Assembly (NCBI RefSeq): GCF_029626235.1
Contig: NZ_JARUBO010000005.1
Span: 4,186,501 to 4,250,500 of the forward strand
From: Micromonospora sp. WMMD1120
Lineage (GTDB): Bacteria > Actinomycetota > Actinomycetes > Mycobacteriales > Micromonosporaceae
Reading direction: 5' to 3'
Length of the DNA: 64,000 bases
In this document: positions 1-64,000 of the stretch, piece by piece
Numbering within the stretch: position 1 is the first letter of the stretch
Layout: the number at the start of each line of letters is the position of its first letter
The notes under the pieces: model-generated
The model's input: the letters and a program-made list of their open reading frames with translations, nothing else
Databases searched by the model: none
What the model was told of the DNA's origin: nothing
Program-made: the position numbers and the translations under genes

Positions 1-72
1 GCCGACGTCTACGACCTGACGGTTGACGGGTACCACAACTTCGCCCTCGAAGCTGGCGTGTTCGTCCACAAC
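1..72 (+). other. C-terminal end of an intein (splicing blocks F and G)
   Basis: The first 24 codons read VYDLTVDGYHNFALEAG followed by VFVHN, then the extein Ser. This matches the C-terminal intein blocks: block F (VYDLxV...HNF) and block G ending in His-Asn with a nucleophilic Ser at +1. The host protein has homologous extein sequence only after the HN|S junction. By alignment with family members, the insertion point corresponds to the Gly|Ser/Thr position in the GDSA-G-(S/T)AR region, which matches a known GyrB intein site. Whether a homing endonuclease is present cannot be seen. Confidence 0.9.
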
Positions 73-711
73 AGCGCCCGGGTAGCGCGGACCTCCGAAT
101 ACCAGGCGTTGCTGCCGATCCGCGGCAAGATCCTCAACGTGCAGAAGGCCAACCTCCAGCAGGTTCTGGACAATGCCGAGTGCGCCGCCATCGTCCAGGT
201 CCTCGGCGCGGGCTCGGGGCGCACGTTCGACCTCGCCGCGCTGCGGTACGGCCGCGTGCTGATCATGGCCGACGCCGACGTGGACGGCGCGCACATCCGT
301 ACGCTGCTGATCACTCTCTTCGCGCGGTACATGCGTCCGCTGATCGAGGCCGGTCGGCTCTACGCCGCGATGCCGCCCCTGCACAAGATCACGACGAAGG
401 GGCGTAACCCGCAGACCGTCTACACCTACACCCAGGTCGAGATGGAGTCGACGGTCCGCAGTCTGGAGAAGGCCGGCAAGCAGATCGTCACCCCGATCCC
501 GCGCTTCAAGGGTCTGGGTGAGATGGACGCCGACGAGCTGTGGGAGACCACGATGAACCCGGCCACCCGGGCCGTCCGGCGGATCACCCTCGACGACGTG
601 GAGGCCGCCGAACGGATCCTCGAACTCCTGATGGGCGAGAAGGTCGAGCCGCGCCGCAACTGGCTCATCGACTCCGCCGACCGGGTCGACCGGGACGCGA
701 TCGACGCATGA
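1..711 (+). CDS. parE: Type IIA topoisomerase subunit B (ParE/GyrB-like), 3' part, interrupted by an intein
   Basis: This is the C-terminal part of the ATPase/TOPRIM subunit of a second type IIA topoisomerase. The frame is open from base 1. Its first 24 codons are intein; the extein resumes at Ser (bases 73-75) and reads SARVARTSEYQALLPIRGK, the conserved stretch after the TOPRIM glutamate region. The metal-binding motif DADVDGAHIRT and the C-terminal motif PRFKGLGEMDADELW are both intact. The partner subunit A starts 32 bases downstream, so this is a parE-parC operon. The 5' part of the gene and most of the intein lie outside the window. It could equally be called gyrB2; the family assignment is secure, the ParE/GyrB label less so. 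Confidence 0.93.
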   Translation, partial: ADVYDLTVDGYHNFALEAGVFVHNSARVARTSEYQALLPIRGKILNVQKANLQQVLDNAECAAIVQVLGAGSGRTFDLAALRYGRVLIMADADVDGAHIRTLLITLFARYMRPLIEAGRLYAAMPPLHKITTKGRNPQTVYTYTQVEMESTVRSLEKAGKQIVTPIPRFKGLGEMDADELWETTMNPATRAVRRITLDDVEAAERILELLMGEKVEPRRNWLIDSADRVDRDAIDA

Positions 712-743
712 CCACCTGCTGTGTTCTGGGGGAAAGCTGAGCC

Positions 744-3227
744 ATGGCACGCCGTAAGGAAGACAAGGTCGATCTCTCCTCGTTCGACCAGGCCGGCGCG
801 CGGGTCTTCGACAATCCGCTGGTCACCGAGGTCTCCGACTCCTACCTGGAGTACGCGTTCTCGGTCATCCACTCCCGTGCCCTGCCGGATGCCCGCGACG
901 GCCTCAAGCCCGTGCATCGGCGCATCCTCTGGTCGATGTACGAGCAGGGCTACCGCCCCGACCGAGGGCACGTGAAGTCTGCCCGAATTGTCGGGGATAC
1001 GATGGGAAAGTACCATCCGCACGGCGACACGGCGATCTACGACGCGATGGTCCGCCTCGCGCAGGACTTCTCGCTCAACGTGCCCCTCATCGACGGGCAC
1101 GGAAACTTCGGGTCCCCCGACGACGGTCCAGCCGCGTCCCGCTACACCGAAGCCCGGATGTCCCGGGAGGCGATGCTGCTCGTCGGCGAGCTGGGCGAGG
1201 ACACCGTCGACGTCGAGCCCAACTACGACGGCTCGCTGACCCAGCCGACGGTGCTGCCGGCGGCCTTCCCCAACCTGCTGGTCAACGGCGCGTCCGGGAT
1301 CGCTGTCGGGATGGCCACCAACATGATCCCGCACAACCTCGGCGAGGTGGTCCAGGCGGCCCGCTGGTTGATCAAGCACCCGGACGCCACACTGGACAAA
1401 CTCATGGAGTTCGTCCCCGGCCCCGACCTGCCCACCGGTGGCGTGCTGCTCGGCCTGGACGAGGTGCGCCGCGCGTACGAGACCGGACGTGGCGTGGTGC
1501 GGATGCGCGGCAAGGTCGAGATCGGCCCGATCGAGGGCAGCCGGGGCCGACAGGCGATCACCGTCGTCGAGCTGCCCTACGGCGTGGGCGCCGAGAAGGT
1601 CATCGCGGCGATCACGAACGAGGTCACCAAGACCAAGCGGCTGACCGGCATCGCCGACGTCAAGGACCTCACCGACCGGGAGAGCGGCACCCGGCTCGTC
1701 GTGGAGTGCAAGGTCGGCGTCAACCCGCAGGCGCTGCTCGCCGACCTCTACCGGTTGACCCCCCTGGAGCAGTCGTTCGGCGTCAACAACCTGGTCCTGG
1801 TCGACGGCCAGCCCCGTACCCTGGGATTGAAGGCGCTGTTGGAGGTCTTCCTGGCCCACCGGTACGAGGTGGTCACCCGGCGCACCACGTACCGGCGGCG
1901 CAAGCGCCAGGAACGGCTGCACCTGGTCGACGGCCTGCTGATCGCCCTGCTGGACATCGACGAGGTGGTCCGGCTGATCCGGGGCAGCGACGACGCGCAG
2001 GCCGCGAAGGACGGGCTGATGAGCCGGTTCGGCCTCTCCGACATCCAGGCCACCTACATCCTGGACACTCCGCTGCGGCGCCTCACCAAGTTCGACCGGA
2101 TCGAGCTGGAGTCCGAGCAGGAGCGGCTGCGCGCCGAGATCGCCGAGCTGAGCGCCATCCTCGACGACGAGCGGGTGCTCAAGAAGGTGGTCTCCGACGA
2201 GTTGGCGGCGGTGGTCAAGCAGTTCGGCGCCGAACGGCGTACGACGCTCGTCGACGGCGACCTGAAGGAGGTGCTGGCCGCGTCCGCGCCGGCCGGCCCC
2301 CTGGAGGTGGCCGACGATCCCTGCCAGGTGATCCTCTCCGCGACCGGACTGGTCGCCAGGACCGCGGCCGAGTCGGAGGAGAGCGCCGAGGGGCGCCGAC
2401 GCAACGGTCGGGTCAAGCACGACACGGTACGCGCCATCGTGCACTCCACCGCCCGTGGCCGGGTGCTGCTGCTGACCAGTGCCGGTCGGGCGTTCAAGGT
2501 CGACGTCCTGCCGCTGCCGGTGCTGCCCGAGCAGGCAGGCACCGTGTCGCTGCGCGGCGGCATGTCGGCGGCCGAGCTGGTGCCGTTGGCGGCGGGGGAG
2601 ACCGTTGTCGGCCTGGCCCCGCTCGGTGGGCAGGCGGACGGCTCACCCGGTCTGGCGCTGGGCACCCGGCAGGGCGCGGTGAAGATCTGCGCGCCGGAGT
2701 GGCCGGTACGATCCGACGAGTTCGAGGTGATCGGCCTTCGCGACGGTGACGAGGTGGTGGGGGCGACCTGGCTCACCGACGGCACCGAGACGCTGACGTT
2801 CGTCACCTCGGAGGCGTCGCTGCTGCGCTTCTCCGCCGGGCTGGTTCGTCCGCAGGGCCTGAAGGGTGGCGGCATGGCCGGCATCAACCTGCCGACGGGC
2901 GCGCAGGTGGTGTTCTTCGGCGCGGTGCGCACCGACGATCCGGGGCACGGCGAGCCGATGGTGGTCACGTCCACCGGGGCGACGGTCAAGGTGACGCCGT
3001 TCGCGGCGTACCCGGCGAAGGGCCGGGCCACCGGCGGCGTGCGTGCCCACCGGTTCCTCAAGGGTGAGACGGACGTCGCCGTGGCGTGGGTGGGCCCGCG
3101 CCCTGTCGGCGCGACCGCGAACGGCGAGCCGGTGGAGCTTCCGGCGGCGGATCCCCGCCGCGACGGCAGCGGCTTCGCGGTCATGCTCGGCCCAACGGTG
3201 ATCGGCCACCTCATAGAACGCGACTGA
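744..3227 (+). CDS. parC: Type IIA topoisomerase subunit A (ParC/GyrA-like)
   Basis: This is the DNA breakage-reunion subunit that pairs with the upstream subunit B. At 827 residues it has the usual length. The N-terminal catalytic core includes HPHGDTAIYDAMVRLAQDF and the active-site motif PAASRYTE, placing the catalytic tyrosine at about residue 134. A coiled-coil stretch (RLRAEIAELSAILDDERVLKK) follows near residues 460-480, and the C-terminal half holds beta-pinwheel repeats such as GRAFKVDVLPLP and GGMAGINL. The ATG at 744 is preceded by GGGGGAAAG at 728-736, supporting this start. It is distinguished from GyrA only by context, because the chromosomal gyrBA pair is normally elsewhere near dnaA. 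Confidence 0.93.
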   Translation: MARRKEDKVDLSSFDQAGARVFDNPLVTEVSDSYLEYAFSVIHSRALPDARDGLKPVHRRILWSMYEQGYRPDRGHVKSARIVGDTMGKYHPHGDTAIYDAMVRLAQDFSLNVPLIDGHGNFGSPDDGPAASRYTEARMSREAMLLVGELGEDTVDVEPNYDGSLTQPTVLPAAFPNLLVNGASGIAVGMATNMIPHNLGEVVQAARWLIKHPDATLDKLMEFVPGPDLPTGGVLLGLDEVRRAYETGRGVVRMRGKVEIGPIEGSRGRQAITVVELPYGVGAEKVIAAITNEVTKTKRLTGIADVKDLTDRESGTRLVVECKVGVNPQALLADLYRLTPLEQSFGVNNLVLVDGQPRTLGLKALLEVFLAHRYEVVTRRTTYRRRKRQERLHLVDGLLIALLDIDEVVRLIRGSDDAQAAKDGLMSRFGLSDIQATYILDTPLRRLTKFDRIELESEQERLRAEIAELSAILDDERVLKKVVSDELAAVVKQFGAERRTTLVDGDLKEVLAASAPAGPLEVADDPCQVILSATGLVARTAAESEESAEGRRRNGRVKHDTVRAIVHSTARGRVLLLTSAGRAFKVDVLPLPVLPEQAGTVSLRGGMSAAELVPLAAGETVVGLAPLGGQADGSPGLALGTRQGAVKICAPEWPVRSDEFEVIGLRDGDEVVGATWLTDGTETLTFVTSEASLLRFSAGLVRPQGLKGGGMAGINLPTGAQVVFFGAVRTDDPGHGEPMVVTSTGATVKVTPFAAYPAKGRATGGVRAHRFLKGETDVAVAWVGPRPVGATANGEPVELPAADPRRDGSGFAVMLGPTVIGHLIERD

Positions 3228-3312
3228 TCCCCGCCTCCCCCTCCCCGCCGCACGAGCCGCACGGACCGCACGAGTCGCACGCGCCGCACGAGTCGCACGA
3301 GCCGCACGCGTC

Positions 3313-3367
3313 GATCATGAAGTTGTTGCCAGGACACGCCGGTATTCCTGGCAACAACTTCATGGTC
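3313..3367. repeat. Inverted repeat, family A (GATCATGAAGTT type), copy 1
   Basis: Two 22-base arms (3313-3334 and 3346-3367) are complementary with one mismatch, separated by an 11-base loop. The arm contains GATCATGAAGTTGTTG and the loop region contains GACACGCCG. Both strings recur, nearly unchanged, in the copy at 54441-54503. It lies in the gap between convergent parC and the AlkB-like gene, so it could act as a bidirectional terminator. Sequence conservation between copies goes beyond what a simple terminator needs. Confidence 0.8.
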
Positions 3368-3512
3368 AACTAAGTCTGAGGGTGTTGTGCGGGTGCGCTG
3401 CGGCGCGCCGTGGCGCGGTGTGGCGCGGTGTGGCGCGGTGTGGCGCGGTGGCCGGGCACGCGAGGCGGCGCGTCAGTCCTCGGCTCTGGCCCTCGCCCCT
3501 CGCTCCCACCCT

Positions 3513-3676
<164 letters not shown>

Positions 3677-3682
3677 GGTTGG

Positions 3683-4318
3683 TTAGGCGACGTTGTGGGG
3701 GCGGAACTGGACGCTTACCCGTGGGCCCACCGGGCGGGTGGTTTTCGGGATGGCGTGTTCCCAGGTGCGTTGGCAGGAGCCGCCCATCACGATCAGGTCG
3801 CCGTGGCCGACCGGGAAGCGCAGGCTGTCGCCGCCGCCGCGGGGGCGTAGCAGCAGGGGCCGGGGCGCGCCGAAGGAGACGATCGCGACGATCGTGTCGG
3901 TGTGCGCCGAGCGACCGATGGTGTCGCCGTGCCAGGCCACGCTGTCGCGCCCGGAGCGGTAGAGGCACATGCCGGCGGTGACGAAGGGCTCGCCCAGCTC
4001 GGGCGCGTAGTGCCTGGTCAGCGCCGTCCGCGCGGCGGTGAGCACGGGGTGGGGGAGTTGCCGCTCCGCGTCGTACCAGCAGAGCAGCCGTGGCACGTCG
4101 ACCTCGCTGTCATACATCGTGCGGCGTTCCGCGCGCCAGGGAACCTCGGTGAGCAGGGTGTCGAGAACCCCGTCGGAGCCGTGCACCCAGCCGGGCAGGT
4201 GATCGACCCAGGCCCCCCGGCTGAGTTGGTGTCGGCGGATCTGACCGTCGAGTGGCCCCAGGGTCGGCCCGGCGTCGGCCAGGTCGAGCATCGACGGCTG
4301 GTAGGCGGCAGGCGTCAT
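3683..4318 (-). CDS. AlkB-like Fe(II)/2-oxoglutarate-dependent dioxygenase
   Basis: Enzymes of this family demethylate alkylated bases in DNA or RNA. The 211-residue protein matches family length and carries the expected metal ligands: His130 and Asp132 in AWHGDTIG, and His188 in TWEHAIPK. The 2-oxoglutarate-binding arginines lie in PRVSVQFR (Arg200 and Arg206). The motif MGGSCQRTWEH is typical of the bacterial AlkB homologues. It is a single gene, convergent with parC. Substrate preference cannot be read from sequence. Confidence 0.85.
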   Translation of the reverse strand: MTPAAYQPSMLDLADAGPTLGPLDGQIRRHQLSRGAWVDHLPGWVHGSDGVLDTLLTEVPWRAERRTMYDSEVDVPRLLCWYDAERQLPHPVLTAARTALTRHYAPELGEPFVTAGMCLYRSGRDSVAWHGDTIGRSAHTDTIVAIVSFGAPRPLLLRPRGGGDSLRFPVGHGDLIVMGGSCQRTWEHAIPKTTRPVGPRVSVQFRPHNVA

Positions 4319-4366
4319 GCCGCCACCCTAGCAGCGCTTTCGTACACCCGTGCTAGTGGCGGGCAG

Positions 4367-4427
4367 GCTCGATCCTGGATGTGGTGGTCTGCCGGGCGCA
4401 GCGAGGGGACGACAACCAGGATCGAGC
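4367..4427. repeat. Inverted repeat, family C (GCTCGATCCTGG type)
   Basis: Perfect 12-base arms GCTCGATCCTGG (4367-4378) and its complement (4416-4427) enclose 37 bases. It occupies most of the short gap between the start of the AlkB-like gene and the end of pseG, both on the - strand. It therefore lies downstream of the pse operon and could end its transcript. Like families A, B and D, the arm contains GATC. Confidence 0.65.
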
Positions 4428-4431
4428 GCGA

Positions 4432-5661
4432 TCATGACGGTCGGCCCGGGTCGGCGGCGGAGCCGGCGGCAACGGTGGTCGCCGACGCGCGGACGGCGTC
4501 GAATACCGCGTCCACGACCCGGGCGCGACCCCTGCCGTCGACAGTGGACCAGGCTCGGGCGGCGAGCGTCGCGCGCCGTTGGGGTGCGCTGAGCAGCCCG
4601 TGCAGCGTCCGTGCCGCCGTCGCGCGGGCCGCCCGCCCGGTCACCCCGGGCGCGGCCAGCTCCGGTAGCTCACCGAGGCCGGCGGCCAGACCATGCCGCA
4701 CCACCCGGTGGTACGACTCGCGTTGGTTGTCGACCACGCAGACCAGCGCGGCGGGCGCGCCGAGACAGCAGAGTTCCCAGGTGGACGTGCCGGCTGCGCT
4801 GATCACCAGGTCCGCTTCGGTGATCAGCGCGGGCAGCGAGCTGGTGGGCGGCACCGGTCGGATGATCTGGCCCCGCCCGGGGGTGACGTCCTCGACCTCC
4901 GCCTCGATATCGGGTCGGCCGACGATGACGGTGAGGTCCATCGGGTGGCCGGTGGCGACCAGCACCCGGGTCAGCACCGGGGCCGCGCCGACCGCGTCGG
5001 TGCCGCCGAAGAAGGCCAGCACCCGGGGTCGACCGACCGCGGCGGCGGGCGGCGGGACCGGCGGCCGGGCGCTGATCACCGAGTTCCGCAACAGCGCGTA
5101 CCCGCTGCCGGCGAGCAACCGCCCAGCCAGCCCAGCCCCGGGAGGCAGCTCCGCGCCGGGGGGCAGCCCAGTCCCGGGAGCCAGCCCGACGCCGGGGGGC
5201 AGCCCGACGCCGGGGGGCAGCCCGACGCCGGGGGGCAGCCCGACGCCGGGGGGCAGCCCCGCCCCGGCGGGCGGTTCCGCGCCGAAGTTCTGGTCGAGGT
5301 AGAGGTCGGCGTCCTGGCCCCGGCTGTCCCCGTCGATGATGGCGAGGGTGAACACGCCGGCCGCGCGCAGCGCGCCGGCGCCGGCCGGGTCCAGCTCGTA
5401 GGAGTCGAGCACCACCACGTCCAGCGCGTGCAGCCGGGCCGCGTCGACCAGCGCGGCTGGCGAATCCGGGCCCGGGAAGAGCGGGATGCCCCGGGTGGCC
5501 AGCTCGGCGGTGGCCCAGTCGAGGCGTTCGACGGTGCCGAACACGGCGACGTGGGCGCCGCGGGCGAGCAGCTCCTCGGCGAGCGCCAGGCAGCGCACCA
5601 GGTGGCCGACGCCGCGCCGGGGCCCCGCGTCGCACCGTAACCCGACCCGCAGGGTGTTCAG
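4432..5661 (-). CDS. pseG: UDP-2,4-diacetamido-2,4,6-trideoxy-beta-L-altropyranose hydrolase (PseG)
   Basis: PseG removes UDP to release the 6-deoxy-AltdiNAc sugar, the fourth step of pseudaminic acid synthesis. The protein has a GT-B-like fold. The N-terminal motif GVGHLVRCLALAEEL carries the expected catalytic His, about residue 20, and the C-terminal nucleotide-binding stretch includes ISAAGTSTWELCCLGAP. No ATG, GTG or TTG fits. The best start is CTG at 5661, which overlaps the upstream stop (CTGA) behind GGAGGAG. This gives 409 residues, longer than the usual 280-350. The extra length is an insertion of tandem PPGVGL repeats in the middle, between the two domains. The function call is strong; the start codon is an inference. 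Confidence 0.83.
   Translation of the reverse strand: MNTLRVGLRCDAGPRRGVGHLVRCLALAEELLARGAHVAVFGTVERLDWATAELATRGIPLFPGPDSPAALVDAARLHALDVVVLDSYELDPAGAGALRAAGVFTLAIIDGDSRGQDADLYLDQNFGAEPPAGAGLPPGVGLPPGVGLPPGVGLPPGVGLAPGTGLPPGAELPPGAGLAGRLLAGSGYALLRNSVISARPPVPPPAAAVGRPRVLAFFGGTDAVGAAPVLTRVLVATGHPMDLTVIVGRPDIEAEVEDVTPGRGQIIRPVPPTSSLPALITEADLVISAAGTSTWELCCLGAPAALVCVVDNQRESYHRVVRHGLAAGLGELPELAAPGVTGRAARATAARTLHGLLSAPQRRATLAARAWSTVDGRGRARVVDAVFDAVRASATTVAAGSAADPGRPS
5182..5253 (-). repeat. In-frame 18-base tandem repeat inside pseG
   Basis: Four perfect 18-base units (CAGCCCGACGCCGGGGGG on the + strand) lie back to back, with degenerate units on both sides from about 5135 to 5271. Each unit encodes Pro-Pro-Gly-Val-Gly-Leu in PseG. 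The unit length is a multiple of three, so changes in copy number would not shift the frame. The perfect identity of the central units suggests recent expansion. Confidence 0.9.
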
Positions 5662-6404
5662 GACTCCTCCAACGGCTTCTGGCGTACGCCGGCGTTGAGC
5701 GCGCGTAGCCCGGGCTGGCCGTGCAGCCAGTCGGCGAGCTTGGCCAACGGTACGTTGACGTCGCCGAAGTGGTCGACGATGGCGCTGACCAGCGCCCAGT
5801 CCTGCTCGGTGTCGAGGGTCAGCCGCAGCGCGGACCGGTCCGGGGTGAGCGTCACCCCGAGCACCCGGAACAGCTCCGGATGGGTGTACGCGTACGAGGT
5901 GACGTGCACGCGGTGGTGGCCGGTGGCGAGCCGGCCGAGGGTACGCAGGGTGTCCGCTCGGATGATCTCGACGTCCAGTCCGCGGGGCAGGGTCCGGGCG
6001 ATCGACGTGCTCGCGTAGTCGAGCCCGGGCACCGCCCGGTAGACCGAGGCGACCACCGTGATGATCTCCGGGTCGAGCAGCGGGCAGTCGGCGGTGAACC
6101 GCATGACCGCGTCGCCCGGGTGCGCGTCGAGGGCGCCCACGAACCGGTCCAGCACGTCGTCGATCGGCCCGCGGTGACACGGGACGTCCAACCGTTCGCA
6201 CTCGGTGACCACCGCGTCGTCGACCGCGTCCGTGCTGGTGGCGACCACCAGGTCGGCCAGGACGCCGCTGTCGCGGGCGGCGCGCACCACCCGGCCCAGC
6301 ACGGTACGACCGGCGAGAGGGCGGAGCACCTTGCCGGGCAGTCGGGACGATCCCATCCGGGCCTGCACGATGCCGACGATTCGTGGCGCCGCGTCGCCGG
6401 TCAC
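5658..6404 (-). CDS. Cytidylyltransferase of the SpsF/PseF type, likely CMP-pseudaminic acid synthetase
   Basis: The 248-residue protein belongs to the GT-A-like nucleotidyltransferase group that activates nonulosonic acids. It begins VTGDAAPRIVGIVQARMGSS, with the signature IVQARMGSSRLPGK and later MRFTADCPLLDPEII, typical of SpsF-like cytidylyltransferases. Its position between the other pse genes makes CTP:pseudaminic acid transfer the natural role (PseF step). It is closer to SpsF than to classical NeuA, so the symbol is withheld. The GTG start at 6404 overlaps the stop of the upstream gene (GTGA), and its own stop overlaps the pseG start. Confidence 0.78.
   Translation of the reverse strand: MTGDAAPRIVGIVQARMGSSRLPGKVLRPLAGRTVLGRVVRAARDSGVLADLVVATSTDAVDDAVVTECERLDVPCHRGPIDDVLDRFVGALDAHPGDAVMRFTADCPLLDPEIITVVASVYRAVPGLDYASTSIARTLPRGLDVEIIRADTLRTLGRLATGHHRVHVTSYAYTHPELFRVLGVTLTPDRSALRLTLDTEQDWALVSAIVDHFGDVNVPLAKLADWLHGQPGLRALNAGVRQKPLEES
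5664..5670 (-). promoter_or_regulatory. Ribosome binding site supporting the CTG start of pseG
   Basis: GGAGGAG on the - strand lies just before the CTG at 5661 and inside the last codons of the upstream gene. Because the CTG overlaps the TGA stop of that gene, translation is probably coupled. No alternative ATG, GTG or TTG is found near the conserved N-terminal strand LRVGLRCDAG. Confidence 0.5.
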
Positions 6405-8215
6405 TGCTGCTCCTCCCGCTTGGGGGCGAGCACGGCGGTGGCCCGGCGCTTGGCGGCGCGCGCGCCGCGCTTGGCCAACCGGGCGGGGGTGATGGCGAGT
6501 CGGCCCACCCGGTAGCTGATCGACCCGCTGAGCAGGCCGATGGTGGTCTCGGCCCGGCGCAGCGCGCGTTCCCGCGAGGTGAGCAGTTCCTCGGTCCACG
6601 CGGTCAGCGCGGCGAGCCGGGTGAGTTCCTCCCGCTGGCGCAGCCACGCCTCGCGTAGCTGCTGGTAGCTCTGCGCGCCGACCGGCGGGTCGGTCGGGGT
6701 GACGGCGTGCAGCTCGGCGGCGAGGTCGATCCGGCCGTCCGGGTCCAGGCCGTGCAGGGCGGCGGCGATGGCCGCCTCGGTCTCCACCGCCTCGGTGACT
6801 GTCGCCCGGTCCAGATCGTGGCCGGCGACACCGGCGAGCACCACGGTGAGGCCGGCGACGTCGAGCGTGGACGGCCACGGGTGGGCGTACCCGCCGGTGA
6901 GCAGTCCCGTCGCGAAGCGCCACAGGCCCCGGGCGAGCACCACGTCGGCGGGCAGCGCGGCGGTGGCCCGCCAACTCGGGTCGAGCACCGCGTACCGCTC
7001 GCCGTCGACCACCACGTTGTCGGTGCCGGCCAGCGCCGCCGCTCCGGCGATCCGACCGTCGGCGTCGGCCTGGTCGGCGAGCCAGCCCGCGTACCCGTGC
7101 AGCAGGGTGCGCAGGGCGGCCAGGTCGCGACGCACGGCGGCGTCGAGCAGCAGGGTACGCAGCAGCCGGCCGGACGGCACCGGCCCGGACAGCGCGTCCG
7201 GGTCCCGGTAGGCGGCCTCGCGGCTGGCGAAGGGCGCCACGACGGGGGCGTCCACGCCGGTGACAGCGGTGAGCCCCCAGCGCGGCCCGGAGGGGCCGTG
7301 CAGCACCTCCAGCACGCCGATGCCGGGGCGGCCGGTCTGCACCAACGCCACCGGCAGGTCCCCGTCGGCGCTCGACGGGGTCGGGTCGGCGGGCCGGCGG
7401 GCGAGCGTCAGCCAGCCCGGCGCGAGGTCGGCGGCCCGCCCGGCGTGCAGCGCGTCCACCGCCAGCCGCGCCGGGTCCTGGAGAACGGTGGCGCTGGCGA
7501 AACCGCCCGCGCAGGCTCCGTGCAGCACCGCGTCGAACAGGCCGGAGCCCGCGTCGCGGTCGAGGTGGTCGGCGTCGAGCAGCGCCGTCGGGGTGCTGGC
7601 ATCGGGGTACGCGGCCCAGCACGCGACCGGTCGCAGACCGGCAGTGGTCAGCCGTTCGCGCAGGTGGTCGCGGTTGGTCGGGTGGGCGCGGTCCAGCACG
7701 CCGCCGATCGTCCAGGCGGAGTCGTCCCGGCGGGCGTACCAGGGGGTGGTGTCGACCAGCCGGTGCAGGCCGAGCGGGTTGTCCAGGCGCAGCAGCAGGG
7801 CGCCGCCCGGTCGCACCGCGGCGACGAGCCGGGCCAGCACCGCGTCCCAGCCGAGCGGCGTGCCCTCCACCGACTCCACCGGGTCCAGCCCGGCGGCGGC
7901 GATCACCACGTCGTACGTCTCGTCGGGCAACCCGGCCACGCCACCGACCACCAGGTGGGCGGCCCGGTCGGCCAGCGCCACCGCGTCCGGGTGGCTGCGC
8001 AGCAGGCAGGTCACCTCGGCGTGGCGGAGCTGGTCGAGCAGCGCCGGATCGTGCGGTCCGGCCAGCAGCACCCGGGCGCCCGGAGGCACCAGGCGTACGG
8101 CCAGGGCGGCGAGCGGACCACCGTGGGCCAGCCGTTCCTGCGGCAGGTCCGACCAGGCCAGCATCTCGCCGCCCGGCAGGGTGATCCGGTCGGCGGGCGC
8201 CGTCTCAGTCGTCAC
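6401..8215 (-). CDS. Large protein with a methyltransferase-like N-terminus, pse operon, function unknown
   Basis: The 604-residue protein is not a family I recognise as a whole. Residues about 40-180 resemble a Rossmann class I methyltransferase: ARVLLAGPHDPALLDQL, then TYDVVIAAAGLDPVE, then AAVRPGGALLLRLDNPLGLH. The glycine-rich SAM loop is poor, so activity is doubtful. The C-terminal 80 residues look like a helical or coiled segment followed by a basic SYRVGRLAITPARLAKRGARAA tail of the kind found at the end of many glycan-locus proteins. The GTG start at 8215 overlaps the upstream gene by 11 bases. Being co-translated with pseB, pseC and pseG, it probably acts on the same sugar or its acceptor. 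Confidence 0.8.
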   Translation of the reverse strand: MTTETAPADRITLPGGEMLAWSDLPQERLAHGGPLAALAVRLVPPGARVLLAGPHDPALLDQLRHAEVTCLLRSHPDAVALADRAAHLVVGGVAGLPDETYDVVIAAAGLDPVESVEGTPLGWDAVLARLVAAVRPGGALLLRLDNPLGLHRLVDTTPWYARRDDSAWTIGGVLDRAHPTNRDHLRERLTTAGLRPVACWAAYPDASTPTALLDADHLDRDAGSGLFDAVLHGACAGGFASATVLQDPARLAVDALHAGRAADLAPGWLTLARRPADPTPSSADGDLPVALVQTGRPGIGVLEVLHGPSGPRWGLTAVTGVDAPVVAPFASREAAYRDPDALSGPVPSGRLLRTLLLDAAVRRDLAALRTLLHGYAGWLADQADADGRIAGAAALAGTDNVVVDGERYAVLDPSWRATAALPADVVLARGLWRFATGLLTGGYAHPWPSTLDVAGLTVVLAGVAGHDLDRATVTEAVETEAAIAAALHGLDPDGRIDLAAELHAVTPTDPPVGAQSYQQLREAWLRQREELTRLAALTAWTEELLTSRERALRRAETTIGLLSGSISYRVGRLAITPARLAKRGARAAKRRATAVLAPKREEQQ

Positions 8216-9053
8216 GGTCTTCCTCTTCCTCCTTGAGGTTCGCCCACCCGAGCAGCTCGCGCAGTTCGGCAGGCGTGCAGCGGTGGTCGGTGCCCAGCTC
8301 GGCGCGGGCGATCTGGACGGCGGTGGGCAGGTCGACGGCGGTGCCGTGCAGCTCCGGCCACTGTCGCCGGATCCGGGCGGTGCCGCCGAAGGTCGGGTCC
8401 TCGTTGGACAGGATCATCGGGTCGCCGTACACGGCCGGTTCACACCCCGCCGCGATGCCGTAGAAGATCGCGCTGGTCAGCCGGTTGGACGCGACCCGCC
8501 GGTGCCGACGCAGCTCGGTCAGCTGCTTGTCGAGGAAGTACGGGTCGGTGTCCTTCCACCAGTGCCCCCGGTAGCCGTGGCAGATCACCCGGAACCCGGC
8601 CCGTTCGTAGAGCCGGCGCACGTGGCGCATCCGGTACTCGTGCCAGTAGAGGCAGACGGTGACCGGGCCGGGCTCGGTGTCCTTGATGAGCGCGATCAGC
8701 GAGCGGTGGTCGCCCTTGACGTGCTGGCCCTCCCAGCCGTGGAAGGGGTACCAGATGGTGCCCTCCCGCTGCTCGGCCGGTGCTTCCTCCGGTCGCATGG
8801 CCAGCAGGTAACTGAACGGCGCGCCGATGACGACCACGTTGCGCCGCCCCACCGACCAGGCCCGGCGGCGGGTCTGCTCGGACCAGAGCAGGCTGGGGGT
8901 GTACTCGGCGTACGGGTGGCCGGGGGCCAGGCCGTCGCCGATGTTCCAGCCGTGCTGCACGTACCCGTTGATCCGCGGTGGGTGCCGGTCGCCGAGGCCG
9001 GCGTAGCGGGCCAGCACGTGGGCGTGACCGTAGAAGTGGTTGGCGTGGTGCAT
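8205..9053 (-). CDS. Conserved glycan-locus protein, possible GT-B-like transferase
   Basis: The 282-residue protein has no domain I can name with confidence. It contains INGYVQHGWNIGDG near the N-terminus, a central TVCLYWHEYRMRHV and RVICHGYRGHWW, and a C-terminal SNRLTSAIFYGIAAGCEPAVYGDP. This last pattern (a conserved Ser/Asn followed by a small-residue helix and a strand) resembles the donor-binding half of GT-B glycosyltransferases and of capsule sialyl- or CDP-alditol-type transferases. Its place between pseC and the pseF-like gene makes it a candidate pseudaminic acid transferase. That is inference only. The stop of pseC lies 10 bases upstream. Confidence 0.75.
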   Translation of the reverse strand: MHHANHFYGHAHVLARYAGLGDRHPPRINGYVQHGWNIGDGLAPGHPYAEYTPSLLWSEQTRRRAWSVGRRNVVVIGAPFSYLLAMRPEEAPAEQREGTIWYPFHGWEGQHVKGDHRSLIALIKDTEPGPVTVCLYWHEYRMRHVRRLYERAGFRVICHGYRGHWWKDTDPYFLDKQLTELRRHRRVASNRLTSAIFYGIAAGCEPAVYGDPMILSNEDPTFGGTARIRRQWPELHGTAVDLPTAVQIARAELGTDHRCTPAELRELLGWANLKEEEEDRDD

Positions 9054-9063
9054 CAGGTTCCCA

Positions 9064-10221
9064 TCAGGCGGCGGAGCGCACCGCGCCGAACCGCAGCGCG
9101 GCGGTCAGCGCCTCGATGACGCGGTCCTGGTCGGCGTCGCTGAGCCCCGGGTAGAGCGGCAGCGACAACTGCTGGGAGTAGAACGACTCGGCCACCGGAC
9201 AGGACCCGCGCCGGTAGCCCAGGTCGGCGAAGGCCGGGTGCCAGTGCACCGGGAGGTAGTTGACCTGCACGCCGATGCCGGCCGCCCGCATCCGGTCGTA
9301 CACCTCGCGGCGGCGTCCGTCGAGCACGCGGATCGGGTAGAGGTGCCACGCCGGGTCGGCCCACGACCTGCGGGTGGGCGTCAGCACGCCGTCCAGGTCG
9401 GCCAGCGCCTCGTCGTAGCGGGCGACCAGCGCGGACCGGCGCGCCGTGAACGCGGCGAGCCGGCGCAGTTGGCTGCGGCCCAGGGCGCAGAGCACGTCCG
9501 GCAGCCGGTAGTTCAGCCCGAACTCGTGCACCTCCTGGTGCCAGCCACCCTCGTCGGGGAAGCGCAGCTCGTCGCGGTCGCGGACCACGCCGACGCCCCG
9601 GAACCGGCGGGCCCGCCGCAGGATCTCCGGGTCCGGCGCGGCGACCGCCCCACCCTCCGCGGTGGTCAGGTTCTTGGTGGGGAAGAACGAGAACGTGGTC
9701 AGGTCGGCGAGCGAACCGACCGGCCGACCGCGGTACGTCCCGCCGATCGAGTGCGCCGCGTCGGCGAGCAGCAGCGCGTCGCTGCCGTCGAGCGCCGTGC
9801 GCAGGGCGTCGTAGTCGGCCGGGTGGCCGGCGTAGTCGACGGCGGCCACCACCCTCGTCCGGCTGGTGACCGCGGCGGCGGCCGCCGCCGGGTCGAGACA
9901 GAAGGTCTCGTCGTCGACGTCGGCGAACACTATCGTCGCACCGAGGGCGACAGCGCTGCTGGCGGTCGCCACGAACGTCATCGGCGACACGACGACCTCG
10001 TCACCCGGTCCCACCCCGGCCGCCGCGTAGGCCACGTGCAGCGCGGCGGTGCCGTTGGACACGGCGGCGACACCGACCCCGCCGGTCCACCGGGCCAGGT
10101 CGGCCTCGAAGGCGTCGACCTGCGGGCCGGTGGTGAGCCAGTCGCCGCGCAGCACGTCGGCGACGGCGGCGACGTCGTCCTCGGTGATCGACTGCCGGCC
10201 GTACGGGAGCATCCCCGTCAT
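9064..10221 (-). CDS. pseC: PLP aminotransferase PseC (UDP-4-amino-4,6-dideoxy-AltNAc forming)
   Basis: This DegT/DnrJ/EryC1-family enzyme adds the 4-amino group, the second step of pseudaminic acid synthesis. It has 385 residues. The N-terminus MLPYGRQSITEDDVAAVADVLRGDWLTTGP is the usual sugar aminotransferase opening, and the PLP lysine is Lys183 in SFFPTKNLTTAEGGA. DAAHSIGGTYRG supplies the cofactor-binding Asp. The ATG at 10221 overlaps the pseB stop (ATGA), so the pair is translationally coupled. The specific assignment follows from sequence style and from pseB, pseG, pseH and pseI nearby. Confidence 0.9.
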   Translation of the reverse strand: MTGMLPYGRQSITEDDVAAVADVLRGDWLTTGPQVDAFEADLARWTGGVGVAAVSNGTAALHVAYAAAGVGPGDEVVVSPMTFVATASSAVALGATIVFADVDDETFCLDPAAAAAAVTSRTRVVAAVDYAGHPADYDALRTALDGSDALLLADAAHSIGGTYRGRPVGSLADLTTFSFFPTKNLTTAEGGAVAAPDPEILRRARRFRGVGVVRDRDELRFPDEGGWHQEVHEFGLNYRLPDVLCALGRSQLRRLAAFTARRSALVARYDEALADLDGVLTPTRRSWADPAWHLYPIRVLDGRRREVYDRMRAAGIGVQVNYLPVHWHPAFADLGYRRGSCPVAESFYSQQLSLPLYPGLSDADQDRVIEALTAALRFGAVRSAA

Positions 10222-11201
10222 GCGGTGATGCCGAGCATGTCGCGCAGCTGCTCGACGGTGAGCCACTCGTCGTTGGTGTCCGACTGGTAGGCGAAGCCGT
10301 CCGGGACCGCGTCGCAGTCGGCCGGCGGCTGGTAGCCCCAGGTGGCGATCGTCGGCTGGACGATGAACCGGCCGTCGGCGCGCAGCGTCCGCCGGCTGTC
10401 GTCGGGCGCGATCATCTCCTCGTGCAGCTTCTCGCCGGGCCGGATCCCCACCTCGTGCGTGGTGGCGTCCGGGGCGACGGCCTCGACCAGGTCGAGGATG
10501 CGCATGCTCGGGATGCGCGGCACGAACAACTCGCCACCCTGCATCTGGTCGAACGAGTCCATGACGAACTGCACGGCCTGGTCCAGGGTGATCCAGAAGC
10601 GGGTCATCCGCTTGTCGGTGATCGGCAGGCTCTTGCCCTCGGCGGCCAGTCTGCGGAACAGCGGGACGACCGAGCCGCGGCTGCCCACCACGTTGCCGTA
10701 GCGCACCACGGCGAACCGGGTGGGGTGCTGGGCGGCGTAGTGGTTGGCCGAGACGAACAGCTTGTCGCCGACGAGCTTCGTCGCGCCGTACAGGTTGATC
10801 GGGCTCGACGCCTTGTCGGTGGAGAGCGCGATGACCTTCTTGACGCCGGCCTCGATCGCCGCGTCGACGACGTGCTGGGAGCCGGTGATGTTGGTGGCGA
10901 TGTACTCGGAGGGGTTGTACTCCGCGGTGTCCACCTGCTTGAGCGCCGCGGCGTGCACCACGTGGTCCACGCCGTGCATGGCCCGGGTGAGGCGGTGCCG
11001 GTCCCGGATGTCACCGATGAACCAGCGCAGCCGCGGGTCGTCGCCCAACTGCTGGCGCAGCTCGTACTGCTTGAGCTCGTCGCGGGAGAACACCACCACG
11101 CGGGCGGGGTCGGCCTCGTTGAGGATGTGCCGGAGGAACGTCCTGCCGAAGGAACCAGTTCCCCCGGTGATCAGAATGGACGATCCATTCAACTCACTCA
11201 A
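10218..11201 (-). CDS. pseB: UDP-GlcNAc 4,6-dehydratase (5-inverting) PseB
   Basis: PseB starts the pathway, converting UDP-GlcNAc to the 4-keto-6-deoxy-L-arabino sugar. The 327-residue SDR has the NAD-binding loop ITGGTGSFG, the family stretch FSRDELKQYELRQ, KQVDTAEYNPSEYIATNI, and IALSTDKASSPINLYGATK. These are characteristic of the FlaA1/PseB group rather than of the non-inverting membrane dehydratases. A TTG start at 11201 is chosen because GGGAG lies 8 bases upstream and the NAD loop follows directly; the much longer open frame upstream has no family similarity. It heads a tight - strand operon running pseB, pseC, two unknown genes, pseF-like and pseG. Confidence 0.92.
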   Translation of the reverse strand: MSELNGSSILITGGTGSFGRTFLRHILNEADPARVVVFSRDELKQYELRQQLGDDPRLRWFIGDIRDRHRLTRAMHGVDHVVHAAALKQVDTAEYNPSEYIATNITGSQHVVDAAIEAGVKKVIALSTDKASSPINLYGATKLVGDKLFVSANHYAAQHPTRFAVVRYGNVVGSRGSVVPLFRRLAAEGKSLPITDKRMTRFWITLDQAVQFVMDSFDQMQGGELFVPRIPSMRILDLVEAVAPDATTHEVGIRPGEKLHEEMIAPDDSRRTLRADGRFIVQPTIATWGYQPPADCDAVPDGFAYQSDTNDEWLTVEQLRDMLGITA

Positions 11202-11372
11202 TGTGGTGCTCCCGTGTCCGTGGATGAACGAGCGGCCCTGGGCCGGCCGACCGGGGTGACACGCTAGCCATGGCGGGTTAACGCCCCGGCGCTCGGCGGT
11301 GAACCGCACCCGCTGCTCCCGTGAATGCCGGGCACCGTGCAGGCGAACACTTCGCAACCCCCGGGAGACGGG

Positions 11373-11401
11373 CTGACCAGGCCGAACCGGGCCGCTACAG
11401 T
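11373..11401 (+). promoter_or_regulatory. Candidate sigma-70-type promoter for the membrane protein gene
   Basis: CTGACC (11373-11378) and TACAGT (11396-11401) are separated by 17 bases, a good fit to the TTGACN/TANNNT pattern of the main actinobacterial sigma factor. It would give a leader of about 160 bases before the ATG at 11568. The gap 11202-11567 separates this gene from the divergent pseB and shows no other recognisable element; the pseB promoter was not located. Confidence 0.4.
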
Positions 11402-11567
11402 GACCGCGCGCGAGCGACCCGGCGGCGTGTGTCAGCCGGTTTCTCGCGTCCACCCGACATCCGCACCGGCTCGGTGCGAGCGGGTCACCCCGAGCGCCGC
11501 CGCCGTGGGCCGACGTGCCCGTCGCGCCCGCGCGGGCCCGGTCCGGACGGCGGTTCTGGAGGCGTTG

Positions 11568-13304
11568 ATGGCATCCGGTAGTGACGTGATCGAACGGCCG
11601 GCGACGGTGCCCGACACCCCGGACCGTATGCCCGCGCGGCGCTGGTTGGTGCCGGCGCTGCTGGTCGTCGGCTGGGCGCTCGGCGTGGCCTGGCGGATGT
11701 GGTTGTCCCGGCACATCGTGCTGCCGATCGCGCACACCGACGAGGACAGCTACCTCAACACCGCCCGTGCGCTGGCCGGTGGGCCGGGTGGCTTCAGCAG
11801 CGAGAACGAGCTGCTGCGCCGGGTGGGCTACCCGATGCTGATCTCGCCGGCGTTCCTCGGGGAGCGGGACTTCGCGGACAGCTACCGGCTCGTTCAACTG
11901 ATCAACGCGATGGTGAACTCGGCGCTGCTGCCGCTGGCGTACCTGCTCGGCCGTCGCCTGTTCACGCTGCGCCGGTCGACGGCGTTGCTCGGCGCGGTCG
12001 TGGCGGCGACCCTGCCGGCCACCGTCTTCTACGCCGGCGTCGCCATGATCGACGCGGTGCTGGCGCCGCTGGTGGTCGCCTGGCTGCTCGCCGTGCACCG
12101 CTGGATCAGCCGCCCCGGCCCGCTCGCCGCCGTCACCGTCGGGCTGCTGGTCGGCGGCTTCCACCTGCTGCACTCGCGTGGCCTGGTGATCGTGGCGGTG
12201 CACGCCGGGCTGGTCCTGCTGCTGTTCGTCCGCCGCCGGATCACTCCCGCCGGGGTGCTCGCGGCGCTGCTGCCGGTGCTCGCCCTGGCGCTGGTCAACG
12301 AGGCCGCCATCCGGCATCTCGGCGACACCGTCTACCTGCTGGGCAACAACCCCGGTGGCGGCACGTTCGCGGCGGTCGCCTCCGCGCACGGCGTGGTCCG
12401 CGCCAGCGCGGCCGTCACCACCCAGCTCTGGTACCTCGTGGTGATCACGTTCGGGCTGGCCGGGGTGGCCTGGGCCGCCGCCGTCCGCGAGCTGTGGCGG
12501 CCACAGCGCGGCGACGCCGTCCGCTGGACGATGGGCGTGGCCCTGGTGGTGACCGTCGGGGTGGCCGCCGGCGCGTCGGTGATCCTGGCCGGCGTCACCG
12601 GCAAGCCGTTGGACGCGATCTACGGCCGCTACGTGCAGATGCTGGCGCCGTTCTGGCTGCTGATCGGGGTGGGCGTGCTGTGTGCCGCGGAGCGTCGGGT
12701 GGTGCTGCGCCGGCTGGCCGTCGCGGCGGCGCTGCTGGTCGCTGGCGGTGCGGTGATCGCCGCCCGGCTCGCCTACGTGGCCGGTCAGGGGCACTCGCTG
12801 CGCTACGGCGGTTTCAGCGCACCGGATCTGATGGTGCTGACCGGCGGCTGGCGGGAACTGCGCCCGGTGGTCGGGACGCTCGTCGGCCTCGCCGGCTGCC
12901 TCCTGCTCCTCGCCGCGGGTTGGGCGCCCCGGCTCCGGCTGCCGATCCTCGGTGTCCTGGTGGCGGTCAACCTGGTCACGATGCAGGTGATCGAGCACCG
13001 CATCGTGCGGCCGTTCGTCGCGAGCGCCACGCCGACGCCCCAGGTGGCCGACCTCGGGGTACGCCCCGGCGAGCGGGTCTGGGCCTCGACCGGGGTGCCC
13101 TACATCCTCCGGTTCAACCTCAGCCACCAGGTGACCTGGGCCGACGTACGGTGGTTCGGCGAGGGGCGGCCGCCGGCCGCGGCGCAGGTGGTGTTCGTCC
13201 GGTGGGCGCCCGGCCAGCCGGACGACTGGGACGGCGCGGCGTACGGCTTCGTCCGGCTCGGTGGCAACCCGGAGCAGCGGTGGGCGGCCTGGCGGCGGTC
13301 CTGA
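11568..13304 (+). CDS. Polytopic membrane glycosyltransferase-like protein (GT-C/GT39 type)
   Basis: The 578-residue protein has about a dozen membrane segments and an early outward loop with acidic residues (IAHTDEDSYLNTARALAGG), the layout of polyprenyl-phosphate-sugar-dependent GT-C transferases. A soluble C-terminal stretch follows the last membrane span (after about residue 480). GGAGG lies 5 bases before the ATG at 11568, so the longer open frame upstream is not used. The gene is divergent from pseB and convergent with pseH, so it sits inside the pseudaminic acid island. Donor and acceptor are unknown. Confidence 0.8.
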   Translation: MASGSDVIERPATVPDTPDRMPARRWLVPALLVVGWALGVAWRMWLSRHIVLPIAHTDEDSYLNTARALAGGPGGFSSENELLRRVGYPMLISPAFLGERDFADSYRLVQLINAMVNSALLPLAYLLGRRLFTLRRSTALLGAVVAATLPATVFYAGVAMIDAVLAPLVVAWLLAVHRWISRPGPLAAVTVGLLVGGFHLLHSRGLVIVAVHAGLVLLLFVRRRITPAGVLAALLPVLALALVNEAAIRHLGDTVYLLGNNPGGGTFAAVASAHGVVRASAAVTTQLWYLVVITFGLAGVAWAAAVRELWRPQRGDAVRWTMGVALVVTVGVAAGASVILAGVTGKPLDAIYGRYVQMLAPFWLLIGVGVLCAAERRVVLRRLAVAAALLVAGGAVIAARLAYVAGQGHSLRYGGFSAPDLMVLTGGWRELRPVVGTLVGLAGCLLLLAAGWAPRLRLPILGVLVAVNLVTMQVIEHRIVRPFVASATPTPQVADLGVRPGERVWASTGVPYILRFNLSHQVTWADVRWFGEGRPPAAAQVVFVRWAPGQPDDWDGAAYGFVRLGGNPEQRWAAWRRS

Positions 13305-13317
13305 CCCGCCCGTCCCG

Positions 13318-13356
13318 ATGGACATCCGCCGGTTCTGGTGAACGGCGGATGTCCAT
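13318..13356. terminator. Bidirectional terminator hairpin between convergent genes
   Basis: Perfect 14-base arms ATGGACATCCGCCG (13318-13331) and complement (13343-13356) with an 11-base loop lie 14 bases after the stop of the + strand membrane gene and about 55 bases after the stop of - strand pseH. There is no strong U tract, as is common in actinobacteria. Confidence 0.65.
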
Positions 13357-13410
13357 GAGGAACACGCCTCGTTAATGATTCCCGTCCAGTGCGGAAATCA
13401 TCTCCGGCAA

Positions 13411-13920
13411 TCAGCGTTGCCGGCGATCGACGCGGGCCAGGGAAATCGGGATGACGGTGATTTCCCGGCCGTCGGACAGCTCCTGTCGCGGGGTGCCCTC
13501 GACGAATCGGAAACGCCGGTTCATCTGTCGTACGACGGTATTGTGGCCGAGCACCTCGCCGTCGAGCCGGTCCAGGTGCAGCCCGTCGAAGGCGTACTCG
13601 ACGGCCTCCCGCATGACCCCCAGCCAGGCGGGCAGGGTCTCGCCGCGCGCGGCCAGCCCGTCGGCGTCCAGATAGAAGCCCCAGGCACCGGTGCGCGGGC
13701 CGTCCAGCCGCAGGTCGAAGAAGGTGACCACACCGCAGGGCAGGTCGTCGTGGACGTACACCAGCACCCGCCGGGACGGGTCGTCGCGGACCGCCGACCA
13801 CCACCGGGAGTGCTCCTCGGCGGTGATCTCGTGACTGGTCTTGCTGACCTGCCGATTGGTTTCCTGATTACGCCAGGACAACATCAGGTGAACGTCGTCC
13901 ACCGTTGCTTCACGCAACAC
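13411..13920 (-). CDS. pseH: GNAT N-acetyltransferase PseH
   Basis: PseH acetylates the 4-amino group of UDP-4-amino-4,6-dideoxy-AltNAc, the third pathway step. The 169-residue protein opens with REATVDDVHLMLSWRNQETNRQ, the typical start of this acetyltransferase group (ACT-WRN), has VVTFFDLRLDGPRTGAWGFYL in the acetyl-CoA binding core and ends with GHNTVVRQMNRRFRFVEGT. A GTG start at 13920 gives the expected length. It is divergent from the acyl carrier protein gene with a 100-base shared promoter region. Confidence 0.87.
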   Translation of the reverse strand: MLREATVDDVHLMLSWRNQETNRQVSKTSHEITAEEHSRWWSAVRDDPSRRVLVYVHDDLPCGVVTFFDLRLDGPRTGAWGFYLDADGLAARGETLPAWLGVMREAVEYAFDGLHLDRLDGEVLGHNTVVRQMNRRFRFVEGTPRQELSDGREITVIPISLARVDRRQR

Positions 13921-14007
13921 GTGCGTCTCGCTTTCCTAGCCGTTCATGTCGGGCTCCGGCACTTTACCCGGGCCCCACCGGGAAAGCAGTTATCCATTCC
14001 TCGGTTG

Positions 14008-14020
14008 TAGACTGCCGCGC
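14008..14020 (+). promoter_or_regulatory. Candidate -10 element giving a leaderless carrier-module transcript
   Basis: TAGACT (14008-14013) fits the TANNNT -10 pattern and ends 7 bases before the ATG of the acyl carrier protein at 14021. There is no purine-rich ribosome binding site in between. A transcript starting at or next to the ATG would be leaderless, which is common in actinobacteria. The -35 region is poor. Confidence 0.4.
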
Positions 14021-14272
14021 ATGAACGAATTGAGTCGCGCGCAGATCCGCGACCTCATGGCTCAGGTGCTGAAGAACCAGGACAAGGAGCTGCCGGCGGA
14101 CGACGCGGCGCAGTTGCGGGAGATCGGCTTCCGGTCGCTCGACTTCTCCGAGTTGGCCCTGCGGGTGGAGGACGAGACGGGGGAGGAGCTCAACTTCGAC
14201 GCCCCCGGCCTGCGCCGCATCGCCACCGTCGGGGACGTCCTCGACTTCCTCGTCGAGCTGCAACACCAGTGA
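14021..14272 (+). CDS. Acyl carrier protein
   Basis: The 83-residue acidic helical protein has the phosphopantetheine attachment motif GFRSLDFSELAL, with Ser39 as the attachment serine in place of the usual DSL setting. It is not the fatty acid synthase carrier, which lies with fab genes, but the first gene of a four-gene unit with an adenylation enzyme, an SDR and a phosphopantetheinyl transferase. Its stop overlaps the next start (GTGA). It probably carries an acyl or aminoacyl group destined for a surface sugar. Confidence 0.88.
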   Translation: MNELSRAQIRDLMAQVLKNQDKELPADDAAQLREIGFRSLDFSELALRVEDETGEELNFDAPGLRRIATVGDVLDFLVELQHQ

Positions 14273-15531
14273 CCGTCGCTGCCCCGCGTCCCGACGCCGT
14301 CGCCCGCCCGGAGCCCGCCGGCGCCGACAACCGGCTCGTGGTGGGCGGCACCGCCATGACCTGGCGTTCGCTGCCGACACCGAGCCTGCCCGGCCCCGCG
14401 GCGGTGCTCGCCCGCTCCGCCGTGCACGCGCTCACCGCCGCGCGGCAGCACGCCGTGTACGGCACCGAGCTGCTGCTCAGCACAGTGAGCCGGGTCGACC
14501 CGGCGATGCGTGCCGAGCTGCTGGAGGCCGGGTTCACCGTCAGCGTCCTCGACGACAACGGCGTGCACCCGAGCGCGCCGGCCCGGCCGCGAGACGCCGA
14601 GCCCGGCCGGCTGTGGCTGCTGACCTCGGGCTCGACCGGGCGTCCCAAGCGGGTCGGGCACACCCTCGACACGCTGACCACGGTGCGGGCCGACCAACCC
14701 GACCGGACCTGGCTGTGCCCGTACGCCCCCGGCACGTACGCCTGGTGGCAGGTGGTCACCCTGTCGCTGACCCAGCCCGGTCAGCACCTGGTCGTGGTGG
14801 AGCCCGACGAGCTGGACGACTGGCCGACGATCGCCGCCGCGCACCGGGTCGACGCCGCCTCGGGCACCCCGACCTTCTGGCGACGCACCCTCTACCGGGA
14901 CGCCGAGGCGCTCGCGCGGGTGCCGCTGCGTCAGGTCACCCTCGGCGGTGAACCGGTGGACCAGGCGATCCTGGACCAGCTCCGGGAGGTCTTCCCGCTG
15001 GCCCGGATCTCCTGGATCTACGCGTCCTCCGAGGTGGGGGCGTCCATTGTGGTGCACGACGGCCGGGCCGGGTTCCCGGTGGCCTGGTTGGACCGGGAGA
15101 CGCCGGGCCGGCCCACGGTCTCCGTCGACGGGGACGAGCTGGTGGTGACCTCTCCCTACCACGGCGCCGGGCTCGGCGGTCCGGTCCGTACCGGGGACCG
15201 GGTGCAGGTGTCCGACGACCGGGTGCTGATCACCGGCCGGCTGGACTCCGACGAGATCAATGTCGGTGGCAGCAAGGTCTCCGCGGGCGTGGTCCGTGGC
15301 GTGCTCGCCGGGCACCCGGCGGTGGCCTGGGCCCGGGTGACCGGGCGTCGCGCCCCGGTGCTCGGTCGGATGGTCGTCGCCGAGGTGGTCCTCGCCGCGT
15401 CCACGGTGGACACCGACGAGGCCGCGCTGGTCCGCTGGTGCGCCGACCGGCTCCCCGAACACGCCGTGCCGCGCCGGATCCGCGTGCTGCCCGACATTCC
15501 CGTCAAGGAGACCCTGAAGAGCGATGTCTGA
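14269..15531 (+). CDS. AMP-forming adenylation enzyme (acyl- or aminoacyl-ACP ligase)
   Basis: This ANL-superfamily enzyme of 420 residues should activate a carboxylic acid as an adenylate and load it on the neighbouring carrier protein. The P-loop-like core motif LLTSGSTGRPKRVGHT is clear, followed by the A5-like SWIYASSEVG, the hinge region VLITGRLDSDEINVGGSKVSAG, and a C-terminal lysine in PVKETLKSDV that fits the catalytic A10 Lys. The N-terminal subdomain is shorter than in acyl-CoA synthetases. Adenylation enzyme plus carrier protein beside pse genes recalls the Campylobacter jejuni flagellin glycosylation locus. Substrate unknown. Confidence 0.85.
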   Translation: MTVAAPRPDAVARPEPAGADNRLVVGGTAMTWRSLPTPSLPGPAAVLARSAVHALTAARQHAVYGTELLLSTVSRVDPAMRAELLEAGFTVSVLDDNGVHPSAPARPRDAEPGRLWLLTSGSTGRPKRVGHTLDTLTTVRADQPDRTWLCPYAPGTYAWWQVVTLSLTQPGQHLVVVEPDELDDWPTIAAAHRVDAASGTPTFWRRTLYRDAEALARVPLRQVTLGGEPVDQAILDQLREVFPLARISWIYASSEVGASIVVHDGRAGFPVAWLDRETPGRPTVSVDGDELVVTSPYHGAGLGGPVRTGDRVQVSDDRVLITGRLDSDEINVGGSKVSAGVVRGVLAGHPAVAWARVTGRRAPVLGRMVVAEVVLAASTVDTDEAALVRWCADRLPEHAVPRRIRVLPDIPVKETLKSDV

Positions 15532-16279
15532 CCCCGCCGACAACCCACTCGTCCCGCCCAGCTCCGTCGTCCTCGTCTCCGGCGGGTCCCGGGGCCTGGG
15601 CCTGGCCATCGTCACCGACCTGCTCGCCGCGGGCGTACGGGTGGCCGCGTTCGCCCGCACCGTCACCCCGGAGCTGGCGAAGCTCGCGGCCGAGCATCCC
15701 GACCGGACGCACGTCGGCGCGGTAAACGTGACCGACCTGCCGGCCGCGCAGAGTTTCGTACGCGAGGTCGAGCAGCGCCTCGGCCCGATCGACGGCATCG
15801 TCAACAACGCCGCCATGGGGCAGGACTCCCTGCACGCGCACACCGCCACCGACGACCTCGCGCGGATCATCGAGACCAACCTGACGGCCCCGTTGCAGCT
15901 GACCCGGCTGGTGATCCGCCGGATGCTCGCCAAGGGGCTGCGCGGACGGATCGTCAACATCACCTCGATCTGCGGGCAGCGTGGCTTCCCGGGCCTGGTC
16001 GCGTACTCGGCCACCAAGGGCGGCATGGACGCCGCCACCCGCTCACTGGCCCGGGAGTTGGGCGGCCGGATGCTCGTCAACTCGGTCGCCCCCGGCTTCT
16101 TCGCCTCGGAGATGTCCGCGGTGCTCGGTCCGACCCAGCTCGACCAGATCGTCCGCCGCACCCCGACCGGTCACCTCACCGAGCCGGAGGAGGTCACTCC
16201 GGTGGTGCGGATGCTGCTGCGCGAGCACACCAACATCAACGGCCAGGTCATCGTGGTGGACGGTGCCGCCTCCGTCTGA
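15524..16279 (+). CDS. Short-chain dehydrogenase/reductase (FabG/PtmA-like)
   Basis: The 251-residue classical SDR has the cofactor loop VSGGSRGLGLAI, the NNA motif in DGIVNNAAMGQ, Ser in NITSICGQ and the catalytic Tyr-x-x-x-Lys in AYSATKGG. The C-terminus INGQVIVVDGAASV is the standard SDR ending. It could reduce a carrier-bound 3-oxo group or oxidise a sugar; in Campylobacter an SDR (PtmA) is also part of a nonulosonic acid locus. The ATG at 15524 lies inside the last codons of the ligase gene (8-base overlap). Confidence 0.85.
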   Translation: MSDPADNPLVPPSSVVLVSGGSRGLGLAIVTDLLAAGVRVAAFARTVTPELAKLAAEHPDRTHVGAVNVTDLPAAQSFVREVEQRLGPIDGIVNNAAMGQDSLHAHTATDDLARIIETNLTAPLQLTRLVIRRMLAKGLRGRIVNITSICGQRGFPGLVAYSATKGGMDAATRSLARELGGRMLVNSVAPGFFASEMSAVLGPTQLDQIVRRTPTGHLTEPEEVTPVVRMLLREHTNINGQVIVVDGAASV

Positions 16280-16739
16280 CCTCGCCCAGCTGGCCCGGCC
16301 CCGTCCGGTGCCGGGCCAGCTGGCCGTCGCCGAGCGGCACCTGCGCGTCGGCGTACCCGCCGACCTGACCGACGCGACCACCCGCAGCCATCTCGACGAT
16401 GGCCGCTGCGTCGGCTGGTACGGTCCACCGACACCCGGGTGGCGGGTGGCGATCGACGCGGAACGCGCCGACGCGCCGGTGCCGCCGGCGCTGGCCCGCC
16501 GGTTCGGCGTGCCGGACTTCTGGGCGCGGTGGACCCGCGCCGAGTGCCACTGCAAGCTGACCGACGTGCCGGTGGCGGTGTGGTGGCGTCGCCACGGCCT
16601 GAGCACGCCGGCCGACGGCGCGACGGTCTGGCGCACCCTCACCGTGGCCGACCTGGTGGTAACGGTCGGCTTCGCCCCCGAGCCCGCGCCGCCCCTCAAG
16701 CAACAGGACCCGCGTAAAGCCGTCGCCAGCGGTCGGTAG
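16263..16739 (+). CDS. Compact 4'-phosphopantetheinyl transferase-like protein
   Basis: The 158-residue protein shows two signature patches of the phosphopantetheinyl transferase superfamily in order: VAIDAERAD (Asp65 and Glu67, matching the Mg-binding DxE) and FWARWTRAECHCK (Trp90, Glu94 and Lys98, matching WTxKExxxK). The first half of a Sfp-type enzyme is reduced. The GTG start at 16263 overlaps the SDR gene by 17 bases, so it is the last gene of the carrier unit and is well placed to convert the carrier protein to its holo form. The assignment rests on these two motifs and context. Confidence 0.7.
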   Translation: MPPPSDLAQLARPRPVPGQLAVAERHLRVGVPADLTDATTRSHLDDGRCVGWYGPPTPGWRVAIDAERADAPVPPALARRFGVPDFWARWTRAECHCKLTDVPVAVWWRRHGLSTPADGATVWRTLTVADLVVTVGFAPEPAPPLKQQDPRKAVASGR

Positions 16740-16763
16740 CCCCGGTGTGGCGGGCGCGCTGGT

Positions 16764-16791
16764 CGCACCGACCGCCCGGGCGGTCGGTGCG
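16764..16791. terminator. Terminator hairpin after the carrier module
   Basis: A 28-base perfect palindrome, two 14-base arms CGCACCGACCGCCC and complement with no fixed loop, begins 25 bases after the stop of the phosphopantetheinyl transferase gene. It would close the + strand operon. Confidence 0.6.
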
Positions 16792-16898
16792 GTGGTCACC
16801 CCCTGTCGAGCTGCCCCACATCCGGGGCACGCCAAGGCCACTGATCCGCCTGAACCGTGAGTCGCGGGAGTCCGCACAGGCGGGCCTGCCCCCGCTGC

Positions 16899-16972
16899 CG
16901 CGATCTTGCACTTACTGCACCGACGAAAAGGCCTAAATCGCCCATAGTCCCGACTGAAAGTGCAAGATCGCG
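16899..16972. repeat. Inverted repeat, family B (GATCTTGC type), copy 2
   Basis: Perfect 15-base arms CGCGATCTTGCACTT (16899-16913) and complement (16958-16972) enclose 44 bases. It lies between the convergent carrier operon and pseI. The ends match the copies at 3513 and 45444, and the right-hand GAAAGTGCAAGATCGCG is identical to that of the copy at 45444. Confidence 0.8.
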
Positions 16973-16977
16973 CGGAT

Positions 16978-17014
16978 GGGGGGTGGGGTGGGGGTGGGGT
17001 GGGGGTGGGGTGGG
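16978..17014 (+). repeat. G-run tract with G-quadruplex potential
   Basis: Starting 5 bases after the family B repeat, the + strand carries seven or more runs of three to six G separated by single T residues. This meets the usual G-quadruplex pattern. Apart from this tract, the repeat and the terminator, the 370-base gap 16740-17109 shows no gene. Confidence 0.7.
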
Positions 17015-17109
17015 CGCTGCCCCGTTCGCGGGGCAGGTCGACAGGCTCTTGGCACGGCTTTTCCGGGGCTGCCCGGCGGGGTCGCCCCGCAGCCTCGGTA
17101 GCGCGACGG

Positions 17110-18162
17110 TCAGATCAGGTTCCAGCTCAGCGGGGTGCCGCGCGGGACGTCGGTGGCGAAGGTGCGGCCGAGCACCCGGTCGATCTCCACGGGGGCCAGC
17201 CCACCGGCCGGACGGATCGAGCGGACGTTCTCCGCCGTCACCGGATCACCGGCCTTGACGTCCTCGACCACGAACAGCGAACGGCGGAACCGCAGCCCTT
17301 CCCGTTCGGCGGGGGTCGGGCCGATCGCGGTGCCGCCCAGTGCCTCGTAGGCGCGGCCGGACTCGGCGACCAGGGCCGTCAGCTCCTCCGGGTTCAGGGA
17401 GAAGTCCGAGTCCACACCGCCGTCGGCGCGGTCCAGCGTCACGTGCTTCTCGATGAAGCACGCGCCGAGCGCGACCGAGGCGACCGCCACCCCGATGCCG
17501 GGCGTGTGGTCGGAGAGCCCGACCGGCACGTCGAAGGCGCCGGCCAGCACCGGCAGCCGGCGCAGGTTGCTGTCCGCCGACGGCGCCGGATAGGACGCGG
17601 TGCAGGCGAGCAGGACGATGCCGGCCGCGCCACCGTCGCGGGCGGTGCGCACCGCGGCGTCGATCTCGGCGACCGTCGCCATTCCGGTGGAGATCACCAT
17701 CGGCTTGCCGGTGCTCGCCACGAGCCGGATCAGCGGAAGGTCGACCAGCTCCGACGAAGCGATCTTGTACGCGGGCGCGTCCAGCGACTCCAGCAGCTCC
17801 ACCGCCGTCGCGTCGAACGGTGACGAGAAGACGGTCAGGCCACGCTCGCAGGCCCGCTCGAAGATCGGGGCGTGCCACTCGTACGGGGTGTGCGCGCGCT
17901 CGTAGAGGCGGTACAGGTTCTCCCCGCCCCACAGCTCGTGGCCCCCGGAGATGCGGAACGCCGGGGTGTCGACGTCGATGGTGATGGTGTCCGGCCGGTA
18001 CGTCTGGAGCTTCAGCGCGTGCGCGCCGCTCTCCGCCACCGCGTCGACGATGGCCAGCGCCCGGTTCAGGTCGCCGTTGTGGTTGCCGGACATCTCGGCG
18101 ACCACGAAGGGTCGTGCCCCGGCACCGACCGCGTGCGGTCCGATGGTGATTGTCGCCGTCAT
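17110..18162 (-). CDS. pseI: Pseudaminic acid synthase (PseI), NeuB family
   Basis: PseI condenses 6-deoxy-AltdiNAc with phosphoenolpyruvate to give pseudaminic acid. The 350-residue protein has the NeuB TIM barrel with VVAEMSGNHNGDLNRA, LKLQTYRPDTITID, the metal and PEP region YKIASSELVDLPLI and GLSDHTPGIGVAVASVALGA with FIEKHVTLDR, and ends in an antifreeze-like SAF domain (RSLFVVEDVKAGDPVTAENVRSIRPAGG). The early GNHNGD and the overall pattern are those of PseI rather than of NeuB sialate synthase. The ATG at 18162 is used; the upstream gene (GT2) ends 53 bases away on the same strand. Confidence 0.9.
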   Translation of the reverse strand: MTATITIGPHAVGAGARPFVVAEMSGNHNGDLNRALAIVDAVAESGAHALKLQTYRPDTITIDVDTPAFRISGGHELWGGENLYRLYERAHTPYEWHAPIFERACERGLTVFSSPFDATAVELLESLDAPAYKIASSELVDLPLIRLVASTGKPMVISTGMATVAEIDAAVRTARDGGAAGIVLLACTASYPAPSADSNLRRLPVLAGAFDVPVGLSDHTPGIGVAVASVALGACFIEKHVTLDRADGGVDSDFSLNPEELTALVAESGRAYEALGGTAIGPTPAEREGLRFRRSLFVVEDVKAGDPVTAENVRSIRPAGGLAPVEIDRVLGRTFATDVPRGTPLSWNLI

Positions 18163-18215
18163 TCCGACCTCTGCTCCTGTTGCGGTGGTGCTGTCCTGTG
18201 GTGTGGTGCTGAAGG

Positions 18216-19388
18216 TCACGGCAGGCGACCGCCGGCCAGCGCGTCGTGTCGTCGCGGGCTGGGCCCGGCGTCCTGGGTCGTCGCGGTCACCGCCGCTCGG
18301 CTGGGGTCCTCGTCGGTCGTGGCCGAACCGGTCTCGACACCACCCGCCGGCCCGGGGCGACGCAGTCGACCGGCGACGCGGTGAGCCTGGCGCAACGCCG
18401 AGTACGCCACCCAGTCGCCCCGCCCGACGAGGCGGTGCTTGAGTCCGGCCACGCCAGCAGGCAGCGGATAGCCGCCGCTGGGCAGGTACCGGCGGTAGTG
18501 CGCGGCGGCCCGGTGGAAGAAGTCCCGGCGCAGGTGCGGGTGCAGTCGGCCGTCGTTGCCCACCACCACCAGGTAGTGGCTGATCATCAATTGGAACAGC
18601 TCGGCCTGCAACCGCTCGTCCGGGTGCTTGCGCGCGACCCAGTCCATCAGGCGTTCGTACTGGGCGAACGCGTCGAAGTGCCGACCGCTGCGGGTGGAGG
18701 TGATCGCGCCCTGCCGACCCTGCCGGTACAGGTAGCAGACCCGGTCCAGGACGGAGATCTTCTCCGCTCCGATCAGCAGCGGGTGGCTGAACGGGATGTC
18801 CTCGTACCAGCCGGGGAAGAACCGCAGCTCCAACTCGTCCAGGAAGTCCCGGCGGACCACCTTGTTCCAGGCGGTGTGCTGCACCCGCAGCAGTCGCGGT
18901 TGGTCGGCGAGGCGCGTGACACCGGGAATTCCGCGCAGCAGGTGGCTGCTCGCGTCGACCTCCCGCCGGCCGTCCTCGTGCACCCGCAGGTGGTCGAGCA
19001 TCAACACGTCGGGCTCGTGCTGGCGCAGCCGGTCCAGCACCGCCTGGATCGTGCCGGTCGGCAACCAGTCGTCGCTGTCGACGAACCAGACGTACCGGCC
19101 GGTGGCCACGTCCAGCCCGGCGTTGCGGGCCAGCCCCAGTCCGACGTTGCTGCTCAGGTGCACGACGCGGACCCCGTCGCGGCCGGCCGCGTACGAGCGC
19201 AGCATGTCGCCACAGCCGTCCGGGGAGGCGTCGTCGACGGCGATCAGCTCGACCGCGTCCGACTCGTCCGCGGGGACGTCGGCGCGGATCGACTCGAGGC
19301 ACTGGTACAGGTACGCCTCGACGCCGTACACGGGCACGACGATGCTCAGCAGCGGTGCGTGCGTCGGCTGATTGACCACGCCCGCCAC
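18216..19388 (-). CDS. Family 2 glycosyltransferase
   Basis: The 390-residue protein has a GT-A fold at the N-terminus: SIVVPVYGVEAYLYQCLESI, the nucleotide-binding VDDASPDG, GLARNAGLDVATGRYVWFVDSDDW with the DxD motif, and a later YEDIPFSHPLL that supplies the catalytic acidic residues. The second half is helical and resembles teichoic acid TagF/CpsJ-type extensions, with a low-complexity tail. A GTG at 19388 starts it. It lies directly upstream of pseI and is probably cotranscribed. Sugar and acceptor are unknown; it is a candidate for building the surface glycan. Confidence 0.85.
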   Translation of the reverse strand: MAGVVNQPTHAPLLSIVVPVYGVEAYLYQCLESIRADVPADESDAVELIAVDDASPDGCGDMLRSYAAGRDGVRVVHLSSNVGLGLARNAGLDVATGRYVWFVDSDDWLPTGTIQAVLDRLRQHEPDVLMLDHLRVHEDGRREVDASSHLLRGIPGVTRLADQPRLLRVQHTAWNKVVRRDFLDELELRFFPGWYEDIPFSHPLLIGAEKISVLDRVCYLYRQGRQGAITSTRSGRHFDAFAQYERLMDWVARKHPDERLQAELFQLMISHYLVVVGNDGRLHPHLRRDFFHRAAAHYRRYLPSGGYPLPAGVAGLKHRLVGRGDWVAYSALRQAHRVAGRLRRPGPAGGVETGSATTDEDPSRAAVTATTQDAGPSPRRHDALAGGRLP

Positions 19389-19527
19389 CTTCGACGACCC
19401 GGGTGGCCAGCCCCGGAACCTGACGTTGCGCTCGATGGTGGAGTCGCTGAACTCCCGCCGAGCGGGAGGTTAACGCCGGCCCCCGGTAGGGTGCCCCGGT
19501 GACAGTGCGCAGCTTCGGGAGCCCGGC

Positions 19528-20691
19528 ATGACGAGCGCCGCCGCGACGCCGGCCAGCCCCGCACCGGCCACGCCCGCACCAGCCCGGCTGCCATCACTGA
19601 CCGGGCTGCGCTGGATCGCCGCGCTCCTGGTCTTCGGGTTCCACGCGGGGACCATGCGGATCATCGCCGAGCCGGACTACAAGGCGGTGGTCGACGCGCT
19701 GTTCACACTGGGCCTGTCCGGGGTGCAGTTCTTCTTCATCCTCAGCGGGTTCGTGCTGGTCTGGTCGGCGCGCCCGGGAGACTCCCGGCGTACCTTCTGG
19801 CGGCGACGGTTCGCCAAGATCTACCCCAACCATCTGGTGCTGTGGGCGGCGACGCTGGTGGTGGCCTGGTGGTTCGCCGACCCGGTCCTCCCGGCGGCCG
19901 CGCTGGAGAACCTCCTGCTGTTGCAGGCCTGGGATCCCCGACCGGGCTGGTTCTACAGCATCAACACGGTGAGCTGGTCGCTCTCCTGCGAGTTCTTCTT
20001 CTACCTCTGCCTGCCACTGGCCCTGCCGCTGCTGCGCCGGGCCCGGCCCAGGGTGCTCTGGGCGCTGATCGTCGTGCTGCCGCTGCTGATCCTCGCGCTC
20101 TGGCCCGCCCAGCACCTGGTGCCGGAGGTGAGCCGCTGGTGGTTCACGCAGATCTTTCCGCCCGTACGGTCGCTGGAGTTCTGGTTGGGCGCGGTCGCGG
20201 CCGAGCTGATGCTCCGGGGCCTCTGGCGCGGCCCCGGGCTGGCGGTGGCCAGCGGGATCTTCGCGGCGACCTGGATCGCCGCCGCCCAGTGGATCGCCGC
20301 CGAGTGGTGGACCACGCTGCTCGCCGTCGCGTACCTGTTGGTGATCACCGCCGCCGCGGACGCCGACGTGCGCGGGCGGCGCTCGCCGTTGCGGTCCCGG
20401 ACGCTGGTGTGGCTCGGTGAGGTCTCGTTCGCCTTCTACCTGGTCCACGTGCTGGTGATGACGAGCGTGCTGCGGTGGAGCGGCGACTGGGGCACCGGGT
20501 TCGGCGGTTGGCGCGGCCCGGCCGTGGTGTGCGGCTTCCTGGTGGGCACCCTGATCCTCGCCGCGCTGCTGCACCGCTTCGTCGAGACGCCGATGATGCG
20601 CCGACTCGCGCCGCGCCGCCCGGCCCGTCCGACGCCCGTTCCGGCGCAACGCACCCCCGACCGGCGGACCACCTACGTCGACTCGCGCTGA
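19528..20691 (+). CDS. Membrane acyltransferase, acyltransferase-3 (OafA/NodX) family
   Basis: The 387-residue protein has about ten membrane helices. It opens with LPSLTGLRWIAALLVFGFHAG, where Arg and His are the catalytic pair expected of this family, followed by GVQFFFILSGFVLVW and RFAKIYPNHLV. Such enzymes O-acetylate surface polysaccharides or lipids, using acetyl-CoA from the cytoplasm. The ATG at 19528 is used. It is divergent from the GT2 gene, and a pseudaminic-acid-containing glycan would be a plausible target. Confidence 0.88.
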   Translation: MTSAAATPASPAPATPAPARLPSLTGLRWIAALLVFGFHAGTMRIIAEPDYKAVVDALFTLGLSGVQFFFILSGFVLVWSARPGDSRRTFWRRRFAKIYPNHLVLWAATLVVAWWFADPVLPAAALENLLLLQAWDPRPGWFYSINTVSWSLSCEFFFYLCLPLALPLLRRARPRVLWALIVVLPLLILALWPAQHLVPEVSRWWFTQIFPPVRSLEFWLGAVAAELMLRGLWRGPGLAVASGIFAATWIAAAQWIAAEWWTTLLAVAYLLVITAAADADVRGRRSPLRSRTLVWLGEVSFAFYLVHVLVMTSVLRWSGDWGTGFGGWRGPAVVCGFLVGTLILAALLHRFVETPMMRRLAPRRPARPTPVPAQRTPDRRTTYVDSR

Positions 20692-20748
20692 GACCGTCCA
20701 CCCTGGTCAACGCGGTCGGCGCGGCGCGCTCCGACACGCCCGTGGCCG

Positions 20749-21234
20749 ATGCGCCGGGCCGGTCGCGACGGTAGCGTGGTCGACGTGCTTCCGGTCGCGT
20801 TCACCTGTCCGCTGTGGTGGGTGGCGCGCTGGGCGACACGGGTGCTGACCAGCCTCGCCGTCGTCGCGGCCCTGGCGCTCGGCGCAAGCCCGGCCACGGC
20901 CGCCGGGCCGACGTCGAGCCCGCCGCCGAGCCTGAGCGTGGCGCCGACAACGGCCGCCTCCGGGCCGTCGGCGTCGGCCGGAGCGGCCACCGGGCCGTCG
21001 GCGTGGGCCGGCTGGCACGCTCTCGCGCCCGCAGCGGCGCGCCCGGCCCCGACGCCCACGGCGGAGGCCGCCGAGCGGTCCGCCGCGGCCTGGTCGGTCG
21101 ACGCGCCGACGGCTCCGCCCGGCCGGAGCAGCATCGCGGCCGGGGTCCTACCGGTCCGCGCGGCCGGCGCCGACCGGCTGCCCCGCACCGACGATGCGGC
21201 CAGCCGGGCACCACGGGCGCCACCCGGGCGCTGA
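20749..21234 (+). CDS. Putative secreted or membrane-anchored Ala/Pro-rich protein, unknown function
   Basis: The frame has strong third-position GC and encodes up to 161 residues. A hydrophobic segment RVLTSLAVVAALALGASPATAA looks like a signal peptide with an AxA cleavage site; the rest is low-complexity Ala, Pro, Ser and Thr. The start could be the ATG at 20749 or the GTG at 20776. No domain is recognised. It may be the first gene of a pair with the one at 21370. Confidence 0.5.
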   Translation: MRRAGRDGSVVDVLPVAFTCPLWWVARWATRVLTSLAVVAALALGASPATAAGPTSSPPPSLSVAPTTAASGPSASAGAATGPSAWAGWHALAPAAARPAPTPTAEAAERSAAAWSVDAPTAPPGRSSIAAGVLPVRAAGADRLPRTDDAASRAPRAPPGR

Positions 21235-21369
21235 GCAACCGGGGCGATCGTCCCGTCTCCGCACCCTGTCGATCCACCAGCTCCGCACCCGCCGACCGGT
21301 GACCCGCCCTGGTCCGTCGGCCGGTGCGGTGGCTCCCCAGCGCACTGCTCTTCCTCCGAGGTGCCGATC

Positions 21370-22140
21370 ATGGAGACCGTCGTTTTCTACCAGTTCGTGA
21401 CCGAGGTGCCGCAGGCCGCCGCCATCTGGTCGACTCTGTTCCTGCTGACCCTGGGGCTGCTCACCGTGCTGGTCGCCCGACCGGAGCGGGAACGGCCGAC
21501 TGACGACCCACCCCCGGCCGCGCCCACCGCGCGCGAGCTGGCCGAGGCCGAGGCGGCCGACCTGCGCCGGTACGCCGAGGAGGTGTCCGTCGCCGCGGCC
21601 GGCGCGGCCACGACCGCCCGCCGGCGACGCGCCGCCTGGCTGACCGCCCAGCAGCGGTTGGAGCAGGTTTGGATCGCCTACGACCAGGCGGACGCCGCCG
21701 CCCGGCGCTTCTCCGGCGCCGGCGCGCTGCCCACCCCGCGGACCCCGCACACCCCCGCCGAGTACGCCGCCCGGGAGCGCTATCTGCACCGCACGGCGAT
21801 GGCGGCGTACTGGCGGGGCGATCTGACCATGGCGCAGCTCGGCGACGTGTTCGGGCACCGCGACGGTTGGGACCCCCGGCGGCACCCGGTGGAGCAGGAG
21901 GTGCTGCTCAGCCGCGTCGTCCGGGACGCGCGGCTGGCCGACTACCAGGCCGCCGCCGGTGCTGAGCGGGCCGCCTGGCGCGACGCGGAGCTGGCCGCCG
22001 AGTCCGCCCGTACCCTCGCCGAGGAGGCGTACGCGGCGGCCCGCCGGCTACGCCCCGACCCGGCGCCGGCGCGTCGGGCGGTGGCCGGGGCGGGGCGGCC
22101 AGCGGTCGCCGCACGGTGGCGTCCGGCCCGCGTGGGTTGA
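21370..22140 (+). CDS. Membrane-anchored helical protein, unknown function
   Basis: The protein of about 256 residues has one N-terminal membrane helix (AAIWSTLFLLTLGLLTVLVA), then a long Ala/Arg/Glu-rich, probably coiled-coil cytoplasmic region (ARELAEAEAADLRRYAEEVSVAAAG and similar). The ATG at 21370 is favoured by GAGG 8-12 bases upstream. No catalytic motif is seen. The short hairpin CCGACCACAGGTCGG at 22161-22175 may end its transcript. Confidence 0.7.
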   Translation: METVVFYQFVTEVPQAAAIWSTLFLLTLGLLTVLVARPERERPTDDPPPAAPTARELAEAEAADLRRYAEEVSVAAAGAATTARRRRAAWLTAQQRLEQVWIAYDQADAAARRFSGAGALPTPRTPHTPAEYAARERYLHRTAMAAYWRGDLTMAQLGDVFGHRDGWDPRRHPVEQEVLLSRVVRDARLADYQAAAGAERAAWRDAELAAESARTLAEEAYAAARRLRPDPAPARRAVAGAGRPAVAARWRPARVG

Positions 22141-22424
22141 GCCCGATCTGTGACGTGAGCCCGACCACAGGTCGGTGAAAACGGGCGACCGACGCGATCG
22201 GCGTGATTGTTCCCGCGATTGTGGTCGTGTTTCCGGCGGCCTGTCCGGTTGTCGCCCGCAGGTGTCCGCGCAACCGCATGTCCCATTGAGTCATGTCATC
22301 GGCAATACGCGCAGAAATTGCCGCGCCAATTCGGGTTTACGCAGGTGAACCCGGCTTGGCAGGGCGTTAAACGGCCAGTAGTGTCGTGCCGTCCGATGCG
22401 GTTACCGATCGCAACAGGCGACGC

Positions 22425-22565
22425 CGCGTCGACCCGCTCAATCGTCTTCGACGAACCGGGGACCCATCAGTACGTCCGGGGTGAATCCGCGAGCCACGGC
22501 CCGCGGTAGGGCGATCTTCCCGCCCGAATCCGTCAGCTAACCCGGTAGGCGGTGTCGGAAGGAGT
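22425..22565 (+). promoter_or_regulatory. c-di-AMP riboswitch (ydaO-yuaA class)
   Basis: The leader contains the conserved blocks of this riboswitch in order: ACCGGGGACCCA (near 22456), GGGGTGAATCCGC (22479), GGTAGGGCGATCTTCC (22505), CCCGAATCCGTCAGCTAACC (about 22523) and GTAGGCG followed by GAAGGAG. Spacing and order fit the two-fold pseudo-symmetric fold. In actinobacteria this class usually sits upstream of cell-wall hydrolase and other envelope genes, and c-di-AMP binding turns expression off. Here it would control the secreted protein at 22809. The 5' part of the gap (22141-22424) shows no gene. Exact ends are approximate. Confidence 0.9.
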
Positions 22566-22633
22566 TCCCATCTCGTGCAGCACCTCTCCACCCCTCGCTT
22601 GTTTCCACGCCTCCACGGCGCGGCGGTGCTCCC

Positions 22634-22658
22634 GCTCACCCGTCCAGTGACGGTGAGC
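22634..22658 (+). terminator. Hairpin downstream of the riboswitch, possible expression platform
   Basis: GCTCACC-CGTC and GACGGTGAGC pair as a stem of about ten base pairs with one bulge and a four-base loop. It lies between the riboswitch and the gene at 22809 and could be a regulated terminator. Whether it competes with the riboswitch fold was not tested. Confidence 0.4.
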
Positions 22659-22808
22659 TGACCCCGGTCACCGCCCTTCCCGCCCGGCCGCGCCGGGCGT
22701 TCCCCTGAGCGGTTCACCATCCGCGGGCCACGGTCCGCGCGCTGGCGCCTGCCCGGAAACCGGTCCCGCCCCGGTGTGCCGCTCGCCCCCTGATCCGTGG
22801 AGGACCCC

Positions 22809-23645
22809 GTGAAGCACACAGTGAAGCGCCAGCTCCGCCGTCTCGCCACCGAGCGCCCCTACCAGATCGTCGCCGCCTCCGCGGCCGCCCTCGCGATCGC
22901 CACCACCGGTGGCGCCCTGCTCACCGCCGCCGACGACGCCCCCGCCGACCAGCGCGCCGCGACCACCGTCGCCGAGATGCGCAGCGACGTCGCGGCCTCC
23001 CGTGGCGACGCGCGCGACGCGTCCCCCTCGGCCAGCGCCGTGCCGAGCACCGCCGCCCCGGCCACCAGCGCCGCGTCCCCCGCCGCGAAGGCCACGAGCA
23101 ACCCCGATCTCACCCGCCGGCCGACGCCGCCGAAGCCGCCCGCGACGAAGGTGCTCGACTACGACTACGAGGCGCAGAACACGTACTACAACTGCGGCCC
23201 GGCGGCCACCCGCAACGCGCTGAGCGCCACCGGTATCGAGCGCACGCAGGAGGAGCTCGGCGCCGAGCTGGGCACCACCGAAATGGGCACCAACTCGGCG
23301 TTGGACACCACCCGGGTGCTCAACGCCGAGGTGAAGGGCTCCCCGTACCGGACCCGGATGTTCGCCGGCGCGCCCAGCCCCGCGCAGATGGACCGCCTCC
23401 AGGCCGACGTCGTCAACGCGATCACCGACGGCCGGGGTGTGGTGGCGAACGTCGTCGGCGACGCCGTCGACACCGACGGTGGCTACCACTCCTACGGCGG
23501 CGGGCACTACATCGCCGTCGTCGGCTACAAGGACAACGGCCGTACCGTGCGGATCGCCGACTCGGCGAACGCCGCCGACCCGTCGTACTGGATCACCACG
23601 ATCGACCTGGCCAACTGGATCGCGACCCGGGGCTACTCCGCCTGA
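22809..23645 (+). CDS. Secreted C39-like cysteine peptidase-fold protein
   Basis: The 278-residue protein has a basic N-terminus and a hydrophobic segment (QIVAASAAALAIATTGGALLTAA), then a Ser/Pro/Ala-rich linker to about residue 105, and a papain-like C39 domain. The expected catalytic Cys is in NTYYNCGPAATRNAL and the His in YGGGHYIAVVGY, with Asp or Asn in IADSANAADPSYW. A GTG start at 22809 has GGAGGA at 22799. The c-di-AMP riboswitch upstream suggests a cell-wall or osmotic role. Substrate is unknown. Confidence 0.85.
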   Translation: MKHTVKRQLRRLATERPYQIVAASAAALAIATTGGALLTAADDAPADQRAATTVAEMRSDVAASRGDARDASPSASAVPSTAAPATSAASPAAKATSNPDLTRRPTPPKPPATKVLDYDYEAQNTYYNCGPAATRNALSATGIERTQEELGAELGTTEMGTNSALDTTRVLNAEVKGSPYRTRMFAGAPSPAQMDRLQADVVNAITDGRGVVANVVGDAVDTDGGYHSYGGGHYIAVVGYKDNGRTVRIADSANAADPSYWITTIDLANWIATRGYSA

Positions 23646-23665
23646 TGCGCATCCGCTGACCGCCG

Positions 23666-23698
23666 CGGGCGCCGTCCCCCACCGGGGGACGGCGCCCG
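23666..23698. terminator. Strong terminator hairpin
   Basis: Perfect 15-base arms CGGGCGCCGTCCCCC (23666-23680) and complement (23684-23698) with a three-base loop follow the stop of the C39-like gene by about 20 bases. Confidence 0.75.
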
Positions 23699-23712
23699 TG
23701 CCGTCGCGGGGG

Positions 23713-24495
23713 ATGTCACCTCTCGTACCTGTCGGTGAACCGTGGGAGACTGCGGCCGTGGTGGAGAAGACGGGTGGTCGAGGGCCGGTTCTGCTGCTCC
23801 TGCACGGCATGGGCGCGACCGGGGACGTGTGGTTGCCCTGGGCACCGTACCTGGAGCAGCGCTGGCCCGGCCGCTGGCTGGCCCCGGACCTGGCCGGTCA
23901 CGGCTGGGCGCCGGCGCTGCCGTCGTACTCCTTCGAGGGGTTCGCCGGCCGGATCGCCCACGGCCTCGCCGCCGCCGACCGGCTCGTCGTGCTCGGGCAC
24001 TCGCTGGGCGGGGTGGTCGGCCTCGCGCTGGCGGCCCGCACCGCCGGGGTGCCCGTCGACGCGGTGGTCGGCCTCGGCATCAAGGCACTGTGGACACCCG
24101 CCGAGCTGGACCGCGCCGCCGAGATCGCGGCCCGCCCGGTGAGCTGGTTCGCCAGCCGCACCGAGGCGGCCCGCCGCTACCTACGGGTCTCCGGCCTCAC
24201 CGGGCTGATCCCACCGGACGCCCCGGTGGTGGACGCCGGCCTGCGTCAGGTCGAGGGCCGCTGGCGGCTCGCCATGGATCCGGCCGCGTTCGCCGTCGGC
24301 GCGCCGGACCTCGCCGCGCTGGTGGCCGCCGTCGACGTGCCGGTGCTGCTGGCCCGCGGCGAACACGACCCGATGGTCACCGACGAGCAGCTCAAGGAGT
24401 ACGGCGCGCCGGTCGCCACGCTGCCCGGCCTCGGGCACAACGCGCACGTCGAGGACCCGGCGGCCGTGCTGGCGCTGCTCGACGCGTACCGCTGA
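23713..24495 (+). CDS. Alpha/beta hydrolase
   Basis: The protein of about 260 residues has the alpha/beta-hydrolase fold: oxyanion motif LLLLHGMGATGDVW, nucleophile elbow LGHSLGGVVG with the catalytic Ser, an acidic residue in LLARGEHDPMV, and the catalytic His in GLGHNAHVEDP. The ATG at 23713 is chosen because GGGGG precedes it; a GTG at 23760 is possible. It is convergent with the teichoic-acid-type operon, only 4 bases from the stop of the next gene. Substrate unknown. Confidence 0.85.
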   Translation: MSPLVPVGEPWETAAVVEKTGGRGPVLLLLHGMGATGDVWLPWAPYLEQRWPGRWLAPDLAGHGWAPALPSYSFEGFAGRIAHGLAAADRLVVLGHSLGGVVGLALAARTAGVPVDAVVGLGIKALWTPAELDRAAEIAARPVSWFASRTEAARRYLRVSGLTGLIPPDAPVVDAGLRQVEGRWRLAMDPAAFAVGAPDLAALVAAVDVPVLLARGEHDPMVTDEQLKEYGAPVATLPGLGHNAHVEDPAAVLALLDAYR

Positions 24496-24499
24496 GCGC

Positions 24500-26170
24500 C
24501 TAGGCCGGTGCGGGCGCGGCCAGGTCGGACGCCGGTGCCAGCTCCCGGCGGGCGGCGGTCAGGAACCCCTCGGCGTACGACTCGGCCGGGAAGTCGCCCA
24601 GGTAGCGGCGGCGGGTGGCCCAGCGGGCGTCGGCCAGCGGGTCGGTGTCCAGCAGGGCGGTCAGCACCCCGTCCAGGTTGGACAGATCGCGGCGCAGCAC
24701 GTAACCCGAGCCGGCCAGCGGGAACCGCTCCACGAACCGGTCGCCCCCGTCGCCCATGTCGGTGACCGCGTACGGCTTGCCGGAGTAGAGGTAGTCCGAG
24801 ATCACCCCGGACACGTCGGAGACCAGCGCGTCGGAGGCGTTGACGCACTCGGTGAGGCTCAACTCCCGGGCCGCCGTGCCCACCACGTGCGGGCGACCGG
24901 TGCGGGCCCGGTCGGCGACCAGCAGCTCGGTCAGGCGAGCCAGCTGACGGGCCGACGCCGGGTTCTGCGTGGTGTACGGGTGGGCCCGCAGGATCACCGT
25001 CGCGCCGCGCTCCAGCAGCCGGCGCAGCAGCCCCTCGGCCACCGGCAGCGAGCAGTAGTCGGCGTCGGCGTGGTGCCCGGTCCAGGTTGGCGTGTACAGC
25101 ACCGTCGGGTGCGCCAGGCCACGGGCCGGCTCGGAGCGCACCTCGATCGCCTCGACCTGCGGGCGGCCCACCACGACGAACTTGTCCGCCGGGATCTGCA
25201 CCCCGGCGCGGGCGTACCTGTCGATCGCCGCCGGACCGGCCACGAAGATCCGGTCGAAGATGCCCGACACCGGGTTGGCGCTGGGCGCCTTGTCGCTGTC
25301 GCCGTGGTGCAGTTGCACGTGGGTGAGCTGGGTGAACCGGATGCAGTGGCTGTTCTTCGCGCCGTGGTTGACGTAGAAGGCCACCCGCAGGCTCGGCACC
25401 AGCGCCTCGTCCATGCTCCGCAGGGTGGGGCAGTAGACCACCGGCGCGTCGGTGGCCGCGGCGATCGGCGCGAGGAACTCCGGCTCGCGCACCATCACCA
25501 GGAACGGGCGGCCGATCCGTCGCAGGTACGGCAGCCACATGGTGACCTGGTATTCCGACCCGGGCGGCGCGGAGAAGTGCAGCAGGAACTCGGGCTGGTG
25601 CCGGCGGAGCGCGCGGGCCACCGGGCTGCCCCCGCCGGTCGGCCGGAACCGTCGCCGCGCCAGGTCCAGCGCGACAGCGCCGGCCACCGCGCCGACCAGC
25701 AGGCTGGTGGCGAGCGCCACGACGGCCGGCACGGTGAACGCGGCGGCCAGGGCCAGGACGGCGAGCAGCCCGAGCACCGCGGTGCCGAGCCGGTCGGCGA
25801 GCAGCGGGGTCCAGGCTCGTACCGGCAGGTTGGCGGCCCGGATCTCCAGGTTGCCGGCGGTGCGCAGCGGCCCCACCAGCAGAACCAGCCCCACCACGAC
25901 CACACCGGTGGCGACCAGCGCGGGGTCGAGCCCGTCGTCCAGCCGCCGGGCATAGCCGACCAGCACCGCCGCGGCGATCAGTGTCGTCTCCGCGACGAGG
26001 TCGGCGCCGGGACGGATCCGTTGCTCGGCGGCCGCGGCGGCCAGCGCGGCGACGGCCAGCGCCAGTCCCCAACCGCTGGCGCCGGTCAGCGCCAGCACGA
26101 CGAAGGCCAGCACGGCCAGGCCGGTGGTCAGGCACCGGGCGGCCAGCTTTCGGACCAGGTCGCCGCGCAT
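24500..26170 (-). CDS. CDP-alditol (glycerol/ribitol) phosphotransferase, TagB/TagF-like
   Basis: Enzymes of this family polymerise or prime teichoic acid by moving alditol-phosphate from CDP-alditol. The 556-residue protein has three to five N-terminal membrane helices (to about residue 180), then a GT-B catalytic domain. The conserved HHGDSDKAPSANP, VGRPQVEAIEV, LYTPTWTGHHADADY, RAHPYTTQNP and ALVSDVSGVISDYLYSGKPYAV are all present, including the catalytic His residues. Its neighbour at 26204 would make the CDP-ribitol donor. It is homologous to the protein at 35133. Confidence 0.87.
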   Translation of the reverse strand: MRGDLVRKLAARCLTTGLAVLAFVVLALTGASGWGLALAVAALAAAAAEQRIRPGADLVAETTLIAAAVLVGYARRLDDGLDPALVATGVVVVGLVLLVGPLRTAGNLEIRAANLPVRAWTPLLADRLGTAVLGLLAVLALAAAFTVPAVVALATSLLVGAVAGAVALDLARRRFRPTGGGSPVARALRRHQPEFLLHFSAPPGSEYQVTMWLPYLRRIGRPFLVMVREPEFLAPIAAATDAPVVYCPTLRSMDEALVPSLRVAFYVNHGAKNSHCIRFTQLTHVQLHHGDSDKAPSANPVSGIFDRIFVAGPAAIDRYARAGVQIPADKFVVVGRPQVEAIEVRSEPARGLAHPTVLYTPTWTGHHADADYCSLPVAEGLLRRLLERGATVILRAHPYTTQNPASARQLARLTELLVADRARTGRPHVVGTAARELSLTECVNASDALVSDVSGVISDYLYSGKPYAVTDMGDGGDRFVERFPLAGSGYVLRRDLSNLDGVLTALLDTDPLADARWATRRRYLGDFPAESYAEGFLTAARRELAPASDLAAPAPA

Positions 26171-26203
26171 GTCGCTCCGTTCGTGGTTCCGCAGCCGCCG
26201 GTG

Positions 26204-27721
26204 TCAGTTCGCCGACGCCGCGCCGGCGGGCGCGTCGACGCGACCCGACCCGGCCTGCGCCGGCACGCTCGGCGTGGCCCCGTCACCGGGCGCCCGGCGT
26301 ACGTCGATCACCTGACCGGTCAGGTCGGAGATCAGCACGTCCAGGGACGACTGGGCGACCGCCTCGGCGGCGAGCAGGGTGTGCTCCGGCTCCTCGCCGA
26401 AGGCCCGGGTCCGCATCGGGGTGGCGGTGCGCTCCGGGTTGATGCAGTTGACCCGGACGCCGACGTCGGCCCACTCGTCGGCGAGCGCCTGGGTGAGGTT
26501 GACCAGAGCGGCCTTGGTGGCGGAGTAGAGCGCGTACCGGGCCCGCCCCCGGGTGTACGAGCTGGAGGTGTAGAGCAGCAGTTGGCCCTTGGTCTGTTGC
26601 AGGTACGGCAGGGCCTGGCGGGCGATGGTCACCGGGCCGACGAAGTTGACGTGCAGCACCCGGTCCATGGTCTCCTCGTCCATCTCGGCGAGGGCGCCCT
26701 TCTCCAGGATGCCGGCGGTGACCACGACGTAGTCGATGCGTCCGGTGGCCTCGAAGGCGGTCGTCAGGGCCGCCTCGACGTCCTCGGCCCGCTCCACGTG
26801 GGTGCCGGTGCTGGACCGGCTGAACGGGAAGACCTGGGCGCCGTAGCGGCGGGCCAGCTCGGTCAGCTCGTGACCGATGCCGTAGCTGCCGCCGAACACC
26901 ACGACGGTGCGGCCGGTCAGCTCCTCGCTGTAGCTGCGGTGGTCGGTCAGCCGGGGCGCCTGCGCCGCGGCGAGCTGGAAGAGCTTGTCCGCCAGGTGCA
27001 CGTCGACCGGGTGGGTGACCTTGATGTTCTCGTCCGAACCGTCGATCACCTTGATCGGGGTGCCGGGCAGGTAACGCAGCACCACGCCGCAGTCGTCGGT
27101 GGCGGCGAAGTTCGGGTCGCCCTCGGCGATCCGGTACGCCTCCCGGATGGTGGGGGAGCGGAACGCCTGCGGGGTCTGCCCGCGGCGCAGCCGGGACCGC
27201 ACCGGGATGTCGGTGATGCAGTCGTTCTCGTCCACCTGGATGATCGTGTCCGCGGACGGGATGGCCACGTCCACGGCGTCGTAGGTCCAGAGCGCGTTGA
27301 CGCACTCGCGCACGATCCGGCCGCTGAGCAGCGGACGGACCGCGTCGTGGAAGAGGATGTTGCAGTCCGCCGGGCCGACCGCGTCCAGCGCGATCCGGGT
27401 GGTGGCGTTGCGGGTGTCACCGCCCTCGATCACCTTGGTGACCTTGCGCAGGCCGGCCTTCTCGACGATCTGCCGGGCGTCGTCGACGTGACCGGCGGCC
27501 ATCAGCACGATGATCTCGTCGATCTCCGGCGCCGCCTCGAAGACCGCCAGGGTGTGCTCGATGATCGGCTTGCCGGCGATCTTCAGGAGCTGCTTCGGGA
27601 TGCCGAGACCCAGCCGCGTCCCGGTGCCTCCGGCCAGAACCACCGCCACCGTCCGGGAGGGGCGCCACGGCTCCGGGGTCTCCGTTGCGGCGTCCGGGCC
27701 AGTGGTCTGGTCCTGCGTCAT
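26204..27721 (-). CDS. Fused cytidylyltransferase and SDR reductase, likely CDP-ribitol synthase (TarI-TarJ/Bcs1-like)
   Basis: Residues about 25-250 form an IspD/TarI-type cytidylyltransferase: VAVVLAGGTGTRLGLGIPKQ, HDAVRPLLSG and RGQTPQAFRSP. After a short linker, residues about 260-490 form an SDR with VVVFGGSYGIGHEL, TAGIL and YSATKAALVN carrying the catalytic Tyr-x-x-x-Lys. This order matches the bifunctional Haemophilus influenzae Bcs1/Acs1 protein, which reduces ribulose 5-phosphate and makes CDP-ribitol. It lies between the ABC exporter and the phosphotransferase, as expected for a teichoic-acid-type operon. The residual ambiguity is the polyol (ribitol or another alditol). Confidence 0.85.
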   Translation of the reverse strand: MTQDQTTGPDAATETPEPWRPSRTVAVVLAGGTGTRLGLGIPKQLLKIAGKPIIEHTLAVFEAAPEIDEIIVLMAAGHVDDARQIVEKAGLRKVTKVIEGGDTRNATTRIALDAVGPADCNILFHDAVRPLLSGRIVRECVNALWTYDAVDVAIPSADTIIQVDENDCITDIPVRSRLRRGQTPQAFRSPTIREAYRIAEGDPNFAATDDCGVVLRYLPGTPIKVIDGSDENIKVTHPVDVHLADKLFQLAAAQAPRLTDHRSYSEELTGRTVVVFGGSYGIGHELTELARRYGAQVFPFSRSSTGTHVERAEDVEAALTTAFEATGRIDYVVVTAGILEKGALAEMDEETMDRVLHVNFVGPVTIARQALPYLQQTKGQLLLYTSSSYTRGRARYALYSATKAALVNLTQALADEWADVGVRVNCINPERTATPMRTRAFGEEPEHTLLAAEAVAQSSLDVLISDLTGQVIDVRRAPGDGATPSVPAQAGSGRVDAPAGAASAN

Positions 27722-27796
27722 TGCCGGATCCTCACTCTCAGGAATGCGTTAACGGAAGGTTCCGCCCGAGCGGCGACGGAATGAACCTTAACGCGC

Positions 27797-27830
27797 GGAC
27801 CGCGCCGCCCCAACGCGGGCGACGCGGTCC
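27797..27830. terminator. Possible hairpin between the ABC ATPase gene and the downstream cytidylyltransferase gene
   Basis: GGACCGCG (27797-27804) and its complement (27823-27830) pair, with GCCC/GGGC inside. It lies in the 146-base gap between the - strand genes ending at 27868 and beginning at 27721, so it may attenuate read-through. Confidence 0.4.
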
Positions 27831-27867
27831 CGTGGCGCCGTGTCGATGCCGGACGTTCGCCGGCACT

Positions 27868-28686
27868 CTACTTGCTGTTCGCGTACGCCTCGTAGGCCCG
27901 GATGACCTCGTCGGTGGGCCCATCCATGCGCAGGACGCCCGATTCCAGCCAGATCGTCCGTTCGCACGTGTCGCGGACCGAGGAGAGCTGGTGGCTGACC
28001 AGGAACACCGTCCCCGCGCCCTCGCGCAGCTCCCGCACCCGTTGCTCGCTGCGCTTGCGGAAGCCCTTGTCGCCGGTGGCCAGGGCCTCGTCGATCAGCA
28101 GCACGTCGTGCTTCTTGGCGGCGGCGATGGAGAACCGCAGCCGGGCCGCCATGCCGGAGGAGTACGTCCGCATCGGCAGGCTGGCGAAGTCACCCCGCTC
28201 GTTGATCCCGGAGAACTCGATGATCCCGGCCGCCTGCCGGGCGACGTCGTCCGGATGCATGCCCATGGCCAGGCAGCCCAGGGTGACGTTGCGTTCCCCG
28301 GAGAGGTCGTTGAGCAGGGCGGCGTTCACGCCCAGCAGCGACGGCTGGCCCTGGGTGTAGATCGCGCCCCGGTTGACCGGCAGCAGGCCGGCGATGGCCC
28401 GCAGGATGGTGGACTTGCCCGAGCCGTTGGTGCCGATCAGCCCGATCGCCTCGCCCCGGTACGCGGTGAAGGAGACGCCCTTGACCGCGTGCACCTCCCG
28501 GATGTTCGGGGCGTTGGTGCGCTTGACCAGGCGGCGCAGTGCGGCCACCGGCGTGGTGCCACCGCCGGCGCCCTGGTGTACCCGGTAGATGATGTGCGCG
28601 TCGTCCACGACCACGGTCGGGATGCGCTCCTCGGTGCGGGTCGTCGTCGCGCCCGCCCCGATCGGGGCGTCGAAGTGCTCAACCAC
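27868..28686 (-). CDS. Polysaccharide/teichoic acid ABC exporter, ATP-binding subunit (TagH/Wzt-like)
   Basis: The 272-residue ATPase has Walker A GTNGSGKST, the signature YSSGMAARLRFSIA, Walker B VLLIDEALATGDKGF and the switch histidine in FLVSHQLSSV. The N-terminal stretch YRVHQGAG and the lack of a C-terminal carbohydrate-binding domain fit the TagH/Wzt group that exports undecaprenyl-linked polymers. The GTG start at 28686 overlaps the stop of the permease gene by 8 bases. Confidence 0.9.
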   Translation of the reverse strand: MVEHFDAPIGAGATTTRTEERIPTVVVDDAHIIYRVHQGAGGGTTPVAALRRLVKRTNAPNIREVHAVKGVSFTAYRGEAIGLIGTNGSGKSTILRAIAGLLPVNRGAIYTQGQPSLLGVNAALLNDLSGERNVTLGCLAMGMHPDDVARQAAGIIEFSGINERGDFASLPMRTYSSGMAARLRFSIAAAKKHDVLLIDEALATGDKGFRKRSEQRVRELREGAGTVFLVSHQLSSVRDTCERTIWLESGVLRMDGPTDEVIRAYEAYANSK

Positions 28687-29572
28687 GGCCGTACTCCTGT
28701 TCGCCGCGCCAGAAGTAGATGAAACCGCCGATCCCGGCGACCAGCGCCCACCCGCCGCCGACCAGCCAGAGCTGGGTCAGCGACTCGTTGAGCAGCGGCG
28801 TCTCCTCGAGCAGCGTGTAGCGGGCCAGCTCGATGTAGACCAGCAGCGGGTTGAACTGGACCAGCGTCGTCGCCCAGCCGGGCAGCCGCTCGAACAGGCT
28901 GACGCTGTAGAGGACGCCGGAGCCGTACATCCAGGTGCGCATGATGAACGGCATGACCTGCTTGAGGTCGCTGGACTTCGCGCCCAGCCGGGCCACCACC
29001 AGCACCACGCCCGCGTTGAACACCGCCTGCAACAGCAGGGCCGGTACCAGCAGCAACCACTCCAGGGTGAGCGGCTCGCCGGTGACCAGCACGATGCCGA
29101 TCAGCACCACCATCGACGCGAGCAGCTGCTGGAACTGCGTGAGCGTGGTGGACAGCGGCAGGCTGGCCCGGGGGAAGTGCAGCGCCCGGATCAGCCCCAG
29201 GTTGCTGCTGATCGACTGGGTGCCGGCCAGCACCGCGCTCTGCGTGAAGTTGAAGATGAACAGCCCGGTGGTCAAATAGGCGATGTAGTTCGGGATCTGG
29301 TTCTGTGCCAGCACCACCCCGAAGATCAGGTAGTAGACCGCCGCGTTGGTCAGCGGGGTGAGCACCTGCCAGAGCTGACCCAGCTTGGCGTTGCTGTACG
29401 AGGCGACGAGCTTGGCGTTGGCGTACGCGGCGATGAAGTGCCGGTAGGCCCATAGTCGGCGGCTGTACTCGACCAGGCTGGGGCGCTCACCGGCGACCCG
29501 TAGCCCGTGCCGAGCGGCCAGCTGCGCCTGGGTCAGGCCCGTGTCGGGGTCGACCAGCGCGGTGGTGGCCAT
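28679..29572 (-). CDS. Polysaccharide/teichoic acid ABC exporter, permease subunit (TagG/Wzm-like)
   Basis: The 297-residue protein has about six membrane helices and the ABC-2 type layout of polysaccharide exporters. The start of the membrane domain (KLVASYSNAKLGQLWQVLTPLTNAAVYYLIFG) is the standard opening of this family. It is translationally coupled to the ATPase gene and heads the - strand operon. An ATG at 29572 is the start; the divergent TetR gene lies 180 bases away. Confidence 0.9.
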   Translation of the reverse strand: MATTALVDPDTGLTQAQLAARHGLRVAGERPSLVEYSRRLWAYRHFIAAYANAKLVASYSNAKLGQLWQVLTPLTNAAVYYLIFGVVLAQNQIPNYIAYLTTGLFIFNFTQSAVLAGTQSISSNLGLIRALHFPRASLPLSTTLTQFQQLLASMVVLIGIVLVTGEPLTLEWLLLVPALLLQAVFNAGVVLVVARLGAKSSDLKQVMPFIMRTWMYGSGVLYSVSLFERLPGWATTLVQFNPLLVYIELARYTLLEETPLLNESLTQLWLVGGGWALVAGIGGFIYFWRGEQEYGRG

Positions 29573-29751
29573 GGAAATGGCGCTCCGATCTTTCGTGCAG
29601 ACGGGGTTGCTCGCGACGATCGAATCCTAGTGGGAAAAGTGCGCGGGACGCCGCCTCGCCGCTGCGTGGACAGTAGTCCGAAACACGTCGGGACGCAACC
29701 GTACCGTCGTTGCGCTACGCTGATGGGCGTGACCTGCGATAAGAACCCTCG

Positions 29752-30390
29752 ATGACGACCGACAAGAGGCGCGCTCCGGCCGGGGCGGCGGTGCTCCGTG
29801 ACGAGATCACCACGGCGATCCGCCGGGCCCTGACGCAGGAGCTGGCCGCTGTCGGTTACGGCCGGCTCTCCATCGAGGCGGTGGCCCGGCGCGCCGGCGT
29901 CAGCAAGACGGCGATCTACCGGCGGTGGAGCTCGAAGCTCGACCTGGTGCTGGAGGTCGTCGCCGCGGCGGCGCACCGCAAGCTGCCCGCGCTGGACACC
30001 GGCACCCTGCGTGGTGATCTCGCGCTGCTGTTCCAGGCGGTGGCGCTGGCGCTGCGCCACCCACTGGCATCGCAGATCATCCCGGACCTGTTGGCCGAGG
30101 CCGCCCGCAACCCCAGCATCGACGCGACCCTGCGTCAGGTGCTGCACAGCCGACAGCAGGAGATCGGCGGGCGACTGGTCACCCGCGCCGTGCAGCGCGG
30201 CGAGCTGCCCGCCGACACCGAGGTGGACGCGGCCGTCGACCTGATCGTGGGCCCGCTCTACTGGCGGCTCGCCATCGCCCGGCTCCCGCTCACCGACGGC
30301 TACCTCGATCACCTGGTCGAGTCGGTGGCCGCCGGCCTCGGCGCGGACAGCGCCCTGCCCCGCCCCCGGGAGGCCCCGGTCGCCGGCTGA
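29752..30390 (+). CDS. TetR-family transcriptional regulator
   Basis: The 212-residue protein has the TetR DNA-binding domain at residues about 20-70, including YGRLSIEAVARRAGVSKTAIYRRWSSK, and a helical ligand-binding domain of the TetR_C type. The ATG at 29752 gives a normal length. It is divergent from the ABC exporter operon, so regulation of that operon is plausible but not shown; no clear operator palindrome was found in the 180-base gap. Confidence 0.9.
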   Translation: MTTDKRRAPAGAAVLRDEITTAIRRALTQELAAVGYGRLSIEAVARRAGVSKTAIYRRWSSKLDLVLEVVAAAAHRKLPALDTGTLRGDLALLFQAVALALRHPLASQIIPDLLAEAARNPSIDATLRQVLHSRQQEIGGRLVTRAVQRGELPADTEVDAAVDLIVGPLYWRLAIARLPLTDGYLDHLVESVAAGLGADSALPRPREAPVAG

Positions 30391-30523
30391 CCAGGTCCGC
30401 GACACCGGCCGTACGGGGATCGAAGCGCGGATGCGTCTCCGCTAGGCTGCCCCCTTGACACTCGGCCGTAACCATGCCGACACGCCCTTCCCGTAATGAT
30501 CCGCCGGACGACAAGGACGCCCC

Positions 30524-32602
30524 GTGACCCAAGTGGACGACGTTGTTGTGGCAGCCGCGCCCGCCGACCGCGACGGCGTCGCGAGTGGACCGCGGGCCGG
30601 CGGAGGTCACGGCCTGATCAAACGGCTGAACGCCGGGGTGGCCGCGGCGCCCGTCCTCGTCACCGACGCGGCGATCGTCGGTTTCGCCCTCTGGACGCTG
30701 CTCTACCACCTCAATCTCGGCCTCGATCTGCGTCCCTCGGTCGTCTTCGTCGTCTGGCTCGTCCTGACGCCGGTCGCGGCGTACCTCTGGTGGACGCTGA
30801 ACCGCCGCAGCCGCGGCCGGGTCCGCGCGGGCGGTGCGGCGTCGGCCGGGACGCCGACGGCGGACGCCGGCTGGGCGCCTCTGCTGCGCCGGTACGCCCT
30901 GCCGGTCGGCGCGGCCGTCGGCGCGGCGCTGCTCGCGTCCCTGGGCAAGGGCACGATCGCCTGGACGCTCGGGGTGCTCCTCGGTCTGGTGGCGATCGCC
31001 TCGGCGTACACCTCCTACCGGTTCCGTGACCCGGCGGCCGGCGGGCCGGTCTCGACCGACACGACCACCCCCACCCAGGCGTACGTGGTCATCACGGCCG
31101 CGCTGGCCGCCGCCGTGTACGCGACGTTCATCGGCCGGGTCTCGCTCGACGACGTGTTCTACGTGGGCAAGTCGGTCTGGGTGGCGGAACGGGACGAGAT
31201 CCCCTTCCGGGAGTTCCTGCTGACCGAAGGGGTCCTGCCGGCCGGGTCGGCGAACCCTCCACTGCCCTCGTTCGAGGTGTTCATCGGTGCGCTGGCCCGG
31301 CTGCTGGGCGTCCACGCGGCGTCGGCGACCTGGTACCTCCTCCTGCCGCTGCTGGCGGTGTTCGCGATCTTCGCCCTGTGGCGGCTGGTGCAGCGCTGGT
31401 CTCCCCGGCGCGCGCTGCTCGCCTTCGGGGTCGCGCTGGCCTACATCCTGCTCGTCGCGGGCTACCCGGACGCGCTGAACACCTACCACCTGCCCAGGCT
31501 GACGCAGGGCAAGGGAGTGTTCGTGCACGCCCTCGTCCCGCTCGCCTGGGTGTACCTGACGGACTTCCTGGAGACCCGGTCACGACGGGCGCTGGTCCTG
31601 CTCACGCTGCTCTCCGTCGCCGCGGTCGGCCTGACCACCACGGCGGTCATCCTGCTGCCCCTGCTGGCGGTGGCAGCCGTCGTGATGTTGGTGGTGGCCA
31701 GGCGGTTCCGGGAGGCCGCCCTGTGCTTCGCCGCCGCCTCGGTCTACCCGTTGCTGTCCGGGGCCCTCGTCCGGCTGCTCCAGGGCGGCCTCGACGAGAC
31801 GGTGAAGAACTACGTCGAGCCGCCCGCGCCACAGGCGGTCTACCAACTGACCATGTGGCTCGGGCTGCTGGGCGTCATCGCCGGTGTGGCGATCTGGTGC
31901 TCGCCCCTGTTCCTGCGCGCGGGCGTGCCACGGCTGTTGAGCGCCGGCGCCGCCCTGGTGGTCACTGTCGCGCTCGTACCCGGTGTGCTGACCGTGGGCA
32001 GCAACCTGACCGGCCTGGCGGCGGTGCTGTGGCGGGTGCCCTGGATCGTGCCTCTTCCGGCGCTCGTCGGCATGCTTGCCGTGATCCGCCTCCCCCGGTT
32101 GGCGTGGCCGAACCGGGCTCTCGCCGTCGGTCTCCCCGCAGCCCTGGTGCTCGCCTTCTGGACCCAGGGTGTGCCGATGTGGACCGCCGACGTCGTACAG
32201 ACCAAGCCGGGCTGGCGGATGCCGGAGACCCGCAAGAACGTGGCCTTCTGGATCGTCAAGCAGGACCCGCAGGGGCCGGTGCTCGCCCCGTCGTCGGTCA
32301 TGCGGGCGCTCCCGCAGGTCACCAGCCGGGTGCGGGTGGTGCTCGCCCGTGACCTCTACCTGACCGACTACGGCATGCAGACCCAGTTCGCGCAGGACCG
32401 GATGCTGCTCGCCAAGTTCGCGGACGGCACCGAGCCGGTCTCCATCCCCGACGTGGCCGCCGCCATGGACAGGGTGGACGTCGGCAGCGTCTGTGTGTGG
32501 AGGTCGAACAAGGTGGTCGCCGACGCCGCGCCCACCCTGCGCCTGGAGCGCTTCGCCTCCCGGAAGTCCCCGGGTGGGATGGTCTGCTACCGGCGACTCT
32601 GA
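30524..32602 (+). CDS. Large polytopic membrane protein, possible GT-C transferase
   Basis: The 692-residue protein has about 13 membrane helices. The acidic loop SLDDVFYVGKSVWVAERDEIPF follows an early membrane span and recalls the outward catalytic loop of GT-C enzymes, but no family is certain. A soluble tail (after about residue 560) ends the protein. The GTG at 30524 follows a short leader. It is followed by a double terminator. Confidence 0.75.
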   Translation: MTQVDDVVVAAAPADRDGVASGPRAGGGHGLIKRLNAGVAAAPVLVTDAAIVGFALWTLLYHLNLGLDLRPSVVFVVWLVLTPVAAYLWWTLNRRSRGRVRAGGAASAGTPTADAGWAPLLRRYALPVGAAVGAALLASLGKGTIAWTLGVLLGLVAIASAYTSYRFRDPAAGGPVSTDTTTPTQAYVVITAALAAAVYATFIGRVSLDDVFYVGKSVWVAERDEIPFREFLLTEGVLPAGSANPPLPSFEVFIGALARLLGVHAASATWYLLLPLLAVFAIFALWRLVQRWSPRRALLAFGVALAYILLVAGYPDALNTYHLPRLTQGKGVFVHALVPLAWVYLTDFLETRSRRALVLLTLLSVAAVGLTTTAVILLPLLAVAAVVMLVVARRFREAALCFAAASVYPLLSGALVRLLQGGLDETVKNYVEPPAPQAVYQLTMWLGLLGVIAGVAIWCSPLFLRAGVPRLLSAGAALVVTVALVPGVLTVGSNLTGLAAVLWRVPWIVPLPALVGMLAVIRLPRLAWPNRALAVGLPAALVLAFWTQGVPMWTADVVQTKPGWRMPETRKNVAFWIVKQDPQGPVLAPSSVMRALPQVTSRVRVVLARDLYLTDYGMQTQFAQDRMLLAKFADGTEPVSIPDVAAAMDRVDVGSVCVWRSNKVVADAAPTLRLERFASRKSPGGMVCYRRL

Positions 32603-32623
32603 CCCGCCGATCCCGCTGACGGG

Positions 32624-32656
32624 GACGGGGGTTCACCCACCGGGTGAACCCCCGTC
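32624..32656. terminator. Bidirectional terminator hairpin
   Basis: Perfect 15-base arms GACGGGGGTTCACCC (32624-32638) and complement (32642-32656) with a three-base loop lie 22 bases after the stop of the + strand membrane protein and upstream of the end of the convergent protease-like gene. Confidence 0.75.
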
Positions 32657-32662
32657 GCACAG

Positions 32663-32684
32663 GTCGGGGCCGCTGAGCCCCGAC
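32663..32684. terminator. Second terminator hairpin in the same gap
   Basis: GTCGGGGC (32663-32670) pairs with GCCCCGAC (32677-32684) around a six-base loop. It lies 19 bases from the end of the - strand gene at 32703, so it may serve that gene. Confidence 0.55.
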
Positions 32685-32702
32685 CGCCGCGCTGCCGCTT
32701 CC

Positions 32703-34505
32703 CTACTCGCCGTCCGTCTTCATGTTCGGCCACCAGCCGTAGGTGTTGCGGGCCGCGTACCACGACTTCACGGGCGCGTTGAACGTGCCCTGTGTGGTGG
32801 ACGTGAGGGTGTGCGTCGAGATCGCGTCGTCCGGTTCCTGGTAGAGGAACGAGAGGTCGTCCCGCTTGTCGCCGTTGTGGTCGCCGGAGAGCAGCTTGAT
32901 CCGTGCGAACGGACCGAACGTGCTCGACAGCCAGGACGACACCGGCTCGTTGAACGTGCCGTCGGCCTTGGCAGTCCAGGTGAACGTGCTCAGCCGGCCA
33001 TCGGCGTAGCCGTAGAGCACGCCGATGTCGCCCCGGCTGTCCCCGTTGAAGTCGCCGTGCGCGAGCTTCATGGACGCGAGCCAGCCGAACGGGCTCTCCT
33101 TGGGCCGGAACCACGACTGGAAGGGCGCGGCGAGCGTGCCGTCGGCCTTCGCGAGCCAGGTGCTCACCGACATCGCCCGGGTGTCGAACTCCTGGAAGGC
33201 GGCGACATCGTCGCGACCGTCGCCGTTGAAGTCACCGCTGACGACCTTCGCCTTGGCCCAGTTCCCCCACTCGGGCCCGCGCCACCCGTCGGTCGGGTCG
33301 CCGAACCCGCCGTCCGGACGGGCGTACCAGTGGATCCAGGCTTCGAGGCCGGTTCCGCCGGCGTAACCGTAGAAGGCGGCGAGATCGGCCCGGCCGTCGC
33401 CGTTCCAGTCGCCGGACACCATCTTCATGCTGCCCAGGTGACCGAAGGCGCTGCCGTACGTCCAGGACCGGATCGGCGCGCTGTATCTCCCGTCCGGGCG
33501 GGTGATGAAGGTGTCGATGGCGAAGCTGCCGTCGGTGCGGGTCGACATGACCGCCACGTCGTTGACGCCGTCGCCGTCGAAGTCGTCGTTCAGCACCTTG
33601 ACCCGGTCGGCGGCGTACGCCCCGTTGCCGCCGGCCCACTCGCCGATGGGCGCGGTGAAACCTCCGCTGGAGGTTGCCGGGAGGGTGTTGGGCGCCACGT
33701 TTCCGGAGGCGTAGGTGTAGAGGAAGTTGACGTCCACGAACCTGTCGGTCGCCGGGCCCTGCGGGATGGTGGCGCTCAACCAGGAACCGAGGTCGTCGAC
33801 CCGCGTCTCCACCGCGTCCCGGCGGGTTTCTGTCTCGCCGAGACACCCGCCCTGCCAGGAGGTGCGGTGCAGGGCGACCAGCTGGGGCTGACCGTTGGAC
33901 AGCCGGTACGCCGGCCCGCCGAGATCGCCACGGCAGATCGCCGCCTGGCCGTTGCCAGTGATGGCGAGGGTGGAGGCGGTGACGCCCTGGACCGAGAAGG
34001 CGCCGGTGTGCAGCCGATCCGGCACCCAGGTGTCGGCGGTGCGGCCGAAGCCGGCGACGGTGAGCTGCTCGCCCAGCTGGGGTGTGGCGCCCAGCGGCAC
34101 CGGCGGCACGTCCGCGCGGCGGGACAGCCGGGCCAGCACGACGTCCCGGTCGGGGTGCGGGACGATCCGGAAGACCGACGCGACCAGCCCGGCCGACGTG
34201 GTGAGGTCGGTCCGTCCGACCGTCACCGTGCTCGGCGTGGCGGGCCTACCCTCGACCACCGGTTGACCGTCGATGCTGAAGCAACTCTTCGCGGTGAGGA
34301 CCCACCACGGGTCCACCAGGGCGCCGCTGCACGCGCGCTGTCCCGGACCCACGTCGATTCGGGCGGCGAACGCGGCTGAGCCGTCGCTGGCGGGGGTCCC
34401 TCCGGTGACGGCCCGCGCGGGCGGGACACCGACCAGCCCGGACACCAGGACGATGGCGAGCAGACCGGCGCTGCGGGCTGTTCGCCGACGATGTGACAGT
34501 GACAC
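32703..34505 (-). CDS. Secreted trypsin-like protein with degraded catalytic triad and FG-GAP repeats
   Basis: The 600-residue protein has a signal peptide ending in PPARA, a trypsin-fold domain at residues about 33-250 and five FG-GAP/VCBS-type repeats at about 255-590. The repeats carry calcium-loop motifs such as DFDGDGVNDV, DWNGDGRADL, DFNGDGRDDV, DFNGDSRGDI and DHNGDKRDDL. The usual AAHC is replaced by AKSC (Ser74 in the His place) and the usual GDSGGP by GDLGGP (Leu195 in the Ser place); Asp121 remains. It should be catalytically inactive and may be a binding protein. The GTG at 34505 has AGGAG 8 bases upstream. Confidence 0.85.
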   Translation of the reverse strand: MSLSHRRRTARSAGLLAIVLVSGLVGVPPARAVTGGTPASDGSAAFAARIDVGPGQRACSGALVDPWWVLTAKSCFSIDGQPVVEGRPATPSTVTVGRTDLTTSAGLVASVFRIVPHPDRDVVLARLSRRADVPPVPLGATPQLGEQLTVAGFGRTADTWVPDRLHTGAFSVQGVTASTLAITGNGQAAICRGDLGGPAYRLSNGQPQLVALHRTSWQGGCLGETETRRDAVETRVDDLGSWLSATIPQGPATDRFVDVNFLYTYASGNVAPNTLPATSSGGFTAPIGEWAGGNGAYAADRVKVLNDDFDGDGVNDVAVMSTRTDGSFAIDTFITRPDGRYSAPIRSWTYGSAFGHLGSMKMVSGDWNGDGRADLAAFYGYAGGTGLEAWIHWYARPDGGFGDPTDGWRGPEWGNWAKAKVVSGDFNGDGRDDVAAFQEFDTRAMSVSTWLAKADGTLAAPFQSWFRPKESPFGWLASMKLAHGDFNGDSRGDIGVLYGYADGRLSTFTWTAKADGTFNEPVSSWLSSTFGPFARIKLLSGDHNGDKRDDLSFLYQEPDDAISTHTLTSTTQGTFNAPVKSWYAARNTYGWWPNMKTDGE

Positions 34506-35132
34506 TCATGGCTCCTTGGGATCACACGGCGGAGCACGAGCCTGCCCCGCGACGCCCCGCTGAGGCGGTTGGTCACCGGCCGGGAGCGAGTTGGCGGGGC
34601 CTGCAAGCCCTCCGCGGGATACATCGCGGATGGTCACGATATGCAGTGGCTCGTATACGCGTTGCCCCGTTCGGCGTGGGCAAGCTCATATCCAGGACTC
34701 GTTGTGTCCCCGGAGCACCTGACCTACGTTGTCTCGCCTGCTCGACCTGATGTGGTGCTCGTCCGGCCCGGCGGTGGTCCGGTGGGCGCGTCCGGGCGCG
34801 TACGCGCCCCAGCCGGTAAGCCAGAATAGGTGCGTAAGCGAATATTTGTCCTTGATTGAGGTCGATACCCGAGTGACGCCTCCTCGTCGTCTCGCGTTAA
34901 GGTCGCAGTCAGGGAGTGGGGCCCTGCGGAGGTGCATGGCTGCCGGTTCCTGCCAAACTGCGTCGTGCATGTGGGGTGGGAGCACGTGGCCTGCGCGGGA
35001 GGCGACAGTTGTCAGCCGATCGGCGAGTGCATCAGACCGGCTGCGGCCCCGTGGTGACAGCGCAGTGCGCCGAGGGTGGCGTCGACCATCACGGGCGCAG
35101 CCCGCAACGAATCTCGTAGGGAGCGAACTCGC
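34506..35132. other. 627-base gap without a recognised gene
   Basis: The gap separates the divergent protease-like and phosphotransferase genes and should hold promoters for both. It includes an AT-richer stretch around 34830-34870 (AAGCGAATATTTG, then CTTGATTGAGG) that stands out from the surroundings. No repeat of families A-D, no hairpin over 10 base pairs and no convincing coding frame was found. A small RNA or a long leader is possible but unsupported. Confidence 0.5.
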
Positions 35133-36890
35133 TTGTTCGGCACGTTCACAGGACGCCTCGGAGTGGCCGCTTACAGTGCGCTGCTGGTGCTCGCCTACCT
35201 GGTGATGCTGGTCGGTGGCGGATTCGGCTGGATCGGCCTGTTCGCCGTCGCCGGGTTGGCCGCCATCCTCGGTGAGTTCGCCGTCGCCCGCTGGTCGCCG
35301 CCGTCGCACGTGCTGTTGGAGAAGGTCGGCCTGCACTGGTCGTACCGGCAGTTGACCCGCGACCTCGCGGCGGTGCTGCTCGTCGTCGCCGAGGTGCGGC
35401 TCAGCGGCGGTGAGCTGACGCTGCTGCTGGTGCTGCCGGCCGCGGTGTGGGTCGTGTCGGTGTTCGCCGGAGCGCTCTCCACGATGATCGAGCGGCGCAA
35501 CCCGCTCTCCGCGATGGTGCGCAACATCGAGCTGGGTCCGCTGTCCAGCGCCCCCACGCCGCCGGCCTGGGCGGCGGCGGTGGCCGGCGACCGGATGCCC
35601 CTGCTCAACCTGCTGCTGGTGCCGGCCGCGGTGGCCGCCGCGGTCCAGCACGACCCGACACCGTTCTTCGTCGCCGCCGCGGTGTCGGTCGCCGCCACCG
35701 GTGTGGTCGGCGCGATCATCGCGCTGACCTGGTTGCGGGGTCGCGGCGCGGGGCAGGGCCCGCTGCTGCCGGCCGTGCAGCGCTGGCTGGACAGCTACCG
35801 GCCGGAGGTGGCGCTCTACTTCGCCGGCCCGGCCAAGGACGTCTACCAGGCCAACATGTGGCTCGCCCCGACCGAGGCGCTGCACCAGCGCGCGGTGGTG
35901 CTGATGCGTAGCCGGGAGGCGTTCCTGGAGCTGGCCGACACCCGGCTGCCGGTGATCTGCGTGCCGGCCGGCGTCGACTTCATGAACCTCGACCTCGGTG
36001 GCATCCGGGCCGCGCTCTACGCCGCGAACGTCGGCGCGAACATCCACATGCTCCGGGAGCCGGGCACGAAGCACGTCTTCGTCGGGCACGGCGACAGCGA
36101 CAAGCAGGCCAGCGTCAACCCCTACAGCAAGGTGTACGACGAGGTCTGGGTCGCCGGTCTGGCCGGTCGGGAGCGCTACGCGCGGGCCGGTGTGGGCGTG
36201 CTCGACTCCGACATCGTCGAGATCGGCCGGCCGCAGCTGGCCGGGGTGCACACCTTCGGCGCCGAGTCGGTGGACCGGCCGTTCACTGTGCTGTACGCGC
36301 CGACCTGGGAGGGCTGGCTGGACGACGACCCGTACCACACCTCGCTGGTGCTGATGGGTGAGCGCATCGTCAAGGGACTGCTCGCCACCAACCCCCGGCT
36401 GCGCCTGATCTACAAGCCGCACCCGCTGACCGGGTCGCGGTCCAAGGCGGCCCGTGCGGTTCACGAGCGGGTGGTCGCGGCGATCCGCGCCGCCGGAGGC
36501 GACACCGACGCGTCGTCCCTGGACGGCACCGGGCACCTGGTGGTCACCGGGCGGACACCCGGGCTGTTCGACTGCTTCAACCAGACCGACCTGCTGATCA
36601 GCGACGTGTCCAGTGTGGTCTCCGACTTCGTGCAGAGCCAGCGGCCGTACGTGGTGGCCAACCCCGCCGGCCTGTCCGAGGACGACTTCCGCCGGGAGTA
36701 CCCGACGGCGCGGGCGGCGTACCTGCTCTCCAAGGACTGCGGCGAGCTGGAGAAGATCGTGACGGTGACCCGGGCCGGCGACGACCCGCTGACCGAGGCC
36801 CGCCGGGACCTGAAGACCTACCTGCTCGGCCCCGCCGAGGCGAACCCGATGGACCGGTTCCAGGAGGAGATCAGCCGCCTCTGCCGCTGA
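35133..36890 (+). CDS. Second CDP-alditol phosphotransferase (TagB/TagF-like)
   Basis: The protein of about 585 residues is a homologue of the one at 24500. It has N-terminal membrane helices, then the catalytic GT-B domain with VGHGDSDKQASVNP, IGRPQLAGVHTF, VLYAPTWEGWLDDDPYH, IYKPHPLTGSRSKAA and LISDVSSVVSDFVQSQRPYVV. I chose the TTG at 35133 because AGGGAG lies 9 bases upstream and because this N-terminus lines up residue for residue with the homologue; a GTG at 35076 would add 19 residues. It stands alone rather than in the exporter operon, so it may act on a different polymer or as primer or polymerase for the same one. Confidence 0.85.
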   Translation: MFGTFTGRLGVAAYSALLVLAYLVMLVGGGFGWIGLFAVAGLAAILGEFAVARWSPPSHVLLEKVGLHWSYRQLTRDLAAVLLVVAEVRLSGGELTLLLVLPAAVWVVSVFAGALSTMIERRNPLSAMVRNIELGPLSSAPTPPAWAAAVAGDRMPLLNLLLVPAAVAAAVQHDPTPFFVAAAVSVAATGVVGAIIALTWLRGRGAGQGPLLPAVQRWLDSYRPEVALYFAGPAKDVYQANMWLAPTEALHQRAVVLMRSREAFLELADTRLPVICVPAGVDFMNLDLGGIRAALYAANVGANIHMLREPGTKHVFVGHGDSDKQASVNPYSKVYDEVWVAGLAGRERYARAGVGVLDSDIVEIGRPQLAGVHTFGAESVDRPFTVLYAPTWEGWLDDDPYHTSLVLMGERIVKGLLATNPRLRLIYKPHPLTGSRSKAARAVHERVVAAIRAAGGDTDASSLDGTGHLVVTGRTPGLFDCFNQTDLLISDVSSVVSDFVQSQRPYVVANPAGLSEDDFRREYPTARAAYLLSKDCGELEKIVTVTRAGDDPLTEARRDLKTYLLGPAEANPMDRFQEEISRLCR

Positions 36891-36906
36891 TTCCCCGCGT
36901 ACACCC

Positions 36907-36944
36907 GGCGCGCCCGGTCCGAGACTCCTCGGGCCGGGCGCGCC
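36907..36944. terminator. Terminator hairpin
   Basis: GGCGCGCCCGG (36907-36917) pairs with its complement (36934-36944), and CCGAG/CTCGG extends the stem inward. It lies just after the phosphotransferase stop and just before the end of the convergent DUF952 gene. Confidence 0.65.
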
Positions 36945-36949
36945 CGTGT

Positions 36950-37294
36950 TCAGCCCAGCAGGGCGGCCACCGCGTCGGCGGCCGGAGTGTCCGCCGGCAA
37001 CGCCCGCGCCGCCACCACCGCCGCGACCGGCAGCGGACCGTACACGTGGGGGAAGAGCTGTCCGCCGCGGGACGGCTCCCACCGCAGCGCGTCGCCCAGC
37101 CGCTCCTCCGCGACGCTCAGCAGGGTCAGGCCGGTCGCGCCGGTGAAGTACCGCCGTGCCGTCTCCACGACCTGGTCGGCGCCGGAGAGGTGGATGAACC
37201 CGTCCTCCCGGTCCACGGCGGAGCCGGCGAAGGCGCCGACGGCGAGGGCGTCGTCCCACTCGGTGCTCGACAGCAGCTTGTAGATCACCACCAC
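36950..37294 (-). CDS. DUF952 family protein
   Basis: The 114-residue protein matches the small DUF952 family throughout: IYKLLSSTEWDDA at the start, EDGFIHLSGADQV in the middle and LFPHVYGPLPVAAV near the end. The family function is not established. A GTG at 37294 starts it. Confidence 0.85.
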   Translation of the reverse strand: MVVIYKLLSSTEWDDALAVGAFAGSAVDREDGFIHLSGADQVVETARRYFTGATGLTLLSVAEERLGDALRWEPSRGGQLFPHVYGPLPVAAVVAARALPADTPAADAVAALLG

Positions 37295-37401
37295 AGCCTA
37301 CGGGGCTGTGGTCGGCGCGCCCGCCCGGTTTTCCCCGGTACCGCCGCGCCCGCCGCCCCTCGGCGGGCATGCTCAGGTCAACGGCCGCGGAGGGATGGGC
37401 G

Positions 37402-37713
37402 ATGCAGAGTTACGACGACGACTGGACCGACAGCCAGCGCGCGGTGTACGACGAGTGCTACCGGGCCGGCGGCGAGTGGGCCGAGGACCCGGACACGCCG
37501 TCCGACGACGTGCAGCACGTAATCAATTTGGCCGAGGCGGACGACGACGTGTTCGAGGACGCCGAGATCGACTATCCGCCGTTGGTGGACGCGGTGACCC
37601 AGGCCAGCGGGGTCACCGTCACCAGCGTGCCGGCCAGCCACGAGGACCCGGGCTTCCGCGGCTTCACCGACGGCGTCCGGGATGCCACCGCCGACGACGT
37701 CTTCGGCCTGTAA
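37402..37713 (+). CDS. Small acidic hypothetical protein
   Basis: The protein has 103 residues and is rich in Asp and Glu, with many aromatic residues near the N-terminus (SYDDDWTDSQRAVYDECYRAGG). The start is the ATG at 37402, preceded by GGAGGG at 37389. No domain is recognised. It lies 87 bases upstream of a response regulator but need not be in its operon. Confidence 0.65.
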   Translation: MQSYDDDWTDSQRAVYDECYRAGGEWAEDPDTPSDDVQHVINLAEADDDVFEDAEIDYPPLVDAVTQASGVTVTSVPASHEDPGFRGFTDGVRDATADDVFGL

Positions 37714-37800
37714 CCCGCTCGCCACGGGTGGGCGGCCTCCCGACACGCGCGTGCTTCTGCCACCATTCGCAGAACAGCGCTGCGAGGAACGGGAGCACGG

Positions 37801-38457
37801 GTGCGGATCCTGCTGGTGGAGGACGACCGCCGGGTGGCCGCTGCCCTCTCCTCCGCCCTCACCCGCCGTGGGTACGAGGTCGAGCACGCCGCCACCGTCG
37901 CCGCAGCGCTCTCCGCCGCCCCGTGTGACCTGGTGCTGCTCGACCTGACCCTGCCCGACGGGGACGGCACGGACCTGTGCCGGGAGCTGCGCCGGCGCAG
38001 CAGCCAGCTCGGCATCATCGCGGTGACCGCCCGGGGCGAGGAACGCGACCGGGTGCTCGGCCTGCGTCTCGGCGCGGACGACTACGTCGTCAAGCCGTTC
38101 TCGATGGTGGAGTTGCAGGCCCGGATCGAGGCGGTGCTGCGCCGCGCCGCAGCCGCCGCGCCCCAACGGCACCTCATCGAGGTCGGGTCGCTGCGCATCG
38201 ACGTGGCCGCTCGGACGGTGACAGTCGACAAACGTGTCGTCGCGTTGACCCGCAAGGAGTTCGACGTGCTCCTCTCGCTGGCCCGCCAGCCCGGGGTGGC
38301 GGTGCCCCGCGACCGCATCCTGCTCGACGCCTGGGGCACCACCTGGGCCGACCGGCACACCGTCGAGGTGCACGTCGGCTCGCTGCGCGGCAAGCTCGGC
38401 GACGCCCGCCTGGTGGAGACCGTACGCGGCGTCGGCTACCGGCTGCGCGACGCGTGA
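37801..38457 (+). CDS. OmpR-family response regulator
   Basis: The 218-residue protein has a receiver domain with acidic pocket Asp8/Asp9, phosphoacceptor Asp48 in LLDLTLPDGDG and the conserved Lys in DYVVKPFS, then a winged-helix DNA-binding domain (LTRKEFDVLLSLARQPG, HTVEVHVGSLRGKLGD, RGVGYRL). It is followed 9 bases later by its sensor kinase. Context suggests a role in uptake or sensing linked to the TAXI lipoprotein, but no target site was seen. Confidence 0.92.
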   Translation: MRILLVEDDRRVAAALSSALTRRGYEVEHAATVAAALSAAPCDLVLLDLTLPDGDGTDLCRELRRRSSQLGIIAVTARGEERDRVLGLRLGADDYVVKPFSMVELQARIEAVLRRAAAAAPQRHLIEVGSLRIDVAARTVTVDKRVVALTRKEFDVLLSLARQPGVAVPRDRILLDAWGTTWADRHTVEVHVGSLRGKLGDARLVETVRGVGYRLRDA

Positions 38458-38466
38458 GGGGCTGAC

Positions 38467-39951
38467 GTGCGCCGTCGACTGGTGATCAGCTATCTGCTCC
38501 TGATGGTCCTCGTCCTGATCGCGTTGGAGACGCCGCTGGCCGCCACCATGGCCAGCCGGGAGACCGAACGGGTGCGCGCCGACCGGCTCGCCGACGCCAC
38601 CCGGTTCGCCTCGTTGGCCGGGCCGGCGTTGCGCGACGGCGGGCCGGGCCCGATCGAGTCGGAGCTGACCAGCTACGACGAGCTGTACGCGATCGGCGCG
38701 GCGATCGTCGACCGGGACCGCAGGACCACAGTGTCGTCGCCGAGCTGGCAAGCCGGCCCGGGCACCGCGGCGGTCCTGGACGTCGCGCTGTCCGGTCAGC
38801 AGACCAGTGCCCCCGAGTCGGTCTGGCCCTGGATGACCGCGCCGCTGGTGGTGGCGGTGCCGATCAACGACGGTGGCGAGGTGCTCGGCGCGGTGGTGAT
38901 CGTGACGCCCTCCACGTCGATCCGCCGGGCCGTCGTCGTGTGGTGGCTGCTGCTCGCCCTGGCCGGTCTGCTCGCCGTGCTGGCCTGTGTGCTCACCGCC
39001 TTCGGGCTGGCCGGTTGGGTGCTGCGCCCGGTCACCGAACTGGACGCGGTCACCCACGAGATCGCCGAGGGCGACCGGAGTGCTCGCGTGCAGCACCGCC
39101 TCGGGCCGCCGGAGCTCCGCCGCCTGGCGGCCAGCTTCAACCACATGGCCGACGTCGTCTCCGACGTGATGGACCGGCAGCGGGCCTTCGTCGCGCACGC
39201 CAGCCACCAACTGCGCAACCCGCTCACCGCGCTGCGGCTACGGGTGGAGGAGTTGGGCCCCAGCCTCACCGACGCGGACGGTCGGACGGAGCACCGGTTG
39301 GCGCTGGAGGAGACCGACCGGCTGGCGTTGGTCCTCGACGCGCTGCTCACCCTCGCCCGCGCCGAACGGGAGGAGAACGAGCGGGTGACGGTGGACGCCG
39401 CGGCGGTGGCCGCCTCCCGGGTGGCCGCGTGGGCGCCGCTGGCCCGGCACCGTTCGGTGGCGTTGCGGCTGGCCGCCGCGGACGCCCCGGCGTACGCCCG
39501 GACCGTGCCGACAGCCGTCGACCAGGCACTGGACGCGCTCATCGACAACGCGGTGAAGTTCAGCGGGGCGGGCGGCGCGGTGACGGTGACGGTGAGCCGC
39601 CGCGACGGCGGGGTGGCCCTGGAGGTGCGCGACTCCGGCCCGGGGATGACCGAGAGTCAGCTCGACCAGGCGACCGAGCGGTTCTGGCGGGCGCCGGACG
39701 CGCAGAACGTGGACGGCGCGGGGCTCGGCCTGACCATCGCCGCCGTGCTCGTCGACGCGTCGGACGGACGGCTCACCATGCGGCCGGGGCAGTCGCGAGG
39801 GCTGGTCGCCGCGCTGTGGTTCCCCGAACCCGAGCCCGAGCCCGAGCCCGAGCCCGTTCCCGAGCCCGACCCCGGTCCCGAGCCCGACCCGTCGGGCGGG
39901 CCCGTGGACGAGGACGCGGCCGCCGAGCTGCGCCCGAGCGCGGCGCGCTGA
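38467..39951 (+). CDS. Sensor histidine kinase
   Basis: The 494-residue membrane kinase has an N-terminal membrane helix (about residues 6-24), an extracellular region to about 155, a second helix (VVVWWLLLALAGLLAVLACVL), a HAMP segment, the dimerisation domain with phosphoacceptor His247 in AHASHQLRNPLTAL, and a HATPase domain with DNAVKF, DSGPGM and GLGLTIAAVL. The C-terminal 40 residues are a Glu-Pro repeat tail (EPEPEPEPEPVPEP) outside the catalytic fold. Partner of the response regulator just upstream. Confidence 0.92.
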   Translation: MRRRLVISYLLLMVLVLIALETPLAATMASRETERVRADRLADATRFASLAGPALRDGGPGPIESELTSYDELYAIGAAIVDRDRRTTVSSPSWQAGPGTAAVLDVALSGQQTSAPESVWPWMTAPLVVAVPINDGGEVLGAVVIVTPSTSIRRAVVVWWLLLALAGLLAVLACVLTAFGLAGWVLRPVTELDAVTHEIAEGDRSARVQHRLGPPELRRLAASFNHMADVVSDVMDRQRAFVAHASHQLRNPLTALRLRVEELGPSLTDADGRTEHRLALEETDRLALVLDALLTLARAEREENERVTVDAAAVAASRVAAWAPLARHRSVALRLAAADAPAYARTVPTAVDQALDALIDNAVKFSGAGGAVTVTVSRRDGGVALEVRDSGPGMTESQLDQATERFWRAPDAQNVDGAGLGLTIAAVLVDASDGRLTMRPGQSRGLVAALWFPEPEPEPEPEPVPEPDPGPEPDPSGGPVDEDAAAELRPSAAR

Positions 39952-39960
39952 GGCCGGTCG

Positions 39961-40947
39961 TCACGGTTTGGTGGCGCGGTACCAGGCGGCGGCCCCGGGG
40001 TGCAGCGACAGCGGCGCCGTGACGATCGCCGAACGCGGGCTCATCCGCCCCGCCGCGGGGTGCGCGGCGGCCAGCTCGGCCCGGCCCTCCATCAGCAGTC
40101 GGGTCACCTCACGGACCAGCGGCTCGGGCAGGCTGGCCCGGACGATCAGATAGTTCGGGTCGGCGACGGTGGTCACCGCGTCCACCCCGTACACCGAGCG
40201 GGGGATGTCCCGGGAGACGTAGACCTGGCCGTAGCGGGAGCGCAGCGGCTCGGTCCACTCGCTGAGGTCCACGATCCGGGTGGCGCTGGCCCCGGCCAAC
40301 TCCTCGATGCCCCGCACCGGCAGCCCGCCGGAGAAGAAGAACGCGTCGATCCGCCCGGACCGCAACGCCGCCACCGAGTCGTCCAGGCCCAGGCGCTCGC
40401 GGCGCACCCGGTCGCCGCCGAGGTGAGCCACCTCCAGCAACCGGGTAGCGGTGATCTCGGTGCCGGAACCGGCGGCGCCCACCGACACCCGCCGACCCCG
40501 CAGGTCGGCCACCGTGCGGACCGGCCCGCCGCCGGTGGTGACCAGGTGTAGCTGGTCGTCGTAGACCCGGGCGACGGCGTCGACGAGCGGGCGTCCCGTC
40601 GTCTCGGTGGGCAGCACGTCGGCCTGGGTGAAGCCCAGCTCGGCCGCGCCGGACCCGACGAGGTGCACGTTCTCCGCCGAGGCCGCGGTGACCACCACGC
40701 TCGCCCGCACGTCGGGGAGTTCCCGGTTGAGGATCGCCGCCAACGACTGCCCGAACGCGTAGTAGACGGCGGTGGGGCTGCCGGTGGCGATCCGGATCGG
40801 CATCGGCTCACTCGGGGTGTCCCGACAGCCGCCGACGGTCAGCGCCGCGGTCAGCGCCAGCGTCAGCGCTGCCGCCCACCAGACCCGGTGACCGGACGAG
40901 GTACGACTCACGCGCTGCACTGTGCGCTGTCGGCCCGGCGTACGCAA
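39961..40947 (-). CDS. TAXI-family solute-binding lipoprotein
   Basis: The 328-residue protein has a lipoprotein signal with lipobox LTVGGC (Cys41), then a TAXI (TRAP-associated extracytoplasmic immunogenic protein) binding domain with IRIATGSPTAVYYAFGQSLAAIL, TADGSGAAELGFTQAD-like pattern and VSVGAAGSGTEITATRLL. No TRAP membrane subunits are seen. It is convergent with the sensor kinase, 9 bases from it. TAXI proteins next to two-component systems may act as sensors' partners; that is inference. Confidence 0.88.
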   Translation of the reverse strand: MRTPGRQRTVQRVSRTSSGHRVWWAAALTLALTAALTVGGCRDTPSEPMPIRIATGSPTAVYYAFGQSLAAILNRELPDVRASVVVTAASAENVHLVGSGAAELGFTQADVLPTETTGRPLVDAVARVYDDQLHLVTTGGGPVRTVADLRGRRVSVGAAGSGTEITATRLLEVAHLGGDRVRRERLGLDDSVAALRSGRIDAFFFSGGLPVRGIEELAGASATRIVDLSEWTEPLRSRYGQVYVSRDIPRSVYGVDAVTTVADPNYLIVRASLPEPLVREVTRLLMEGRAELAAAHPAAGRMSPRSAIVTAPLSLHPGAAAWYRATKP

Positions 40948-40965
40948 GCCTCTGGACGTCCGCGC

Positions 40966-41658
40966 TCAGCAGGCGGCGCGACGGGCCGGTGGCGCGGCCG
41001 GGCCGCGGGCCGGGGCCAACGCCGCGCTGCGCAGGATCCGCTCCCGGTCCGGACCGTCGGCCACGCTGACCAGGAAGCAGCCCGTTCCCGGATGGAGTCG
41101 GGCCGGCACGTCCAGCACGGCGGCACCCCGGATCAGCACCGCGGCGAGTTCCCGGTCGGTGAGGCGTACCCCGAGGATGTGCCGGCGGACGTGTCGGCCG
41201 CCGGCCAGCAGCGCCGAGCGCCAGGCCGCCTCCGCCAGCCGGGTCACCAGCCGGCGACGCGCCGGCGAGGCGCCGGGTAGCGGACCGCCCAGCAGCTCCC
41301 GCCGCCCCTGCCACCAACCGGCGTCCAACAACCGGGTGTACGGGCCCTGGTGCTCCTGGGGCACCCAGAGCCGGTGCAGCTCGTAGCGGCGGCGTAGGCC
41401 GCCGACGGCCATCTCGTGGGTGACCGGGATGTCCAGCCGGGCGAGCAGTTGCCGCATCCGGGCGGCGGCGTCCTCCCGATTGAACTCCACCCCCGGGGTA
41501 CGGGTGGGGCGTGCCGCGCTCGGCCGGGCCGGCGTCGGCGCCGGCGTGCAGCGCAGCAGGCAGGCGGCCTCGAACGCGTCACCCAGGGTCAGCCACCCCA
41601 GCGGGGGTGGCGGCGCGGCGGAACGGGGCCGGTCGAGCAGGGCGGGTTCGCGGGTCAA
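40966..41658 (-). CDS. Conserved hypothetical protein, 230 residues
   Basis: The protein is Arg- and Ala-rich. I do not recognise a domain. It contains VEFNREDAAARMRQLLARLDIPVTHEMAVGG-type helical text and RRELLGGPLPG. The TTG at 41658 is preceded by GGGAGCC. It lies upstream of the TAXI gene on the same strand, 18 bases away, and may be cotranscribed with it. Confidence 0.6.
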   Translation of the reverse strand: MTREPALLDRPRSAAPPPPLGWLTLGDAFEAACLLRCTPAPTPARPSAARPTRTPGVEFNREDAAARMRQLLARLDIPVTHEMAVGGLRRRYELHRLWVPQEHQGPYTRLLDAGWWQGRRELLGGPLPGASPARRRLVTRLAEAAWRSALLAGGRHVRRHILGVRLTDRELAAVLIRGAAVLDVPARLHPGTGCFLVSVADGPDRERILRSAALAPARGPAAPPARRAAC

Positions 41659-41765
41659 CGGAGGCTCCCTTGTCGGAGTCTGGGTTCCCCTACCGTGGCC
41701 CCTGAGCGGTCCTGACGGAACCGCTGCGGCCCAGCCTTGAGCAAATCTTGCGGGTGCCGCGCCGG

Positions 41766-42563
41766 CTACAGGTCGGTGACGACCAGGTCGACCTGCCGCA
41801 CCCGGCCGGCGGCGGTGGCGTGCTCCACCACCGTGTGCTTCAGGTCCCGCAGCGCGCCGACCAACTGCCCGGCGGTACGCGGGCGGGCGCCGGCGACGAG
41901 CAGGTCACGGACCAGCCGCCCCTTCGTCGCCTTGTTGAAGTGGCTGACCACCGACCGGACCGGCACACCGTCGACCTCCCGCTCGTGCAGCACCCGCACC
42001 GTCACGGTGCGCTCGGCCACCTCGCCGCGCGGCGTCCAGGTGGCCGCGTACGCGCCGGAGCGCAGGTCCAGCACCGGACCGCGGCCGGCGGCGGCGTCCA
42101 CCGCCGACGCCAGCTCCGTACGCCAGTACGCCGACAGCGCCCCGACACCCGGCAACCGGACGCCGATCGGGCAGCGGTACGGCGGAATCCGGTCGGCCAG
42201 CCGGACCGCGCCCCACAGCCCGGAGCTGATCAGGATCGACCGCCGGGCCGCCCGGAGCGCCGCCGACGGCAACGTGGCCAGCTCCAGCGCCTCGTAGAGC
42301 ACACCGGTGTAGAGCCGCTCGGCCGGCGCGGTCGCCGCCTCCCTCAGCCGGGCGTTGCGCCGCAGCTCGCCCCGCTGGCCCTCGCTGAGACCGAGCGCCG
42401 TGCGGGCCGCCGCCTCGTCCGGGCCGGTGCTCAGTGTCACCAGGGCGTCGAGCACCCGCTCGCGGGCCGGGTTCAGCTCGGGCAGCGACAGCCGGTCCGG
42501 GGAGAACCGTCGACCGGTGCCGGCGTCGGCCTTGCCCTCCGAGGGCGGCAGCAGGATGAGCAT
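41766..42563 (-). CDS. yaaA: YaaA family peroxide stress protein
   Basis: The 265-residue protein starts LILLPPSEGKADAG, the hallmark of the YaaA/DUF328 family, and carries ISSGLWGAVRLADRIPPYR and VVSHFNKATKGRLVRDLL as expected. In Escherichia coli YaaA limits iron-dependent DNA damage during peroxide stress. The ATG at 42563 gives the family length. Confidence 0.88.
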   Translation of the reverse strand: MLILLPPSEGKADAGTGRRFSPDRLSLPELNPARERVLDALVTLSTGPDEAAARTALGLSEGQRGELRRNARLREAATAPAERLYTGVLYEALELATLPSAALRAARRSILISSGLWGAVRLADRIPPYRCPIGVRLPGVGALSAYWRTELASAVDAAAGRGPVLDLRSGAYAATWTPRGEVAERTVTVRVLHEREVDGVPVRSVVSHFNKATKGRLVRDLLVAGARPRTAGQLVGALRDLKHTVVEHATAAGRVRQVDLVVTDL

Positions 42564-42628
42564 GGGTCTCCTCGACGGGCGCGATGGCGGCGCTGCGCGC
42601 GCCGGCCGGGCCAGCGTACGACCCGCCG

Positions 42629-44254
42629 CTACCGCCAGGGCCGTACCGGGGTGTCGGGGTGGTACACGCGATAGTCGCCGACCTCCCGGACCAGCGCGGC
42701 ATCGGCCCGGTCGCCGAGCAGCGCGCGCAACCGCCGCTCCATCGGCGAGCCGACCTCCACCACGTAGCCCGGCCGCTCGGCCCGCCCCACCTGCCGCCAG
42801 TACGGCCGGTAGCGGTTCTGCCCCGGCCGCAGGCCCGCGTCGAGCACCCCGCAGACCACCGTCTCGTCGGTGTTGAAGATCAGCCGGTTGCAGGTCCAGT
42901 AGTCCCCGTACACCTCGTGGGGTCCGTCGGCGCGCAGCGCGGCGGCCAGCTCCCGGGCCTGCCGCTCCTCGGTGCGTGACGCGGTGACGCCGGTCGTCGC
43001 GAACCGCACGGTGACCACCAGCGTGGTCGCGGTCAGCGCGACCAACACGGCGGTGGAGAGCGCCCCTGCCAACCTACCGAGCAGGCTTCGGGTGCCTCGC
43101 CAGGACGTCACCGCCGCAACCCAGAGCGGCCAGAGCACCGCCGGCAACGACAGTTGCAGCACCGACAGGTACCGGGCGTTGTCCAGCGGGCTGGTCGCGG
43201 CGAGCGGGCTGCGCACGTACGAGAGCAGCGTCAACGCGGCGCCGGCGAGCAGGGCGAGCTGCACGACCGGCCCGACCCGCTCCCCGCGCGGCGTCGCCGC
43301 CGCGCGACGGTACGCGAGCACCGCGAGCGCCGCGCCGGCCACCAGCAGCACCGGGTAGAGCGCGCCGAACCCCTGCTGCCAGCGCCCGCAGCCGTCCACC
43401 GGGCAGAGCCCGTGCGCCAACGGCACCCCCTCCAGCAGGCCGCCCCGGACCCGCTCGGCCCACGACGGGAGCGGCCCCTCCTTGGTGCTGACCTCCCGGA
43501 ACACCGACAACGAGTCGTCGCCGGGCCCGGCCCGCAGGTTGTCCAGGATCATCGGCGCGACACCGACCAGGACGCCCCCGACCAGCAACAGGCCGGACCA
43601 GCCGAGCAGCTCCCGCCGGACCGCCCAGACCAGGGCGAGCCCAACCACCGCCAGGTACGGCAGGATCAGCCAGTCCGACCAGACGGCCAACCCGACCAGC
43701 AGGCCGAACAGGGCGACCGCCAGCCGGCGACGGCGGACGGTGCCGGCGGCCAGCCCCACCGTGATCAGCAGCATCAGCAGAACCGCCGGCTTCACCTCCG
43801 GCCGACCACCGACCACGGTGAGCTGGTCGCGCACCACCCGCTCCGGCCCGAGCGCGAGCAGCCCCACGACGAGAACCGCGAACCACGGCGCGCAGAGCCG
43901 ACGGGTCAACCGGTGGATCAGGTAGAGAAAGACCGCGTAGAGCGCGAGCATCGGCACCCGCAGCACCGGCCAGCTCGGCCCGAAGACCGCCACCAGGGGA
44001 GCGGCCAGGTACGACTCCAGCATGCCCATGTAGTGCTGGCCGTAGAGGAACACCGGAAGGTCCCGGCCCTGCCCGATGTGCAGCGCGGCCAGACCGAAGG
44101 TCGCCTCGTCGCTGTTCGACACCGGCACCGTGAACAGCGTCAGGACCAGCCGATAGACGACACCGGCCAGCCCGAACACCAGCGCGACGAGCGCCGGCCG
44201 GTCGAGTCGCGGGCGCCACCGCCCACGGTGCTGCTCTGGTTGCGACACGACCAA
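42629..44254 (-). CDS. Polytopic membrane glycosyltransferase-like protein (GT39/GT-C type)
   Basis: The 541-residue protein has about 11 membrane helices, the outward acidic loop VSNSDEATFGLAALHIGQG after the first one, and LPVFLYGQHYMGMLESYL next, a pattern of lipid-linked-sugar-dependent mannosyl- or arabinosyltransferase-like proteins. A soluble tail follows. A GTG at 44254 starts it. It is convergent with no gene and stands as a single gene. Target unknown. Confidence 0.75.
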   Translation of the reverse strand: MVVSQPEQHRGRWRPRLDRPALVALVFGLAGVVYRLVLTLFTVPVSNSDEATFGLAALHIGQGRDLPVFLYGQHYMGMLESYLAAPLVAVFGPSWPVLRVPMLALYAVFLYLIHRLTRRLCAPWFAVLVVGLLALGPERVVRDQLTVVGGRPEVKPAVLLMLLITVGLAAGTVRRRRLAVALFGLLVGLAVWSDWLILPYLAVVGLALVWAVRRELLGWSGLLLVGGVLVGVAPMILDNLRAGPGDDSLSVFREVSTKEGPLPSWAERVRGGLLEGVPLAHGLCPVDGCGRWQQGFGALYPVLLVAGAALAVLAYRRAAATPRGERVGPVVQLALLAGAALTLLSYVRSPLAATSPLDNARYLSVLQLSLPAVLWPLWVAAVTSWRGTRSLLGRLAGALSTAVLVALTATTLVVTVRFATTGVTASRTEERQARELAAALRADGPHEVYGDYWTCNRLIFNTDETVVCGVLDAGLRPGQNRYRPYWRQVGRAERPGYVVEVGSPMERRLRALLGDRADAALVREVGDYRVYHPDTPVRPWR

Positions 44255-44372
44255 CGCCCCCGTCGTCGTCCCGACCGGAGTGTTTCACGTTCAGCCTGAC
44301 CGTCGTGGTGGATCGGCGTAGCCGGGCACGGCTCGCGTGGCCGAGGCTGTCGTCGTGTGGCAGGGTTGGCGC

Positions 44373-45413
44373 GTGTCACCCACTCCCGCTGGCCAACTGG
44401 CCGTACCCAACCTGCACCGGGCCGCACGGATCGAGGACGCCGTGCACCAGCTCGTCCAGCGTCGACTGCGGCGCACCGGCTGGCGGGTCAACATCGTGGC
44501 GTACACGGGCTACGGTGCGCCGGGCTGGGTGCGGGTGATGTGCCGGGTGCTGCTGGGTCGCCCGGACACCCGCCAGCGGGGCCGGTTGGAGAAGGTCCGC
44601 GGCTGGCGCAGCTTCACCACCCTGCCCAACAAGCACGTCACGGTGACCATCGAGGCCGGCGGGGTACGCCACGAGACGCAGGCCGACCGCAGCGGCTTCG
44701 TCGACACCGTCGTCGAGGCCGACCTGCCACCCGGCTGGGGTTCGGTGCGGCTCAGCGTTCCGGACGCCGAGCCCGTCGACGCGCCGGTGCGCATCCTCGA
44801 CCCGGACGTCAAGTTCGGCATCCTCTCCGACATCGACGACACGGTGATGGTCACCGCGCTGCCCCGGCCGCTGCTGGCCGCGTGGAACACGTTCGTGCTC
44901 GACGAGCACGCCCGCGCGGCGGTGCCCGGCATGGCGGTGCTCTACGAGCGGCTGGTCACGGCGCACCCCGGCGCGCCGGTCTTCTACCTCTCCACCGGCG
45001 CGTGGAACGTCGCGCCCACGCTGACCCGCTTCCTGTCCCGGCACCTCTACCCGGCCGGGCCGCTGCTGCTCACCGACTGGGGCCCGACCGCCGACCGGTG
45101 GTTCCGCAGCGGCATGGAGCACAAGCGGTCCACCCTGGCCCGGCTGGCCAAGGAGTTCCCCGACGTGCGCTGGCTGCTGGTCGGCGACGACGGCCAGCAC
45201 GACCAGGAGATCTACCGGGAGTTCGCCGCCGCCCACCCGGAGAACGTCGCCGGGGTGGCGATCCGCCGCCTGTCCCCGACCCAGTCGGTGCTGGCCGGTA
45301 GCCTGCCCGCCCCGGCCGGCCGCCCGTCGTCCGGTCCGCTGGGGCAGAAGTGGCTGTCCGCCCCGGACGGCGCCGGCCTGTGGCAGCTCCTGCGCGACGC
45401 CGGCCTGGTCTAA
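44373..45413 (+). CDS. App1-type phosphatase domain protein (DUF2183)
   Basis: The protein of about 346 residues has a catalytic HAD-like domain at residues about 150-300: GILSDIDDTVMVT with the nucleophile and acid Asp residues, YLSTGAWNVAPTL, and LLVGDDGQHDQEIY. Such proteins include the yeast phosphatidate phosphatase App1. The N-terminal 145 residues are a beta-rich domain. The GTG at 44373 is preferred over that at 44337 because AGGG precedes it. Confidence 0.82.
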   Translation: MSPTPAGQLAVPNLHRAARIEDAVHQLVQRRLRRTGWRVNIVAYTGYGAPGWVRVMCRVLLGRPDTRQRGRLEKVRGWRSFTTLPNKHVTVTIEAGGVRHETQADRSGFVDTVVEADLPPGWGSVRLSVPDAEPVDAPVRILDPDVKFGILSDIDDTVMVTALPRPLLAAWNTFVLDEHARAAVPGMAVLYERLVTAHPGAPVFYLSTGAWNVAPTLTRFLSRHLYPAGPLLLTDWGPTADRWFRSGMEHKRSTLARLAKEFPDVRWLLVGDDGQHDQEIYREFAAAHPENVAGVAIRRLSPTQSVLAGSLPAPAGRPSSGPLGQKWLSAPDGAGLWQLLRDAGLV

Positions 45414-45443
45414 CCCCACCCCGCCCCGCGCCCCTCACCCCGC

Positions 45444-45513
45444 CGATCTTGCGGTTTCGGTCGTTGATTCGTCCCAAATTGCGCCTTATGTCAGGACAGA
45501 AAGTGCAAGATCG
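45444..45513. repeat. Inverted repeat, family B (GATCTTGC type), copy 3
   Basis: The arms CGATCTTGC (45444-45452) and complement (45505-45513) enclose 52 bases, and the inner GGTTTC/GAAAGT partly pair. It lies between convergent App1 and glgB genes and is followed on the + strand by GGGGGAGGAGGGGCGG. Ends are shared with the copies at 3513 and 16899. Confidence 0.7.
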
Positions 45514-45564
45514 CGGGGGAGGAGGGGCGGAACTTCCCGCGGGGCGTCGCCTTTGATCTTCGGC

Positions 45565-47667
45565 TCAGCCCTGCCGCAGCCAGACCACGCCCAGCGGCGG
45601 CACCTGGAGGGCGGCCGAGGCCACCATCCCGTGCCACGGCACGTCCTCGGCGCGGACCTCGCCCAGGTTGCCCACCCCGGACCCGCCGTAGTGGTACGCG
45701 TCGGTGTTGAGCACCTCCTGCCACGTCCCGCCGGCCGGCAGGCCGATCCGGTAGTCGTGCAGCGGCCGGGCGGAGAAGTTCGCCACGCAGACCAGCGTCG
45801 AGCCGTCCGGGGCGATCCGGACGAACGACACGGTGTTGTTGGCGACGTCGTCACCGGCGATCCAGCGGAAGCCGGCCGGCGCGGTGTCCTGCGCCCAGAG
45901 CGCCGGGGTGTCCCGGTAGACCCGGTTCAGGTCGCCGACGAGTCGCTGCACACCGGCGCGGGCCGGGTCGTGGAGCAGGTACCAGTCGAGGCCGCGCTCC
46001 TCGCTCCACTCCCTGTCGTCGGCCAGCTCGGAGCCCATGAAGAGCAGTTGCTTGCCGGGGTGCGCCCACATGTACGCCAGCAGCGCCCGGACGTTCGCCA
46101 GCCGTTGCCAGGTATCGCCGGGCATCTTGCCGGTCAGCGAGCCCTTGCCGTGCACCACCTCGTCGTGGCTGATCGGCAGCACGTAGTTCTCGCTCCAGGC
46201 GTACGCCAGGGAGAAGGTGAGCTGGTGGTGATGGTGCTGGCGGTAGATCGGGTCCTTCGAGGTGTAGAGCAGGGTGTCGTGCATCCAGCCCATGTTCCAC
46301 TTGAACCCGAAGCCGAGCCCGCCCTCGGCGGTGGACCGGGTGACCCCCGGCCAGGCGGTGGACTCCTCCGCGATCATGACGACCCCGGCGTGGTGCTTGT
46401 AGACGGTGGCGTTGACCTCCTGGAGGAACGTGATGGCCTCCAGGTGCTCCCGCCCGCCGTACCGGTTGGGGACCCACTGGCCGTGCTCGCGGGAGTAGTC
46501 CAGGTAGAGCATCGAGGCGACCGCGTCCACCCGCAGCCCGTCGACGTGGAACTCCTCGCACCAGTAGAGCGCGTTGGCGACCAGGAAGTTGCGCACCTCG
46601 TTGCGGCCGTAGTCGAAGACGTACGTGCCCCAGTCGGGGTGCTCACCGAGGCGCGGGTCGGGGTGCTCGTAGAGCGGGGTGCCGTCGAAGCGGGCCAGGG
46701 CCCACTCGTCCTTGGGGAAGTGCGCGGGCACCCAGTCCAGCAGGACGCCGATGCCGGCCTCGTGCAGCCGGTCCACCAGGTGCCGGAACTCGTCCGGGTC
46801 ACCGAACCGGGAGGTCGGCGCGTAGTAGCCGGTCACCTGGTAACCCCAGGAACCGCCGAACGGGTGCTCCATCACCGGCAGGAACTCCACGTGCGTGAAG
46901 CCCAACTCGGCGACGTACGCGGTGAGCTGCTCGGCCAGCTCGCGGTAGCCGAGGCCGGGCCGCCAGGAGCCGAGGTGCACCTCGTAGACGCTCATCGGCT
47001 CCTGGTGCGGCTGCCGTTCGGCGCGCCGGGCCAGCCAGTCCGCGTCGTTCCACCGGTACGTCGAGTGGTGCACCACCGAGGCGGTGGCGGGAGGCACCTC
47101 CGCGTACGCGGCGAGCGGGTCGGCCTTGTCCCGCCACTGGCCGTCGGCGCCGAGCACCCGGTACTTGTAGCGCGCGCCGACCCGGGCGTTGGGGACGAAC
47201 AGCTCCCACACCCCGCTGGAACCGAGTGACCGCATCGGCCAGCCGTCGTCGGGGGCCCAACCGGTGAAGTCGCCCACCACCCGGACGCCCCGCGCGTTGG
47301 GCGCCCAGACGCTGAACGCGACACCCTCGTCGAACACCCGGGCGCCGAGCGCCTCCCACAGCCGCTCGTGCCGCCCCTCGCGGATCAGGTGCAGGTCCAG
47401 CTCGCCGAGGGTCGGCGGGTAGCGGTACGGGTCGTCGTGCGCGACGCCGTCGACCTCCACCCGGTAGTCGAGCACCGTGCCTTCCACCTGTGCCTCGAAG
47501 ACGCCGACGTCGTGCACCCGCTTCATCGGGTGCCGCTCGTCGCCGACGAGCAGCACGACGTCACCGGCGCCCCGCCGCATGGTGCGGATCGTCGTCCACC
47601 CGTCGGCGGGGTGCGCGCCGAGCAGCGCGTGCGGGTCGTGCGTCGCGCCGGAGATCAGCTGGTCCAT
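45565..47667 (-). CDS. glgB: 1,4-alpha-glucan branching enzyme GlgB
   Basis: GlgB makes alpha-1,6 branches in glycogen. The 700-residue protein has an N-terminal beta-sandwich, a CBM48 domain ([20 protein letters not shown]) and a GH13 barrel with [18 protein letters not shown] (nucleophile Asp), [12 protein letters not shown] (acid Glu) and [12 protein letters not shown]. The ATG at 47667 overlaps the end of glgE by 13 bases. With GlgE, GlgA/GlgM and GlgC it forms the alpha-glucan pathway that uses maltose 1-phosphate. Confidence 0.95.
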
Positions 47668-49955
47668 CGGTCGTCCTTCGGGGCGGGAGCGGTCGGCGCG
47701 GAGCGGGTCGGGCGGGCGGCAGTCGGGCGGGGCGCCGACGGGCGGGCGGCAGCCGCGCGGGCCGCCGCCCGGGACGCCACGGTGGCCGGTGTCACCGGCG
47801 CGGTCGCCGGGGTCGCCGGCGCGGTCGCCGGGGTCGCCGGCGCGTTGGCCGGGGTGGCCGGTGTTTCGGGCGCGGCAGCCGGGGTCACCGGCGCGGTGCC
47901 GCCGGACAGCTCGTCCGGCACGTCGGCGACGGTCAGGTCCGCCGGCTCGGCCCCCGCCGGTTCGACGGCTGCCGGCTCGGCGTCGGCCACCTGGGGCGTG
48001 CTCGGCGGCGTCGGGCGGCGCACCGTCAGCACGTGCGCGGGTTGCAGGTACGGGTCGAGTCGTACCGCGTTGCGCTGCCCCCAGTCGTAGCTGGTGCCGG
48101 TCAGCTCGTCGTGCACGGTGAACCGCTCGTGCCAGTCGAAGCCGAGCGCCGGCATGTCCAGCGTCGTGTTGCCCCACTGCACTGTGTGCGAGTCGAACGA
48201 GCAGACCACGATCACCGTGTTGCCGGTCTCCGGGTCGTGCTTGGACCAGCACAGCAGCGCCGGGTTGTCGATCTCGTGGAAGCGCAGGTTGCGGAGCTGG
48301 TGCAGGGACGGGTTGTCGCGGCGTACCCGGTTGAGGGTGGTGAGGAACGGGGCCAACGAGCGGCCCTGCGCCTCGGCGGCGGCCCAGTCCCGGGGGCGCA
48401 GCTCGTACTTCTCGTTGTCCAGATACTCCTCGGCACCCGGCCGGGCCACGTGTTCGAACAGCTCGAAGCCGGCGTACATCCCCCAGGAGGGGGAGAGCAG
48501 CGCGGCCAGCACCGCCCGGATCTTGAACATCGGCGGGCCGCCGTGCTGCAACGACTCGTGCAGGATGTCCGGGGTGTTCGGCCAGAAGTTCGGCCGCATG
48601 TAGTCGGCCGCCTCGACCAGCTCCTCGCAGTACTCCCGCATCTCGGCGGCCGTCGTGCGCCAGGTGAAATAGGTGTACGACTGGGTGAAGCCGATCTTGC
48701 CCAGCCCGTGCATGATGGCCGGCCGGGTGAACGCCTCGGCCAGGAACAGCACGTCCGGGTCGACAGTCTTCACCTCGGCGATCAGCCAGTGCCAGAAGTC
48801 GAACGGCTTGGTGTGCGGGTTGTCCACCCGGAAGATCCGGATGCCCTCGCCGACCCAGTGCAGCACCACCCGGAGCACCTCGGCCCGGATGCCCTCCGGG
48901 TCGTTGTCGAAGTTGATCGGGTAGATGTCCTGGTACTTCTTCGGCGGGTTCTCCGCGTACGCGATGGTGCCGTCGGCCCGGGTGGTGAACCACTCCGGGT
49001 GCTCGGTGACCCACGGGTGGTCCGGCGCGCACTGCAACGCCAGGTCCATCGCCACCTCCAGGCCCTGCCCGGCGGCGGCCTGGACGAAGGCCCGGAAGTC
49101 CGCGATCGTACCCAGATCGGGGTGGATCGTGTCGTGGCCGCCCTCGGCGGCGCCGATCGCCCACGGTGAGCCCACGTCGGTCGGGCCGGCGGTCAGCGCG
49201 TTGTTGCGGCCCTTGCGGTTGACCCGGCCGATCGGGTGGATGGGCGGCAGGTAGAGCACGTCGAAGCCCATCGCGGCGACACCCGGCAGCCGCTCGGTGG
49301 CGGTGGCGAAGGTGCCGGACCGACCGCCGACCGCCCCCTCCGAGCGGGGGAAGAACTCGTACCAGGCGGAGTAGAGCGCCCGCTTGCGGTCCACCCAGAT
49401 GGAGTACGTGTCACCGGCGGTGACCAGCTCCCGCACCGGGTGCTCCCAGAGCAGGTCGGCCAGCGCCAGCGCCGGGTCCACCCGCTGTGGCAACGGCAGG
49501 TCGGTGTCCGCGAGCGCGGTGAGCGCGTCGGCGAGCCGGCCCCGGTCGGCGGCCGGCACCAGGTCCCGGGCGGCGGCGAGCACCCGGGCGCCCTCGGCCA
49601 GGTCGTTGGCGAGGTCGGCCGCGCCCTGACCGGCGGCGATCTTCTTGGTGACGGCGTTCTGCCAGGTCAGGTACGGGTCCTGGAACGCCTCGACGGAGAA
49701 CGTCCACGCGCCGACGGCGTCCGGTGCGATGGTGGCGTGCCAGCGGTCCTGGCCGGGCTCGCCGGGGCGCATGCGGGTGAACGGCCGGGTCACCCCGTCC
49801 GGGCCGGCCCACACCACGTTGCAACCGAGCGCGTCGTGCCCCTCCCGGTAGGCGCGCGCCGACACCGGAACCGGCTCGTCGACCACCGCCTTCGCCGGGT
49901 ACCGCCCGCACGAGACGACGGGGGAGACGTCTTCGATCGGGAACCGTCCTGTCAC
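47655..49955 (-). CDS. glgE: Alpha-1,4-glucan:maltose-1-phosphate maltosyltransferase GlgE
   Basis: GlgE extends alpha-glucan from maltose 1-phosphate. The 766-residue GH13 protein has [35 protein letters not shown] with the nucleophile Asp and [14 protein letters not shown] with the acid Glu. After the C-terminal beta domain (about residue 650) it has an extra tail of about 115 residues rich in Ala, Pro and Thr, with repeats PATPATA (near 47800-47870), ending in APKDDRWTS. Typical GlgE proteins lack this tail. A GTG at 49955 starts it. Confidence 0.94.
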
Positions 49956-50038
49956 CCCGCCAACCTACTGTGCGAGATCCGCTCGCGCGCGGGCAAGCGC
50001 CCGGTCCGATCGGCGCGCACGCGGCGGGCGGGGTATCG

Positions 50039-50115
50039 AGATCCACCCGGGTTGCAGGAATCCGCGGTATCCGCGCGACCCGGATGCGACTGTTTCCGGA
50101 AACCTGAGTGGATCT
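50039..50115. repeat. Inverted repeat, family D (AGATCCAC type)
   Basis: The 77-base element has perfect 8-base ends AGATCCAC (50039-50046) and complement (50108-50115). The similarity extends imperfectly to about 23 bases each side, with CGGGTTGCAGGAA on the left facing CAGGTTTCCGGAAA on the right strand. It lies in the 216-base gap between the end of glgA and the start of glgE. Its ends again contain GATC. Confidence 0.65.
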
Positions 50116-50171
50116 AGGCCGGGTGGGGGACATCGACGTGGCGGCCTTCGCCTGAGCAGGGCTGGTCGTCC

Positions 50172-51377
50172 TCAGGCCGCGCCGACGGAGCGGTAGACCT
50201 CCACCGTCTGCCCGGCGATGGCGTCCCAGGAGAAGTGCTCCACCGCGCGCCGCCGGCCGGCCAGGCCGAACCGCTCGGTACGGGCCGGGTCGGCCAGCAG
50301 CGTGTTGAGCGCCGCCGCCAGGTCGGCCACGAAGCGGTCCGGGGCCAGCGGCGTCCCCGACCCGTCGGTGGCCTGCTCGATCGGCACCAGCAGCCCGGTC
50401 TCACCGTCGGCCACGACCTCGGGGATGCCGCCGGTGGCGGTCGCCACCACCGCCGTCTCGCAGGCCATCGCCTCCAGGTTGACGATGCCCATCGGCTCGT
50501 ACACCGACGGGCAGGCGAAGACGGTGGCGTGGGTGAGCACCTGGATCACCTCGGGCTTGGGCAGCATCTCGGCCACCCAGACCACCCCGGAGCGGTTCGC
50601 CCGCAGCTCGGCCACCAACTCCTCCACCTCGGCCGCGATCTCCGCCGTGTCCGGCGCGCCGGCCAGCAGCACCAGTTGGGTGTCCGCCGGCAGCTCCCGG
50701 GCCGCCCGCAGCAGGTACGGCAGACCCTTCTGCCGGGTGATCCTGCCCACGTACACCACGCTCGGGCGGGACGGGTCGACGCCGAGCCGGTCGAGCACGT
50801 CGGTGCCGGGGTCCGGGGCGTACTGCACGGTGTCGATGCCGTTGTAGACCACCCGGACCTTCCCCGGGTCGACCTGCGGGTACGCCGTCAGCACGTCGGC
50901 GCGCATCCCGGCGCTGACCGCGATGATCGCGTCGGCCGACTCGTACGCCGTGCGCTCGATCCACGAGGAGAGTGCGTAACCGCCGCCGAGCTGCTCGGCC
51001 TTCCACGGCCGCAGCGGCTCCAGACTGTGCGCGGTCACCACGTGCGGCACCCCGTGCAGCAACTTCGCGGTGTGCCCGGCCAGGTTCGCGTACCAGGTGT
51101 GGCTGTGCACCACGTCGGTGCCGGCCGCGCCGGCGGCCATCTCCAGGTCCACGCCCATCGTCCGCAGCGCGGCGTTCGCGCCGCTCAGGCCGGGCGGTTC
51201 GGGGTACGCGGTGACGCCCGGCTCGGTGCGCGGCGCGCCGAAGCAGCGGACCCGGACGTCGGCGAGGCGGCGCAGCTCCCGGGCCAGGTACTCGACGTGC
51301 ACGCCCGCGCCGCCGTAGACCTCCGGTGGGTACTCGCGGGTGAGCAGGTCGACGCGCAGCGGGCTGGGTTCCGTCAT
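50172..51377 (-). CDS. glgA: Glycogen synthase/maltose-1-phosphate synthase (GlgA/GlgM, GT4)
   Basis: The 401-residue GT-B enzyme is of the Corynebacterium/Mycobacterium GT4 type: VDLLTREYPPEVYGGAGVHVEYLARELR, VVYVGRITRQKGLPYLLRAARE, and the donor-binding FACPSVYEPMGIVNLEAMACETAVVATATGGIPE. In this group the enzyme often makes maltose 1-phosphate from ADP-glucose and glucose 1-phosphate, feeding GlgE. The ATG at 51377 is the start. The divergent glgC begins 95 bases away. Confidence 0.93.
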   Translation of the reverse strand: MTEPSPLRVDLLTREYPPEVYGGAGVHVEYLARELRRLADVRVRCFGAPRTEPGVTAYPEPPGLSGANAALRTMGVDLEMAAGAAGTDVVHSHTWYANLAGHTAKLLHGVPHVVTAHSLEPLRPWKAEQLGGGYALSSWIERTAYESADAIIAVSAGMRADVLTAYPQVDPGKVRVVYNGIDTVQYAPDPGTDVLDRLGVDPSRPSVVYVGRITRQKGLPYLLRAARELPADTQLVLLAGAPDTAEIAAEVEELVAELRANRSGVVWVAEMLPKPEVIQVLTHATVFACPSVYEPMGIVNLEAMACETAVVATATGGIPEVVADGETGLLVPIEQATDGSGTPLAPDRFVADLAAALNTLLADPARTERFGLAGRRRAVEHFSWDAIAGQTVEVYRSVGAA

Positions 51378-51460
51378 GACCCCGCACCCTAGTCCGTCAT
51401 GTCCCCGCGCCCTAGCGCAGAAGACTCCTCGTACGAGTGGTGAAGTGGCACGCGGGTGGA

Positions 51461-51466
51461 TAGCGT
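51461..51466 (+). promoter_or_regulatory. Candidate -10 element upstream of glgC
   Basis: TAGCGT (51461-51466) fits TANNNT and ends 6 bases before the ATG of glgC. It would give a leaderless or nearly leaderless transcript. No good -35 was found, and GGGG directly before the ATG is too close to be a normal ribosome binding site. Confidence 0.35.
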
Positions 51467-51472
51467 CGGGGC

Positions 51473-52705
51473 ATGGCTGCCAAGGTGCTCGCGATCGTCC
51501 TGGCGGGTGGTGAGGGCAAGCGCCTGATGCCACTCACCACGGACCGGGCCAAGCCGGCCGTCCCGTTCGGCGGGATGTACCGCATGGTCGACTTCGTCCT
51601 CTCCAACCTGGCCAACGCCGGCTATCTCAAGATCGTCGTGCTGACCCAGTACAAGTCCCACTCCCTCGACCGACACATCACCAAGACCTGGCGGATGTCC
51701 ACGCTGCTCGGCAACTACGTCACTCCGGTGCCGGCGCAGCAGCGTCGTGGTCCGTGGTGGTTCGCCGGCTCGGCCGACGCCATCTACCAGAGCTTCAACC
51801 TGATCAACGACGAGCAGCCCGACTACGTGATCGTCTTCGGCGCCGACCACATCTACCGGATGGACCCGCGGCAGATGGTGGAGGACCACATCGCCTCCGG
51901 CGCCGCGGTGACCGTCGCCGGCATCCGGCAGCCGCTGTCGATGGCCGACCAGTTCGGCGTCATCGAGGTCGGCGAGGACGGCCGGAAGATCCGCGCGTTC
52001 CGCGAGAAGCCCACCGACGCTGTCGGCCTGCCCGACGCGCCGGACGAGATCTACGCCTCGATGGGCAACTACGTCTTCACCACCCGGGCGCTGTGCGAGG
52101 CCGTCGAGCGCGACGCCGCCGACAAGACCAGCAAGCACGACATGGGCGGCAGCATCATCCCGATGCTCGTCGAGCGGGGCGAGGCCAACGTCTACGACTT
52201 CCGCGACAACGAGGTGCCGGGCAGCACCGACCGCGACCGGGGCTACTGGCGCGACGTGGGGACGCTCGACTCGTTCTACGACGCGCACATGGATCTGATC
52301 AACGTGCACCCCGTGTTCAACCTCTACAACTTCGACTGGCCGATCTACACAGAGCAGCCACCGTGGCCGCCGGCGAAGTTCGTCCACCAGTGGGGTGAGC
52401 GGGTCGGGCGCGCGGTCGGCTCGATGGTCTCCCCCGGGGTGGTGATCTCCGGCTCGCTGGTGGAGAACTCGATCGTCTCGCCGAAGGTGCGGGTGCACTC
52501 CTGGGCGCACGTCGAGGGCTCGGTGCTGATGGAGGGTGTCGAGATCGGCCGGCACGCGGTGGTCCGGCGGGCCATCCTGGACAAGAACGTGTTCGTCCCG
52601 GAGGGCGTCGAGATCGGCGTCGACCTGGAGAAGGACCGGCAGCGCTACACCGTCTCCGACAACGGCATCGTGGTGATCGGCAAGGGCCAGAAGGTCGAGC
52701 CGTGA
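51473..52705 (+). CDS. glgC: Glucose-1-phosphate adenylyltransferase GlgC
   Basis: GlgC makes ADP-glucose. The 410-residue protein has [25 protein letters not shown] at the N-terminus, [25 protein letters not shown], and a C-terminal left-handed beta-helix ([37 protein letters not shown]). It is divergent from glgA and followed 31 bases later by pgm. Confidence 0.95.
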
Positions 52706-52736
52706 CCGACCCGCACAGATCGAGGAGGATTCCGCA

Positions 52737-54380
<1,644 letters not shown>

Positions 54381-54440
54381 CCCCCCGGCTTTCCCACCCC
54401 CTGCCCTGCACCACCCTGCCCAGGGCCCCACCCCTGACCT

Positions 54441-54503
54441 CGTTGATCATGAAGTTATTGTCACGACACGCCGCGGCGGATGGTCATAACTTCATGATCA
54501 ACG
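54441..54503. repeat. Inverted repeat, family A (GATCATGAAGTT type), copy 2
   Basis: Perfect 18-base arms CGTTGATCATGAAGTTAT (54441-54458) and complement (54486-54503) enclose 27 bases containing ACGACACGCCG, as in the loop of the copy at 3313. It lies between convergent pgm and nadK. Confidence 0.8.
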
Positions 54504-54540
54504 GGGCCGGGGTGGGCCGGGGTGGGGTGGTGGGGTGGGG
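54504..54540 (+). repeat. G-rich tract after the family A repeat
   Basis: The + strand directly after the repeat reads GGGGCCGGGGTGGGCC and then further G runs up to the nadK stop at 54541. This is the same arrangement seen after family B copies at 3588 and 16978. Confidence 0.6.
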
Positions 54541-55473
54541 TTAGCAGGGTGGGGGGTCGGCGGACGGGGGGAGTTGCTGGCCGCGCCGGCGTAGCTCTTC
54601 GGGGAGCAGCTCGCGTAGCTGCTCGGGGAGGAACGGCAGGTCGAGCAGCGTCATCTTCAACTGGTTGCGCTCCTGGTAGCGCAGCGGGTCGAAGCGCACC
54701 ACCAGCCCGGCGTCGCGGCGGTAGGAGATGTCCACCGCCCCCTCCGTCGCGGCGTCGCGGAACACCAGCCCGTCCATCTCCACCACCACCGGTGACGAGT
54801 TGGGTTGCAGCTCCAGCCTGATCTTCTCGTCCGGGGAGAGCACCACCGCCCGGGAGATGCCGGCCATCGGCGCCGCCGGCGTGATCACCACCGAGTCCGC
54901 CGCCGGGGAGATCAGCGGGCCGCCGGCGGCGTAGCTGTACGCGGTCGAGCCGATCGGGGTGCTGACCACCACGGCGTCGCTGCGGTAGTAGCCGTACTGC
55001 TGGCCGTCGATGGCGAGCGTGACGCTGACGAAGCCGGCGCCCGGCTGGCGGACCAGCGCGATGTCGTTGAACGCCACCACGTCGTCGCCGCACACGTCGC
55101 AGGCGAGGCAGGCGTGCGACTCGATGGTGAAGTCCTTGGACAGCAGCCTGCTCAGCGCCTCGGGCAGGTCCGGCGGCTCGATCTCGACGAGAAAACCCAA
55201 CCGACCCAGGTGTACGCCGAGCACGGGCTTCGGATCGAGGATGGCGGAGCGGAGCGCGCCGAGCATGGTGCCGTCGCCACCGATGGAGATGAGCGCGTCG
55301 GCGCGGGCGGCCACCTCCGCCTCCGGCACCGCTTCGACGCTGGACGGGACGCGGCGCTGGTCCTCGTCGCGCACGTACAGCGTCTTGTGGTGACGAGTCG
55401 CCCACCGTTCGATGATTCCGACCACCTCGGTGACATCCCGGGTGGGGTGCAGCACCAGTCCCAGCCCCGACAC
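54541..55473 (-). CDS. nadK: NAD kinase
   Basis: NadK phosphorylates NAD to NADP. The 310-residue protein has the GGDGTMLGAL motif in ALISIGGDGTMLGALR, NDIALVR, and the conserved GSTAYSYAAGGPLISP. The C-terminal part ends in a short Pro/Arg tail. An ATG or GTG at 55473 starts it. It follows the M14 carboxypeptidase gene on the same strand, separated by a terminator. Confidence 0.93.
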   Translation of the reverse strand: MSGLGLVLHPTRDVTEVVGIIERWATRHHKTLYVRDEDQRRVPSSVEAVPEAEVAARADALISIGGDGTMLGALRSAILDPKPVLGVHLGRLGFLVEIEPPDLPEALSRLLSKDFTIESHACLACDVCGDDVVAFNDIALVRQPGAGFVSVTLAIDGQQYGYYRSDAVVVSTPIGSTAYSYAAGGPLISPAADSVVITPAAPMAGISRAVVLSPDEKIRLELQPNSSPVVVEMDGLVFRDAATEGAVDISYRRDAGLVVRFDPLRYQERNQLKMTLLDLPFLPEQLRELLPEELRRRGQQLPPSADPPPC

Positions 55474-55518
55474 CCGTACAGCTCATCACATCGGTGGCGG
55501 GCGCACCCGGCGTACGCG

Positions 55519-55558
55519 GAAGGTGCGCCGACGGCCCGTGGGCCGCCGGCGCACCTTC
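55519..55558. terminator. Terminator hairpin after the carboxypeptidase gene
   Basis: Twelve-base arms GAAGGTGCGCCG (55519-55530) and complement (55547-55558) pair, then CGGCC/GGCCG inside after one mismatch. It lies just downstream of the - strand gene ending at 55566. Confidence 0.7.
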
Positions 55559-55565
55559 GCCGCCG

Positions 55566-58500
55566 TCAGCGACGGGGTCGACCGGTGAGGTGGGTCAGTG
55601 AGCGGGCGACCAGGTCGTCGCGGGCCGCCGGGGAGAGGCCCTCCAGCCCGAAGCCCAGGTACACGGTGTCCGCGGTGACCACCACCGAGCCCTCCTCGAA
55701 CGCCTGCTGGCTGCGCGACCAGTCGTTGGCGTTGCCACCGGAGCCGGCCGGCGGCCCGGCCACCGTCCAGCCGCCGAGGTCGGTGGTCTCGAACGAGGTC
55801 TCCGCCACCGTCGACCCGTCGACGATGACCCGGGCGTCGTCCAGGAACACGCCGAGGCCCTGCGTGCCCCAGTCCGAGGCGTACGTGATCGACACCTCGA
55901 CCTGCTTGCCGGCGTACGCGGTCAGGTCGACGGCGAACTCCTTCCAGCCGCTGGACGTCCCGGTCGCCGCGTTCCAGCTGCCGGTGCTTCCGGTGGGGGA
56001 GCAGCCGGCGCCCTGGTAGTGGGTGATGAACGGGTGCAGCTCGTCCCAGCCCGAGGCGCAGCTCTCCCCGGTCTCGGTGGTGGTCTTGCCGTTGAGGTCC
56101 GGCAGCGTCGTCCAGGTGTCGCTGCCCACCTCGTGCGCCTCGACGAAGAGGAAGTCCCAGTTCTGCTCGATCTCGTACGAGGTGAAGAAGCGCAGCTCGC
56201 CGCTTGTCGCCCCGGTGAGGTCGACGGTGCGGGTGAGCCGCTTGTACGACTCGTCGGCCTGCCCGCTGTGCAGATACCACTCGCCGGTGCGCGGGTCGAA
56301 CGGCGCGCCGCCCGGTCGGGTCCAGCCCACCGGCGAGGAGCTGGCGAACTGCGGGAACTCGTCCGGCGGCAGGAAGCTCGACGTGGTCAGGAACGACGCG
56401 GTGTGCGCCTGGTTCTGCGCCGAACCGGGCGCGTTGAGCTGCCCCTCGAAACCGGCGAACGCGCCGTCGCGTCCGGCGACCGGGAACGGCTCCCCGTCGG
56501 GCGAGGTGCCGCCGTCGCTGACGTACGTGTGCGCCCCCAGCCAGTACTGCTGGAAGTCGTTCAGCAGCGGCAGGCAGGTGGGGTCGTCGGCGTTGGTGCA
56601 CTCCGGCGGCGCGTCCGGGTGGTAGACGTAGGAGCCGTTGGCACCCTGGGCGAACAACGCGTACTGGCCGCCGACCAGGAGTTTGCCGCCCTCGTTGAGG
56701 TAGTCCCGGACGGCCAGCTCGGTGTCCAGCGCGGCCTTGGCCGCGGTGCCCGCCACCTGGCCGGGGGAGCGCATGATCACGTCGTCGCCGGTCTCCCACA
56801 CCACCGCCTTGTAGTGCGACAGCACACCGAGCGGGTGCGGCGCGCGGCGGCCCATCGCGTCGAAGTCGTACACGTCGCTGCTGCGTCCGGCGGCGGTGAG
56901 CGACGCGGCGATCTCGTCGGCGTACTTTGCTGTGGTGCCGGTCTGCGTCGGGCTGAGACCGGTGACGTCCTCCGCGGCGAGGATCAGCACGTCCCCACCG
57001 ATGTCGGCGTTCACCCGGTAGGTGAAGTGGTCGCTGGCGACCACCCCGACGCGGGGTTTGCTGCCGGTGAACCACACCTCCACCCGGTCGCCCGGCTTCG
57101 CGCCGCGGACGGTGCCCCGCAGCTCCGCGTAGTAGTCGTCGTGCGTACCGCCGTACCGCTCGCCGCCACGCCACTCGCGGGCCGCGACGGTCTTCGGCCG
57201 CGCGCCGTTGATCACGTAGTGCATCTTCACGTTCTTCAGCGCCCGCCGGGTGATCGCGGCGACCTGCTGGTCACGCCCGTACGAGTCGTCGAAGGCGTCC
57301 ACCACGAAGTCCGGGGTGCTCCGTCCGACCACCGAGACCGGCTCGTCCGGGTCGGCCGCCGACTTCGCCACGGCCAGCGCGAACGGCAGGTTCTTGCTCA
57401 CCTCTCCCGCGATCAACGTCTCGTCGTCGGGGAAGATGAAGCCGCTGACGCAGTCCTCCGGACGCCACTCGTCGTCGGGGTCGACCGCCGAGGCGGCCTC
57501 ACACGTGGACATCTCCGGGGTGAAGCCCAGCGTGCCGTACCGGACGGTGGCGTGGCTGTCGGTGTCACCGTTCGTCGTGTACAGCTCGGCCGAGATGTCC
57601 GGGTCGTAACCGGGCACCGCCGGGTTCGCGTCGTCCCCGGCCATCGCCTTGTAGATCTCGTCGTCCGGGGTGGGGGTGCTCACCTGCCAACCGAGGCCGT
57701 AGAGCAGCAGCTCCGCCGCCGAGTGGTAGTTGACGAAGAACTCGAACCCGACCCGCTTGAAGAGCTGGTCCAGGGCCTTGGTCTCCGGCTCCGAGTTGGG
57801 CCCCGGCCCCCGGTAGGTCTCGCTGTTCGGCTCCGGTGACGAGCCCTCGTTGTCGTACCCCCACTTGTAGCTGAAGTTGCGGTTGAGGTCCACGCCGTCG
57901 CCGGAGGTGATCTGTCCGTCGCCGTTGTTGTCCCGCAGGTTCTTGCGCCACAGCCGGTTGCCCGGCGTGAAGGTGAAGTCGTATCCGTCCGGGTTGGCCA
58001 CCGGCAGGAACCACAGCTCGGTCGTGTCCAGGAGCCTGGTGATCTCCCGGTCGGTGCCGTAGCTGTCCAGCACGTGGTGCATCAGCCGTCGGGTCATCTC
58101 CGGCGTGATCCACTCCCGGGCGTGCTGCGCGCCGGCGTAGAGCACGGCGGGCCGCTTCCCGTCGGCGACGGTCCGCGCGTTCTTGGTGACCTTCACCGCG
58201 ATGATCGGCTGACCCTGCTGGGTGCGGCCGATCGTCTGCACCTTGGTCAGTTTGGGATACCGGGCCGCGGTGGCATTCATCTCGTCCCGGAGGCCGCCGG
58301 GCGCGCCGTAGGGCCGGAACGCCGTCCAGCCCGCCGCCGCCTGCTCTCGCAGCGCCTGCGACGCGTCCTTACCGCGCACCTTCTTCACCGACAGGGGGAC
58401 ACCCTGGTCGGTCAGCCGCTTCGCCTGCCGGCGGCTGAGCACCGTCTCGACAGCCGTACGCCCGGTCGAGTCCACCTTCGCGTCGTGGCCGAGGTCGACC

Positions 58501-58670
58501 CCCGCCGCGCGTAGCTGGTCCCGCTGTTTGGCGTCGACGGTGCCGACGTACACCTCGAGGCCGTCCCGGGCGCCCGGTTCGGATGGTGGCCGCGCGCTGG
58601 CGGGTGGGGTCAGTGCCAGTGCGCCGAGCAGGGTGACCACGCTGGCGATCGCCAGTCGTCTCGGTCTCAT
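55566..58670 (-). CDS. Secreted M14 zinc carboxypeptidase with C-terminal beta domains
   Basis: The 1034-residue protein has a signal peptide ending in PPASA, a propeptide-like region to about residue 115, and an M14 carboxypeptidase domain with zinc ligands His and Glu in AGAQHAREWITPEMTRR and His in FVNYHSAAELLLYG, and the catalytic Glu region LGFTPEMSTCE. The C-terminal 400 residues have a subdomain and an immune-inhibitor-A/MAM-like beta domain (FTSYEIEQNWDFLFVEAHEV). The ATG at 58670 has AGGAGG 5 bases upstream; an ATG at 58688 is less likely. Confidence 0.9.
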   Translation of the reverse strand: MRPRRLAIASVVTLLGALALTPPASARPPSEPGARDGLEVYVGTVDAKQRDQLRAAGVDLGHDAKVDSTGRTAVETVLSRRQAKRLTDQGVPLSVKKVRGKDASQALREQAAAGWTAFRPYGAPGGLRDEMNATAARYPKLTKVQTIGRTQQGQPIIAVKVTKNARTVADGKRPAVLYAGAQHAREWITPEMTRRLMHHVLDSYGTDREITRLLDTTELWFLPVANPDGYDFTFTPGNRLWRKNLRDNNGDGQITSGDGVDLNRNFSYKWGYDNEGSSPEPNSETYRGPGPNSEPETKALDQLFKRVGFEFFVNYHSAAELLLYGLGWQVSTPTPDDEIYKAMAGDDANPAVPGYDPDISAELYTTNGDTDSHATVRYGTLGFTPEMSTCEAASAVDPDDEWRPEDCVSGFIFPDDETLIAGEVSKNLPFALAVAKSAADPDEPVSVVGRSTPDFVVDAFDDSYGRDQQVAAITRRALKNVKMHYVINGARPKTVAAREWRGGERYGGTHDDYYAELRGTVRGAKPGDRVEVWFTGSKPRVGVVASDHFTYRVNADIGGDVLILAAEDVTGLSPTQTGTTAKYADEIAASLTAAGRSSDVYDFDAMGRRAPHPLGVLSHYKAVVWETGDDVIMRSPGQVAGTAAKAALDTELAVRDYLNEGGKLLVGGQYALFAQGANGSYVYHPDAPPECTNADDPTCLPLLNDFQQYWLGAHTYVSDGGTSPDGEPFPVAGRDGAFAGFEGQLNAPGSAQNQAHTASFLTTSSFLPPDEFPQFASSSPVGWTRPGGAPFDPRTGEWYLHSGQADESYKRLTRTVDLTGATSGELRFFTSYEIEQNWDFLFVEAHEVGSDTWTTLPDLNGKTTTETGESCASGWDELHPFITHYQGAGCSPTGSTGSWNAATGTSSGWKEFAVDLTAYAGKQVEVSITYASDWGTQGLGVFLDDARVIVDGSTVAETSFETTDLGGWTVAGPPAGSGGNANDWSRSQQAFEEGSVVVTADTVYLGFGLEGLSPAARDDLVARSLTHLTGRPRR

Positions 58671-59117
58671 CGCGCCTCCTTGGGTCAAGGACCTTAGGCG
58701 CGAGCTTTCGGCGTGAACTGATCTCTGTCAATCGGTCGATGGGTGGGTCGTTGCTGCCCGTGTCGACGTCGGTGCCGGTTGTGACAGTCCGGCCGGGGGT
58801 GGACCGCAGGTGGGTGGCGGAGTTCCGTCACCTCAGCTGGGCGGGATCGTTACGGGAGGTGTTCTGTCCGGTAGCGGTGGGTCGTTGCCGCCGATGCTCC
58901 GTAAGTGAGGCTTTCAGGTGCCCAGTCGTATTCGCACCATGATCCGCAGGGTCCGGGGCCACCTCGCCGGCTCCCGGCGAAGCACGAGGCGATCGACAAG
59001 ATCGACGGCCTGACGGTCTGCCGCCGCCGGGGTCCGTCCACCGCGGATTCCGCCGTCACTGCACCCTGGCCTCGCTGGATGTACAGGTGGCCGGATCCAC
59101 ACACCGAGGAGTTGTCC
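58671..59117. other. 447-base divergent gap without a recognised gene
   Basis: The gap separates the carboxypeptidase gene and the epimerase gene and should hold both promoters. On the - strand TTGACA (58732-58727) is a good -35 for the carboxypeptidase gene, but the following -10 is poor (AAAGCT). No repeat element and no convincing coding frame was found. Confidence 0.4.
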
Positions 59118-60074
59118 ATGCGCATTCTGATCACCGGCGGGGCCGGTTTCATCGGTTCGAACCTGGCCCGCGCCGCGTTGGTCGATCCCGCGGTGAAGGA
59201 GGTGACGATCCTCGACGACCTGTCGGTCGGGCTGCGCGGCAACCTCGACGGGCTGGACGTCAACCTCGTCGAGGGGTCGATCCTCGACCCGGCCGCCCTG
59301 GACGCGGCGATGGCCGGCCGGGAGGCGGTCGTGCACCTGGCGGCGCTGCCCAGCGTGCCCCGCTCGTTGCGCGACCCGCTCGCCTCCCACCACGCGAACG
59401 CCACGGGCACGCTCATGGTCCTGGAAGCGGCACGACGGCACGACGTCGGGCAGGTCGTGGTCGCCTCCTCCTCGTCGGTCTACGGCCTGAACCCCGCGCT
59501 GCCCAAGGAGGAATTCGCCTGGACCCGACCGATGAGCCCGTACGCGGCCAGCAAGCTCGCCACCGAGGCGTACGCCCTCGCCCATCAGGCGTCGTTCGGC
59601 CTGCCGACGCTCGCCTTCCGGTTCTTCAACGTCTTCGGCCCCGGGCAGCGGCACGACCACGTGTACGCGGCTGTCATCCCCCGCTTCGTCCACGCGGCGC
59701 TGCGCGGGGAACCCGTCGTGCTGCACGGCGACGGCACCCAGTCCCGCGACTTCACCTACGTCGGCACGGTGTGCGAGGTCATCCTCGACGCGCTCCGTCG
59801 GCGGGTGCACCACCCGCACCCGGTCAACCTCGCCTTCGGCGAGCGGGCCAGCCTGTTGGAGGTGCTCGACGAACTCACCGACCTGTTGGGCCGCCCGATC
59901 GCCCGCGAGTACGCTCCGCCCCGCGTTGGCGACATGGCGCACTCGCTGGCCGACAACACGGTGCTGCGGGAGCTGTTTCCGGCGGTCGTGCCGATCGCCC
60001 GTGTCGACGGCCTCCGGGCGACGATCGAGTGGATGGCCGGGTTGTCGCACACCGACCACGCCATACCGCGGTGA
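59118..60074 (+). CDS. NAD-dependent sugar epimerase (UDP-GlcNAc/glucose 4-epimerase-like)
   Basis: The 318-residue extended SDR has the cofactor loop RILITGGAGFIGSNLA, DDLSVG, VVASSSSVYGLNPALP with the catalytic Ser, and YAASKLATEAYA with Tyr-x-x-x-Lys; FRFFNVFGPGQRHDHVYAAVIP and DFTYV follow. This is the WbpP/Gne type of UDP-hexose(NAc) 4-epimerase. The ATG at 59118 follows GAGGAG. It heads an operon with a flippase and two glycosyltransferases. Confidence 0.87.
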   Translation: MRILITGGAGFIGSNLARAALVDPAVKEVTILDDLSVGLRGNLDGLDVNLVEGSILDPAALDAAMAGREAVVHLAALPSVPRSLRDPLASHHANATGTLMVLEAARRHDVGQVVVASSSSVYGLNPALPKEEFAWTRPMSPYAASKLATEAYALAHQASFGLPTLAFRFFNVFGPGQRHDHVYAAVIPRFVHAALRGEPVVLHGDGTQSRDFTYVGTVCEVILDALRRRVHHPHPVNLAFGERASLLEVLDELTDLLGRPIAREYAPPRVGDMAHSLADNTVLRELFPAVVPIARVDGLRATIEWMAGLSHTDHAIPR

Positions 60075-61531
60075 CGCAGAAGGCGACCAGCCGGGCCCCG
60101 CTCACCGCCGACGAGCCCTTTTCACCCGCCGTCACCGAAGCGTCGGCCGCCCCGGAGGCCGAAACCCGGCGCGGCCGGTCGCGGCTCCGGCCGGCGGGGC
60201 GGGACCGTCGGCTCAGCGTGGACATCGGCACCTCGCTGGTCGCCAAGGGCGTCGGTCTCGCCGCGCCGCTGGTCATCACCCCCACCTGCTTTCGGTACCT
60301 GGGCGACCAGCGGTACGGCCTCTGGATGACGGTCACCGCGCTCACCGGCATGGCCTGGTTCGCCGACCTCGGGCTCGGCAACGGTCTGCTCACCCGGCTG
60401 AGTCTGCTCTCCGACGACCCCCGCCAGCGGGCCCGGGAGATCTCCAGCGCGTACGCCACGCTCGGCGTCGTCACGCTTGCCCTGCTGGCCGGGCTCGCCC
60501 TGGTCGAGCCCCTGGTGCCCTGGGCCCGGGTGTTCGGCGTCACCGACCCCGCCATCGCCGGGGAGGCGTCGACCCTGGCCCTACTCTGCTTCGGCGCGTT
60601 CGCGGTCAACATCCCGCTGTCGTTGATCCAGCGCATCCAGTACGCCCGTGCGCAGGTCACCCAGACCAACGCCTGGCAGGCGGCCGGCTCCCTCACCTCG
60701 ATGGTGGCAGTGCTCGGTGCGATCGCGGCCGGGAGTGGCCCGCTGACCGTGATCGCCTGCGCCGTGCTGACCATCCCGGCGACGAACCTGGTCAACACAC
60801 TCGTCTATTTCTGGCGTCAGGAGTCCACCGCCCGGCCCCGCCCGCACCTGGTGCACCGGGCTACGGCGGTGGGCCTGCTCCGACTGGGCCTCCAGTTCTT
60901 CGCGCTCTCCGCGATGTCGTCCATCGCGCTCAACATGGACAACCCGCTGGTCGCGCACGTCCTCGGCCTCACCGTCGCCGCGTACTACGCCGTCGTCGGG
61001 AAGCTCTTCGCCGTCCTGTCGCTGTTCGTCGGGCTCGTCGGGATGACGATCTGGCCGGCCAACGGCGTTGCCCTCGCCCGGGGCGACACCGCCTGGGTAC
61101 GCCGGATCACCCGGCGGATGATGCTGCTCAACGGCGTGATCGTGGGGACGGCCGGGCTCACGATCGTCGTCGGCGGTCATCGGCTGCTCGATCTGTGGGT
61201 CGGTGGGGTCGACCCGGCGGTGGTGCCGGTCGCGGTCCTGGGCGCGCTCGCGCTCTGGGCGGTGCTGGTGGCGACCGCCTCGCCACTGCTGATGGTGCAG
61301 AACAGCATCGGCCTACTGCGCCCGCAGTTCGTCGGTTGGGCCGCGTTCCTGCTGCTCGCGACCGGCCTGAAGATCGCTGGCCTGCGCGAGTTCGGGCTGG
61401 TCGGCCTGCCGGTGGCCGGCTGTCTGGCCTACCTGCTCACCCTGTGGCCCGCCGCCGTCGTCGGCTACCGGCGCGCGCTGGCCACCTCCCCGTCCGCTGC
61501 GCCGCGCAGCGCAGCCGACGTGACCGTTTGA
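60071..61531 (+). CDS. Polysaccharide flippase (Wzx/MATE-like)
   Basis: The 486-residue protein has 12-14 membrane helices and a polysaccharide exporter layout: SLVAKGVGLAAPLVITPTCFRYLGDQRYGLWMTVTA near the start and NMDNPLVAHVLGLTVAAYYAVVGKLF in the middle. It probably flips a lipid-linked oligosaccharide across the membrane. The GTG start at 60071 overlaps the epimerase stop (GTGA). Confidence 0.85.
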   Translation: MTQKATSRAPLTADEPFSPAVTEASAAPEAETRRGRSRLRPAGRDRRLSVDIGTSLVAKGVGLAAPLVITPTCFRYLGDQRYGLWMTVTALTGMAWFADLGLGNGLLTRLSLLSDDPRQRAREISSAYATLGVVTLALLAGLALVEPLVPWARVFGVTDPAIAGEASTLALLCFGAFAVNIPLSLIQRIQYARAQVTQTNAWQAAGSLTSMVAVLGAIAAGSGPLTVIACAVLTIPATNLVNTLVYFWRQESTARPRPHLVHRATAVGLLRLGLQFFALSAMSSIALNMDNPLVAHVLGLTVAAYYAVVGKLFAVLSLFVGLVGMTIWPANGVALARGDTAWVRRITRRMMLLNGVIVGTAGLTIVVGGHRLLDLWVGGVDPAVVPVAVLGALALWAVLVATASPLLMVQNSIGLLRPQFVGWAAFLLLATGLKIAGLREFGLVGLPVAGCLAYLLTLWPAAVVGYRRALATSPSAAPRSAADVTV

Positions 61532-61586
61532 CCACCGGGAGCGGCGGCCAGCCGGCCCCCGGTCAGCAACCTTGGAGAGTGTGTCG

Positions 61587-62606
61587 ATGAAACAGGCGCA
61601 AATCGTCGTCGACGCCGCCGGCGGGGCGGGCGGGGGGGCCGGCCGGCTCAAGACCGAACTCGACGCCTTCCTCGCCGAGCGCGCCGCCCCGATCCGGGTC
61701 GTCGGTCGGGACCGCCAGCTCACCGCGTCGTGGCTGATCCGACGTGAGGTGGTCGCCGGCGACGTCCCCGTCGTGGCGGCGCTGAACAACGTCTCGTTCG
61801 CCTGGCGGGGCATCGAGCGGCGGGTGCTGGTGCACAACGCGCTGCACTTCCTGGCACCCGCCGAGGGGCACCTGTTGACGGTGCAGCCCCGGTCGCTACG
61901 GGCGCAGATCCCCGTGGTCCGGCGCCTGCTGCACCGCGCGGACGTGATCGCCGTCCCGTGCTCGGCCATGGCGCAGCGGGTCGTCGACCGGGTGCCGGCG
62001 GTTCGCGACCGACTTGTGGTGCTCGCGAATCCGGTCAGCCCGGTCGGCCCCCGGGTACCCACCGGCGAGGTGTCGACGATCCTCGTCCCGGTGGTGCCGT
62101 CGCCGTTCAAGAACGTGGTGGCCGAGCTTCGCGTGCTGCTCGCCGCGCTCGACCGGCGTCAGCAACCGACCCGGGTACGGATGACCGCGTACCCGCACGA
62201 ACTGCCGGACGACCTGGCCCGACACCCGCGCCTGGACCTGCTCGGGCAGCTGACGCACCACGAGCTCAGCGAGCACTGGCGACGGACGACAGCCGTCTTC
62301 TTCCCCTGCCAGGTGGAGTCCTTCGGATATCCGCTCGCCGAGGCGCGCGTCTACGGCCTGCCGGTGTTGGCGCCGGACACCGCCCAGTCGCGGGAGGTCG
62401 CGGGCAGCGCGCTGACCCCGTACCGGTTGGCCGACGTGGACAGCCTCGCAGAGGCCCTGGACGGCATCCACCGGACGGTGGTTCCGGAACCCGACGCGTT
62501 CGAACGGGGGGCGTACTTCACCCGGCTGTTGGGACTCGACCGGGGGCGTCCGGGCCACCAGGCCGACCGGTCGCCGGCTGCCGAGGCGCGGGCGGTGCGC
62601 CCGTGA
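61587..62606 (+). CDS. Family 4-like glycosyltransferase
   Basis: The 339-residue GT-B protein has IVVDAAGGAGGGAGRLKTEL at the N-terminus and the donor-binding motif FFPCQVESFGYPLAEARVYGLPVLAPDTAQSREV at the C-terminal half. The ATG at 61587 has GGAGAG 7 bases upstream. Sugar unknown. Its stop overlaps the start of the next glycosyltransferase. Confidence 0.83.
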   Translation: MKQAQIVVDAAGGAGGGAGRLKTELDAFLAERAAPIRVVGRDRQLTASWLIRREVVAGDVPVVAALNNVSFAWRGIERRVLVHNALHFLAPAEGHLLTVQPRSLRAQIPVVRRLLHRADVIAVPCSAMAQRVVDRVPAVRDRLVVLANPVSPVGPRVPTGEVSTILVPVVPSPFKNVVAELRVLLAALDRRQQPTRVRMTAYPHELPDDLARHPRLDLLGQLTHHELSEHWRRTTAVFFPCQVESFGYPLAEARVYGLPVLAPDTAQSREVAGSALTPYRLADVDSLAEALDGIHRTVVPEPDAFERGAYFTRLLGLDRGRPGHQADRSPAAEARAVRP

Positions 62607-63844
62607 CGAGCGGCCGGACCGCGACGAGCGGCGCTGTCGGCGACCGGACCGGGGGTGACGGCCGGTGCCGGGTGCTGCGGGTCGTCGGTGAGCTGAATTT
62701 CGGCGGCACCGAGATGCGGACCGCCGAGTTGCTGCCGCGTCTCGCCGCAGCCGGAACCGCGGTGCACTTCGTGACGCTCAGCGACCGGATCGGGCCGGGA
62801 CCGCTGGCCGAGGCGGCCGTCCGGCACGGCGGATCGGTCACCCCGATCCCGCTGGATGCCCGGCTCCCGCTGCGCTTCCTCCGGCTGCTGCGGCGGCTGC
62901 GTCCGGACGTGGTCCACGTGGACTGCGCCAACTTCTCCGGCGCGGTGCTCAGCCTCGCCCTGCTCGCCCGGGTGCCGACTCGCGTCGCTCACTTCCGCGG
63001 CGACGACAACCAGCACCGCAGCCTGCGCCGGCGGGTGCAGCGGTCGGTCTGGCGTACGTTGTTGCGGGCGTCCGCCACCGACATCCTCGGCGTCTCGCCC
63101 AGCGCGCTCACCTGCGGCTATTCCCCGTCCTGGCCGAACGACAGGCGATGCCAGGTCGTCCTTAACGGGCTGGACCTGGACCGGTTGCACCAGCCGACCG
63201 GCCACCACCTGCGCGCCCTGACCGGGGCCGGCCCGGACGAGCTGCTCTGCGTCAGCGTGGGACGGGCCTCGCCGGAGAAGCGGCGCTGGCTGCTGCCGCC
63301 GATCCTGGCCGCTCTGCGCGACCAGGGCGTCGACGCCCACGCGGTGCTCGTCGGCCCCTCCGACGACGGCGACGACGCCCGGGTCCGCGCCGCCGCTGCC
63401 GAGCACGGGGTCGCCGACCGGGTGCACCTGCTCGGCCCACGCGACGACGTGGGCGGGCTGCTCCGCCAAGCCGACGTGGTCGTCCACCCGTCCTGCCTGG
63501 AAGGGCTGCCGGGCGGCGTGCTGGAGCCCGTCGCCCTCGGGATCGGCACGGTGGCCGCCGACCTGCCCGGTGTGCGCCTCATCCAGCAGCACCTGCCCGG
63601 CGTCACCATCGTCGACACCGACGCGGCACCGGCGGCCTGGGCGACCGCGGTGCAGACCGCCGCCGGCCACACCGTGGCGACGGACCCCGCGGCGGCCCGC
63701 GAACGCTTCCAGGCGAGTCCCTTCGCGATCGAGGAGGCGGTGACGACGCACCTGGCGATCTACCGGCGGCGGTTACCCGGAGGGCCGCCGACCGCACCCG
63801 TTGTCGAGAACAGAAACCGGCTGTCGGCCACTTCGGAACGGTGA
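62603..63844 (+). CDS. Family 4 glycosyltransferase
   Basis: The 413-residue GT4 protein has ELNFGGTEMRTAELLPRLAAAG, VVHVDCANFSG, ILGVSPSALT, SVGRASPEKRRWLLP and the donor-binding VVHPSCLEGLPGGVLEPVALGIGTVAADLPGV. A GTG at 62603 overlaps the previous stop (GTGA). It is the last gene of the epimerase, flippase and GT4 operon. Sugar unknown. Confidence 0.88.
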   Translation: MTSGRTATSGAVGDRTGGDGRCRVLRVVGELNFGGTEMRTAELLPRLAAAGTAVHFVTLSDRIGPGPLAEAAVRHGGSVTPIPLDARLPLRFLRLLRRLRPDVVHVDCANFSGAVLSLALLARVPTRVAHFRGDDNQHRSLRRRVQRSVWRTLLRASATDILGVSPSALTCGYSPSWPNDRRCQVVLNGLDLDRLHQPTGHHLRALTGAGPDELLCVSVGRASPEKRRWLLPPILAALRDQGVDAHAVLVGPSDDGDDARVRAAAAEHGVADRVHLLGPRDDVGGLLRQADVVVHPSCLEGLPGGVLEPVALGIGTVAADLPGVRLIQQHLPGVTIVDTDAAPAAWATAVQTAAGHTVATDPAAARERFQASPFAIEEAVTTHLAIYRRRLPGGPPTAPVVENRNRLSATSER

Positions 63845-63968
63845 GAAGGACGAACGAGCAGACGACGATGCTCGGCAGCGTGCCCCCCGGGAGGCAGGAC
63901 GTCGCGGTCGGTTCCCGTACGGGAACGTCACCTCGTGACGGTCGCTGACCCGCCGGCCCCGCGAACCA

Positions 63969-64000
63969 CCGACGGCCGCCCGGCTCGGGGCGGCCGTCGG
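63969..64000. terminator. Terminator hairpin at the window end
   Basis: Perfect 13-base arms CCGACGGCCGCCC (63969-63981) and complement (63988-64000) with a six-base loop lie about 125 bases after the last glycosyltransferase gene. It reaches the last base of the window, so the stem may extend further. Confidence 0.65.

Follow-up and report, generated by a model that had tools for sequence, protein, structure and literature searches.

A candidate five-gene N-acylation module in the pseudaminic acid loci of Micromonospora and other actinobacteria

Why would a set of genes for pseudaminic acid (pse), a surface sugar, hold an acyl carrier protein (ACP) with a ligase, an SDR and a phosphopantetheinyl transferase (PPTase)-like protein of its own? 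The question is raised by the window, a stretch of 64,000 nucleotides from Micromonospora sp. WMMD1120. Our answer, to which we give a probability of about 0.65 and which is drawn from sequence comparison, is that these genes and the adjoining pseH-type gene serve the pseudaminic acid pathway as a cassette of five genes for N-acylation, in which an acyl-ACP would supply the PseH of the module to give an N7 acyl group. The module, present in many soil actinobacteria, probably loads a small acid on its own ACP and then fixes the acyl group to the sugar via a matching acyltransferase. The features of the locus are:

4432..5625, minus strand: pseG-like gene, start not fixed (TIGR03590 118 bits, below the cut-off of 153.55)
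5658..6404, minus strand: probable pseF-type cytidylyltransferase, assigned from its place, with a weak match (TIGR03584 28.9 bits, cut-off 205.7)
9064..10221, minus strand: pseC (NCBIfam TIGR03588 400.9 bits, just under the cut-off of 423.5)
10218..11213, minus strand: pseB, start not fixed (NCBIfam TIGR03589 497.3 bits, cut-off 407.75)
13411..13920, minus strand: module-type PseH-like GNAT acyltransferase with Asn in place of the general acid (NCBIfam TIGR03585, PDB 4xpk, tree, residues)
14021..14272, plus strand: stand-alone ACP, GFRSLDF with attachment serine (Pfam PP-binding)
14269..15531, plus strand: short adenylate-forming acid:carrier ligase (420 aa)
15524..16279, plus strand: FabG-like SDR, probably a 3-oxoacyl-ACP reductase (best NCBIfam TIGR01830)
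16263..16739, plus strand: short PPTase-like protein (158 aa, GTG start; HHalign, predicted fold, conserved residues)
17110..18168, minus strand: pseI, pseudaminic acid synthase (NCBIfam TIGR03586 456.9 bits, cut-off 340.25)

An earlier note on this DNA had described four genes overlapping end to end inside the pse island. The ACP, ligase, SDR and PPTase-like ORFs were indeed located there, all on the plus strand with successive overlaps of 4, 8 and 17 nt and with a third-codon-position GC of 0.90–0.94, matching local coding sequence. Module loci were fetched from 20 of the 42 ligase-bearing genomes of the genus. The 4 nt ACP-ligase overlap and the 8 nt ligase-SDR overlap recurred in 20/20 and the 17 nt SDR-PPTase-like overlap in 15/20; because the overlaps are constant across these loci, the four-gene arrangement is not due to chance. 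The divergent pseH-type gene (13411–13920, minus strand) is the first gene and the fifth member of the module. It lies outside the coordinates of the earlier note and was overlooked there. A membrane-protein gene (11421–13304) was present in 19/20 module loci versus 0/16 other pse loci of the genus and thus splits the two kinds of locus, so more than acylation may differ between them. One protein of the locus, labelled GT39 here, gave no match in a Pfam search.

When the unit was sought in other pse loci, as the earlier note had proposed, it turned up in actinobacteria of two families and in further named genera outside these. Within the genus of the window, the ligase (at least 74% identity) occurred in 42 and PseI in 58 of 101 genomes, both together in 41. 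Another 17 genomes have PseI without the ligase; the pseH is intact in 16 of the 17 and belongs to the other type. In the Dermacoccus family the ligase was found in 32 and PseI in 39 of 186 genomes (both in 31); ACP, ligase, SDR and PPTase-like genes lay on one strand in 32/32 loci, with a divergent pseH in 31/32. A scan of named relatives, best 80 of 154, yielded ACP (80), SDR (80), PseH (75), the PPTase-like gene (68) and PseI (66) within 6 kb. Taking all scans together, pse loci with PseH-ACP-ligase-SDR, in most cases joined by the PPTase-like gene, were seen in Micromonospora, Actinoplanes, Hamadaea, Kribbella, Nocardioides, Dermacoccus and Knoellia, among other genera. Cousins of the ligase (33–42% identity) lay with an SDR but away from pse genes in 5/101 genomes, and an ACP was seen in locus L101. 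The pattern that the earlier note had named as speaking against its reading, a module missing from other pse loci and common near unrelated genes, did not appear, since the module belongs to pse loci of two families and further genera. Gene content, conservation and co-occurrence are thus directly seen. In the PseI tree as well, the module loci of the genus fall into a single clade, so the module in the 42 genomes may go back to one event, which the Fisher p values for the genus leave out of account.

PseH acts on the C4 nitrogen, later N7 of pseudaminic acid (accessible text of PMC6586298). The module PseH scored 75.7 bits against the NCBIfam PseH model TIGR03585, below the cut-off of 93.1, matched the C. 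jejuni PseH structure (PDB 4xpk) at E 6e-7 and keeps the equivalents of Glu126 and Asn131; its place in the pathway is read from the pse genes around it. Residue 134 was Asn in 105/105 scorable distinct module PseHs and His in 16/16 non-module PseHs of the genus. The count started from 132 rows, 106 of them distinct by the last 150 residues (named and unnamed records overlap), and one sequence (L251) that ends before residue 134 was not scored. In a mapping made in this analysis, residue 134 aligned with Tyr138 of H. pylori PseH, the proposed general acid of that enzyme (PMC4363471, in the part available); the module PseH thus has Asn where a general-acid Tyr is expected. This Asn may instead signal other chemistry or a weak enzyme.

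The PseH tree groups module PseHs of several genera against the other PseHs of the window's genus (100/95), and the same grouping was found in a second tree (SH-aLRT 100). Unlike the PseH tree, the PseI tree (built after 7 poorly covered module rows had been removed) sets those other module genera outside the window's genus. The PseH phylogeny therefore tracks the module across genera and the PseI phylogeny does not. PseH replacement is an observation; because the adjoining PseH changes with the module, we infer that the module acylates a nonulosonic acid precursor.

The ACP scored 27.5 bits against Pfam PP-binding (cut-off 20.8), and GFRSLDF with its attachment serine was kept in 52/52 ACPs checked. 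The ligase matched Pfam AMP-binding (63.4 bits) and AMP-binding_C (46.1 bits); with these domains and an ANL fold it is a member of the ANL enzymes, and its fold resembles that of enzymes charging discrete carriers. In a profile alignment to the beta-aminoacyl-ACP ligase IdnL1, the ligase misses the four-residue stretch fdfs, which carries the amino-binding Asp. Campylobacter-type aminoacyl loading is disfavoured on this ground, and of the N-acyl or N-aminoacyl group that the earlier note had placed on the nonulosonic acid or its precursor, the acyl form is retained, by way of the PseH change, and the aminoacyl form is not. The SDR (Pfam adh_short 152 bits) had TIGR01830 3oxo_ACP_reduc as best NCBIfam match at 171.1 bits, under the cut-off of 297.75. 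Each residue of its tetrad N119, S148, Y161 and K165 was conserved in 97% or more of the 53 sequences compared, and the protein is probably a FabG-like 3-oxoacyl-ACP reductase.

From these data we infer the activities, the acyl identity, the use of acyl-ACP by PseH and the polymer destination as follows. The ligase would activate a small free acid and pass it to the phosphopantetheine of the module's own ACP. The SDR would then reduce the carrier-bound acyl group, in the simplest case acetoacetyl to 3-hydroxybutyryl, so that the final acyl is perhaps 3-hydroxybutyryl. The module PseH would take it over from the ACP and attach it to the 4-amino group of UDP-4-amino-4,6-dideoxy-AltNAc, the PseB/PseC product, after which PseG, PseI and PseF would yield pseudaminic acid bearing an unusual acyl group on N7, probably destined for a cell-wall glycopolymer. 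The PPTase-like protein most likely turns the ACP into its holo form, or aids a housekeeping PPTase.

This last assignment was examined closely. The fourth protein gave no match in Pfam (E up to 0.1, ACPS profile included) or in NCBIfam, its family profile gave none among PDB sequences up to E 10, and Foldseek gave none at E up to 0.001. It is called PPTase-like because of profile comparison, predicted fold and conserved catalytic residues together. HHalign to an Sfp-type profile gave 86.6%, and only 42.5% with a deeper alignment. In the VIA fold comparison, rows 1–37 of the 50 listed matches were PPTases, with 101–121 residues aligned to Sfp-type chains of 197–283 residues. The Mg triad D64, E66 and E93 was seen unchanged in 55/55 PPTase-like sequences, as were K97, W51 and W89, across two families; His42 was present in just 26/55. 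Two f6 frames in this set (L152, L159) that ran into their neighbours had been trimmed to the PPT part. Group II PPTases carry a KE..xK motif, of which the Glu and the last Lys were found in 55/55 and the first Lys in 0/55. The available portion of PMC4103896 gives the Mg-binding triad of Sfp as D107, E109 and E151, and sizes of about 120 aa for group I and over 220 aa for group II; with 158 aa, the protein falls short of the size and the two pseudosymmetric lobes of group II.

Carrier activation by this protein is plausible, judging from its residues and modelled fold. That it is no working PPTase but a scaffold, a regulator or a relic, with housekeeping PPTases activating the ACP, is possible, though we lean against it: PF01648 has 5 further matches in the genome, and ACP, ligase and SDR are kept with the PPTase-like gene absent beside them in 3/3 loci of genus g12, 11/14 Kribbella loci and 1 Frankiaceae MAG. 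The shortness of the protein, the missing KE lysine and the inconstant His42 point the same way, against which stand the residues invariant in both families and the PPTases heading the fold comparison.

In the Dlt system, teichoic acid is alanylated from a ligase-loaded carrier. A Dlt-like use of the acyl-ACP on the polymer itself, or its use for an O-acyl or N5 substituent in place of N7, is unlikely here. DltA ties with MenE and benzoate-CoA ligase in the fold comparison of the ligase, the ligase has no counterpart of the fdfs stretch in the amino-binding region of IdnL1, an Acyl_transf_3 gene is present also in loci without the module, and the change of pseH with the module would be left unexplained.

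A Lux-type set (ACP-SDR-ligase-LuxE-LuxC) fills the PseI-PseB interval in 9/16 intact non-module loci of the genus, and 0/36 loci carry both this set and the module. These facts, and the FabG-like SDR present in both (34% identical), would fit a common product, the PseH difference being history only. Such a reading is improbable, as ligases and ACPs could not be aligned by BLAST, and Lux-type, lone-ACP and empty loci have one standard PseH type, so that the Lux-type set works without a special PseH. The likeness to Campylobacter flagellin glycosylation genes drawn in the earlier note is loosely true at most: against the Lux-type set of these sister loci, the SDR can be aligned, and ligase and ACP give no meaningful alignment.

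The delivery of small acyl groups to nonulosonic acids, a step unproven in Lux-type islands too, could be studied conveniently in the five-gene cassette. Among the matches listed, no paper joining phosphopantetheinyl and pseudaminic was found, and a literature search on Micromonospora and pseudaminic acid gave nothing on this module. For teichulosonic and pseudaminic acids of cell walls a review was found, and for Kribbella with pseudaminic acid a paper whose accessible text does not mention Kribbella. Tentatively, at a little under even odds, it may be a self-contained acyl-ACP route to N7-acyl pseudaminic acids, with a PseH subclass using a dedicated carrier rather than CoA and Asn for the general-acid Tyr, and with a new compact class of one-carrier PPTase in which the Mg triad is kept while the KE lysine and part of the first lobe are gone. 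Should the fourth protein prove to be a working PPTase, its active core would be shorter than that of Sfp. One PseH residue with a neighbouring carrier module could serve as a genomic marker of pseudaminic acids bearing unusual N-acyl groups outside flagellin systems, in Gram-positive bacteria. A single genus holding module, Lux-type and neither-type strains makes the N7 prediction directly testable by glycan NMR.

Several known systems resemble the module in part. Flagellin islands have a carrier, an SDR and an AMP ligase in or beside the pse genes: the accessible text of PMC7874193 gives the order ACP, 3-oxoacyl-ACP reductase, AMP-dependent synthetase, LuxE, LuxC for Aeromonas group II islands, that of PMC4875605 reports FAS-like genes in enterobacterial islands, and the function is unproven there. 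Unlike these Lux-type sets, the module has another gene order, an extra PPTase-like gene and a special PseH; tblastn with LuxE and LuxC found no match in the 20 module loci of the genus, and no flagellin gene was noticed at the locus. The Lux-type set of Micromonospora itself differs in its unalignable ligase and ACP. In Acinetobacter, a gene exchange within a pse-type cluster, psaD/E for psaG/H, is linked to Pse5Ac7Hb and is taken to put 3-hydroxybutanoyl in place of acetyl on N7; no carrier, ligase or PPTase is named in the part of PMC6586298 available. The PseH of H. pylori and C. jejuni (TIGR03585) shares with the module PseH the GNAT family, the 4xpk alignment and the Glu126/Asn131 equivalents; the module PseH differs in its score below the cut-off, in Asn at the Tyr138 position and in travelling with an ACP module. 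With Sfp/PptT-type (group II) and AcpS-type (group I) PPTases the fourth protein has the Mg triad and the second motif lysine in common, and its predicted fold is PPTase-like, but it lies between the size classes, lacks the KE lysine and has no Pfam match. DltA/DltC and the beta-aminoacyl-ACP ligases IdnL1 and HitB likewise pair a free-standing adenylating enzyme with a separate carrier protein, whereas the module ligase has a shorter N-terminal part and lacks the amino-group pocket stretch. The Shewanella sfm cluster, as far as the accessible text of PMC3765264 goes, has just a 3-oxoacyl reductase in common with the module.

The four-gene overlap proposed earlier for 14021-16739 was borne out, with four plus-strand ORFs overlapping there in the 7.15 Mb actinobacterial genome that carries the window (G000). 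Together with a pseH-type gene, these ORFs make up the module:

13411-13920, minus strand: PseH-type GNAT, divergent and directly upstream of the four genes below
14021-14272, plus strand: stand-alone acyl carrier protein (ACP)
14269-15531, plus strand: adenylate-forming ligase, 420 residues
15524-16279, plus strand: FabG-like SDR
16263-16739, plus strand: short phosphopantetheinyl-transferase-like protein (PPT), 158 residues, zero matches in Pfam and NCBIfam profile searches

Beyond the pseH-type gene lie pseB, pseC and pseF/pseG-like genes, and pseI flanks the module's opposite side. The pseG-like gene contains an 18-base tandem repeat (6.8 copies, 5125-5272) encoding a Pro-Gly-rich repeat. 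Wall-polymer genes follow the pse genes. One is TagF-like, matching the Pfam profile Glyphos_transf; another encodes a ribitol-5-phosphate cytidylyltransferase-like fusion that scores 169.6 bits against a cut-off of 166; a third, for a TagH-like ATPase, reaches 170.2 bits, under its cut-off of 320. Micromonospora is not known to be motile.

Close matches to the ligase (at least 74% identity) were found in 42 of 101 Micromonospora genomes, three more having only cousins of 35-38% identity. PseI was present in 58, in 41 of them together with a close ligase; in G052, the sole ligase genome without PseI, the locus ends on a 9.4 kb contig. Twenty of the 42 module loci were compared with all 17 ligase-less PseI loci of the genus. 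The order PseH, ACP, ligase, SDR, PPT was identical in 20/20 module loci, and in 16/17 ligase-less loci a standard pseH is placed between a GT2 gene and pseI. The remaining one, L052, is a degenerate pse locus with just short remnants of GT2, pseI and pseB. A large protein with hydrophobic stretches (11421-13304, plus strand; no match in a Pfam search) occurs in 19 of the 20 module loci and in none of the 16 other intact loci. As the Micromonospora module loci form a single clade in both the PseH and the PseI tree, co-occurrence counts inside the genus could reflect one event.

In a family-level search, 56 of 300 genomes, belonging to 4 of 44 genera, carried the ligase. All five loci outside the genus were pse loci, with PPT in two and absent from three, those of another genus (g12). 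A phylum-level draw gave 3 ligase genomes out of 396, one being of the Dermacoccus family. Of the 186 genomes of that family, 32 carried the ligase, 39 PseI and 31 both; in G813, the only ligase genome outside the last count, PseI is cut by a contig end. In seven of the 8 genomes with PseI and no ligase, PseI was more distant (55-58% versus at least 69%). ACP, ligase, SDR and PPT lie on a single strand in all 32 loci, with a divergent pseH in 31.

A scan of named genomes used the best 80 of 154 relatives, some records being the same as unnamed ones, so that the sets are not independent. These 80 included Dermacoccus, Flexivirga, Knoellia, Intrasporangium, Terrabacter, Propionicicella, Raineyella, Nocardioides, Marmoricola, Kribbella, Actinoplanes, Hamadaea and Actinophytocola. 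Within 6 kb, ACP and SDR were each found in 80, PseH in 75 (at most 400 nt from ACP in 64), PPT in 68 and PseI in 66, part of the absences falling at contig or flank ends. Among the 14 Kribbella loci PPT was missing from 11, and one Frankiaceae MAG lacked it as well. In L237, L244 and further Kribbella loci, where PPT is mostly absent, the ACP lies about 4 kb from pseH and pseI with other genes intervening. The unit, sought in other pse loci, recurs, usually with its PPT gene, in Micromonospora, in its family, in the Dermacoccus family and in named genera.

Distant ligase-SDR pairs (L101-L105, 33-42% identity) were also seen apart from pse genes. Since the pair in L101 is accompanied by an ACP together with one condensation-like and one ABC transporter protein, the ACP-ligase-SDR trio may have a natural-product role as well.

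Within Micromonospora, module PseHs are 75-97% identical to that of the window and the others 45-51%, while for PseI the ranges are 83-95% and 77-85%. In the PseH tree (42 rows), a branch (100/95) sets the 23 full-module rows apart from the others, and another (100/99) does so for the 26 rows that include g12. In the PseI tree (35 rows, 7 module rows left out), Actinoplanes, Hamadaea and g12 fall outside Micromonospora, with module and Lux-type (ACP-SDR-ligase-LuxE-LuxC) loci both inside the genus. A quick PseH tree with further genera separated 34 module from 16 standard PseHs (SH-aLRT 100). PseH thus follows the module across genera.

Residue 134 of PseH is Asn in 105/105 scorable distinct module proteins and His in 16/16 standard ones; residue 131 is Arg in 129/131 module rows and Leu in 16/16 standard ones. 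The GNAT found in six module-less control loci of the Dermacoccus family has Phe at the corresponding position, as read by eye. By our own mapping through an alignment with C. jejuni PseH, residue 134 would be the position of Tyr138 in H. pylori PseH, with Glu122 corresponding to Glu126 and Asn127 to Asn131. Tyr138 is put forward as the general acid in PMC4363471, where PseH acetylates the C4 amino group, later N7. The earlier note's idea of sugar acylation is supported, narrowed to N7 through the swapped PseH; its alternative product, an N-aminoacyl group, is not. Activation of the carrier by the module's own PPT is plausible.

For the acyl group itself, 3-hydroxybutyryl is the simplest candidate, though only a guess, based on the FabG-like SDR, the lack of a ketosynthase seen in the module and two precedents: the psaD/E for psaG/H exchange in Acinetobacter, taken to predict Pse5Ac7Hb (PMC6586298), and Pse bearing N7-glyceroyl in Tannerella (PMC9912281).

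Between pseI and pseB, the 16 intact non-module loci of Micromonospora hold the Lux-type set in nine (L037-L040, L044, L046, L048, L049, L051), a lone ACP of this set in three (L042, L043, L050) and nothing in four. The lone ACP may be a relic or may work by itself. None of the Micromonospora loci compared combined the module with the Lux-type set, which resembles the sets in flagellin islands of Aeromonas and of enterobacteria. One enzyme class of the module is possibly new.
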